DNA of 29,447 bases, taken from positions 1-29,447 of IMG/VR virus record IMGVR_UViG_3300025886_000108. One strand, given 5' to 3'. This document shows positions 1-29,447 of this stretch, one piece after another. Positions within the stretch are counted from its first letter, which is position 1, and every line of letters begins with the position of its first letter. The stretch comes from a virus. The notes under the pieces are model-generated. The model was not told the origin of the DNA and did no database searches. It saw only the letters and a program-made list of their open reading frames with translations. Position numbers and translations under genes: made by a program.

Positions 1-242
1 TTCTTAAAGCATTGGGTCATACCATCAAACCTAACTATCCTACACCCATCATCTGTCCAATAACCTCCTCCCTCTTCATCTCCTGCATCCATAGTTTGAT
101 AAAAGAAATGATTTAATATTCTATACTCATGGTCATCACCTTCATGTCCTATATCTTCTAACTGTTGGTCATTGTATATATGTCTAAATGTATACTCATG
201 CTCACCATTTTGTTCGTGAAATTCACACAACCAATACTTCAT
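1..242 (-). CDS. Hypothetical protein, C-terminus cut by the window edge
   Basis: An open frame of at least 80 codons begins at the ATG ending at 242 and runs off the left edge of the window without a stop. The visible part starts MKYWLCEFHEQNGEHEYTF and is rich in acidic and aromatic residues, with a GDEEGGGYW stretch near residue 64. The start overlaps the TGA of the upstream gene (ATGA), and a GGAG sits about 8 bases before it, so it is translationally coupled to its neighbour. I do not recognise the family. It is the most downstream member of the minus-strand cluster seen here. Confidence 0.75.
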   Translation of the reverse strand, partial: MKYWLCEFHEQNGEHEYTFRHIYNDQQLEDIGHEGDDHEYRILNHFFYQTMDAGDEEGGGYWTDDGCRIVRFDGMTQCFK

Positions 243-430
243 CTGTCTGCTCCTATTATTTTTTCTATTCTATCTAACTTCTTTAATCGTTTAGTTATAT
301 ATTTTACATCTTTAATACAAGCTTTATAATCTTCATCACTATCATAACTTACTCTATCAAAGTGTTCTTGTAAATACATATCAACATTATTTAAATCGTT
401 ATGTATTTTACCTACATAATATCCACTCAT
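239..430 (-). CDS. Hypothetical 63-aa charged protein
   Basis: The frame stays open further upstream to a TTG at 508, but I start it at the ATG at 430 (MSGYYVGKIHNDLNN...). The upstream portion lies inside a better small gene (427-537) whose TGA forms an ATGA overlap with this ATG. The protein ends in a lysine/arginine-rich amphipathic segment (YITKRLKKLDRIEKI) that could be a helix. No family is recognised. It sits between two overlapping genes in the coupled minus-strand cluster. Confidence 0.7.
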   Translation of the reverse strand: MSGYYVGKIHNDLNNVDMYLQEHFDRVSYDSDEDYKACIKDVKYITKRLKKLDRIEKIIGADR

Positions 431-537
431 ATAAGTATCACACCTAATATAAATCCTACTACAAAACACAACCACTCTCTTCTGTAATATAATTCTATTG
501 CTTTCCAATCACTCTTAGTCTTACCAAAAATTAACAT
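427..537 (-). CDS. Small single-span membrane protein, 36 aa
   Basis: A short gene read from the ATG at 537, preceded by a strong Shine-Dalgarno (AAGGAG) 8 bases upstream. The protein begins MLIFGKTKSDWKAIELYYRR, and its last 14 residues (LCFVVGFILGVILI) form one transmembrane segment reaching the C-terminus. The basic RR before the segment predicts the N-terminal part stays in the cytoplasm. Its start overlaps the preceding gene's end and its stop overlaps the next ATG, which supports it despite its size. Holin-like or membrane-modifying roles are possible, but nothing specific shows. Confidence 0.7.
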   Translation of the reverse strand: MLIFGKTKSDWKAIELYYRREWLCFVVGFILGVILI

Positions 538-689
538 TCAATTTCTCCTTCTAGTTCAGTTAAGTAGTCATCAATATATTGTGCAACTTCATCTGGTATA
601 TCTAAAATTTTTTCTTCCTTACCATTTGACCACTTAATATCTAATGCCCAACTATCTATTCTTAAGTCTCCTCTGTTATCTACACTCAT
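531..689 (-). CDS. Hypothetical acidic protein, 52 aa
   Basis: ATG at 689, stop TAA at 531-533. The protein starts MSVDNRGDLRIDSWALDIKW and ends in a strongly acidic helix-like tail (DEVAQYIDDYLTELEGEIEC). The ATG overlaps the TGA of the upstream 85-aa gene, and the last codons contain the Shine-Dalgarno of the next small membrane gene, so the three genes are tightly coupled. Family unknown. The overlap pattern and a sensible amino-acid composition are the evidence that it is real. Confidence 0.7.
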   Translation of the reverse strand: MSVDNRGDLRIDSWALDIKWSNGKEEKILDIPDEVAQYIDDYLTELEGEIEC

Positions 690-943
690 ATTCCTACATC
701 CTCTCTACTGTAATACTCTTGCTCATTTTCTTTTTCATATACTGCTTTGTTATATGCGTTGCTTACTACCTTCTCATCTAAAAAATATCCATTGTTATTC
801 TTATGCCAATACTTTTTAAATAAAATAGTTTGTACTTCTGGAAGACTAACTGTTTCATGTCCTCTCTCTAAGCTAGTCCTACTCATTACAATATCCATTA
901 CCTCTTCTTCAACATCTACGATTGCTTGTTTAACTTTGCCCAT
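686..943 (-). CDS. Hypothetical protein, 85 aa
   Basis: ATG at 943 with GAGGAG about 9 bases upstream, inside the 3' end of the preceding gene (28-base overlap). The protein is mixed charged (MGKVKQAIVDVEEEV... at the start, a YEKENEQEYYSRED tail) and soluble in appearance, with no signal peptide, membrane segment or metal-binding motif. I do not recognise a family. A frame on the opposite strand (747-980) is a shadow of this gene. Confidence 0.75.
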   Translation of the reverse strand: MGKVKQAIVDVEEEVMDIVMSRTSLERGHETVSLPEVQTILFKKYWHKNNNGYFLDEKVVSNAYNKAVYEKENEQEYYSREDVGI

Positions 944-1071
944 GTATCTAACTCCTCTTGTTTATAGTTTAACGATTTGATTAAGCCCACTACACTCCAA
1001 TGTTTTTCATAAGCTAACTGTCCTACTGTCTTTCTATCTGGTTTAACTTTAGTTCTATATTTCTTTTCCAT
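916..1071 (-). CDS. Hypothetical basic protein, 51 aa
   Basis: ATG at 1071 overlaps the TAA of the upstream gene (TAATG), and the stop TAG is at 916-918. The N-terminus is strongly basic (MEKKYRTKVKPDRKTVGQLA), followed by YEKHWSVVGLIKSLNY and an acidic QEELDTW. Too short to assign; nucleic-acid binding would fit the basic start but is a guess. The region would otherwise be an unexplained 127-base gap in a gapless cluster, which supports this gene. Confidence 0.65.
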   Translation of the reverse strand: MEKKYRTKVKPDRKTVGQLAYEKHWSVVGLIKSLNYKQEELDTWAKLNKQS

Positions 1072-1304
1072 TATATTATACCTCCCATTTCAAAATCAAA
1101 CTCTAACTTTTCTATTAAAGTTTCTCTTATATCTTCATGTAATTTTTCTTTACCATCAAATGAAAATATATTTATCTCATCTGAATAAAAATCTTTGATA
1201 GCTGTCTCCATAATATCAAAGTCTTGCCTACCTCTTACTATCTCTATCAGTAATTTTATTTCTTCTATACTGAAATGGTCTTTAATTTCTTTAATTGTTT
1301 TCAT
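1071..1304 (-). CDS. Hypothetical protein, 77 aa
   Basis: ATG at 1304, stop overlapping the next start (TAATG). The protein has a helical, charged look (MKTIKEIKDHFSIEEIKLL...) with an acidic C-terminal half ending in DFEMGGII. There are no cysteine pairs, membrane segments or nucleotide-binding motifs. Family not recognised. It follows the 69-aa gene by a single base and so belongs to the same transcript. Confidence 0.75.
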   Translation of the reverse strand: MKTIKEIKDHFSIEEIKLLIEIVRGRQDFDIMETAIKDFYSDEINIFSFDGKEKLHEDIRETLIEKLEFDFEMGGII

Positions 1305-1305
1305 A

Positions 1306-1515
1306 CTACTTTACTCCTTTGTATTTATTAAACCTATCTTTATTGAAAGGTGTTTTAACTATACCATCTTGACCCTCAGTATCTGATAAAGAATACTTTG
1401 AGTTAGGGTCATCCTCTCTGTACTCTTGCAGTAGTTCAACTGCTTGTTGTTGTGTCCAAGCTACATCAACTGCAAACATTGGTTCACCTTGCATTTTACA
1501 TTTAATAAATAACAT
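1306..1515 (-). CDS. Hypothetical protein, 69 aa
   Basis: ATG at 1515 with GGAG 8 bases upstream (AAAGGAGTAGTATG). It is the first gene after a 220-base gap that carries a candidate promoter, so it may begin a transcription unit of eight genes reading to the left edge. The protein (start MLFIKCKMQGEPMFAVDVAW) has a QQQAVELLQEYREDD helix and a basic tail (NKDRFNKYKGVK). M13 could be an alternative start. No family recognised. Confidence 0.75.
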   Translation of the reverse strand: MLFIKCKMQGEPMFAVDVAWTQQQAVELLQEYREDDPNSKYSLSDTEGQDGIVKTPFNKDRFNKYKGVK

Positions 1516-1617
1516 ACTACTCCTTTGTTGTATTAATGTTCTACCAAAGTATTGTGTTTAAACTTAGGCAGTTTCTTGTCGGCATTATGTTTAACCATAA
1601 TTAGTTTAACAGTAAAG

Positions 1618-1655
1618 TGTGACATAACATCACAGTTATTAGATGTTCTATTATA
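1618..1655 (-). promoter_or_regulatory. Candidate minus-strand promoter with operator-like dyad
   Basis: The gap 1516-1735 is A/T-rich and holds no convincing gene. On the minus strand a TATAAT lies at 1655-1650, without a good -35 box. A 5-bp dyad TGTGA-N7-TCACA (1618-1634) falls just downstream of the expected start point, where a repressor could act. A 21-codon open frame (1533-1598) lies beyond it but lacks a ribosome-binding site. Only the -10 match and the dyad are seen; regulation is inferred. Confidence 0.3.
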
Positions 1656-1735
1656 CATATAAAAATTTATGGTATAAGTATATAAATAATATCTTTAGGG
1701 TTATTAATAATAATAATATTAACATATCTAATTAT

Positions 1736-1921
1736 CTATTTAGTATACCAATAGTCATCTAAGTTTTCTTGAGTATACTCTACCACCTTAAACTCTTGTC
1801 CTCTCTTCTTACTCTTCCTTGCAAACTCTTTAGCAGTTTCTTCTTCAGAGAAAATTGTATTAGTAAATAGATTAAACTCTTTATCTTTTTGTTTCTTAAA
1901 AATTATAAAGTACATCTGCAT
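1736..1921 (-). CDS. Hypothetical protein, 61 aa
   Basis: ATG at 1921, directly coupled to the stop of the upstream gene by a 1-base overlap. The protein has a compact alpha/beta look: MQMYFIIFKKQKD strand, ETAKEFARKSKKRGQ helix, EFKVVEY strand, acidic YTQENLDDYWYTK tail. This resembles many small phage proteins of unknown role, and no named family is recognised. It is the last gene of its run; a 220-base gap follows. Confidence 0.75.
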   Translation of the reverse strand: MQMYFIIFKKQKDKEFNLFTNTIFSEEETAKEFARKSKKRGQEFKVVEYTQENLDDYWYTK

Positions 1922-2115
1922 TAAAGTATCTCTCTCTCAACTTCAAATGAAAATCTATTAGTCATCTTCAAATAATCTATGTTATGTTTAGTCAATGCTT
2001 GTTGTCCATATATAACTGGCAACCAACAATCATCTTTGTTAACTACATAATATAAATCCTTACCATACTTATTCATTTTCCTTACCATTATATGTATCTT
2101 ACTTTGTTCACTCAT
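1921..2115 (-). CDS. Hypothetical protein, 64 aa
   Basis: ATG at 2115, sharing one base with the stop of the upstream gene; a GGAG-type site lies in that gene's end (AAGGAGAATAAATAATG). The protein starts MSEQSKIHIMVRKMNKYGKD, contains VVNKDDCWLPVIYGQQALTK and ends FSFEVEREIL. It is soluble and mixed alpha/beta in appearance, with a single cysteine. Not recognised. Confidence 0.75.
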   Translation of the reverse strand: MSEQSKIHIMVRKMNKYGKDLYYVVNKDDCWLPVIYGQQALTKHNIDYLKMTNRFSFEVEREIL

Positions 2116-2339
2116 TATTTATTCTCCTTGTTTATATATGTTCTTACAGATGATGATAGATTTTCTATCTCTCTATAAATACTTTCTCCATCCCAATATT
2201 CAAAGGGTTGCCATGCTAATTGTTCAAGTGTAGAAAATAGTTTATCATCTTCCATAACATCCCAATCTTTAGGTAAGTCTGAACTTAAATAAAAACTACT
2301 TGCCCACTCAAAGTCTTTGTTCTCTTTTAGTTCACTCAT
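2115..2339 (-). CDS. Hypothetical acidic, tryptophan-rich protein, 74 aa
   Basis: ATG at 2339, overlapping the end of the upstream gene by 4 bases (ATGA). The protein is acidic and carries four tryptophans (EWASSFYLSSDLPKDWD, LEQLAWQPFEYWDG), with a serine-rich helix near the end. Acidic small phage proteins sometimes act as DNA mimics or host-enzyme inhibitors; nothing here proves that. No family recognised. Confidence 0.75.
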   Translation of the reverse strand: MSELKENKDFEWASSFYLSSDLPKDWDVMEDDKLFSTLEQLAWQPFEYWDGESIYREIENLSSSVRTYINKENK

Positions 2340-2563
2340 TGTTCTACTCCTGTTCTTGCTTTGTTCGTTGGTATCATCACACCTTTAGGTGCAAAGTCTC
2401 TGCCTTTACTTGTCTTAATACTATCATAGATAACTTCTACTCTAGTATGTATATCTGCTAGACTAGAATAGAGTACTGGTTTTTCTTCTATCAATCTAAC
2501 TTTCTGCTCATGGATTAACTCCATAATCTTTAATAGCTTTAGTTCTATTTTACTTTGTATCAT
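2336..2563 (-). CDS. Hypothetical protein, 75 aa
   Basis: ATG at 2563 with a perfect GGAGG 5 bases upstream (GGAGGATAGATG), embedded in the end of the small membrane gene 2560-2664. The first 40 residues look like an amphipathic helix (MIQSKIELKLLKIMELIHEQ), followed by a segment ending in MIPTNKARTGVEQ. Unknown function. The ATGA overlap with the preceding gene indicates coupled translation. Confidence 0.75.
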   Translation of the reverse strand: MIQSKIELKLLKIMELIHEQKVRLIEEKPVLYSSLADIHTRVEVIYDSIKTSKGRDFAPKGVMIPTNKARTGVEQ

Positions 2564-2664
2564 CTATCCTCCAGTTTATTTATTACTATATAAATTATAG
2601 TTCCACCTATTGTTATTGCTATCAATCCTACTAATAACATTCCTAGTCCATAACCTATTGTCAT
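2560..2664 (-). CDS. Small single-span membrane protein, 34 aa
   Basis: ATG at 2664 overlaps the preceding TGA, and its own TGA overlaps the next ATG at 2563. The protein is MTIGYGLGMLLVGLIAITIG followed by GTIIYIVINKLEDR. It is essentially one long glycine-rich transmembrane segment with a short charged C-terminal tail, so the C-terminus is probably cytoplasmic. It forms a pair with the next small membrane gene. A paired holin/antiholin-like role is conceivable, but no lysis gene lies beside it. Confidence 0.65.
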   Translation of the reverse strand: MTIGYGLGMLLVGLIAITIGGTIIYIVINKLEDR

Positions 2665-2750
2665 CTAACTAACTCTCTTACTACCATTACTATACCAAAT
2701 AAAATTAATACTTGTAATTCTTTTGGTGTGTTTATAAATATTTCAATCAT
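2661..2750 (-). CDS. Small membrane protein, 29 aa
   Basis: ATG at 2750, stop at 2661-2663 overlapping the next start. The product starts MIEIFINTPKELQVLILFGI and ends VMVVRELVR: a short amphipathic N-terminus, one transmembrane segment and a basic end. The ribosome-binding site is weak (AAAGGTAG), and it starts inside the last codons of the upstream gene, so re-initiation is likely. Support comes from the ATGA chain with 2560-2664 and the membrane-like composition. Confidence 0.55.
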   Translation of the reverse strand: MIEIFINTPKELQVLILFGIVMVVRELVR

Positions 2751-2937
2751 TAGAGACTACCTTTATATCTTTAATAATTAAATTCTTTTTTTTATTTGTA
2801 TAACTAACATTAACAATAGTACCAATAGGATATTTTAAAGGTAGTATCTTTAACATTTTTTTATATGACATAGCTTCTATATGGTTAGTACTCTTATCAG
2901 TATTCATACCATCATTACAGTTATAAGTGTATCTCAT
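2743..2937 (-). CDS. Hypothetical protein, 64 aa
   Basis: ATG at 2937 shares one base with the upstream stop (TAATG). The protein starts MRYTYNCNDGMNTDKSTNHI; its second half (PIGTIVNVSYTNKKKNLIIK) reads like a small beta-barrel with alternating hydrophobic residues and a KKK turn. A nucleic-acid-binding barrel is conceivable but unproven. No family recognised. Confidence 0.7.
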   Translation of the reverse strand: MRYTYNCNDGMNTDKSTNHIEAMSYKKMLKILPLKYPIGTIVNVSYTNKKKNLIIKDIKVVSND

Positions 2938-3179
2938 TAGTCCTCCATTATTTGTTTTATCTTATGTAGTCTCTCTTCTACTTCATTATAACTCTTCCAT
3001 AAGTTCTTATGGTCTTTAATATTTACTCTGATATAATGTAGTAAGTCCATATCACCAAATTTTATATTTTGTTTTTTAGATATAGAATAATACTCATCAT
3101 CTAAAAATTTTAGTACATCATCTGGTATCTTCCTATCACTTAATATTTTAGTGATGTCTACTATTTGTTTTAACTTCAT
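2937..3179 (-). CDS. Hypothetical protein, 80 aa
   Basis: ATG at 3179 preceded by a copy of the recurring leader (ACAATTGGAGGTAGC, then ATG). The protein is helical and charged (MKLKQIVDITKILSDRKIPD... YNEVEERLHKIKQIMED) and probably soluble. It overlaps the upstream gene by 4 bases. Function unknown; the heptad-like end could form a coiled coil. Confidence 0.75.
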   Translation of the reverse strand: MKLKQIVDITKILSDRKIPDDVLKFLDDEYYSISKKQNIKFGDMDLLHYIRVNIKDHKNLWKSYNEVEERLHKIKQIMED

Positions 3180-3526
3180 GCTACCTCCAATTGTTTATGC
3201 AACTCTTCAAACTGTTTACACCAAGCATTCAAAGTTAATGTATCTGAATAGTCTGATACAATATCTTCATCTGTTTCATTGTATGGTATAAACCATGCCC
3301 ATCCTATTCTCTTATCCTCTTTACTATAACAAATAATTTCTGTTTGATAATCTTTAATAGCTTTTTTTATTTGTTGATAGTCTTTAGATTTTTCCACAGA
3401 AAATCTATCTTCTTCTATATCATACACACTTATACTCCATTCTGGTTTCTCTCTTAATATATATTGCACCATATTGAAGTGTCCTTTTTTATAGTCTACT
3501 GCTTTTATTATTTCTTCTGATGTCAT
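3176..3526 (-). CDS. Conserved-looking phage hypothetical protein, 116 aa
   Basis: ATG at 3526 with GGAGG upstream (GGAGGATAGATG). The protein has a PEWSISVYDIEEDRFSVEKS region, a central helix and a GWAWFIPYNETDEDIVSDYS segment ending near NAWCKQFEELHKQLEVA. This pattern (a strand with E..SV..S, then GWA..IP and a D-Y-T/S-..-W end) reminds me of small uncharacterised proteins in other phages, but I cannot name a family. No catalytic motif is visible. Confidence 0.75.
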   Translation of the reverse strand: MTSEEIIKAVDYKKGHFNMVQYILREKPEWSISVYDIEEDRFSVEKSKDYQQIKKAIKDYQTEIICYSKEDKRIGWAWFIPYNETDEDIVSDYSDTLTLNAWCKQFEELHKQLEVA

Positions 3527-3712
3527 CTATCCTCCACAGTTCCAGTTGTTATTAGCTTTCACTCTCTCTTGATACCTATTGTTTCTAAACTCCTCTTCAT
3601 CTTTTAAAGCTAACACTCTTAGCTTATTATATACTTCATCTGCTAAAGGTTTACAAACTAATAAACCACTAACAATTCTATCTGCGTCTTTACTTATTGA
3701 TTTACTCTTCAT
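3527..3712 (-). CDS. Hypothetical protein, 61 aa
   Basis: ATG at 3712 with GGAGG upstream (GGAGGATAGATG, the same spacer as at 2563 and 3526). The protein starts MKSKSISKDADRIVSGLLVC, has a helical EVYNKLRVLALKDEEEFRNN and ends NNNWNCGG with a second cysteine. Family unknown. Its stop lies directly beside the next start. Confidence 0.7.
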   Translation of the reverse strand: MKSKSISKDADRIVSGLLVCKPLADEVYNKLRVLALKDEEEFRNNRYQERVKANNNWNCGG

Positions 3713-3720
3713 CTATCCTC

Positions 3721-3891
3721 CTATTTTAACATTCCAGTTTTATTTATTTCTTCTACAAACTCATCTATATTCTCATCATAGATTTCTTCTTGCTCATCTA
3801 TTGCATTAACAGTCATCATACCTTTATCAATTAAGGTTTGAATTTCTGGTTGTTCAATAAATTCTTTTATACTCATTTCTTTTTTAAACAT
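3721..3891 (-). CDS. Hypothetical acidic protein, 56 aa
   Basis: ATG at 3891 with GGAG 9 bases upstream (AGGAGTTAAGATG), stop TAG at 3721-3723. The product starts MFKKEMSIKEFIEQPEIQTL and continues into an acidic stretch (AIDEQEEIYDENIDEFVEEI), probably helical. It fills an otherwise empty 230-base interval and has a good ribosome-binding site, so I consider it real. The opposite-strand frame at 3579-3809 is a shadow. Function unknown. Confidence 0.7.
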   Translation of the reverse strand: MFKKEMSIKEFIEQPEIQTLIDKGMMTVNAIDEQEEIYDENIDEFVEEINKTGMLK

Positions 3892-3909
3892 CTTAACTCC
3901 TATTGTTAT

Positions 3910-3933
3910 GGCTCACCTAATTAAAGATGAGCC
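3910..3933. other. 8-bp hairpin in the gap between two minus-strand genes
   Basis: GGCTCACC (3910-3917), an 8-base A/T loop and GATGAGCC (3926-3933) form an 8-bp stem with one G.U pair. On the plus strand it is followed by a T-rich run (TTGTTTATTATT), which makes it terminator-like in the direction opposite to the genes. On the minus strand no T run follows. It may limit antisense transcription or protect or process the operon mRNA. Confidence 0.45.
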
Positions 3934-3947
3934 TTGTTTATTATTAA

Positions 3948-4292
3948 TTATATAAGTCCTGAGATTGCAACACTATCTGGTTTATTATCTGCCCACTCTA
4001 AATAATATCCAGTTGCGTCACCACCTTTAGAATTATACTTCTCCACTAACTTATTATTCAAGTTGAATAAAGCTTGTATATATTTTTTCTTATCACCTAC
4101 AACTTCACCATTCTCAATCTCATCTTGAATTCTTATTAGTTCTTTTTTGATACCCTCCATTGCTACAGTCAACGCAAATTCTGTTGGGTTTCCATACTGG
4201 TCTTTTAGATTATAAGTTTCCATATCTATTCCTATATAATTTGTATCTATTAATTTTGTTTTTAAATCCGATACATTAAAATTTAAAATCAT
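3948..4292 (-). CDS. Hypothetical protein, 114 aa
   Basis: The frame opens at ATG 4292 (MILNFNVSDLKTKLIDTNYI...) and ends in DSVAISGLI. The central part is a long charged helix (KKELIRIQDEIENGEVVGDK, then LFNLNNKLVEKY), and a YYLEWADNKPDSVA end follows. It is not membrane-bound and has no recognised family. A strong promoter (4293-4321) directly abuts the ATG, so from that promoter the transcript would begin just inside the gene. Either a longer transcript carries the ATG, or a downstream start such as M24 (near 4223) is used. It lies in its own unit between the hairpin at 3910 and the promoter repeats. Confidence 0.7.
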   Translation of the reverse strand: MILNFNVSDLKTKLIDTNYIGIDMETYNLKDQYGNPTEFALTVAMEGIKKELIRIQDEIENGEVVGDKKKYIQALFNLNNKLVEKYNSKGGDATGYYLEWADNKPDSVAISGLI

Positions 4293-4321
4293 ATTATCTA
4301 ACTACCACAAGATTGTGTCAA
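4293..4321 (-). promoter_or_regulatory. Sigma70-like promoter upstream of the 114-aa gene
   Basis: On the minus strand TTGACA (4321-4316), a 17-base spacer and GATAAT (4298-4293) match the bacterial housekeeping consensus in 11 of 12 positions. The -10 box touches the ATG at 4292. It overlaps two tandem 11-bp units CAAGATTRTGK (4308-4318 and 4319-4329, read on the plus strand), which could be repressor or activator sites. Function is inferred from the match. Confidence 0.65.
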
Positions 4322-4377
4322 GATTATGGCAATTAAAAAATTATTTTGTTCACTCTTTGTTCTCATTGTTATTGCTT

Positions 4378-4406
4378 ACCATATAATTGTGGCAAGATTA
4401 TGTCAA
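4378..4406 (-). promoter_or_regulatory. Second sigma70-like promoter with a shared repeat element
   Basis: Minus-strand TTGACA (4406-4401), a 17-base spacer and TATGGT (4383-4378). The spacer and -10 contain the 16-bp element TTGCCACAATTATATG (4395-4380), which recurs exactly at 4959-4944, and the 11-bp unit CAAGATTATGT (4393-4403) also found in the downstream promoter. It lies in the 122-base gap below gene 4415-4633 and could drive gene 3948-4292 with a leader of about 75 bases. Confidence 0.5.
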
Positions 4407-4414
4407 CCATAATT

Positions 4415-4633
4415 TTATTTTAGTTCTAGTCCTTGTTCTTTAAACTTATCTCTTATATTATTATAATCAATATATCTATTGTAAGTTTGTAATTCACTCA
4501 ATATATAATTATATTTAATATTCCACTCATCATATTTAAAAGGGTCATTTCTTAACTCTACCAGTTTATCTACAATTTTATATAGATTGTCTACTTCATT
4601 CGTATCATATATAGTTTCTTTTATTTTAGTCAT
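4415..4633 (-). CDS. Hypothetical protein, 72 aa
   Basis: ATG at 4633 preceded by the recurring leader ACAACTGGAGGTAGT. The protein is helical and charged (start MTKIKETIYDTNEVDNLYKI, then YRYNYILSEL-type helices; end NIRDKFKEQGLELK) with many tyrosines and asparagines. No family recognised. It is followed by the promoter-containing gap at 4293-4414. Confidence 0.75.
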   Translation of the reverse strand: MTKIKETIYDTNEVDNLYKIVDKLVELRNDPFKYDEWNIKYNYILSELQTYNRYIDYNNIRDKFKEQGLELK

Positions 4634-4650
4634 ACTACCTCCAGTTGTTT

Positions 4651-4908
4651 TTATATATAGTGTTTATTTACATTGTTATTGATACAGAAATTTCTAAAAT
4701 CTTTATATCTCATTCTATATTCTCTATCACTTCCAGTTAACTCTTCTATCCTATTAAGATGTTTAGCTGTTGTCATGCTCCATACATTCTCGCAAACATA
4801 GGTTTCAATCGGTGTCTTTACAGCAACAGTTGTATTATAGCTGTAATATATTTCTCGGTCTCCACTTCTCTCTACATATAGGCTTTTTTGGTCTATTTGA
4901 TTTCTCAT
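4651..4908 (-). CDS. Hypothetical protein, 85 aa
   Basis: ATG at 4908 with GGAGTG 7 bases upstream. The protein starts MRNQIDQKSLYVERSGDREI, has a beta-like YYSYNTTVAVKTPIETYVCE segment and a basic, tyrosine-rich C-terminal helix (RMRYKDFRNFCINNNVNKHY). Two cysteines are far apart in sequence. Function unknown. It lies downstream of a 119-base gap that carries the second copy of the TTGCCACAATTATATG element. Confidence 0.75.
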   Translation of the reverse strand: MRNQIDQKSLYVERSGDREIYYSYNTTVAVKTPIETYVCENVWSMTTAKHLNRIEELTGSDREYRMRYKDFRNFCINNNVNKHYI

Positions 4909-4939
4909 ATTTCACTCCATTGGTTATTGTTATTATTGA

Positions 4940-5011
4940 CTAACATATAATTGTGGCAACAATATGTTCTCCACTTATTATAATTCTATAAATTGCATAC
5001 TGTATTGTCAT
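4940..5011 (-). CDS. Possible 23-aa peptide with a strong ribosome-binding site
   Basis: ATG at 5011 is preceded by an exact copy of the leader ACAACTGGAGGTTGA, the best translation signal type in this arm. A 23-codon frame follows (MTIQYAIYRIIISGEHIVAT, then IIC, stop TAG at 4940-4942). The product is hydrophobic. Its last codons overlap the repeat at 4944-4959. It could be a regulatory leader peptide for gene 4651-4908, or the shortened remains of a gene after recombination. Confidence 0.4.
   Translation of the reverse strand: MTIQYAIYRIIISGEHIVATIIC
4944..4959 (-). repeat. Second copy of a 16-bp AT-rich element
   Basis: CATATAATTGTGGCAA on the plus strand, identical to 4380-4395, with flanking similarity on both sides (TTGTTATT to the left, a CAA-ATATG-type motif to the right). 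In this copy the -35 TTGACA of the other is replaced by AGAACA. It is either a decayed promoter or a protein-binding site shared by the two gaps. Confidence 0.55.
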
Positions 5012-5027
5012 TCAACCTCCAGTTGTA

Positions 5028-5330
5028 TTATATATTTATTATTTTTACTTGTCCATTTATTACAGTATATATTGCTAGTTGTCTAGTCTCAATACCATAT
5101 TTTTTTGCTATCTTAATGAATAGATTTTTAAACTTTTTATCTATTGCTACTTGATAAATATTTAAACTGTCATTGTATAGTTTACCTTTATCAAGCCATT
5201 TACCTCTACCACTTGAAGTTGTACACCCTCCAAACTTTGAGCATAATTCAACCTCTAGTTGTTTGTGTGCTTTCTTAACTGACTTACCATCATTGTCATA
5301 TAATGGTAGATTTATTTGTGCTTGTATCAT
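5028..5330 (-). CDS. Hypothetical protein with a FGG-T-GRGKW motif, 100 aa
   Basis: ATG at 5330 with the leader GGAGGTTGA just upstream, overlapping the end of the preceding gene. Visible features are a KQLEVELCSKFGGCTTSSGR segment at about residues 24-43 running into GKW, then a Y..D..N-IYQVAID strand (52-64) and a basic helix. The FGG-x-T-x3-G-x-G-x-W pattern followed by a tyrosine and an aliphatic strand occurs, as I recall, in small uncharacterised phage and bacterial proteins; no function is known to me. C30 and C36 might bind a metal or pair, but two cysteines alone are weak evidence. Confidence 0.75.
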   Translation of the reverse strand: MIQAQINLPLYDNDGKSVKKAHKQLEVELCSKFGGCTTSSGRGKWLDKGKLYNDSLNIYQVAIDKKFKNLFIKIAKKYGIETRQLAIYTVINGQVKIINI

Positions 5331-5713
5331 TCAACCTCCAATATTTTTTTCTCTTCATTTGAATAATTATTATAAGTGAAATTATAATTCTCATCTATAT
5401 AAAAATTTATATTTCTATTTATTACTTTAGTTTCATCTTCTATTTTTTTATTATATTTATTTAAAAGAAATTCAAAATGTTTTTTACATTCATAATTCTT
5501 TAGCATTATATTTTTTTCATCTTGATTATATGTATACTCTTTACCATAATTCTCATGACATTCAGTTTCAAAATTTAAAAAAGATAAACCATTTTCAATT
5601 TCTTTTTTTTGTTTAGTCCATATTTTTATCATTTCTTTAGCAGTAGTTTTATCTTCTTTTAACTTACTTTTTGATAAATTTAAATTATAATTTTGTCTGC
5701 TATCAAGTTTCAT
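5327..5713 (-). CDS. Hypothetical lysine/asparagine-rich protein, 128 aa
   Basis: ATG at 5713 preceded by ACAAATGGAGGTTGC, a one-change copy of the recurring leader. The protein is extremely rich in Lys, Asn, Glu and Tyr, with probable coiled-coil helices (KSKLKEDKTTAKEMIKIWTK; ECKKHFEFLLNKYNKKIEDE) and cysteines at about residues 53 and 76. The composition follows the A/T bias of the DNA. Family not recognised. Both ends overlap neighbours by 4 bases, so it is coupled to the metallopeptidase gene upstream. Confidence 0.75.
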   Translation of the reverse strand: MKLDSRQNYNLNLSKSKLKEDKTTAKEMIKIWTKQKKEIENGLSFLNFETECHENYGKEYTYNQDEKNIMLKNYECKKHFEFLLNKYNKKIEDETKVINRNINFYIDENYNFTYNNYSNEEKKILEVE

Positions 5714-6126
5714 GCAACCTCCATTTGTTTTATATTATTATATTTATTATAGTAGTTCTTAAATAATTGCAATAGTTTATCTTTACTTTTTATAGTTGTA
5801 GGTTGATAAGCTTTCATTAAATGACATTTACTGTCATGTTTACAACCATAGATTGTATGTATTAACTCATGCAATACTGTATGTCTTAGATAATTTTCAC
5901 CTTTGTTTATTGCTCGAGGTGTTATCCATATAATATTATCATTCAATCGACCCTTACCGAGTACATTGCAACTTTTATCTTCACCAATTCTCACATCTAT
6001 TCTAGGTATATTTAAACCTATGTTTTTAATTTCATAGATTATATTCATTACTTGTCTTCTTTGTTTATAAACTTCATTATCCATTTTGAAGTTAGTAAAA
6101 TTCTTAGTTGTTTTATTTTTTCTCAT
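5710..6126 (-). CDS. SprT-like zinc metallopeptidase
   Basis: A 138-aa protein with HELIH at residues 86-90, the zinc-peptidase HExxH signature: two histidine ligands and catalytic Glu87. H97 and H102 in GCKHDSKCHLM (94-104) supply a third-ligand candidate, as in SprT/YgjP-type minimal zincins. A beta strand region (IPRIDVRIGED, NIIWITPRAI) precedes the helix as expected. Cellular SprT/Spartan relatives cut proteins cross-linked to DNA; phage versions are common but mostly untested, and a role in DNA-protein cross-link removal or host takeover is inference. Start ATG 6126 has the leader ACAACTGGAGGTTGA; M15 is an alternative. It overlaps the 128-aa gene by 4 bases. The zincin assignment rests on the motif alone. 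Confidence 0.75.
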   Translation of the reverse strand: MRKNKTTKNFTNFKMDNEVYKQRRQVMNIIYEIKNIGLNIPRIDVRIGEDKSCNVLGKGRLNDNIIWITPRAINKGENYLRHTVLHELIHTIYGCKHDSKCHLMKAYQPTTIKSKDKLLQLFKNYYNKYNNIKQMEVA

Positions 6127-6148
6127 TCAACCTCCAGTTGTATTGTTA

Positions 6149-6397
6149 TTATTCAGTATCTAACCATTTATTTAATTCTTTAAAATCAACTTCCATAGCT
6201 TTTATAAAAGTATCTTCATCAAATCTAGGGTTATCTGCTTTTAAAAATTCAATTAGTTTCCATTGCATTTCTACAATTTCACAACCTCTACTTGAATTTT
6301 CAATTTTACCAGTTTCCAAACCATTATTTTTATAACTTTCTTCATATCCATGTTTAAATATTTCTGCTAGTTTTTTATAGTATTTTCTGCTTAACAT
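6149..6397 (-). CDS. Hypothetical protein, 82 aa
   Basis: ATG at 6397 preceded by an exact leader ACAACTGGAGGTTGA. The protein starts MLSRKYYKKLAEIFKHGYEE, has a GRGCEI-like turn (SSRGCEIVEMQWKLIEFLKA) and an acidic end (DEDTFIKAMEVDFKELNKWL). The pattern of repeated helices with FI.A.E.D.K.LN is suggestive of a small all-helical protein. Family unknown. The opposite-strand frame at 6108-6335 is a shadow. Confidence 0.75.
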   Translation of the reverse strand: MLSRKYYKKLAEIFKHGYEESYKNNGLETGKIENSSRGCEIVEMQWKLIEFLKADNPRFDEDTFIKAMEVDFKELNKWLDTE

Positions 6398-6423
6398 TCA
6401 ACCTCCAGTTGTATTAGTATTAT

Positions 6424-6555
6424 TTATCTTGTAAAATTATAAGCTACATTTACAGCAAAAATTAAAAATAAACTTAAGCTTAAATATATCTCATTATTAA
6501 TTATTGAAAAAACACTTCCAAAAATTAAACTTAACCATAAAATTATATGGTACAT
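6424..6555 (-). CDS. Small two-span membrane protein, 43 aa
   Basis: ATG at 6555 with the leader ACAACTGGAGGTAGA, stop TAA at 6424-6426. The product starts MYHIILWLSLIFGSVFSIIN, has a short polar turn (NNEIY) and continues LSLSLFLIFAVNVAYNFTR. That gives two hydrophobic segments with a hairpin topology and a basic C-terminal residue. The size and topology would suit a small holin, but it sits in the first genes of the minus arm rather than beside a lysin, so a host-membrane role in early infection is as likely. The strong ribosome-binding site makes it a confident gene. Confidence 0.75.
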   Translation of the reverse strand: MYHIILWLSLIFGSVFSIINNEIYLSLSLFLIFAVNVAYNFTR

Positions 6556-6570
6556 TCTACCTCCAGTTGT

Positions 6571-6590
6571 AAGATTTAATTAAAAATCTT
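6571..6590. other. Short A/T hairpin in the first intergenic gap of the minus arm
   Basis: AAGATTT (6571-6577) and AAATCTT (6584-6590) form a 7-bp stem around a 6-base loop, immediately upstream of the ribosome-binding leader of the small membrane gene 6424-6555. No T run follows on the minus strand, so it is not a classical terminator. It could affect initiation or mRNA processing. Confidence 0.3.
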
Positions 6591-6609
6591 GTGTTGTTTA
6601 CTTACTTAA

Positions 6610-6840
6610 TTACAAGCTGTGGTTGTATCTAGCATTTTTAGATTTACCACCTTGAACACTCATATTAATTCGGTTGTAAATGCTTGATTTAACTGGCTTG
6701 TAATATTCTTGAAATATTAAAGAATTACAATTTAAATCTTTTATTGCTCTTCTTTTATATTTTAAAAATTCTCTTCTATTTTGAATTCCGAAAGCTTTGT
6801 AATTATGCTTTGTTATTTCAAATGTTATTGTTTTTTTCAT
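6610..6840 (-). CDS. Hypothetical basic protein, first gene of the minus arm, 76 aa
   Basis: ATG at 6840; no clear Shine-Dalgarno precedes it, only A/T-rich sequence with a TATAAC 4 bases before the ATG. The protein starts MKKTITFEITKHNYKAFGIQ and is very basic (NRREFLKYKRRAIKDL; KPVKSSIYNRINMSVQGGKS, ending KNARYNHSL). A DNA- or RNA-binding regulator made early in infection would fit its position and charge, but no helix-turn-helix or other fold can be named. Confidence 0.65.
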   Translation of the reverse strand: MKKTITFEITKHNYKAFGIQNRREFLKYKRRAIKDLNCNSLIFQEYYKPVKSSIYNRINMSVQGGKSKNARYNHSL

Positions 6841-7073
6841 GATGTTATAAAAACATAGTCATAAGGCTATTGTTTGACTGAAATATGGCAAAAATAAGTT
6901 AATATGAAAAAATAAGTGAGCAATAGCAACGATTATTGAAATAAATTAAAAATAATTGAAAATAATTAAAATAATATTGCTAATAATTGATTTGATTTGA
7001 AATTTTTATAAAAGTTTTTAGAAATAAATAATGCTTATATAATTTGTATAAATAGCTAAAAACTGATTAATAA

Positions 7074-7093
7074 AACTAAGGCATAACTAAGGC
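7074..7093 (+). repeat. Tandem 9-bp repeat AACTAAGGC with 11-bp period
   Basis: AACTAAGGC at 7074-7082 and 7085-7093, spaced one helical turn apart, so that a protein would meet both copies on the same face of the DNA. It lies at the border between the A/T-rich stretch and the more mixed part of the divergent region. Confidence 0.6.
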
Positions 7094-7110
7094 TATTTGT
7101 AGGTAATTAA

Positions 7111-7501
7111 AGGGCGACCAGCTATATATTTTCTGTTGTATTATTGCAACATCTGGTGACAATTATATCACTATAGAATATGCAATTAAGGGTTGAATTA
7201 TCTGGTGCAATCGCTGGTTGTGTGAGGGTTTAAATCATATCTTATATGTGGTAAATATATCACTATGTGTTGTAAACTAGCAACACCTTAAGATACACCT
7301 ATAGATTGTAAAAGATATGTCAGTATTGCTTACCTATATTTGTAGTTTAGATTGATTCTAATTCGCAAGGGGTAGCCGATGTGCCATGGGGGGGTGTGGG
7401 GGTATGTATATAGTGCTTATACAAAATGAAAGACTTTTGAGTGTAAACTAGATAAGGTCGCCCTGCTATAAAGATTAGCTAGGGGGTTGCTATATAGCTG
7501 G
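7111..7501. repeat. Pair of long-range inverted repeats
   Basis: AGGGCGACC (7111-7119) is the reverse complement of GGTCGCCCT (7447-7455), and the directly adjoining CCAGCTATATA (7118-7128) is the reverse complement of TATATAGCTGG (7491-7501). The left side thus has one continuous 18-base block whose two halves have separate partners over 300 bases away. The G/C-rich octamer is unusual in this genome. Candidate roles are a structured RNA, a recombination or packaging site, or paired operators. Confidence 0.55.
7369..7402 (+). other. Cluster of G tracts
   Basis: GGGG (7369-7372), GGGGGGG (7388-7394) and GGGGG (7398-7402) lie within 34 bases in an otherwise A/T-dominated genome. Another GGGGG follows at about 7482. 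Four tracts could form a G-quadruplex, though the loops are uneven. Confidence 0.45.
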
Positions 7502-7608
7502 ACTGACCCAGATAGACTTAGATGCTTCACCCCCTGGAGGGTAACTACTTATATTATACACCCTCTTCTGCATTTGTCAACTCTAATTAGAAATATATTT
7601 AATTTGTG

Positions 7609-7637
7609 TTGTCAACTAGCTGTAAACTTGTTATAAT
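7609..7637 (+). promoter_or_regulatory. Late-arm promoter at the terminase small subunit
   Basis: TTGTCA (7609-7614), a 17-base spacer and TATAAT (7632-7637): 11 of 12 consensus positions. The expected start point (about 7644) coincides with the ATG at 7645, so the message may be leaderless. A second TTGTCAACT sits 35 bases upstream (7574-7582) with only a poor -10, and may be an operator copy. Confidence 0.8.
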
Positions 7638-7644
7638 GATTAAT

Positions 7645-8085
7645 ATGAATAGTAACTTCCTACCTACCAATCAAGATAAGAAAAGAAAATTAACAGAACA
7701 ACAAGAAACATTCTTAGCATCGTTATCAACAACAGCCAAAGGAGATATAAACCTAGCATTACAAGAAGCAGGTTATTCTCCAACATCTAAATCTAAAGTA
7801 ATAGATTCCTTAAAGGATGAGATTGTAGATGTCGCCACAAAGATTCTAGCTAAGTCTGCACCACGAGCCAGTCAGAAACTTGTAGAGATATTGGAGAGTG
7901 ATGACCCCATACCACAAGTGAATGCTAAACTCCAAGCAGCCCAAACCTTGTTAGACAGAGTGGGTGTTGCTAAAAGAGATAAGGTGGATGTTAGTCATAC
8001 AGTATCATCAGGTATATTTATTATACCACAAAAAGAAGAATTAATAGATGTAACAGCAGAAGAGGTAATCGATGAGAAGGAATAG
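7645..8085 (+). CDS. terS: Terminase small subunit
   Basis: The small terminase subunit recognises phage DNA and recruits the large subunit for packaging. I choose ATG 7645 (146 aa, start MNSNFLPTNQDKKRKLTEQQ), because the longer frame from a GTG at 7606 would run through the promoter. Residues about 15-45 (LTEQQETFLASL...ALQEAGYS) match the N-terminal helix-turn-helix of small terminases. The part near residues 95-115 (AKLQAAQTLLDRVGVAKRDK) resembles the family's C-terminal helix, followed by an acidic tail. The position just before the large subunit supports the call. No ribosome-binding site is seen, consistent with leaderless translation. It overlaps the next gene by 14 bases. Confidence 0.8.
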   Translation: MNSNFLPTNQDKKRKLTEQQETFLASLSTTAKGDINLALQEAGYSPTSKSKVIDSLKDEIVDVATKILAKSAPRASQKLVEILESDDPIPQVNAKLQAAQTLLDRVGVAKRDKVDVSHTVSSGIFIIPQKEELIDVTAEEVIDEKE

Positions 8086-8353
8086 TTCGACAATCCCTTT
8101 TGGTTATAAGTTAGCAAGTGATGATAAGACTTTAGTTCCAGTAGCTAAAGAAATAGAATCATTAAATGAAATGAAAGATGGTGTTAAGTCAGGTGCTTTT
8201 AGTTTAAGAGGAGCAGTAGATATATTAGAACATCAAACAGGTCGTAAGCTATCAGCCATGGGGTTAAAGAAGATAATGGATAAAGATACTCCAGAACCAA
8301 TTAAAGAACAACCAAAAGGTTTACTAGCTAGAGATGACAAAGAGACAATATAA
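8072..8353 (+). CDS. Small protein resembling the DNA-binding part of serine recombinases
   Basis: A 93-aa protein between the two terminase genes; ATG 8072 with AGAGG upstream. Residues about 8-70 (IPFGYKLASDDKTLVPVAKE, then SLRGAVDILEHQTGRKLSAM-GLKKIM) follow the pattern of the recombinase domain of large serine recombinases: PFGY, a D..TLVP loop, a helix with G.SLR, then TG-x-S-x-x-G-L/V-x-x-I. The catalytic resolvase domain is absent, so no strand exchange is expected. It may be a domesticated DNA-binding module helping site recognition in packaging, which is inference. The end overlaps the large subunit start by 20 bases. Confidence 0.7.
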   Translation: MRRNSSTIPFGYKLASDDKTLVPVAKEIESLNEMKDGVKSGAFSLRGAVDILEHQTGRKLSAMGLKKIMDKDTPEPIKEQPKGLLARDDKETI

Positions 8354-9920
8354 TTATAGCTTTGAACATAAAGCTAAGTTAGCTTCTAGAAAGTTAGTTA
8401 AAGAAAAAGAAAAAGAAATAGCAAAATTAAAAAAGAACTTGGAGAATAAGACCAGAAGACTCCGAGATAAAAAGGAAGCACTAAAGGTAGTACAGAATGG
8501 CGAGACGAATAAAGAAACGAAGAAAGGTATGGTCATCGAAGAAGACAAGCTTGATAACCTTCCTAACCCTGTTAAAGAACTCCTTCAAGAAGAAAAAGAA
8601 CGAATAGCATTTAAACCTAATACAGGTCCACAAACACAATTTTTAGCAGCACCAGAACAAGATGTATTGTATGGTGGTGCAGCAGGTGGAGGTAAGTCAT
8701 ACGCAATGTTAGTTGACCCATTAAGGTTTATGCACATCAAAGAACATAGAGCATTACTATTAAGAAAGTCAATGCCTGAACTTAGAGAATTAATAGACAA
8801 GTCTAGAGAGTTGTACCCTAAAGCATTTCAAGGTGCAAAGTTTAGAGAGGTTGAAAAGATTTGGAAATTTCCTTCAGGAGCTTCATTGGAGTTTGGTTAC
8901 CTTGATAGAGATGCTGATGTATATAGATACCAAGGTCAATCGTACACCTGGATAGGGATTGACGAGCTAACACAGTATCCTACAGAATTCCCACTTCAAT
9001 ACTTGCAATCACGATTGAGAACAACTAATAATGCAATACAATGCTACATTCGGTGTACTGCAAACCCAGGAGGAGTGGGAGGTAACTGGGTCAAAAAAAG
9101 GTATCTAGACCCAGCACCACCTAATGAATCCTTTACTGGTAAAGATAAGATAACAAGAAAGTTTATTCCTGCTAGTCTACAAGACAATCCTTATCTAAAT
9201 GATGATGGTAAATATGAACAGATGCTTCAATCATTACCACCAACACAAAGAAGACAACTACTAGATGGTAACTGGGATGTTTCCGAAGGAGCTGCTTTTA
9301 CAGAATTTGAATATGATAAACATACAATAGCTCCATATGAATTACCTAAACATTGGACTAGAGTAAAAGGAATTGACTATGGTTATGCAGCAGAGTCAGC
9401 AGTTGTATGGGGAGCAATAGACCCACAAGATGAAACATTAATTATTTATAGAGAACTATATCAAAAAGGATTAACAGGAGAAGAGTTAGCTTTAAGAATA
9501 TTTGAGTTTGAAAGAGAAGATAAACTATCTGTTCCTGGGGTGTTAGATACAGCAGCATGGGCAAGAACAGGAACTACTGGTCCAACTGTCGGAGAAACAT
9601 TAACAAGGGCAGGACATAAGCTTAGAAGAGCAGATAAGAATAGAATTCAGGGCAAGATACAAATACATGAAAGATTAAAATTAAACTCCCAAGGGAGACC
9701 AAAGCTTCAGCTATTTCGTACTTGTCCGAATATAATAAGAGAATTACAATCAATACCTATTGATAAAACAAAACCAGAAGATGTCGATACTAAAGCATCA
9801 GACCATGCTTATGATGCACTTAGATATTTAATTATGTCTAGACCTAGAAGTATTACAGCTTATGAAAATATGCAACAACATAAAAGATGGATACCATCTG
9901 ACCCAACCTTCGGATACTAA
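8334..9920 (+). CDS. terL: Terminase large subunit (ATPase and nuclease)
   Basis: A 528-aa packaging motor that pumps DNA into the procapsid and cuts the concatemer. Walker A is YGGAAGGGKS (113-122), Walker B is WIGIDE (206-211, with D210 and catalytic E211), and a CTANPGGVGG coupling segment lies at 241-250. The nuclease half has D348 in GIDYGYA, D405 in VLDTAAW and D490/D494 in ASDHAYDALRYL. All expected catalytic positions are present. The first 66 residues are an unusual lysine-rich coiled coil (KEKEKEIAKLKKNLENKTRR); M67 at 8532 is an alternative start. The ATG at 8334 lacks a clear Shine-Dalgarno and lies inside the preceding gene, so translation is probably coupled. Confidence 0.95.
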   Translation: MTKRQYNYSFEHKAKLASRKLVKEKEKEIAKLKKNLENKTRRLRDKKEALKVVQNGETNKETKKGMVIEEDKLDNLPNPVKELLQEEKERIAFKPNTGPQTQFLAAPEQDVLYGGAAGGGKSYAMLVDPLRFMHIKEHRALLLRKSMPELRELIDKSRELYPKAFQGAKFREVEKIWKFPSGASLEFGYLDRDADVYRYQGQSYTWIGIDELTQYPTEFPLQYLQSRLRTTNNAIQCYIRCTANPGGVGGNWVKKRYLDPAPPNESFTGKDKITRKFIPASLQDNPYLNDDGKYEQMLQSLPPTQRRQLLDGNWDVSEGAAFTEFEYDKHTIAPYELPKHWTRVKGIDYGYAAESAVVWGAIDPQDETLIIYRELYQKGLTGEELALRIFEFEREDKLSVPGVLDTAAWARTGTTGPTVGETLTRAGHKLRRADKNRIQGKIQIHERLKLNSQGRPKLQLFRTCPNIIRELQSIPIDKTKPEDVDTKASDHAYDALRYLIMSRPRSITAYENMQQHKRWIPSDPTFGY

Positions 9921-9921
9921 T

Positions 9922-10215
9922 ATGCCTTTATATACTTTTAGAAATAAAAATACTGACGAACAATATGATGAAGTAATGTCATATGAAGAATTACAAGAAT
10001 ACTTAAAACAAGAAGATATAGAACAAGTATTTAAAATGAATATATTTAGATACTCTGATAATAATGGAATTAAAGACCAAGAACATTCATGGTTAAAAGA
10101 CCCTAAGATAGAAGGTAATGGAAGATTTAAACCTTATGGTAAGGTTAAAACAGAACAAGATAATCATAATCATAAGGTTATAAAACAAAAGAAACACTTT
10201 GGGGAAAAGATATGA
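9922..10215 (+). CDS. Small phage protein with an FmdB-like beginning, 97 aa
   Basis: ATG 9922 lies one base after the TerL stop; an upstream in-frame ATG at 9862 is inside TerL and unlikely. The start MPLYTFRNKNTDEQYDEVMS followed by YEELQEYLKQEDIEQVF resembles a small protein found in marine and T4-like phages, related to the FmdB zinc ribbon: MPxYxFxNxxTxExxxExMS, then EEYL...IEQV. The cysteines of the zinc ribbon are absent here. The C-terminal part is basic and His-rich (DNHNHKVIKQKKH). Function unknown. It overlaps the next gene by 4 bases. Confidence 0.7.
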   Translation: MPLYTFRNKNTDEQYDEVMSYEELQEYLKQEDIEQVFKMNIFRYSDNNGIKDQEHSWLKDPKIEGNGRFKPYGKVKTEQDNHNHKVIKQKKHFGEKI

Positions 10216-10529
10216 CAAAGAAAAAGATACAATTAAATACTAGAGCTACTAGAGAAATAGATAAGTACCCTATGGTTGCTGTATACTGGCTTGATATTTG
10301 CTCGGATAGCTCCTGGCAATCGATGGAGGGATGTAAGAAAGCAAAGCTACCAACTTGTGTAACTCATGGTCATTTACTTACACAAGCTAAAGGAGTTACT
10401 AGAGTATTTGGAGATTATTCACTATCAGATTCTGAGGATGGTAAGATTGAAGAGATAGGAAATACTACAATTATACCCAATAGTGTTATCATAGAAATTA
10501 AGAAAATAGTTGACAAGTCGAAGAAATAA
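10212..10529 (+). CDS. Conserved-looking marine phage hypothetical protein, 105 aa
   Basis: ATG 10212 in an ATGA overlap, with GGGGA upstream. The protein holds a YPMVAVYWLDICSDSSWQSM segment, cysteines at about positions 30, 41 and 49, a HGHLLTQAKGVTRVFGDYSL block and a GNTTIIPNSVIIEIKKI end. The alternating hydrophobic pattern suggests a small beta protein. I recall similar proteins near terminase and portal genes in marine phages without known function. The last codons contain the -35 box of the portal promoter. Confidence 0.75.
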   Translation: MTKKKIQLNTRATREIDKYPMVAVYWLDICSDSSWQSMEGCKKAKLPTCVTHGHLLTQAKGVTRVFGDYSLSDSEDGKIEEIGNTTIIPNSVIIEIKKIVDKSKK

Positions 10530-10538
10530 GTGTATTAT
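10510..10538 (+). promoter_or_regulatory. Promoter of the portal gene
   Basis: TTGACA (10510-10515), a 17-base spacer and TATTAT (10533-10538) match the housekeeping consensus at 11 of 12 positions. The -35 box lies in the last codons of the upstream gene. The expected start point is about 10545, giving a leader of roughly 34 bases with AGGA before the portal ATG. Confidence 0.75.
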
Positions 10539-10578
10539 TATACTTACTAATAAAATTTAAGTAATTAATAGGAATTGT

Positions 10579-12756
10579 ATGGCAGTTGATGAAACTATGA
10601 ATTCAGCAATGGATGAAGAAGAAAATTTAGAAGAATTAGAATCCTTAGTAATTGACATTAATTCTAAATTTCAATCTTGTACTGATAAGAGAAGTGACGA
10701 TGAAGATAGATGGTTACAAGCTTATCATAATTATCGTGGCAAGTATTATAAAAATATTCATTTTACTGAACATGAAAAGTCAAGAGTATTTGTTAAAGTT
10801 ACTAAAACAAAAGTTCTAGCAGCTTATGGACAAATCATAGATGTATTATTTGGTACAGGAAAATTTCCATTAACAATTGAAGAGACTGTTGTACCTGAAG
10901 GTATAGATGAATATGCACACATGAATCCTATGAAGGAGGAAATGGGTGTTGACCAAATAGAACCTCAAATAGAAGGTAACTTAGATTACAACCCTCAATC
11001 ATCACAAGAAGAAATGGGTGATAATGGTGGATTAGGTTTTCCAGGTGATGGAAATGATTTACCACCAGGAGCTACATTTAATAATTTAGGTGGAGTTAAC
11101 TTAGGTGGACTACAAGAAGAATTTGAAGAAGCAGATTTATCTTCAGGACCATCTCCAGTTCCTGAGATGCCACAAATTAAACCTGCACAAATTGCAGCAA
11201 GAAGATTACATAAATTAATTGAAGACCAACTAGATGAATCAGATGCTAATGTTGCATTACGAAGTGCAATATTTGAATCTTGTTTATTAGGTACAGGAAT
11301 TATAAAAGGACCTTTTACTTACAACAAAACTTTACATAAATATTCTAATGCTGGTAATGGTAGAGAATATCAAGCTGAACAAGTTAAAGTTCCTAAAGTA
11401 GAATTTGTTAGCATATGGGATTTTTACCCAGACCCTAATGCTAGAAACATGGAAGAAGCAGAATATGTTATTCAAAGACATAGATTAAATAGACATCAGT
11501 TTAAAGATTTATTAAATAGACCTTACTTCAATAAAGAAGCTATTTATAAATGTTTAGAGATGGGTCCAAAGTATGATAAGAAAAGTTGGGAAACATCTAT
11601 TGATGCAGAAAATAATTCATATGGAGATTTAGAATCTAATAGATACGAAGTATTAGAATACTGGGGAACTATAGATGCAATGTCTGCTAGAGAACAAGGT
11701 TTAGATATTGATGAAGAGATAGAAGATTTTGAAGAAGTTCAAGTTAATATTTGGACTACTAATGGAAAAGTAATTAGAATAGTAGAAAATCCTTTTACTC
11801 CATTTAGAATACCTTATCAATCTTTTTCTTATGAAACAAATCCTTATCAATTCTTTGGTATAGGTGTTCCAGAAAATATGGATGATGCACAAGCTATTAT
11901 GAATGGTCATGCAAGAATGGCAATTGATAACTTAGCATTAGCAGGTAACTTAGTTTTTGATATTGATGAATCAGCTTTGGTTCAAAATCAAAACATGGAA
12001 GTTTACCCAGGAAAGATTTTTAAAAGACAAGCTGGAGTTCCAGGTCAAGCAATTTATGGAATTAAGTTTCCTAATACTGCAAATGAAAATATGCAGATGT
12101 TTGATAAGTTTAGACAACTTGCAGATGAATCAACAGGTATACCTTCTTACTCACATGGTCAAACAGGAGTAACAGGTATGACTAGAACAGCATCAGGTAT
12201 GTCAATGCTTATGGGTGCTGCATCTTTAAATATTAAAACAGTCATTAAAAATATTGATGACAGCTTAATTAAACCTTTAGGAGAATCTATGTTCCAATGG
12301 AATATGCAATTCTATGAAGGTGATTTACCAATCATGGGTGACTTTGAAATTAAAGCAACAGGTAGTTCTTCTTTAATGAGAAAAGAAGTTAGGTCTCAAA
12401 GACTTACTATGTTCTTACAAACAATTCAAAATCCATCTATTGCTCCATTCGTTAGAATATCAGAAGTTATAAAAGAGTTAGCATACTCTCTAGATTTAGA
12501 CCCTGATGAAATAATTAATTCTAAAGATGAAGCAGAAATTTATGCTAAAATTATAGGATATCAAAATGCTCAACAAGGAACTAGCCAAGAAGCTCCTATC
12601 CCTGGTCAACAGCCAGGAATGGAAACACCTGGAGGAGTACCTGAACAAGGTGCAGAACCAAACAACTCAGGAAATGGCGAGGGGATTGACCCAACAAACA
12701 ATCCAGCAATGCCAGGGGAGATGGCTTTTTCTGGACAGGTTGAAGAACCTGCCTAG
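10579..12756 (+). CDS. Portal protein (head-tail connector)
   Basis: A 725-aa protein forming the ring through which DNA enters and leaves the head. ATG 10579 has AGGA upstream. An N-terminal helical part is followed by an acidic and Gly/Pro-rich stretch (about 110-205). The conserved core begins at AARRLHKLIEDQLDESDANV and includes WDFYPDPNARNMEEAEYVIQ, FRIPYQSFSYETNPYQFFGI, and a TGMTRTASGMSMLMGAASLN region typical of podovirus/P22-type portals. The C-terminus is a flexible Gln/Pro/Gly-rich tail. Length (600-760 aa) and position after the terminase fit. The C-terminal end may involve a frame change at a T5 run near 12725. Frames on other strands and phases within it are otherwise shadows. 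Confidence 0.9.
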   Translation: MAVDETMNSAMDEEENLEELESLVIDINSKFQSCTDKRSDDEDRWLQAYHNYRGKYYKNIHFTEHEKSRVFVKVTKTKVLAAYGQIIDVLFGTGKFPLTIEETVVPEGIDEYAHMNPMKEEMGVDQIEPQIEGNLDYNPQSSQEEMGDNGGLGFPGDGNDLPPGATFNNLGGVNLGGLQEEFEEADLSSGPSPVPEMPQIKPAQIAARRLHKLIEDQLDESDANVALRSAIFESCLLGTGIIKGPFTYNKTLHKYSNAGNGREYQAEQVKVPKVEFVSIWDFYPDPNARNMEEAEYVIQRHRLNRHQFKDLLNRPYFNKEAIYKCLEMGPKYDKKSWETSIDAENNSYGDLESNRYEVLEYWGTIDAMSAREQGLDIDEEIEDFEEVQVNIWTTNGKVIRIVENPFTPFRIPYQSFSYETNPYQFFGIGVPENMDDAQAIMNGHARMAIDNLALAGNLVFDIDESALVQNQNMEVYPGKIFKRQAGVPGQAIYGIKFPNTANENMQMFDKFRQLADESTGIPSYSHGQTGVTGMTRTASGMSMLMGAASLNIKTVIKNIDDSLIKPLGESMFQWNMQFYEGDLPIMGDFEIKATGSSSLMRKEVRSQRLTMFLQTIQNPSIAPFVRISEVIKELAYSLDLDPDEIINSKDEAEIYAKIIGYQNAQQGTSQEAPIPGQQPGMETPGGVPEQGAEPNNSGNGEGIDPTNNPAMPGEMAFSGQVEEPA

Positions 12757-12785
12757 TCAAGTTAGAGAAATACTAAAAGATAGTG

Positions 12786-12814
12786 TTGACTAAACACTTT
12801 TCTATTGTTATAAT
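12786..12814 (+). promoter_or_regulatory. Promoter after the portal gene
   Basis: TTGACT (12786-12791), a 17-base spacer and TATAAT (12809-12814). The -10 is preceded by TTGT, as at 7632, and the -35 by GTG, as at 7609 and 20774. The expected start is about 12821, 15 bases before the ATG of the next gene, with an AAGGA in between. Confidence 0.75.
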
Positions 12815-12835
12815 AAACAAACAAGGATAAAAATT

Positions 12836-13852
12836 ATGTACTATAAGAAGAAAAAACCTAGAAATATGGCAACAGGTGGACTTATGTCTCAACCTCCATT
12901 CATTGCTAAACAGGATGAAGAAGATAATGGTATTAATCCATATGATGTAAATACTCCTGAATCAGCAAGACAAGGTTTACCTTCTAGACTTTTATCTAAG
13001 AAAAGAACAAGATTTAATAAAGGTGGAATAATGGATAGAGAAAATTATAATAAAGGTGATATTGCTATGTTAAAAAGAGTAGACCCTAATGATTTTCCTA
13101 CTGATGAAGATAGAGACCCTGATGATGGATACCCATTACCAGGTAGTACTCTGGCAAAAGGAATTAAAGACCAATTAATTGATAAACAAATTAATAAATT
13201 AGAATTACAAAAAGAAGTTACTGAACCAAGCGAACATAAAAATATAGATAATCAAATTCAAAAATTAGAATCTATGAAAACTAAAGTTAAAGCAGCAACA
13301 GGTGGTTATATGGATGAAAACCAAATAGCAGAAGAAACACCATTAGCTTTAAGTATTGGTGGTTCTGTTGAAAAAGAAAGAAAAGATTATCAAGCATATG
13401 CTGAAGGTGATATAGTTGAAGATGAATCTTTACTAGCACCTATGGGTATGGAAGATGATACTATGATGGCAGAAACTGATATGGAAATGGAAGCTGAAGA
13501 TGATATGGATTATGATTCAATATTAGATACATCAGCATTATCAGAAGAAGAAGAAACAGTATTAGATGAAGCTATAGAAATGCATCCAGAGTTAGAAGCA
13601 ATTTTACCTAAGTTAGTTGCAACAGAATTTACAGAAGATGAATTAGTAGAAGGACCAGGAGATGGAACTTCAGATTCAATTCCAGCACTTTTATCAGATG
13701 GAGAATTTGTATTTACAGCCAAAGCAGTTAAGAATATTGGTGTAGACAGATTAAGAAAGATGATGAAATCAGCAGAAGAAAGTTATGATGCTGGACAAGT
13801 AAGCCAAGAAGAAAATGCTGAAATGTCAGCAGAAGATTCTTTATTGGCATAA
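12836..13852 (+). CDS. Putative virion-associated acidic protein with GG motifs
   Basis: A 338-aa protein between portal and scaffold; ATG 12836 with AAGGA upstream. It starts very basic (MYYKKKKPRNMATGGLM) and carries recurring short motifs with GG (ATGGLM 12-17, NKGGIM 61-66, ATGGYM 154-159, SIGGSV 173-178). A strongly acidic Met-rich stretch follows (about 195-270). The C-terminal block VEGPGDGTSDSIPALLSDGE (271-290) followed by FVFTAKAV is, as I recall, well conserved in marine podovirus proteins from the same position. No activity is known; a head-interior or assembly role is inferred from location. The opposite-strand frame at 13510-13722 is a shadow. Confidence 0.7.
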   Translation: MYYKKKKPRNMATGGLMSQPPFIAKQDEEDNGINPYDVNTPESARQGLPSRLLSKKRTRFNKGGIMDRENYNKGDIAMLKRVDPNDFPTDEDRDPDDGYPLPGSTLAKGIKDQLIDKQINKLELQKEVTEPSEHKNIDNQIQKLESMKTKVKAATGGYMDENQIAEETPLALSIGGSVEKERKDYQAYAEGDIVEDESLLAPMGMEDDTMMAETDMEMEAEDDMDYDSILDTSALSEEEETVLDEAIEMHPELEAILPKLVATEFTEDELVEGPGDGTSDSIPALLSDGEFVFTAKAVKNIGVDRLRKMMKSAEESYDAGQVSQEENAEMSAEDSLLA

Positions 13853-13859
13853 CAGAATT

Positions 13860-13920
13860 TTTAGAGTGGTACTCTAAAGATAAACAAGCTACCTTATATT
13901 TATATAAGCCCTTGTAGCTT
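13860..13920 (+). promoter_or_regulatory. Two consecutive hairpins in the leader of the scaffold gene
   Basis: The first is TTTAGAGT (13860-13867), loop GGT, ACTCTAAA (13871-13878). The second has AAGCTAC (13886-13892) paired with GTAGCTT (13914-13920), enclosing a perfect inner stem CTTATAT/ATATAAG (13893-13899 and 13902-13908), and is followed by TGTTTTC. The second could be a weak terminator or a processing or stability element between the acidic-protein and scaffold genes. Confidence 0.55.
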
Positions 13921-13972
13921 TGTTTTCAATCAATAACCAAAATTTAGCTACCTTCACAGTTAAAGAAGCCCT
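13887..13972 (+). repeat. Direct repeat AGCTACCTT-N10/11-AAGCCCT
   Basis: Unit 1 is AGCTACCTT (13887-13895) plus AAGCCCT (13906-13912). Unit 2 is AGCTACCTT (13946-13954) plus AAGCCCT (13966-13972). Both constant parts are identical while the 10-11 bases between differ. Unit 2 ends just before the scaffold ribosome-binding site (AAAGGAGG), so its pairing with unit 1 regions could control access to that site. Confidence 0.6.
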
Positions 13973-13984
13973 AAAGGAGGACAC

Positions 13985-14929
13985 ATGAAAGAAGACGAAG
14001 GACAAACTAAGGAAGTCGAAGCGAATCCTTATAACAGAAATAAGTCATGGCATACAGAAGATGTAATGCCAACAGATTTTGTTTCTGCAGATAATGGACC
14101 AGCAGATGCCAACACCGACCCTAGAGGTTATGTTAGAGAAGCTACTGACAGCAATGTCAACCCTGATACTAACTCAACTTTAGATTCGGCTACTTCGGAT
14201 AAGTCTTTACAAGAATCAGCACTTAATGTTGCTGATGCTAAACCTTATCAAAAAGTTGACTACAAAAAAAGATATGACGACCTAAAACGATATTATGATA
14301 GGAAGTTAGGTGATTGGAATGCCAAAGAAGGAGACCTTAAAGCACAGCTTCAAGCGAACCGACCAAAGTATACTCCACCAAAATCTGAAGAAGAATTAAA
14401 AGTCTTCAAAGAGGAATACCCTGACATATATGGAGTTGTGGAAACTGTATCTCACTTGCAATCTCGTAATGAGATGACAAGCTTACAAGAGGAAGTTGAA
14501 GCTCTTAAGAAAAAGAATGATTCTTTGGCAGCTCGTGAAGCTCAATTAGAGTTATCGAAATACCATCCAGACTTTAATGATATTAAAGAATCGGATGACT
14601 TTCATAGCTGGGCAGATGAACAACCAATGGAAATTAAATCTTGGATTTATGAGAACAACAACAATGGTAAACTTGCAGCAAGAGCAGTCGACCTGTATAA
14701 GAAAGACCGAGGACTTGGATTAGATAAAAAAACTACTACTGAAAGAAGGCAATCTTCTGAAGGTGCTGATTTGCTAGTTAAAACTAGAGAACAAGTTGGA
14801 GAACCTACTGATAGAAAACCTACTTTCAAATCATCGGATATTAGAAAAATGTCTGATGATGAGTTTATGCGATATGAAAAAGATATTGCTATGGCTCAAA
14901 AAGAAGGTAGATTTGTTCAAGACGAATAA
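13985..14929 (+). CDS. Capsid scaffolding protein
   Basis: A 314-aa acidic/basic, Gln- and Lys-rich protein directly before the capsid gene; ATG 13985 with a perfect AAGGAGG. A low-complexity polar N-terminus (about 1-85) leads to a basic KKRYDDLKRYYDRKLGDWNA helix. A coiled coil follows near 150-190 (RNEMTSLQEEVEALKKKNDS), then a YHPDFNDIKESDDFHSWADE segment (about 192-211) and a charged end with KMSDDEFMRYEKDIAMAQKE. This architecture and position are those of podovirus scaffolds, which template procapsid assembly and leave before DNA packaging. Its strong ribosome-binding site fits high expression. Confidence 0.85.
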   Translation: MKEDEGQTKEVEANPYNRNKSWHTEDVMPTDFVSADNGPADANTDPRGYVREATDSNVNPDTNSTLDSATSDKSLQESALNVADAKPYQKVDYKKRYDDLKRYYDRKLGDWNAKEGDLKAQLQANRPKYTPPKSEEELKVFKEEYPDIYGVVETVSHLQSRNEMTSLQEEVEALKKKNDSLAAREAQLELSKYHPDFNDIKESDDFHSWADEQPMEIKSWIYENNNNGKLAARAVDLYKKDRGLGLDKKTTTERRQSSEGADLLVKTREQVGEPTDRKPTFKSSDIRKMSDDEFMRYEKDIAMAQKEGRFVQDE

Positions 14930-14976
14930 ATTTATTTTCATTTTTATCAACAAGTAAACAAATAAGGAAAATAATT

Positions 14977-15948
14977 ATGGCACACTTTCAAGGTGGAAAT
15001 ACATTAAACTTTGTTGCTGGTGGAGTACAAGCGAACCAATTTTGGGTTCCTGAAATCTACAGTAAGAAAGTACAAATTGCTTTAAGAAAAGCATCAACAG
15101 TCGAAGCAATCTGTAATACAGATTACATGGGCGAAATCAAATCATATGGTGATACAGTTAATATCGTTAAAGAACCTCAAATAGCTACAGCAGCTTACAC
15201 TAGAGGTTTAGCAACACCAGCAACAGCTCTAACTGATGCTGAATTGGTATTAGTAATTGACAAAGCTAATTACTTTAGCTTCCAAGTAGATTCTTTAGAG
15301 AAAAAATTTGGACATATTAACTTCCCTGAAGTCGCATCTAATAACGCAGCTTATCAATTAAAAGATGCTATGGATGTAGAAGTTCTAGATAATATGTATG
15401 ATGAAGCTATTGCAGCTACAGCAGTTCTAACACCAGCAGGTAATGCAGCTAAAGCAGCTATCTTTGGTTCAGTTGCAGCTCCGATTGATATTGGACACGC
15501 AGCAGGTGAAGTAGACCCTCTTAACTTTATGAGTTCAGCAGCTCAAGTTATGGATGAAAACAACAACCCTGAAGATAACAGATGGTTTGTTGCAGCTCCT
15601 AGCTTTTATAACCAATTAGCAGATACTTCTTCTAAACTTTTATCGATTGATTACAATGCAGGTAAAGGTTCTTTAAGAAATGGTCTTGTAGCTTCTGGTT
15701 TAGTTAGAGGATTTGCTATGTACAAATCTCTTAATACTCTATCTCAAGTAGTTGGTGGTGCAGGTGCTGCACAACCTTCTGTTTTATTTGGTCATATGAG
15801 AAGTACATCATGTGCATCAGCAATGAACACAGTTGAGTCTTTTAGAAGTCCTACTACATTTGCAGACCAAGTAAGAGGTCTTCATGTATATGGAAGAAAA
15901 GTACTTAATACTGCATCAGTTGGTGCTGGTATTATTAAAATAGACTAA
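14977..15948 (+). CDS. Major capsid protein
   Basis: A 323-aa protein of HK97/P22-like type that forms the head shell. ATG 14977 with AAGGA upstream. The N-terminus (MAHFQGGNTLNFVAGGVQAN, then FWVPEIYSKKVQIALRKAST) and the GDTVNIVKEPQIATAAYTRG block near 49-68 are typical of capsid proteins of marine podoviruses. A long central helix pair with VLDNMYDEA and a P-domain-like SAAQVMDENNNPEDNRWFVA segment follow. It is Ala-rich and less skewed in codon use than its neighbours, as expected for a highly made protein. It directly follows the scaffold gene and is followed by a terminator hairpin. Confidence 0.9.
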   Translation: MAHFQGGNTLNFVAGGVQANQFWVPEIYSKKVQIALRKASTVEAICNTDYMGEIKSYGDTVNIVKEPQIATAAYTRGLATPATALTDAELVLVIDKANYFSFQVDSLEKKFGHINFPEVASNNAAYQLKDAMDVEVLDNMYDEAIAATAVLTPAGNAAKAAIFGSVAAPIDIGHAAGEVDPLNFMSSAAQVMDENNNPEDNRWFVAAPSFYNQLADTSSKLLSIDYNAGKGSLRNGLVASGLVRGFAMYKSLNTLSQVVGGAGAAQPSVLFGHMRSTSCASAMNTVESFRSPTTFADQVRGLHVYGRKVLNTASVGAGIIKID

Positions 15949-15964
15949 TCAATAATTAAATGTT

Positions 15965-15984
15965 AGGGGGAGCAATCCCCCTTT
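15965..15984 (+). terminator. Intrinsic terminator after the capsid gene
   Basis: A-GGGGG (15965-15970), loop AGCAAT (15971-15976) and CCCCC-T (15977-15982) give a very stable stem in this A/T-rich genome, followed by only three T before CATT. The short T run suggests partial rather than full termination; tail genes downstream have no strong promoter until 18229/20774. Confidence 0.75.
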
Positions 15985-16007
15985 CATTAACTTAAAGGAA
16001 ATATATA

Positions 16008-16103
16008 ATGAAATTAAAAGAACATATACCCCACATTATAGCAGAACATAAAAAAGCAATAGCAGTAGCTGTTGTAATATTAATTATTGCAATAATTATA
16101 TAA
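16008..16103 (+). CDS. Tiny membrane protein, 31 aa
   Basis: ATG 16008 with AAAGGAA upstream, TAA at 16101-16103. The product is MKLKEHIPHIIAEHKKAIAV followed by AVVILIIAIII: a basic and histidine-containing N-terminal helix and one C-terminal transmembrane segment. It is the first gene after the capsid terminator. Its position among structural genes makes a pinholin-like or virion-membrane role possible but unproven. Confidence 0.7.
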   Translation: MKLKEHIPHIIAEHKKAIAVAVVILIIAIII

Positions 16104-16112
16104 GGAAATAAT

Positions 16113-16259
16113 ATGCCAGGATATGGAATGAAAAAAAAGCCAATGATGAAACATGGTGGAAAAGTTAAAAGAAAAAATTATGGACATGGTGGTGGTGCTA
16201 TGGTTATCACTATTAGTAAAGTAAAAAATAAAGATAAAAAGAATTATAAGAAGAAGTAA
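16113..16259 (+). CDS. Very basic small protein with a GG motif, 48 aa
   Basis: ATG 16113 with AAGGAA upstream, stop at 16257-16259. The product starts MPGYGMKKKPMMKHGGKVKR, contains a GHGGG turn and ends KNKDKKNYKKK. The KHGGKVKR part resembles the GG motifs in gene 12836. The high charge suggests nucleic-acid or capsid-interior binding. No named family. Confidence 0.7.
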   Translation: MPGYGMKKKPMMKHGGKVKRKNYGHGGGAMVITISKVKNKDKKNYKKK

Positions 16260-16264
16260 GAATT

Positions 16265-16537
16265 ATGGGATTAATGTCATCTCCTGCATGGACAAGGAAA
16301 GAAGGCAAAAACCCTAAAGGTGGTTTAAATGCTAAAGGTAGAGCATCTTACAATAAAGGTAAAACTAAAACAGGTAAGAAAAGAAATCTTAAAGCACCTA
16401 GTAAAGTTAAGGGAAACAAAAGAAGAAAAAGCTTTTGTGCAAGAATGAAAGGAATGAAAAAGAAATTGACTTCCAAGAAAACTGCTAGAGACCCTAACTC
16501 AAGAATTAACAAATCATTAAGGGCATGGAACTGTTAA
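16265..16537 (+). CDS. Basic phage protein of the DUF6321 type, 90 aa
   Basis: The protein reads SPAWTRKEGKNPKGGLNAKG near residues 6-25, then RASYNKGKTKTG, RRKSFCARMKGMKKKLTS and an end DPNSRINKSLRAWNC. This SPAWxRKEGKNPxGGLNxxGR...RRxSFCARMxGM...RIxxxLRxW pattern is, as I recall, that of DUF6321, a small basic phage family of unknown function. Very high Lys/Arg content suggests DNA binding or packaging inside the head. ATG 16265 follows the previous stop by 5 bases; its own TAA touches the next ATG. Confidence 0.8.
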   Translation: MGLMSSPAWTRKEGKNPKGGLNAKGRASYNKGKTKTGKKRNLKAPSKVKGNKRRKSFCARMKGMKKKLTSKKTARDPNSRINKSLRAWNC

Positions 16538-17284
16538 ATGGCAAAAGATTATAAAACATTCGTAAATGAATTATTAGTAGAATTAAATGAACCAGAAGTT
16601 ACAACAGTAGCTACTGGAGTAGGTATACAAAAACAAGTAGCTAATGTAGTTAACAGAGCTTACTTTGATATTGTTGATGCTGTTGATGATTGGTCATGGT
16701 TAAGTTCAGATGTACCTGATGACCCTTATTATGGAAATACAATTGTACCAACAGTTGCAGGTCAAAGATTTTATTTATTAAAAGCTGGGTCAGCTAATAT
16801 TGATACAGACTTTGATTCAGTAAACTGGGATATGTTTACTTTAGTAGATACAAATGCTCCATTTACAATTAATAAATTACCTTTTACAACTCTAACTACT
16901 TGGAGAAGTAATTATGCACAATCGGAAGAAGCTGCAGCTAGAACAAATACTTATGCAACTCCAGTAAGAGTTATAAGAAGTTCAGATGGTAGAAGATTTG
17001 GATTATCTCCTATACCAGATAAAGTTTATAATATTCATTTCTTTGCTTATAATAGACCTACTGCTTTAGTAGCAGATACAGATACAGTTTTATTCCCAGA
17101 ACAATACAAACCAGTTTTACTAGCAAGAGCTAGATATTATTTATATCAGTTTAAAGATAACATTGCACAATCGCAATTAGCTTTAGATGAATATAAAAAA
17201 GGATTACAAAATATGGCTGATAATTTAAATTCACCACAGCCACAATATATGTCAGATGTAAGGTTTACTTACTTACTACCATAG
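16538..17284 (+). CDS. Head-tail adaptor / tail tubular protein A-like
   Basis: A 248-aa protein starting MAKDYKTFVNELLVELNEPE. The N-terminal helix with VVNRAYFDIVDAVDDWSWLS, the central SSDGRRFGLSPIPDKVYNIH strand region and the VLFPEQYKPVLLARARYYLY helix are features of podovirus tail adaptors (T7 gp11 / P22 gp4 functional class). These sit under the portal ring and join it to the tail hub. ATG 16538 immediately follows the upstream stop. Position before the large hub gene supports the call. Sequence-level assignment is from pattern memory. Confidence 0.75.
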   Translation: MAKDYKTFVNELLVELNEPEVTTVATGVGIQKQVANVVNRAYFDIVDAVDDWSWLSSDVPDDPYYGNTIVPTVAGQRFYLLKAGSANIDTDFDSVNWDMFTLVDTNAPFTINKLPFTTLTTWRSNYAQSEEAAARTNTYATPVRVIRSSDGRRFGLSPIPDKVYNIHFFAYNRPTALVADTDTVLFPEQYKPVLLARARYYLYQFKDNIAQSQLALDEYKKGLQNMADNLNSPQPQYMSDVRFTYLLP

Positions 17285-17295
17285 GATAATAAATT

Positions 17296-19107
17296 ATGCC
17301 AACACAAGGAGCTTCAATTACTGTTGCAGGAGGTTTGGATTTAGTATCAAGCTCTCATGCTTTGTTTCGAACTCCAGGTGCTGCAACTATATTAGAAAAT
17401 TTTGAATCATCTACAACAGGTGGTTATAGAAGAATTAATGGTTATACTAAATGGGGTGGTGCTAGTGCAGCAGTACCTTCAGGTTCTCAACTAGATGCAA
17501 TAACAGGATTGATACCTTATGCAGGTGGAGTTGTTGCTTGTCAAGGTACAGGAATATTTTGGTCAGATGATGGTATTACTTGGCTTCAAATTAATAAAGA
17601 TACTTATGTAACTAAAACAGGAACAGTAGCAGTTAATGCAGGTTCAGCAACAGTTACAGGAACTGGTACAGCATTTACAACTGAGTTTGCTGTTAATGAT
17701 AGAATACAAATTAACTCTATTAATTATAGAGTATTATCAATTACAAGTAATACAGTATTAACATTAGATAGTAATGTACAAACAACAGCTTCAAGTCAAG
17801 CTGTAAAAAAAAGTGGTATACTTGCTGCAGCTTTATCTGGTGCAACAACTATAGCTAGAAGTAATCAATCAAATAATCAATTTGCTACATTTGAATCAGA
17901 TGGTGCTTATGGTAGTTTATATATTACTGATGGTACTAATAAAATAGCAGAGTTTCAAATAACAGTATCAAGTGGAGTTAACACTTATTACTTTGAAGAA
18001 CTGGCTTCTCCAGCTCCTTCCAATCCTAAGATATGTGAAATATTTTCTGAAAGATTAGTCGTAGCAGGACAAACATCTTCAACAAGTACAGTAGTTTATA
18101 GTTCTAGATTAAAGCCATATGACTTTGAAGGTTCCTCTGCAGGTGAGATAGATGTTGGAGATATCATTGTAGGTATAAAAGTATTTAGAAATAGCTTAAT
18201 TATATTTTGTAAAAATAGTATCTTTGAGTTGACAAGTCTTGATTCTACCCCTATAATTAAGTCTATAACCAAAAATATAGGTTGTGTAAATGGAAATTCA
18301 ATTCAGGAGATAGGTGGAGATTTAATCTTCTTAGCACCTGATGGATTAAGAACAGTTGCTGGTACAGCGAGAATTGATGATGTTGAAATAGGTTCTATTA
18401 GTAGAAAAATTTTACCTTTAATAAACAATCTATTAAAAAATATTCAACAATATACTATCTCTAGTATGGTTATTAGAGAAAGAAGTCAATACAGATTATT
18501 TTATCATAAGTCTGGTCAAGCTCAATCAGGACAATTAGGAATTATAGGAACTTTTAAATTTGATTCAAATGGAGTTCCTGCTTTTGAGTGGAGTGAAACA
18601 AAAGGAATGGAATTAAAATTTTGTTCTTCAGAATTAAATCCTCAAAACGAAGAAGTTAAATTTGGTGCAAATGATACTGGTTATATTTATGAAATAGATA
18701 CTGGTAATAATTTTGATGCAGCAAATATAAGTGCAAGATTTCAAACACCAGATATGGATTATGGTGATAATGGTTTAAGAAAAAGTTTATATAAAGTTAA
18801 AACTAATATTGAACCTGAAGGTACACAAAACAATTTAAAGTTAAGAATTAGATATGACTTTGATAATTCTGAAGTTCCTCAACCAGGAGAATTTTCAGTT
18901 GGTAATTTAAGTAGTGCTTCTCTCTTTGGACAAGCTACTGCTTTATTTGGCTCTGCTTTTTTTGGAGCAACAACACTACCGAGTAAAAGTGTTTTAGTAA
19001 CAGGAAGTGGATTTTCAAATAGTTTTAGATTTTTTACTAATGACACAGATGCAGCATATTCAGTTAATGGAATGTTTGTATCTTTTATAGCAGGAGGAAG
19101 AAGATAA
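17296..19107 (+). CDS. Tail hub / tail tubular protein B-like
   Basis: A 603-aa beta-rich protein; ATG 17296 with AGGA upstream. It starts MPTQGASITVAGGLDLVSSS, then RTPGAATILENFESSTTGGY and RRINGYTKW. This opening is typical of podovirus nozzle or DNA-stabilisation proteins (T7 gp12 / P22 gp10 class). A GTVAVNAGSATVTGTGTAFT module at about residues 112-131 is a small beta domain seen in phage structural proteins. Repeated strands through the middle fit a propeller. C-terminal Phe-rich segments (SLFGQATALFGSAFF) are unusual. A perfect promoter sequence lies within the gene (18229-18257). Confidence 0.75.
   Translation: MPTQGASITVAGGLDLVSSSHALFRTPGAATILENFESSTTGGYRRINGYTKWGGASAAVPSGSQLDAITGLIPYAGGVVACQGTGIFWSDDGITWLQINKDTYVTKTGTVAVNAGSATVTGTGTAFTTEFAVNDRIQINSINYRVLSITSNTVLTLDSNVQTTASSQAVKKSGILAAALSGATTIARSNQSNNQFATFESDGAYGSLYITDGTNKIAEFQITVSSGVNTYYFEELASPAPSNPKICEIFSERLVVAGQTSSTSTVVYSSRLKPYDFEGSSAGEIDVGDIIVGIKVFRNSLIIFCKNSIFELTSLDSTPIIKSITKNIGCVNGNSIQEIGGDLIFLAPDGLRTVAGTARIDDVEIGSISRKILPLINNLLKNIQQYTISSMVIRERSQYRLFYHKSGQAQSGQLGIIGTFKFDSNGVPAFEWSETKGMELKFCSSELNPQNEEVKFGANDTGYIYEIDTGNNFDAANISARFQTPDMDYGDNGLRKSLYKVKTNIEPEGTQNNLKLRIRYDFDNSEVPQPGEFSVGNLSSASLFGQATALFGSAFFGATTLPSKSVLVTGSGFSNSFRFFTNDTDAAYSVNGMFVSFIAGGRR
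18229..18257 (+). promoter_or_regulatory. Perfect sigma70 promoter match inside the tail hub gene
   Basis: TTGACA (18229-18234), a 17-base spacer and TATAAT (18252-18257) match 12 of 12 consensus positions, in codons for ELTSLDSTPI. It could supply extra transcript for the fibre genes starting at 19109. A chance match in A/T-rich coding DNA is also possible. Confidence 0.5.
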
Positions 19108-19108
19108 T

Positions 19109-20767
19109 ATGGCAGGTTATGTAAGACAAAGTACAATAGCAGATGGTAATACAATTGATGCATCATTGTTTAATAATGAATTTGATGCACTCTTAGCAGC
19201 ATTTGTAAATACTACAGGACATAAACATGATGGTACTGCTGCTAATGGTCCAGTAATTGGATTAATAGGTGATGCAGGTTTAGCTACTCCTTTAAACAAA
19301 ATTAATATAGATACTACTAATAAACATTTAGAATTTAATATTAATGTTGGTGGTAATTCAGTAGAACAATTTAAAATACAAGATGGTGGAATTGTTCCAA
19401 CTACTACTAATGATATTGATTTAGGTACTTCATCTTTACAATTTAAAGATGGTTACTTTGATGGTAATGTAACTTTAGATGGTTTAGTAATAGGAAGTGC
19501 TACAGCAATAACAGATGTAGATACAGATTTAAGTGCTGTTTCAGGAAATGATGATACAGTAGCTTCAGCTAAAGCAATTAAAACTTATGTTGATGCACAA
19601 GTTGGTGGTTCAGATTTAGATTTTGAAGGTGATACTGGTGGTAATCAATCAGTTGATTTAACTACACAAGAACTTACTCTTACTGGTGGAACTGGTATTG
19701 ATACTACTGGCTCTGCACAGACAATGACTTTTGCAATTGATACAGCAGTCGTTGTAGATAAAACTACAGCACAAACTTTAACAAACAAAACTTTAACTAC
19801 TCCAACTATTGCTTCAATTACAAATGGTGGAACAGTTACAATTCCTTCTGGAGCAGATACTTTAGTTGCAAGAACATCTACAGATACTCTTACAAATAAA
19901 ACTTTATCATCTCCAACTTTAACAAGTCCAGTTATTAATACAGCAATTAGTGGTACAGCATTTAAAGATGAAGATAATATGTCATCTGATTCTGCTACAT
20001 CAGTTGCTTCACAACAATCAATTAAAGCATATGTAGATACTCAAGTAGCAACTATACCAACTGGAGATATTACTTCAGTAGTAGCTGGTACTGGTATGAC
20101 AGGTGGTGGAACATCAGGTGATGTTACATTAAATGTTATTGGTGGTACAGGTATTACAGCTAATGCAAATGATATAGCTATTGATAATTCAGTTGTTACA
20201 TTAACTGGCTCACAAGCTTTAAGTAATAAAACTGGTAATATATCACAATGGACAAATGATGTTGGTTATTTAACTGCAGAAACAGATAATCAAACATTAA
20301 GTTTTTCAACACCAACTCTAACAATTAGTAATGGTAACAATGTAAACTTAAGTACATTAACAAATGGTTTAATTACTGCAAGTTCAACTGATACATTTAC
20401 TAATAAAACTATAGATGCAGATGGTACTGGTAACTCAATTACTAATATTGAAAATGCTAATATTAAAGCAGCAGCAGCTATTGATGCAACTAAAATTGCA
20501 GATGGTTCAGTTACAAGTACAGAATTTCAATACATTAATACTCTATCATCTAATGCTCAAACACAGATAGATAGTAAACAAGCTACAATAGATTCAAGTG
20601 CTAGATTAAATGCTAATTTAGTAGGAGATGGTTCAGTAGATAATACTGAATTTGGTTACATTAATGGTGTAACTTCAGCAATACAAACACAAATCAATAC
20701 AGCAACTACTGATATTGCTACTAAAGCTTCAGCAGGATTTGCTGTAGCAATGGCAATTGCTTTATAA
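19109..20767 (+). CDS. Tail fibre protein with LTNKTL and KAYVD repeats
   Basis: A 552-aa fibre; ATG 19109 with GGAGGA upstream, one base after the hub stop. The N-terminus (MAGYVRQSTIADGNTIDASL... GHKHDG at 37-42) looks like the part that anchors fibres to marine podovirus tails. A DLGTSSLQFKDGYFDGN unit (104-120) follows. The shaft carries LTNKTL at 224-229 and 261-266 and related repeats, AKAIKTYVDAQV (154-165) and QQSIKAYVDTQV (302-313). The C-terminal end is hydrophobic (AGFAVAMAIAL). Such proteins form trimers and link the hub to receptor-binding proteins; the exact attachment is inferred. Downstream genes probably provide further fibre parts. Confidence 0.85.
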   Translation: MAGYVRQSTIADGNTIDASLFNNEFDALLAAFVNTTGHKHDGTAANGPVIGLIGDAGLATPLNKINIDTTNKHLEFNINVGGNSVEQFKIQDGGIVPTTTNDIDLGTSSLQFKDGYFDGNVTLDGLVIGSATAITDVDTDLSAVSGNDDTVASAKAIKTYVDAQVGGSDLDFEGDTGGNQSVDLTTQELTLTGGTGIDTTGSAQTMTFAIDTAVVVDKTTAQTLTNKTLTTPTIASITNGGTVTIPSGADTLVARTSTDTLTNKTLSSPTLTSPVINTAISGTAFKDEDNMSSDSATSVASQQSIKAYVDTQVATIPTGDITSVVAGTGMTGGGTSGDVTLNVIGGTGITANANDIAIDNSVVTLTGSQALSNKTGNISQWTNDVGYLTAETDNQTLSFSTPTLTISNGNNVNLSTLTNGLITASSTDTFTNKTIDADGTGNSITNIENANIKAAAAIDATKIADGSVTSTEFQYINTLSSNAQTQIDSKQATIDSSARLNANLVGDGSVDNTEFGYINGVTSAIQTQINTATTDIATKASAGFAVAMAIAL

Positions 20768-20773
20768 TTTGTG

Positions 20774-20802
20774 TTGACAATAAGATAAAAAAAAGGTATA
20801 AT
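20774..20802 (+). promoter_or_regulatory. Consensus promoter of the fibre-cassette transcription unit
   Basis: TTGACA (20774-20779), a 17-base spacer and TATAAT (20797-20802): 12 of 12 positions. The upstream bases AATTTGTG are identical to those before the terminase promoter at 7609. The expected start (about 20809) is only about 6 bases before the ATG at 20815 and lies after the AGGA, so the first gene may be read from a near-leaderless message. Confidence 0.85.
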
Positions 20803-20814
20803 TAGGATAATTCT

Positions 20815-21153
20815 ATGGCACAAGATTTCGAAAGATATTTACAACAAGACATTTCAAACAATGCAGGTTCTCCTACTGTTTTAAGAACAGCAGCAGATTC
20901 AGATGATGCAATCATAGGTATTAGATGTGCAAACACTTCTGGTACTTCTGTGAATGTAACTGTATATGTTAAGAATGGTAGTGACACTTATCACATTATT
21001 AAAGATGCACCTATTCCTACAGGTGGTTCTTTAGAATTAATTGATGGTGGTTCTAAAGTTGTATTACAGAATGGAGATTCAGTTGAAGCAGTAGCTTCTG
21101 CAGCTTCATCTGTTGATATAATTACAAGTGTTGTAGATACTATCTCAGCATAA
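20815..21153 (+). CDS. Small virion/fibre-associated beta protein, 112 aa
   Basis: ATG 20815 directly follows a consensus promoter. The protein starts MAQDFERYLQQDISNNAGSP and then reads as a beta sandwich (DDAIIGIRCANTSGTSVNVT, VYVKNGSDTYHIIKDAPIPT, SLELIDGGSKVVLQNGDSVE). This fold pattern, with a GDSVEAVASAASSVD end, is common in small phage tail proteins encoded next to fibres. A trimeric fibre tip or decoration role is inferred. It starts the transcription unit that carries the two fibre cassettes. Confidence 0.7.
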   Translation: MAQDFERYLQQDISNNAGSPTVLRTAADSDDAIIGIRCANTSGTSVNVTVYVKNGSDTYHIIKDAPIPTGGSLELIDGGSKVVLQNGDSVEAVASAASSVDIITSVVDTISA

Positions 21154-21170
21154 TAAGGAAATAATATACT

Positions 21171-22133
21171 ATGGCATATGTTGGAAGAACTCCTGCAAAC
21201 GCAGCTTTAACAGCAGCAGATTTAGAAAATGGTATTGTCTCAGCAGACAAACTAGCTACTAATGCTGTAACTGAAGTTAAAGTAAATGCAGATGCAATAA
21301 CAAATGCTAAAACAGAATTTACACCTGGACTAACTATTAAAGGTGATGGTTCAAGTGCTGATGGAAAAATTATTCTTAACTGCTCACAAAATTCACATGG
21401 AGTTTCTATAGCTGGACCTGCACATTCTGCAGGGCAAAGTTATAATTTAGTTCTCCCTACTTCAGTTGGAACTAATGGACAAGTATTAGCTACCAATGGT
21501 AATTCTACAAACCAATTATCTTGGATAGATGCAATAGAAACTAAACCAACAGTAACTAGTGTATCACCTTCAACAATTGATAATACTGCAACAGATGTAA
21601 CTATAACTGGTACTAACTTTGTTAGTGGTGCAACAGTAGAATTACAATCAACAACAGGTGCAATTATTACACCTAGTACAGTTTCATTTACAAACTCTAC
21701 TACAATGGTAATCAATGTAACAATAGCAGATGATATTCAAATGTTTGTTAGAGTTGAAAATCCAGATGGTAATGCAGGTAGAAGTTCATCAGCAATTTTA
21801 ACTACTTCAGATGCACCAGTATGGACAACAGCAGCAGGTTCACTTGGTACAGTTGCAGGAAATTTTTCTGGTACAGTTGCAACAGTTGCAGGTACTGGAG
21901 ATACAATAGCATTTAGTGAAACAACAAATGTATTAACTAACTCATCTTTAGCAAATTGTTCTTTAAATTCATCTACAGGTGTGATAACAACAACAGACTT
22001 TGGTGGTACTTCAACAACACCAACTACTTATAATTTTACTTTGAGATTGACAGATGCTCAAAATCAAACAGCAGACAGAAGTTTTAGTCTAACTTCTAGC
22101 TTCGGTGCAACAGGTGGAGGACAATTTAACTAA
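21171..22133 (+). CDS. Tail fibre protein with IPT/TIG domain, cassette copy 1
   Basis: A 320-aa protein; ATG 21171 after an AAGGAA. The N-terminal 50 residues (MAYVGRTPANAALTAADLEN, then GIVSADKLATNAVTEVKVNA) carry short degenerate SADKL/AITNAK fibre repeats. At 52-120 a module ends in NGQVLATNGNSTNQLSW, a form common in marine phage fibres. An IPT/TIG immunoglobulin-like domain follows at about 125-212 (TSVSPSTIDNTATDVTITGT). A second beta domain ends in GATGGGQFN. Its last base overlaps the next ATG (TAATG). The C-terminal half is clearly homologous to that of gene 25790-26812. Surface-exposed adhesin role inferred. Confidence 0.8.
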   Translation: MAYVGRTPANAALTAADLENGIVSADKLATNAVTEVKVNADAITNAKTEFTPGLTIKGDGSSADGKIILNCSQNSHGVSIAGPAHSAGQSYNLVLPTSVGTNGQVLATNGNSTNQLSWIDAIETKPTVTSVSPSTIDNTATDVTITGTNFVSGATVELQSTTGAIITPSTVSFTNSTTMVINVTIADDIQMFVRVENPDGNAGRSSSAILTTSDAPVWTTAAGSLGTVAGNFSGTVATVAGTGDTIAFSETTNVLTNSSLANCSLNSSTGVITTTDFGGTSTTPTTYNFTLRLTDAQNQTADRSFSLTSSFGATGGGQFN

Positions 22134-23488
22134 TGGCTAGTACATCTTTATATAGAACTGAAAGTGCAGGGAGTAGAACAACTTTTACTTGGTCTGCATG
22201 GGTTAAAAGAAGTAAATCAGGTTCAAGTCAATTTCTTGCATCTTGTTCTTATTCAGCAAGTGATGAGGCATATTTCTTCTTTAATGGTGGTGATAAATTA
22301 ATTTGGCAATCATCATCTGCAAGTTATGGAGATGTACAAACTAATAGATTATTTAGAGACACAAATGCCTGGTATCATATAGTTTTAGCAGTTGATACTA
22401 CACAAGCGACAGCATCAAATAGAATAAGATTTTATGTTAATGGTGTTGAAGAAACTTCATTTTCTACTGCAAATTATCCAAACCAAAATACACAAGTTTA
22501 TTGGAATGTAGGTGGAACTTATTATCCAAGAATAGGAAAACGACATGCAAACGCAGATAATTTTGATGGTTCTATGTCTCATGTTGTTCATATTGATGGA
22601 ACACAAGAACTTCCTACAATTTTTGGAGAAACAGATAGTACAACTGGAGAATGGAAAATTAAAACTTCAATTACACCTAGTGTTGGTTGGGGTACAAATG
22701 GTTATCATATTTTAAAAGATGGTAATTCTTTAACAGACCAATCTGGTCAAGGTAATAACTGGACAGCTATTGGTACACTTACAAAAACAGAAGATAATCC
22801 TTCAAATGTTTTTGCTACATTTAATAGAAATATATCTCAAACAGCAGGTACATCAGGTAGAGAAAGTAGTTCTTCTTCTTATATGGATTATGGAAATACA
22901 AGAGTCGGAGCAGGAGCAGCATTTTTTACTTCACAACTTGGAACTATATTTGCAAAAACTGGTAAATATTATTTTGAAGTTAAAGGTAGTGGAGATAACT
23001 ACCAGTCTGTAGGTATTTGTAATCCAAACTTTAGTGATGCTTCATTAGGAAGTGCAATAGGTGGAGTATCAACAACAGGTGTAAATAATATTGGTATATA
23101 TAGTATTAATGGTCAAGTTAGAAAATCTGGTTCTGTACAATATACAGGTAGTACTTTTGCTTCACAAACTGTTTGTGTTGCTATGGATTTAGATAATGGT
23201 TTTTGTTATTTTAGACTAGATAGTGGTTCTTGGATGAATAGTGGTAATCCAGAAAGTGGTGCAACAGGAACTGGTGGAGTAGCTATTACTCCAGATTTTT
23301 ACACTTTCGGAGTAACAGGACATAATAATGGTGGTGCAACAAAATATATGAGTGCAAACTTCGGTAATGGCTACTTCGGAACAACAGCAGTATCTAGTGC
23401 AGGAACTAACGCAAGTGGTAATGGAATATTTGAATATGATGTACCAACAGGTTATACTGCTTTATCAACAAAAGGATTAAACTTATAA
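22133..23488 (+). CDS. LamG + SPRY-like putative receptor-binding protein, cassette copy 1
   Basis: A 451-aa protein. Residues about 15-165 (TFTWSAWVKRSK, NAWYHIVLAVD at 79-89, RIRFYVNGVEE, FDGSMSHV at 144-151) match LamG / concanavalin A-like lectin folds. About 275-440 (GKYYFEVKG at 277-285, a central YSINGQVRKSGS and VCVAMDLDNGFCYFRLDSG) match SPRY-like domains. Both are binding domains, the first often for sugars. The C-terminus NFGNGYFGTTAV...STKGLNL is also present in the second copy (26812-28158). No Shine-Dalgarno; the start is coupled by TAATG. No enzymatic motif is seen, so binding rather than degradation is expected. Confidence 0.8.
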   Translation: MASTSLYRTESAGSRTTFTWSAWVKRSKSGSSQFLASCSYSASDEAYFFFNGGDKLIWQSSSASYGDVQTNRLFRDTNAWYHIVLAVDTTQATASNRIRFYVNGVEETSFSTANYPNQNTQVYWNVGGTYYPRIGKRHANADNFDGSMSHVVHIDGTQELPTIFGETDSTTGEWKIKTSITPSVGWGTNGYHILKDGNSLTDQSGQGNNWTAIGTLTKTEDNPSNVFATFNRNISQTAGTSGRESSSSSYMDYGNTRVGAGAAFFTSQLGTIFAKTGKYYFEVKGSGDNYQSVGICNPNFSDASLGSAIGGVSTTGVNNIGIYSINGQVRKSGSVQYTGSTFASQTVCVAMDLDNGFCYFRLDSGSWMNSGNPESGATGTGGVAITPDFYTFGVTGHNNGGATKYMSANFGNGYFGTTAVSSAGTNASGNGIFEYDVPTGYTALSTKGLNL

Positions 23489-24528
23489 TGGCATACACAA
23501 CAATTAACAAATCATCAGAACATTTTAATACTAAACTTTATACAGGTGATGCTACTACAAGTCATGCAATTACAGGTGTTAATTTTCAACCAGATATGAC
23601 ATGGTTAAAAAACAGAAATACAACAAATGACCATGAATTATTTGATGCAGTAAGAGGTGCTACTAAAACTATTTATCCAAATAGAAGTGATGCAGAATAC
23701 ACAAATGCAAGTGGCTCTTTAACATCTTTTAATAGTGATGGATTTACAGTTGGAAATGGTGATGGTGCAAATAAAAGTGGAAGTGGAATAGCATCATGGA
23801 ACTGGAAAGCAAATGGTGCAGGTTCAACTAATTATGATGGTTCTATAAACTCAACTGTTTCAGTAAATCAATCGGCAGGTTTTAGTATTGTGACTTATTC
23901 TGGTAATGCAACGACAGGTGCTACTATTGGTCATGGATTAAATTCTGTTCCTAAAATGATTATTGTTAAAAGTAGAACAAATGGTGCTGATTGGTGGGGA
24001 ACTTATCATCATAGTCTAGGAAATACAAAAGCCGTATGGATAAATGATAATAACATTCAACAAACAAGAACTTATTGGAATAACACAAGTCCAACATCAA
24101 GTGTTTTTACTGTTAGCAATGAAAGGAGTGTTAACGGAAGTGGAGAAACTTTTGTAGCATACTGTTTTGCAGAAAAAACTGGTTATAGCAAGTTTGATTC
24201 TTATACTGGTAATGGAAATGCTGATGGAACATTTGTTTATACAGGATTTAAACCTGCTTTTATTATGCTAAAAAATACAGAAACTGCTGGTAATAATTGG
24301 GTTATGATTGATAACAAAAGATTAGGATATAATGTTGATAATAATAGAATTTATGCAGACCTTTCTAATGCAGAAGATACAACAGATGTCATTGACATAG
24401 TTTCAAATGGCTTCAAGCATAGATTCACAGGTGGTACATCTAATGGTTCAGGAGATAATTACATTTACATGGCATTTGCAGAAGCACCTCTAGTAGGTTC
24501 AAACAATGTACCATGTACAGCAAGGTAA
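23488..24528 (+). CDS. DUF7483-type tail/fibre protein, cassette copy 1
   Basis: A 346-aa protein starting MAYTTINKSSEHFNTKLYTG. Motifs include ITGVNFQPDMTWLKNRNTTN, the tryptophan pattern IASWNWKANG, a second unit HGLNSVPKMIIVKSRTNGAD, a third GFKPAFIMLKNTE, and the end YIYMAFAEAPLVGSNNVPCT. The repeated PDMTWLK/PKMIIVK/PAFIMLK strands indicate an internal repeat. As I recall this is DUF7483, frequent in marine phage tail genes; binding target unknown. The paralogue at 28158-29195 shares both ends. Start coupled by TAATG to the LamG/SPRY gene, ATG at 23488. Confidence 0.8.
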   Translation: MAYTTINKSSEHFNTKLYTGDATTSHAITGVNFQPDMTWLKNRNTTNDHELFDAVRGATKTIYPNRSDAEYTNASGSLTSFNSDGFTVGNGDGANKSGSGIASWNWKANGAGSTNYDGSINSTVSVNQSAGFSIVTYSGNATTGATIGHGLNSVPKMIIVKSRTNGADWWGTYHHSLGNTKAVWINDNNIQQTRTYWNNTSPTSSVFTVSNERSVNGSGETFVAYCFAEKTGYSKFDSYTGNGNADGTFVYTGFKPAFIMLKNTETAGNNWVMIDNKRLGYNVDNNRIYADLSNAEDTTDVIDIVSNGFKHRFTGGTSNGSGDNYIYMAFAEAPLVGSNNVPCTAR

Positions 24529-24537
24529 TAAAATAAT

Positions 24538-25776
24538 ATGGCAATAATAAAAATTAGAAACACAGCAATAGATTTAGACGCAGCAGAGATTCCTAATATT
24601 TCTGCAAGTAAAATTACTTCAGGTACAATGGATGCAGCTAGAATTGGAAGTGGTACTTTTGCTGATGCAAGAATAGCATCATCTAATGTATCTCAACACG
24701 CAACATCTTTTGATGATAATAAAATTGTTAATGATTTATCTACAATCGCTTTAAGACAAGCAACAAATGAAAATGCTATAGCTTACAATACTAACTCTAG
24801 CTTTGTTGATGTATTCCAAGACAGTTCTGGGATTGCTTCATTTACTGCAAGTATAAGAGATGCTAATGAATATATTTCAACTGTTTCAGGTTCACAATAT
24901 GTAAGACAAAATATAACAGCATTAACTTCTAGTGGTGGAAATATAGGTGGTGATTTAAACATAACAAAAACAAGAGATGCAGTAGAAGGTTCTACGACAG
25001 ATGTTAATTCTTATAATGCATTTGCTTACACAACAAATAGTTCGGTTAGTGGATATGTAATTGCTGATTTAGGAGCAAGTTATTCTATCTCACAATTAAT
25101 TATTGGTAAAAATAGAGGTCATGGAGATGCTAGGTCTATAAAAATGAGATACCATGCAACTCAAACTGACCCACAAGCAAATGGAACAGACATAAATTTT
25201 ACAAACGCAACATCAACTATTTATTCTTATAAAGGAAGTAGTGCATCAAGTTCAAATTTATCAAATTTTTCATCTAGTGGAACAGCAGACTGGACTGATA
25301 TAGGAACAAATGCTGATGGTGTTGTTTGTAAAGTAAATGGCTTTACACCTTTTACTGCAAGATACATTTCTTATAAATTTGGAAGTGCAGATTTCCATGA
25401 CAATAATGCAGGTTGGTCGGAATTTGATATTTATAAAAATACAATTTCTGCAAATGCAACTGGAAACTTTATATCTAATACAATTACAGCACCATCAAGT
25501 GTATCTTCTATGGGTGCTATTATTACTTACCAAGACCAAACAGGTACTAACGCATTAAACACAGATATAGTTTTACAATTATCAGCAGATGGTGGTTCTA
25601 ACTATTCAACTGCTACACTTACTGCTTTACCAGATTTTTCTACAGGTATTAAAATGGCTAAAGTAAATGACTTAGCTGTAACAGCAGGAACACAATTAAA
25701 ATATAAATTAAGTTTTGCTAATCAAGCATCTGGAAGTAAAGAAGCTAGAATTAGAGGTGTAAGTTTACAATACTAA
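24538..25776 (+). CDS. Tail fibre protein with a discoidin-like (F5/8C) domain
   Basis: A 412-aa protein between the two cassettes; ATG 24538 after TAATAAAATAAT without a good Shine-Dalgarno. The first 55 residues (DAAEIPNISASKITSGTMDA, ARIGSGTFADARI) are typical short fibre repeats. About 155-300 resembles an F5/8 type C (discoidin) domain: SGYVIADLGASYSISQLIIG, KMRYHATQTDP, W-TDIG, RYISYKFGS and WSEFDIY near its end; such folds bind sugars or lipids. The last 110 residues form another beta sandwich (LSADGGSNYSTATLTALPDF). It has no second copy here, so it may be an inserted or unduplicated adhesin. Confidence 0.75.
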   Translation: MAIIKIRNTAIDLDAAEIPNISASKITSGTMDAARIGSGTFADARIASSNVSQHATSFDDNKIVNDLSTIALRQATNENAIAYNTNSSFVDVFQDSSGIASFTASIRDANEYISTVSGSQYVRQNITALTSSGGNIGGDLNITKTRDAVEGSTTDVNSYNAFAYTTNSSVSGYVIADLGASYSISQLIIGKNRGHGDARSIKMRYHATQTDPQANGTDINFTNATSTIYSYKGSSASSSNLSNFSSSGTADWTDIGTNADGVVCKVNGFTPFTARYISYKFGSADFHDNNAGWSEFDIYKNTISANATGNFISNTITAPSSVSSMGAIITYQDQTGTNALNTDIVLQLSADGGSNYSTATLTALPDFSTGIKMAKVNDLAVTAGTQLKYKLSFANQASGSKEARIRGVSLQY

Positions 25777-25789
25777 GGAATAAAATAAT

Positions 25790-26812
25790 ATGGCATATAT
25801 AGGACAAGGAATAGATAGATTTAGTAATGTAGAAAAGCTAGATGCTATAACACCAGCTACTGCAACAGGTGCTGGTCCTTATAATTTAACTAAAGGTAGT
25901 GTAGCATTTACACCATCTAGTGCAGATACAATGGTAGTATCTATTGATGGAGTTATTCAGTATGGTAACTTTTCAGTAAATGGTTCTACAATTACATTTG
26001 ATGCAGCTTTAGCAGATGCAAATACTTGTGATTTTATTTATCACATGGGTACAGGTTTATTATCAACACCTGTTGACAATTCAGTTTCAACTGCTAAAAT
26101 AGTAGATAGTAATATAACTACAGCAAAAATAAATAATTCTGCAGTAACAGATGCAAAGATAGCTACTGTAGCAGCAAGTAAATTAACTGGTGCTTTACCA
26201 GCTATTAGTGGTGCTAACTTAACAAACTTACCAGCAGAAACAAAACCTACTATAGGTTCTATATCTCCTTCAGTTATAGAAAATACACAAACAGCAGTTA
26301 CGATAACAGGAACAAATTTTATATCAGTACCTCAAGTAGAAGCAATTAATTCTACAGGTGCTATTGTTGCAGCAGATAGTATTACTTATACAAGTGCTAC
26401 TCAAATAGTTGCAACCTTTACTTTACCAGTAGATGGTACATATTTTTTAAGAGTAGAGAACAATGATGGTAATGCAGTAAGAAGTAGTTCAGCTTTACTA
26501 ACAGTATCAGATGCTCCAGCTTGGACAACAGCAGCAGGTTCTATTTATACTGGTGGTTCAGTTGTAAGTACAATTACTTTATCAGCAACTGGTGCTACAT
26601 CATTTGCAGTAACAACAGGTGCAGTACCAACAGGATTAACATTTACATCTGGTGTTGGAAGTTGTACAATCGCAGGAACACAAACAGAATTTACAGCAGC
26701 AGCTACAAAGAATTTTAGTATAACAGCAACAGACGCAGAAGGACAGACAGCAGTCAGAGCTTTTAGTATGAGCTTTACATTTGGAATGTCAGGTTCAGGA
26801 GGATTTAATTAA
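25790..26812 (+). CDS. Tail fibre protein with IPT/TIG domain, cassette copy 2
   Basis: A 340-aa protein; ATG 25790 preceded by AAGGAATAAAATAAT. It starts MAYIGQGIDRFSNVEKLDAI and has a DTMVVSIDGVIQYGNFSVNG module (about 46-65), unlike copy 1. Fibre repeats with TAKIVDSNITTAKINNSAVT (101-120) follow. From ETKPT (about 150) on it parallels copy 1: an IPT/TIG domain (150-236, TITGTNFISV), then WTTAAGS and an Ig-like domain with VPTGLTFTSGVGSCTIAGTQ, ending SGSGGFN. The N-terminal half has been exchanged relative to copy 1, pointing to recombination between fibre modules. Ends in TAATG with the next gene. Confidence 0.8.
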   Translation: MAYIGQGIDRFSNVEKLDAITPATATGAGPYNLTKGSVAFTPSSADTMVVSIDGVIQYGNFSVNGSTITFDAALADANTCDFIYHMGTGLLSTPVDNSVSTAKIVDSNITTAKINNSAVTDAKIATVAASKLTGALPAISGANLTNLPAETKPTIGSISPSVIENTQTAVTITGTNFISVPQVEAINSTGAIVAADSITYTSATQIVATFTLPVDGTYFLRVENNDGNAVRSSSALLTVSDAPAWTTAAGSIYTGGSVVSTITLSATGATSFAVTTGAVPTGLTFTSGVGSCTIAGTQTEFTAAATKNFSITATDAEGQTAVRAFSMSFTFGMSGSGGFN

Positions 26813-28158
26813 TGGCTAATACATATTTATCAAGAACAGAAACAGGAACAGCATCAAATCAAACAAAATTTACTTATTCTGCTTGGATTAAAAGAAGTAA
26901 ACTGGGAACTGACCAAACAATTTTTTATAACTATAAAGATGCTAGTAATTATGCTTATATGTATTTTAGGTCATCAGATGATATAAGATATTTTGATAGA
27001 GTAGGTGGTGGAGATACTGCTGTTTTTGTAACAAATAATCTTTTTAGAGATACATCAGCATGGTATCATATAGTTTTAGAAGTAGATACAACACAAGCAA
27101 CATCTAGCGATAGAATAAAATTTTATGTTAATAATGAACAAGTAACTTTTTCTTCTTCAACAATTCCAGCACAAGACCAAGCTCTTTCATTACCTAGAGA
27201 TGGAACAAAAACAGTTGCTTCAAGTAATGGTGGTAGTAATTATTTTGATGGCTCAATGTCTCATGTTCATTTTGTAGAATCAACAGCTTATGACGCATCA
27301 GCTTTCGGTGAAACAGATGCAACAACAGGTGAATGGGTAGGAAAGACAAGTCCTTCAGTTACTTATGGAAATACTGGATTTTTTATTCTTAAAGATGGTA
27401 ATGGTATTACTGACCAATCAGGTGAAGGTAATGACTTTACATTAGGTGGTGGTACTCTTACAGATTTAAAAGATAATCCTGATAATGTTTTTGCTACAAT
27501 TAATAATTTAGTTGGTTCTAATTTATTTGGAAGCACAGTTAATTTTAGCAATGGAAATACAACAGTAGAAGACCCTAGTGGTTCTGCATCTGGTGTTAAT
27601 CCATATTTTATGAGTACATTAGCTATGCCATCAAAAGGAAAATTTTATTGTGAACTAAAACCTAGTAGTTTTTCAACAGGTTCTGGTCATGGTATTGGAA
27701 TTTTTAGAACATCATCTGGTAATACTGCTGATGTAACAAGTTCTAGTAATCAAATAAGATATATATTTGCTGATACATCTATTTATATATCTAAATATGG
27801 TTCAACAGACCAATCTGGTTTAACAGCAATTAGTTCTGGCGATATTGTAGGTATGGCTTTAGATTTAGATAATGGCACATTTCAATATTATGTTAATGGA
27901 GTTGCAAGAGGTAGTCAAATTACTGGAGTAAGTTCTGCTAATGATGGTTATGATTATTTCTTTTTTGCCAATTTAGAAAGTTCTTCTTCTGGAAGATATG
28001 GAAAATATGAATGGAATTTCGGCAATGGCTATTTTGGAACTACAGCTATAACTACAAATAGTGGTAATGGTTACTCAGGTGCAGAAGGTGCTTCTAAATT
28101 TAATTATACAGTACCAACAGGATACTCAGCACTTAGTACGAAAGGACTTAACGAATAA
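26812..28158 (+). CDS. LamG + SPRY-like putative receptor-binding protein, cassette copy 2
   Basis: A 448-aa paralogue of 22133-23488. Shared landmarks in the same order are RTET, FTYSAWIKRSK, LFRDTSAWYHIVLEVDTTQA, YFDGSMSHVHF, FGETDATTGEW, ILKDGNGITDQSGEGNDFT, DNPDNVFAT, GKFYCELKP, MALDLDNGTFQYYVNG, NFGNGYFGTTA and the end STKGLNE. Divergence is greatest in the loops between these strands, as expected if the two copies bind different surface structures. The opposite-strand frame at 27363-27551 is a shadow. Start and end are coupled by TAATG. Confidence 0.8.
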   Translation: MANTYLSRTETGTASNQTKFTYSAWIKRSKLGTDQTIFYNYKDASNYAYMYFRSSDDIRYFDRVGGGDTAVFVTNNLFRDTSAWYHIVLEVDTTQATSSDRIKFYVNNEQVTFSSSTIPAQDQALSLPRDGTKTVASSNGGSNYFDGSMSHVHFVESTAYDASAFGETDATTGEWVGKTSPSVTYGNTGFFILKDGNGITDQSGEGNDFTLGGGTLTDLKDNPDNVFATINNLVGSNLFGSTVNFSNGNTTVEDPSGSASGVNPYFMSTLAMPSKGKFYCELKPSSFSTGSGHGIGIFRTSSGNTADVTSSSNQIRYIFADTSIYISKYGSTDQSGLTAISSGDIVGMALDLDNGTFQYYVNGVARGSQITGVSSANDGYDYFFFANLESSSSGRYGKYEWNFGNGYFGTTAITTNSGNGYSGAEGASKFNYTVPTGYSALSTKGLNE

Positions 28159-29195
28159 TGGCATACACAACAATTAATAAATCAACAGATTATTTTAATA
28201 CTAAACTTTATACAGGTAATGGTGGAACACAATCTATAACAGGAGTTGGATTTCAACCTGATATGGCATGGATTAAATCAAGAAGTTCTGGTGCTTGGCA
28301 TCATTTAGGAGATGCTGTTAGAGGTGCAGATAAAAGATTACAACCAAATGATAATGGTGCTGAAAGTACATTGTCAACTGGTATAACATCTTTTGATAGT
28401 GATGGTTTGTCTTTTGGTGCATCAGGTGATGTAAATGGTAATGGTTTAAGTATAGTAGGTTGGAACTGGAAAGCAGGGACAACTGCTATCCCTTCTGGGA
28501 GTACAACTGACCCTTTGGGAGTTAGTATTAATACAACATCTGGTTTTGGTATTTATAAAATTACTTCTCCTGCAAGTGGTAGTTATGTTTTAAAACATGG
28601 TTTAGGTAAAAAACCAAAAATGGTTATTGTAAAAGATTTAGAAGCAAGTCAAAAATTTATGGTTTGGTCTGATACTTTTTCAAATGCTACTAATGATTAC
28701 ATAACTTTAAATGATGTAAATGGAAAAGCAACTTACTCTACTTGTTGGGGTACAATGAACTCAACTGATTGTACCATTTCTGTTGGTGGAACTTTAGATG
28801 CTAACAACGACCATGTAGTTTATATTTTTACTGATACAACTGGTTATTGTAAGCATGGCTCATATACAGGAAATGGAAATGATGGTGATGGTCCATTTAT
28901 TTACACAGGATTTAAACCTGCATTTTTTATGATAAAACGAACTGATGCAAGTCAACCATGGTTAATTTTAGATAGCAAAAGAGGTGCTTATAATGTTAAT
29001 CAATCTAAATTATTTCCAAATGCTAGTGATGTTGAAAATACTGATACTTCTAATGGTATGGATTTTTTATCCAATGGTATTAAATTAAAAAGAAATAATG
29101 CTGAAAGTAATGGTTCAAATGGAAATTACATCTACATGGCATTTGGAGCAGCACCCTTAGTAGGTTCAAATGGTGTTACAGCTAAAGCAAGATAA
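28158..29195 (+). CDS. DUF7483-type tail/fibre protein, cassette copy 2
   Basis: A 345-aa paralogue of 23488-24528: MAYTTINKSTDYFNTKLYTG start, ITGVGFQPDMAWIKSRSSGA, VGWNWKAG, KHGLGKKPKMVIVKDLEASQ, GFKPAFFMIKRTD and the end YIYMAFGAAPLVGSNGVTAK. The first 66 bases around the start differ from copy 1 at about five positions only, whereas the middle has diverged strongly. It ends in TAATG with a small basic gene. A role in the fibre complex is inferred from position. Confidence 0.8.
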   Translation: MAYTTINKSTDYFNTKLYTGNGGTQSITGVGFQPDMAWIKSRSSGAWHHLGDAVRGADKRLQPNDNGAESTLSTGITSFDSDGLSFGASGDVNGNGLSIVGWNWKAGTTAIPSGSTTDPLGVSINTTSGFGIYKITSPASGSYVLKHGLGKKPKMVIVKDLEASQKFMVWSDTFSNATNDYITLNDVNGKATYSTCWGTMNSTDCTISVGGTLDANNDHVVYIFTDTTGYCKHGSYTGNGNDGDGPFIYTGFKPAFFMIKRTDASQPWLILDSKRGAYNVNQSKLFPNASDVENTDTSNGMDFLSNGIKLKRNNAESNGSNGNYIYMAFGAAPLVGSNGVTAKAR

Positions 29196-29338
29196 TGGCT
29201 AAAAAATTTAAGTCTCATGTTGACCATATACGAATACAAAAAGGAAGTTCAACTGGAAGAAGACCCAATACAAGTACTATGAATAAACATAAACGAAGAC
29301 AAACTGGTGTAAAGATTTATAAAGGACAAGGAAGATAA
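29195..29338 (+). CDS. Small basic phage protein, 47 aa
   Basis: ATG 29195 shares one base with the previous stop, and its TAA overlaps the next ATG. The product starts MAKKFKSHVDHIRIQKGSST, continues GRRPNTSTMNKHKRRQTGVK and ends IYKGQGR. The GSSTGRRP...STMNKHKRR pattern reminds me of small basic proteins encoded near structural genes in marine phages. No function is known to me; nucleic-acid binding is suggested by charge. Confidence 0.75.
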   Translation: MAKKFKSHVDHIRIQKGSSTGRRPNTSTMNKHKRRQTGVKIYKGQGR

Positions 29339-29447
29339 TGCCAAGAAAATCAGCTACTGAAGTTAAAATAGATTTTTTAGTAAGAGAAATAAAAGAACTT
29401 AGAAGTGAAACTAAATGTTTAAGAGCTGATATTAATAAAGGCAAAGG
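29338..29447 (+). CDS. Start of a coiled-coil small protein, cut by the window edge
   Basis: ATG 29338 in a TAATG overlap; 36 codons are visible before the window ends. The product starts MPRKSATEVKIDFLVREIKE, then LRSETKCLRADINKGK, with a heptad pattern that predicts a coiled coil. Small phage proteins of this sort precede lysis genes in some podoviruses, but too little is seen to judge. Confidence 0.65.
   Translation, partial: MPRKSATEVKIDFLVREIKELRSETKCLRADINKGK

Follow-up and report, generated by a model that had tools for sequence, protein, structure and literature searches.

A probable terminase junction with a short direct terminal repeat in the divergent promoter region of an HTVC103P-type pelagiphage relative

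In phage lambda, which has cos ends, the late operon and its promoter are separated in virion DNA, each sitting at one end, and circularisation brings the two together. For Pseudomonas phage tf and LUZ24-like phages, short direct terminal repeats are described, 186 bp long in tf; their linear genomes carry two convergent gene arms and host sigma70 promoters, according to the accessible part of PMC3517423. In Sinorhizobium phage phiM6, a member of the HMO-2011 group, PhageTerm places the start at position 1 (PMC6256558), and a G-rich/TATA element ends about 91 bp further on. Phages of the HMO-2011 type are described as dominant and broadly distributed in the ocean (PMC9038755, in the text available), and HTVC103P-type pelagiphages share packaging genes with them (PMC8528129, likewise). 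In the searchable literature we found no mapped genome ends for HMO-2011-type or HTVC103P-type phages, the nearest case being phiM6; neither "termini" nor "circular" occurs in the text of PMC9038755 or PMC6918029, and the available portions of the HTVC103P/HTVC104P papers (PMC8528129, PMC10504331) hold no description of the gene-free region considered here.

The DNA analysed, hereafter the window, is a viral record from IMG/VR, 29,447 bases long, of a virus of abundant ocean bacteria related to the HTVC103P-type pelagiphages. Its non-coding control and packaging region (6841..7644, no strand assigned) lies between leftward small genes, the first of which encodes 76 aa without any Pfam or PHROGs match (6610..6840, minus strand), and the rightward gene of the terminase small subunit (TerS, 146 aa, 7645..8085, plus strand, ATG at 7645; phrog_2538, E 5e-5), with the large subunit further on (TerL, 528 aa, 8334..9920, plus strand). 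The original prediction described about 800 bases without a gene, and indeed the longest stop-free stretches inside are 43 codons on the minus strand and 54 on the plus strand, while a search for tRNA and tmRNA genes returned none. The 804-bp gap is conserved among HTVC103P-type pelagiphages: HTVC103P and HTVC104P match 6880-7637 at about 71% identity, with 94% of the 804-base query covered. In HTVC104P the small genes diverge from the packaging and structural genes at the corresponding point, and the orthologous regions of HTVC103P, HTVC104P and HTVC115P all contain, like that of the window, the pair of promoters and the triplet of sites discussed below; the HTVC104P and HTVC115P records begin at the first gene, so their physical ends are not given. 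A 42-aa CDS, gp89, is annotated inside the non-coding region of HTVC104P (L002:581-709). As a small protein it was rejected, its frame being shifted and stopped in the window and interrupted by a stop in 58 of 152 tblastn pieces from relatives, and it is probably an over-annotation.

The region is mosaic between strains. A cassette of ~20 bp (TTATAATGATTCTAATTAGCAA, window ~7345-7372 and homologous places) has opposite orientation in different strains (L007 versus L016 and L009), and in L040, L047, L052 and L054 a G-tract is found on the other strand; these differences look like hairpin-centred inversions.

Two promoters stand back to back in front of TerS. The leftward one, PL (7553..7580, minus strand), is a sigma70-type TTGACA-16-TATAAT matching the consensus at 12/12 positions, with a start predicted at ~7546; it was present at 79 of 81 sites by script and was read by eye in the remaining two (L047 and L050, misparsed). 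The rightward one, PR (7609..7637, plus strand; TTGTCA-17-TATAAT), ends 7 bp before the TerS ATG, and its transcript would be a leaderless mRNA for TerS. In 94 regions matching a pattern that required the hexamers and allowed spacers of 15-19, the spacer of PR is 17 in all and the distance to the ATG 6-8; it should be noted that the regions were gathered by this TerS-promoter pattern and non-matching ones went uncounted, so that PR and site 1 are present by selection. The -35/-10 pairs conserved on both strands point to a divergent promoter region for host sigma70. Promoter-like sites of 11/12 or 12/12 also stand before late genes at 10510, 12786 and 20774, with corresponding sites in HTVC104P, and late genes, too, are probably transcribed by the host polymerase. 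A further near-consensus sigma70 promoter is found at 18229; most of these promoters, which lie within or ahead of late genes, have HTVC104P counterparts, and the one at 10510 also bears TAGTTGACA.

The decamer TGTMAACTAG occurs in three same-strand copies in the region and exactly nowhere else in the window, while with one mismatch there are 8 matches in the window, no more than chance (mean 7.2). Site 3 (TGTAAACTAG, 7271..7280, plus strand) was found within one mismatch in 56 of 66 regions (44 exact) and is missing in the other 10. Site 2, with the same sequence (7442..7451, plus strand), was found within one mismatch in 89/89 regions, 85 of them exact, and it follows site 3 at a spacing of 163-172 bp in the 55 regions where this distance was taken. 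Site 1 (TGTCAACTAG, 7610..7619, plus strand) overlaps the PR -35 and belongs to the pattern used for gathering the regions; a partial copy, TGTAAACTTG, lies inside the PR spacer (7621..7630, plus strand). HTVC115P carries TGTTAACTAG at all three places instead, and such a joint change is what would be expected for the sites of one protein.

The proposed left physical end of the genome, L, is position 7239 (plus strand, 5'-ATCTTATATG...), with a conserved block, GGTTGTGTGAGGGTTT, just outside it (7216..7231, plus strand). Seven contigs begin exactly at the homologous base (L027, L034, L066, L075, L078, L136 and L292). Each is from a different metagenome, and their first 120 bases show 46-81% identity, with L078/L136 as the closest pair; the same start base in contigs of different sequence is the signature of a physical genome end. 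A true end on the early side of TerS is present in 100 contigs; 21 of them stop at most 200 bp before a recognised site 3, and seven of these ends fall 32-33 bp before it, all beginning ATCTT (binomial P 1e-9 against a uniform spread, for a position chosen after the fact). The count omits L023, L065, L123, L131, L135 and L139, whose early-side end is unreached or unlisted, and also L285; L139 ends 765 bp upstream of TerS and the five named before it run far past the region. Of the contigs of at least 8 kb, 37 out of 45 end within 1 kb upstream of TerS, mostly not on one base, and their opposite ends are scattered over 0.6 to 42 kb. As the G-tract and mosaic stretches interrupt contigs as well, clustering of ends alone was not taken as a terminus, and only ends on the same base were so considered. 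By these contig ends a fixed left end at L is well supported. Positions 1-45 of another public contig, L061, are a contaminant adapter-like sequence, which we take to resemble the Nextera adapter.

The proposed second physical end, X (7423..7425, plus strand; ...GCTTATACA/AA/), coincides with the end of an element made of a G-tract and a TATA-like sequence (GCCATGGGGGGGTGTGGGGGTATGTATATAGTGCTTATACAAA, 7383..7425, plus strand). Two scaffolds, G001 and G002, have early-side pieces that stop there, at N10 gaps (...TTATACA and ...CATACAAA). Both scaffolds come from one metagenome, and they are the only two among 46 stretches with the TATA-element pattern that end at this place; contigs with early genes only may be under-represented in a viral collection. 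In L281 and L282, which belong to G002 and G001, the region is repeated from different strains, joined by the N10 gaps. Further evidence is provided by the Rhizobium phages RHph_N3_19, N3_13 and I3_11, whose record boundaries lie at a similar element in 3/3 cases, two of the three being nearly identical at the element. From hosts and country we infer that these records belong to the study of Rhizobium phages from Argentina and Mexico, PMC8245606, whose available text names SPAdes, Velvet and Phrap and does not mention PhageTerm. At the record boundary of Aeromonas phage MQM1, which has a related TerL, there is no such element. Early-side contigs, sought through the primase among the best 80 of 182 loci, gave no early-side end; the only one to match the region at length, L211, runs on through it. 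The examined part of a 54-kb record, G007, holds no exact terminal repeat of at least 15 bp and no recognisable region. A scan of genome contigs gave two matches, both in MAGs of unrelated bacteria, and the pattern GATTGTKTGAGGGTTT was rejected as it returned mostly unrelated contigs.

A G-tract, a TATA-like sequence and mostly a GTTAAC/GTAAAC site can also be recognised in other phages, namely HTVC115P (with the G-tract on the other strand), HTVC033P, HMO-2011, CRP-1 and CRP-9, and the element without the decamer in phiM6 and the three RHph phages, so that roseophages, the SAR116 phage HMO-2011 and rhizobial phages are among the carriers; this likeness was read by eye and not from a statistical alignment. 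BLAST supports its phiM6/RHph part and, for the HMO-2011 region, gives matches to CRP-1 (query coverage 28%) and CRP-345 (21%), while with the HTVC115P and HTVC033P regions it found no other phage of this group. In HMO-2011, CRP-1 and CRP-9 the element is not adjacent to the terminase genes or TerS. Part of the relatives share a further block, F' (7013..7064, plus strand), an inverted repeat AGTTTTTAG...CTAAAAACT with a second TGCTTATA; it lies ~540-600 bp from the PL start, and its second TGCTTATA resembles one at X.

From contig ends, scaffold pieces and record boundaries we infer that the region is a terminase junction set in a divergent promoter region, with a direct terminal repeat of about 185 bp, and give this reading a probability of roughly 0.6. 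The proposed repeat, which is likely a true one, would span 7239..7425 (plus strand, 185-187 bp). In the 34 regions with both marks, L and X are 178-187 bp apart, and each lies before a same-strand decamer, L 32-33 bp before site 3 and X about 15-18 bp before site 2. The terminase would cut concatemeric DNA about 32 bp before site 3, at L, and a second time about 15-18 bp before site 2, at X, perhaps guided by TerS bound to the TGTMAACTAG sites, and the two cuts would leave the ~185 bp direct terminal repeat. PR would drive TerS and the packaging genes, while PL, facing the left virion end, would reach the leftward early genes only once the two ends are joined. Against this reading, ATCTT is lacking at L in 18 of 55 regions and site 3 in 10 of 66, and many contigs break elsewhere in the region, some of them at the G-tract, and assembly difficulty does contribute to these breaks. 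The packaging site suggested by the original prediction finds support in contig ends on one base, in a cross-phage element at the second end and in the similarly placed start of phiM6; the two promoters, the triplet of decamers, the G-tract/TATA element and the terminus itself had been overlooked.

The repeat would be similar in length to that of tf, and as in tf and the LUZ24-like phages there are two convergent arms on a linear genome and host sigma70 promoters. In the window, however, the ends are deduced from contigs and a strong promoter faces outward, and the likeness concerns gene arms, promoters and repeat length. The comparison with phiM6 involves a related TerL (43%): its start lies 600 bp before the first gene (TerS by position only) and is followed by the G-rich/TATA element, as here, but only about 91 bp separate its start from the end of the element, against about 185 bp here, and it was called pac (headful) by PhageTerm, not short repeat (PMC6256558).

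This call raises the alternative that L is the initiating cleavage of headful packaging, followed by imprecise cuts, which would give terminally redundant and circularly permuted genomes with no fixed repeat. HMO-2011 was deposited as circular, and 8 of the 45 long contigs extend beyond TerS into the early side by over 1 kb, both of which agree with it. However, an end present in a minority of molecules would rarely be expected to interrupt an assembly, and seven contigs have their first base exactly at L; a second fixed place recurs in two scaffolds and three Rhizobium phage records. We consider headful packaging unlikely, although it deserves serious attention.

It could also be argued that there is no physical end at all and that G-tract, AT richness and strain mosaicism simply break contigs in a plain divergent regulatory region. 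The left ends are spread over about 1 kb, several contigs (L043, L059, L060 and L288) start at the G-tract, and the mosaic structure points the same way; moreover the first bases of L067 are ATCTTTT although it starts 568 bp before site 3, and such a start can therefore arise by chance. It is however difficult to explain in this manner why 7 of 21 ends share a single homologous base and a pentamer in otherwise diverged sequence, and why three rhizobial phages are cut at a similar element, which makes an artefact of assembly quite unlikely.

A staggered cut at L leaving a cohesive end of ~5 nt, ATCTT, is in our opinion improbable. The genome would then circularise on entry and PL would read the early genes, which would explain its outward orientation, and while the late-side contigs begin ATCTT, one early-side piece ends 5 bp past L (...ACTTATCTT), a position that fits a cos cut better than the repeat. 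But this is the one early-side end of its kind, X, where two scaffolds and three records end, would be left unexplained, and ATCTT, present at L in 37/55 regions, is missing in the other 18.

The original prediction had also considered a replication origin. The A/T stretch on which it drew is real, since AT content in 80-bp windows along the contig peaks for those starting around 6932 (91%; 6 windows tie), and so is the tandem repeat (6935-6975, 4.2 copies), although its period is 10 and not 11. As for the repeated motifs, ATATCACTAT occurs twice and only here, whereas ATCTGGTG, also twice here, has four more copies elsewhere in the window. In an origin the same-strand TGTMAACTAG sites would be iterons and 6930-7080, where the contig has its highest AT window, the melting zone, and the cumulative GC skew has its minimum near 7000. 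However, both GC and AT skew switch in the region at the point where gene direction also switches, so the skew says nothing on an origin here. In addition, the shared element occurs in phage groups that have the packaging module in common but are reported to differ in part of the replication module (PMC8528129, in the text available). We give the origin little credence.

Structured RNA was the remaining suggestion. The inverted repeats on which it relied are present (AGGGCGACC at 7111/7456 and CCAGCTATATA at 7118/7491), and the sequence allows a hairpin around 7268-7287. As a conserved structure the long-range inverted repeat was rejected: its 9-nt pair is intact in only 3 of 47 testable regions (the window, L008 and L127), besides a shorter contig, L146, and with 7 nt retained in L009. 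Covariation was no more favourable, since an alignment of 42 diverse leaders (first 186 nt from the PL start) shares 6 consensus pairs at -3.3 kcal/mol, with a double change in one pair, and no pairs were conserved. The folding energy is ordinary (z -1.45 on the plus and -1.64 on the minus strand; on each strand 7 of 100 shuffled sequences fold equally well), and Rfam gave 0 matches at gathering and nothing credible up to E 10, with four weak matches (E 0.66-9.3) within 6300-8400. What is conserved, as sequence, are the TATA element and blocks E (GGTCGCCCTGCT, 7456..7467), D (TATATAGCTGGACTGACCCAGA, 7491..7512) and C (TTCACCCCCTGGAG, 7526..7539, within the first bases of the PL transcript), all on the plus strand. 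Even though PL on joined DNA would yield an untranslated leader of about 700 nt, a structured leader or non-coding RNA transcribed from PL is, on this evidence, hardly credible.

If L and X are the ends, as the direct terminal repeat would have it, PL points off the left end, with a run-off of ~308 nt, while the operon it serves is at the right end. Within ~590 bp leftward of X, none of 37 regions has a leftward promoter of at least 11/12, and 8 have one of 10/12, whereas PL is present in 37/37; early transcription from PL would therefore need joined ends. Two 11/12 leftward sites are found further inside the early operon of the window, at 5055 and 4321. We suggest, very tentatively, that the packaging cut parts PL, the only strong early-operon promoter found, from its genes, that end-joining after infection switches early transcription on and the terminase, cutting during packaging, ends it again, and that TerS on the decamers represses both PR and PL and chooses the cut. 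The layout of the ends would resemble that of lambda, except that in lambda the late operon is split from its promoter and here it would be the early operon. HTVC115P differs from the window in having a terminator between PL and the proposed X, and transcription from PL into the early genes may therefore not be straightforward. This intrinsic terminator (L154:421-444, minus strand) consists of AACCCTGCC-TAAACC-GGTGGGGTT followed by T's, ~60-90 nt past the PL start; past PL in the window and in the HTVC104P region none was found.

The proposed early gene control is specific and testable in HTVC103P, HTVC104P or HTVC115P. More generally, a packaging element recognisable in raw contigs would let metagenomes reveal genome ends and packaging type.
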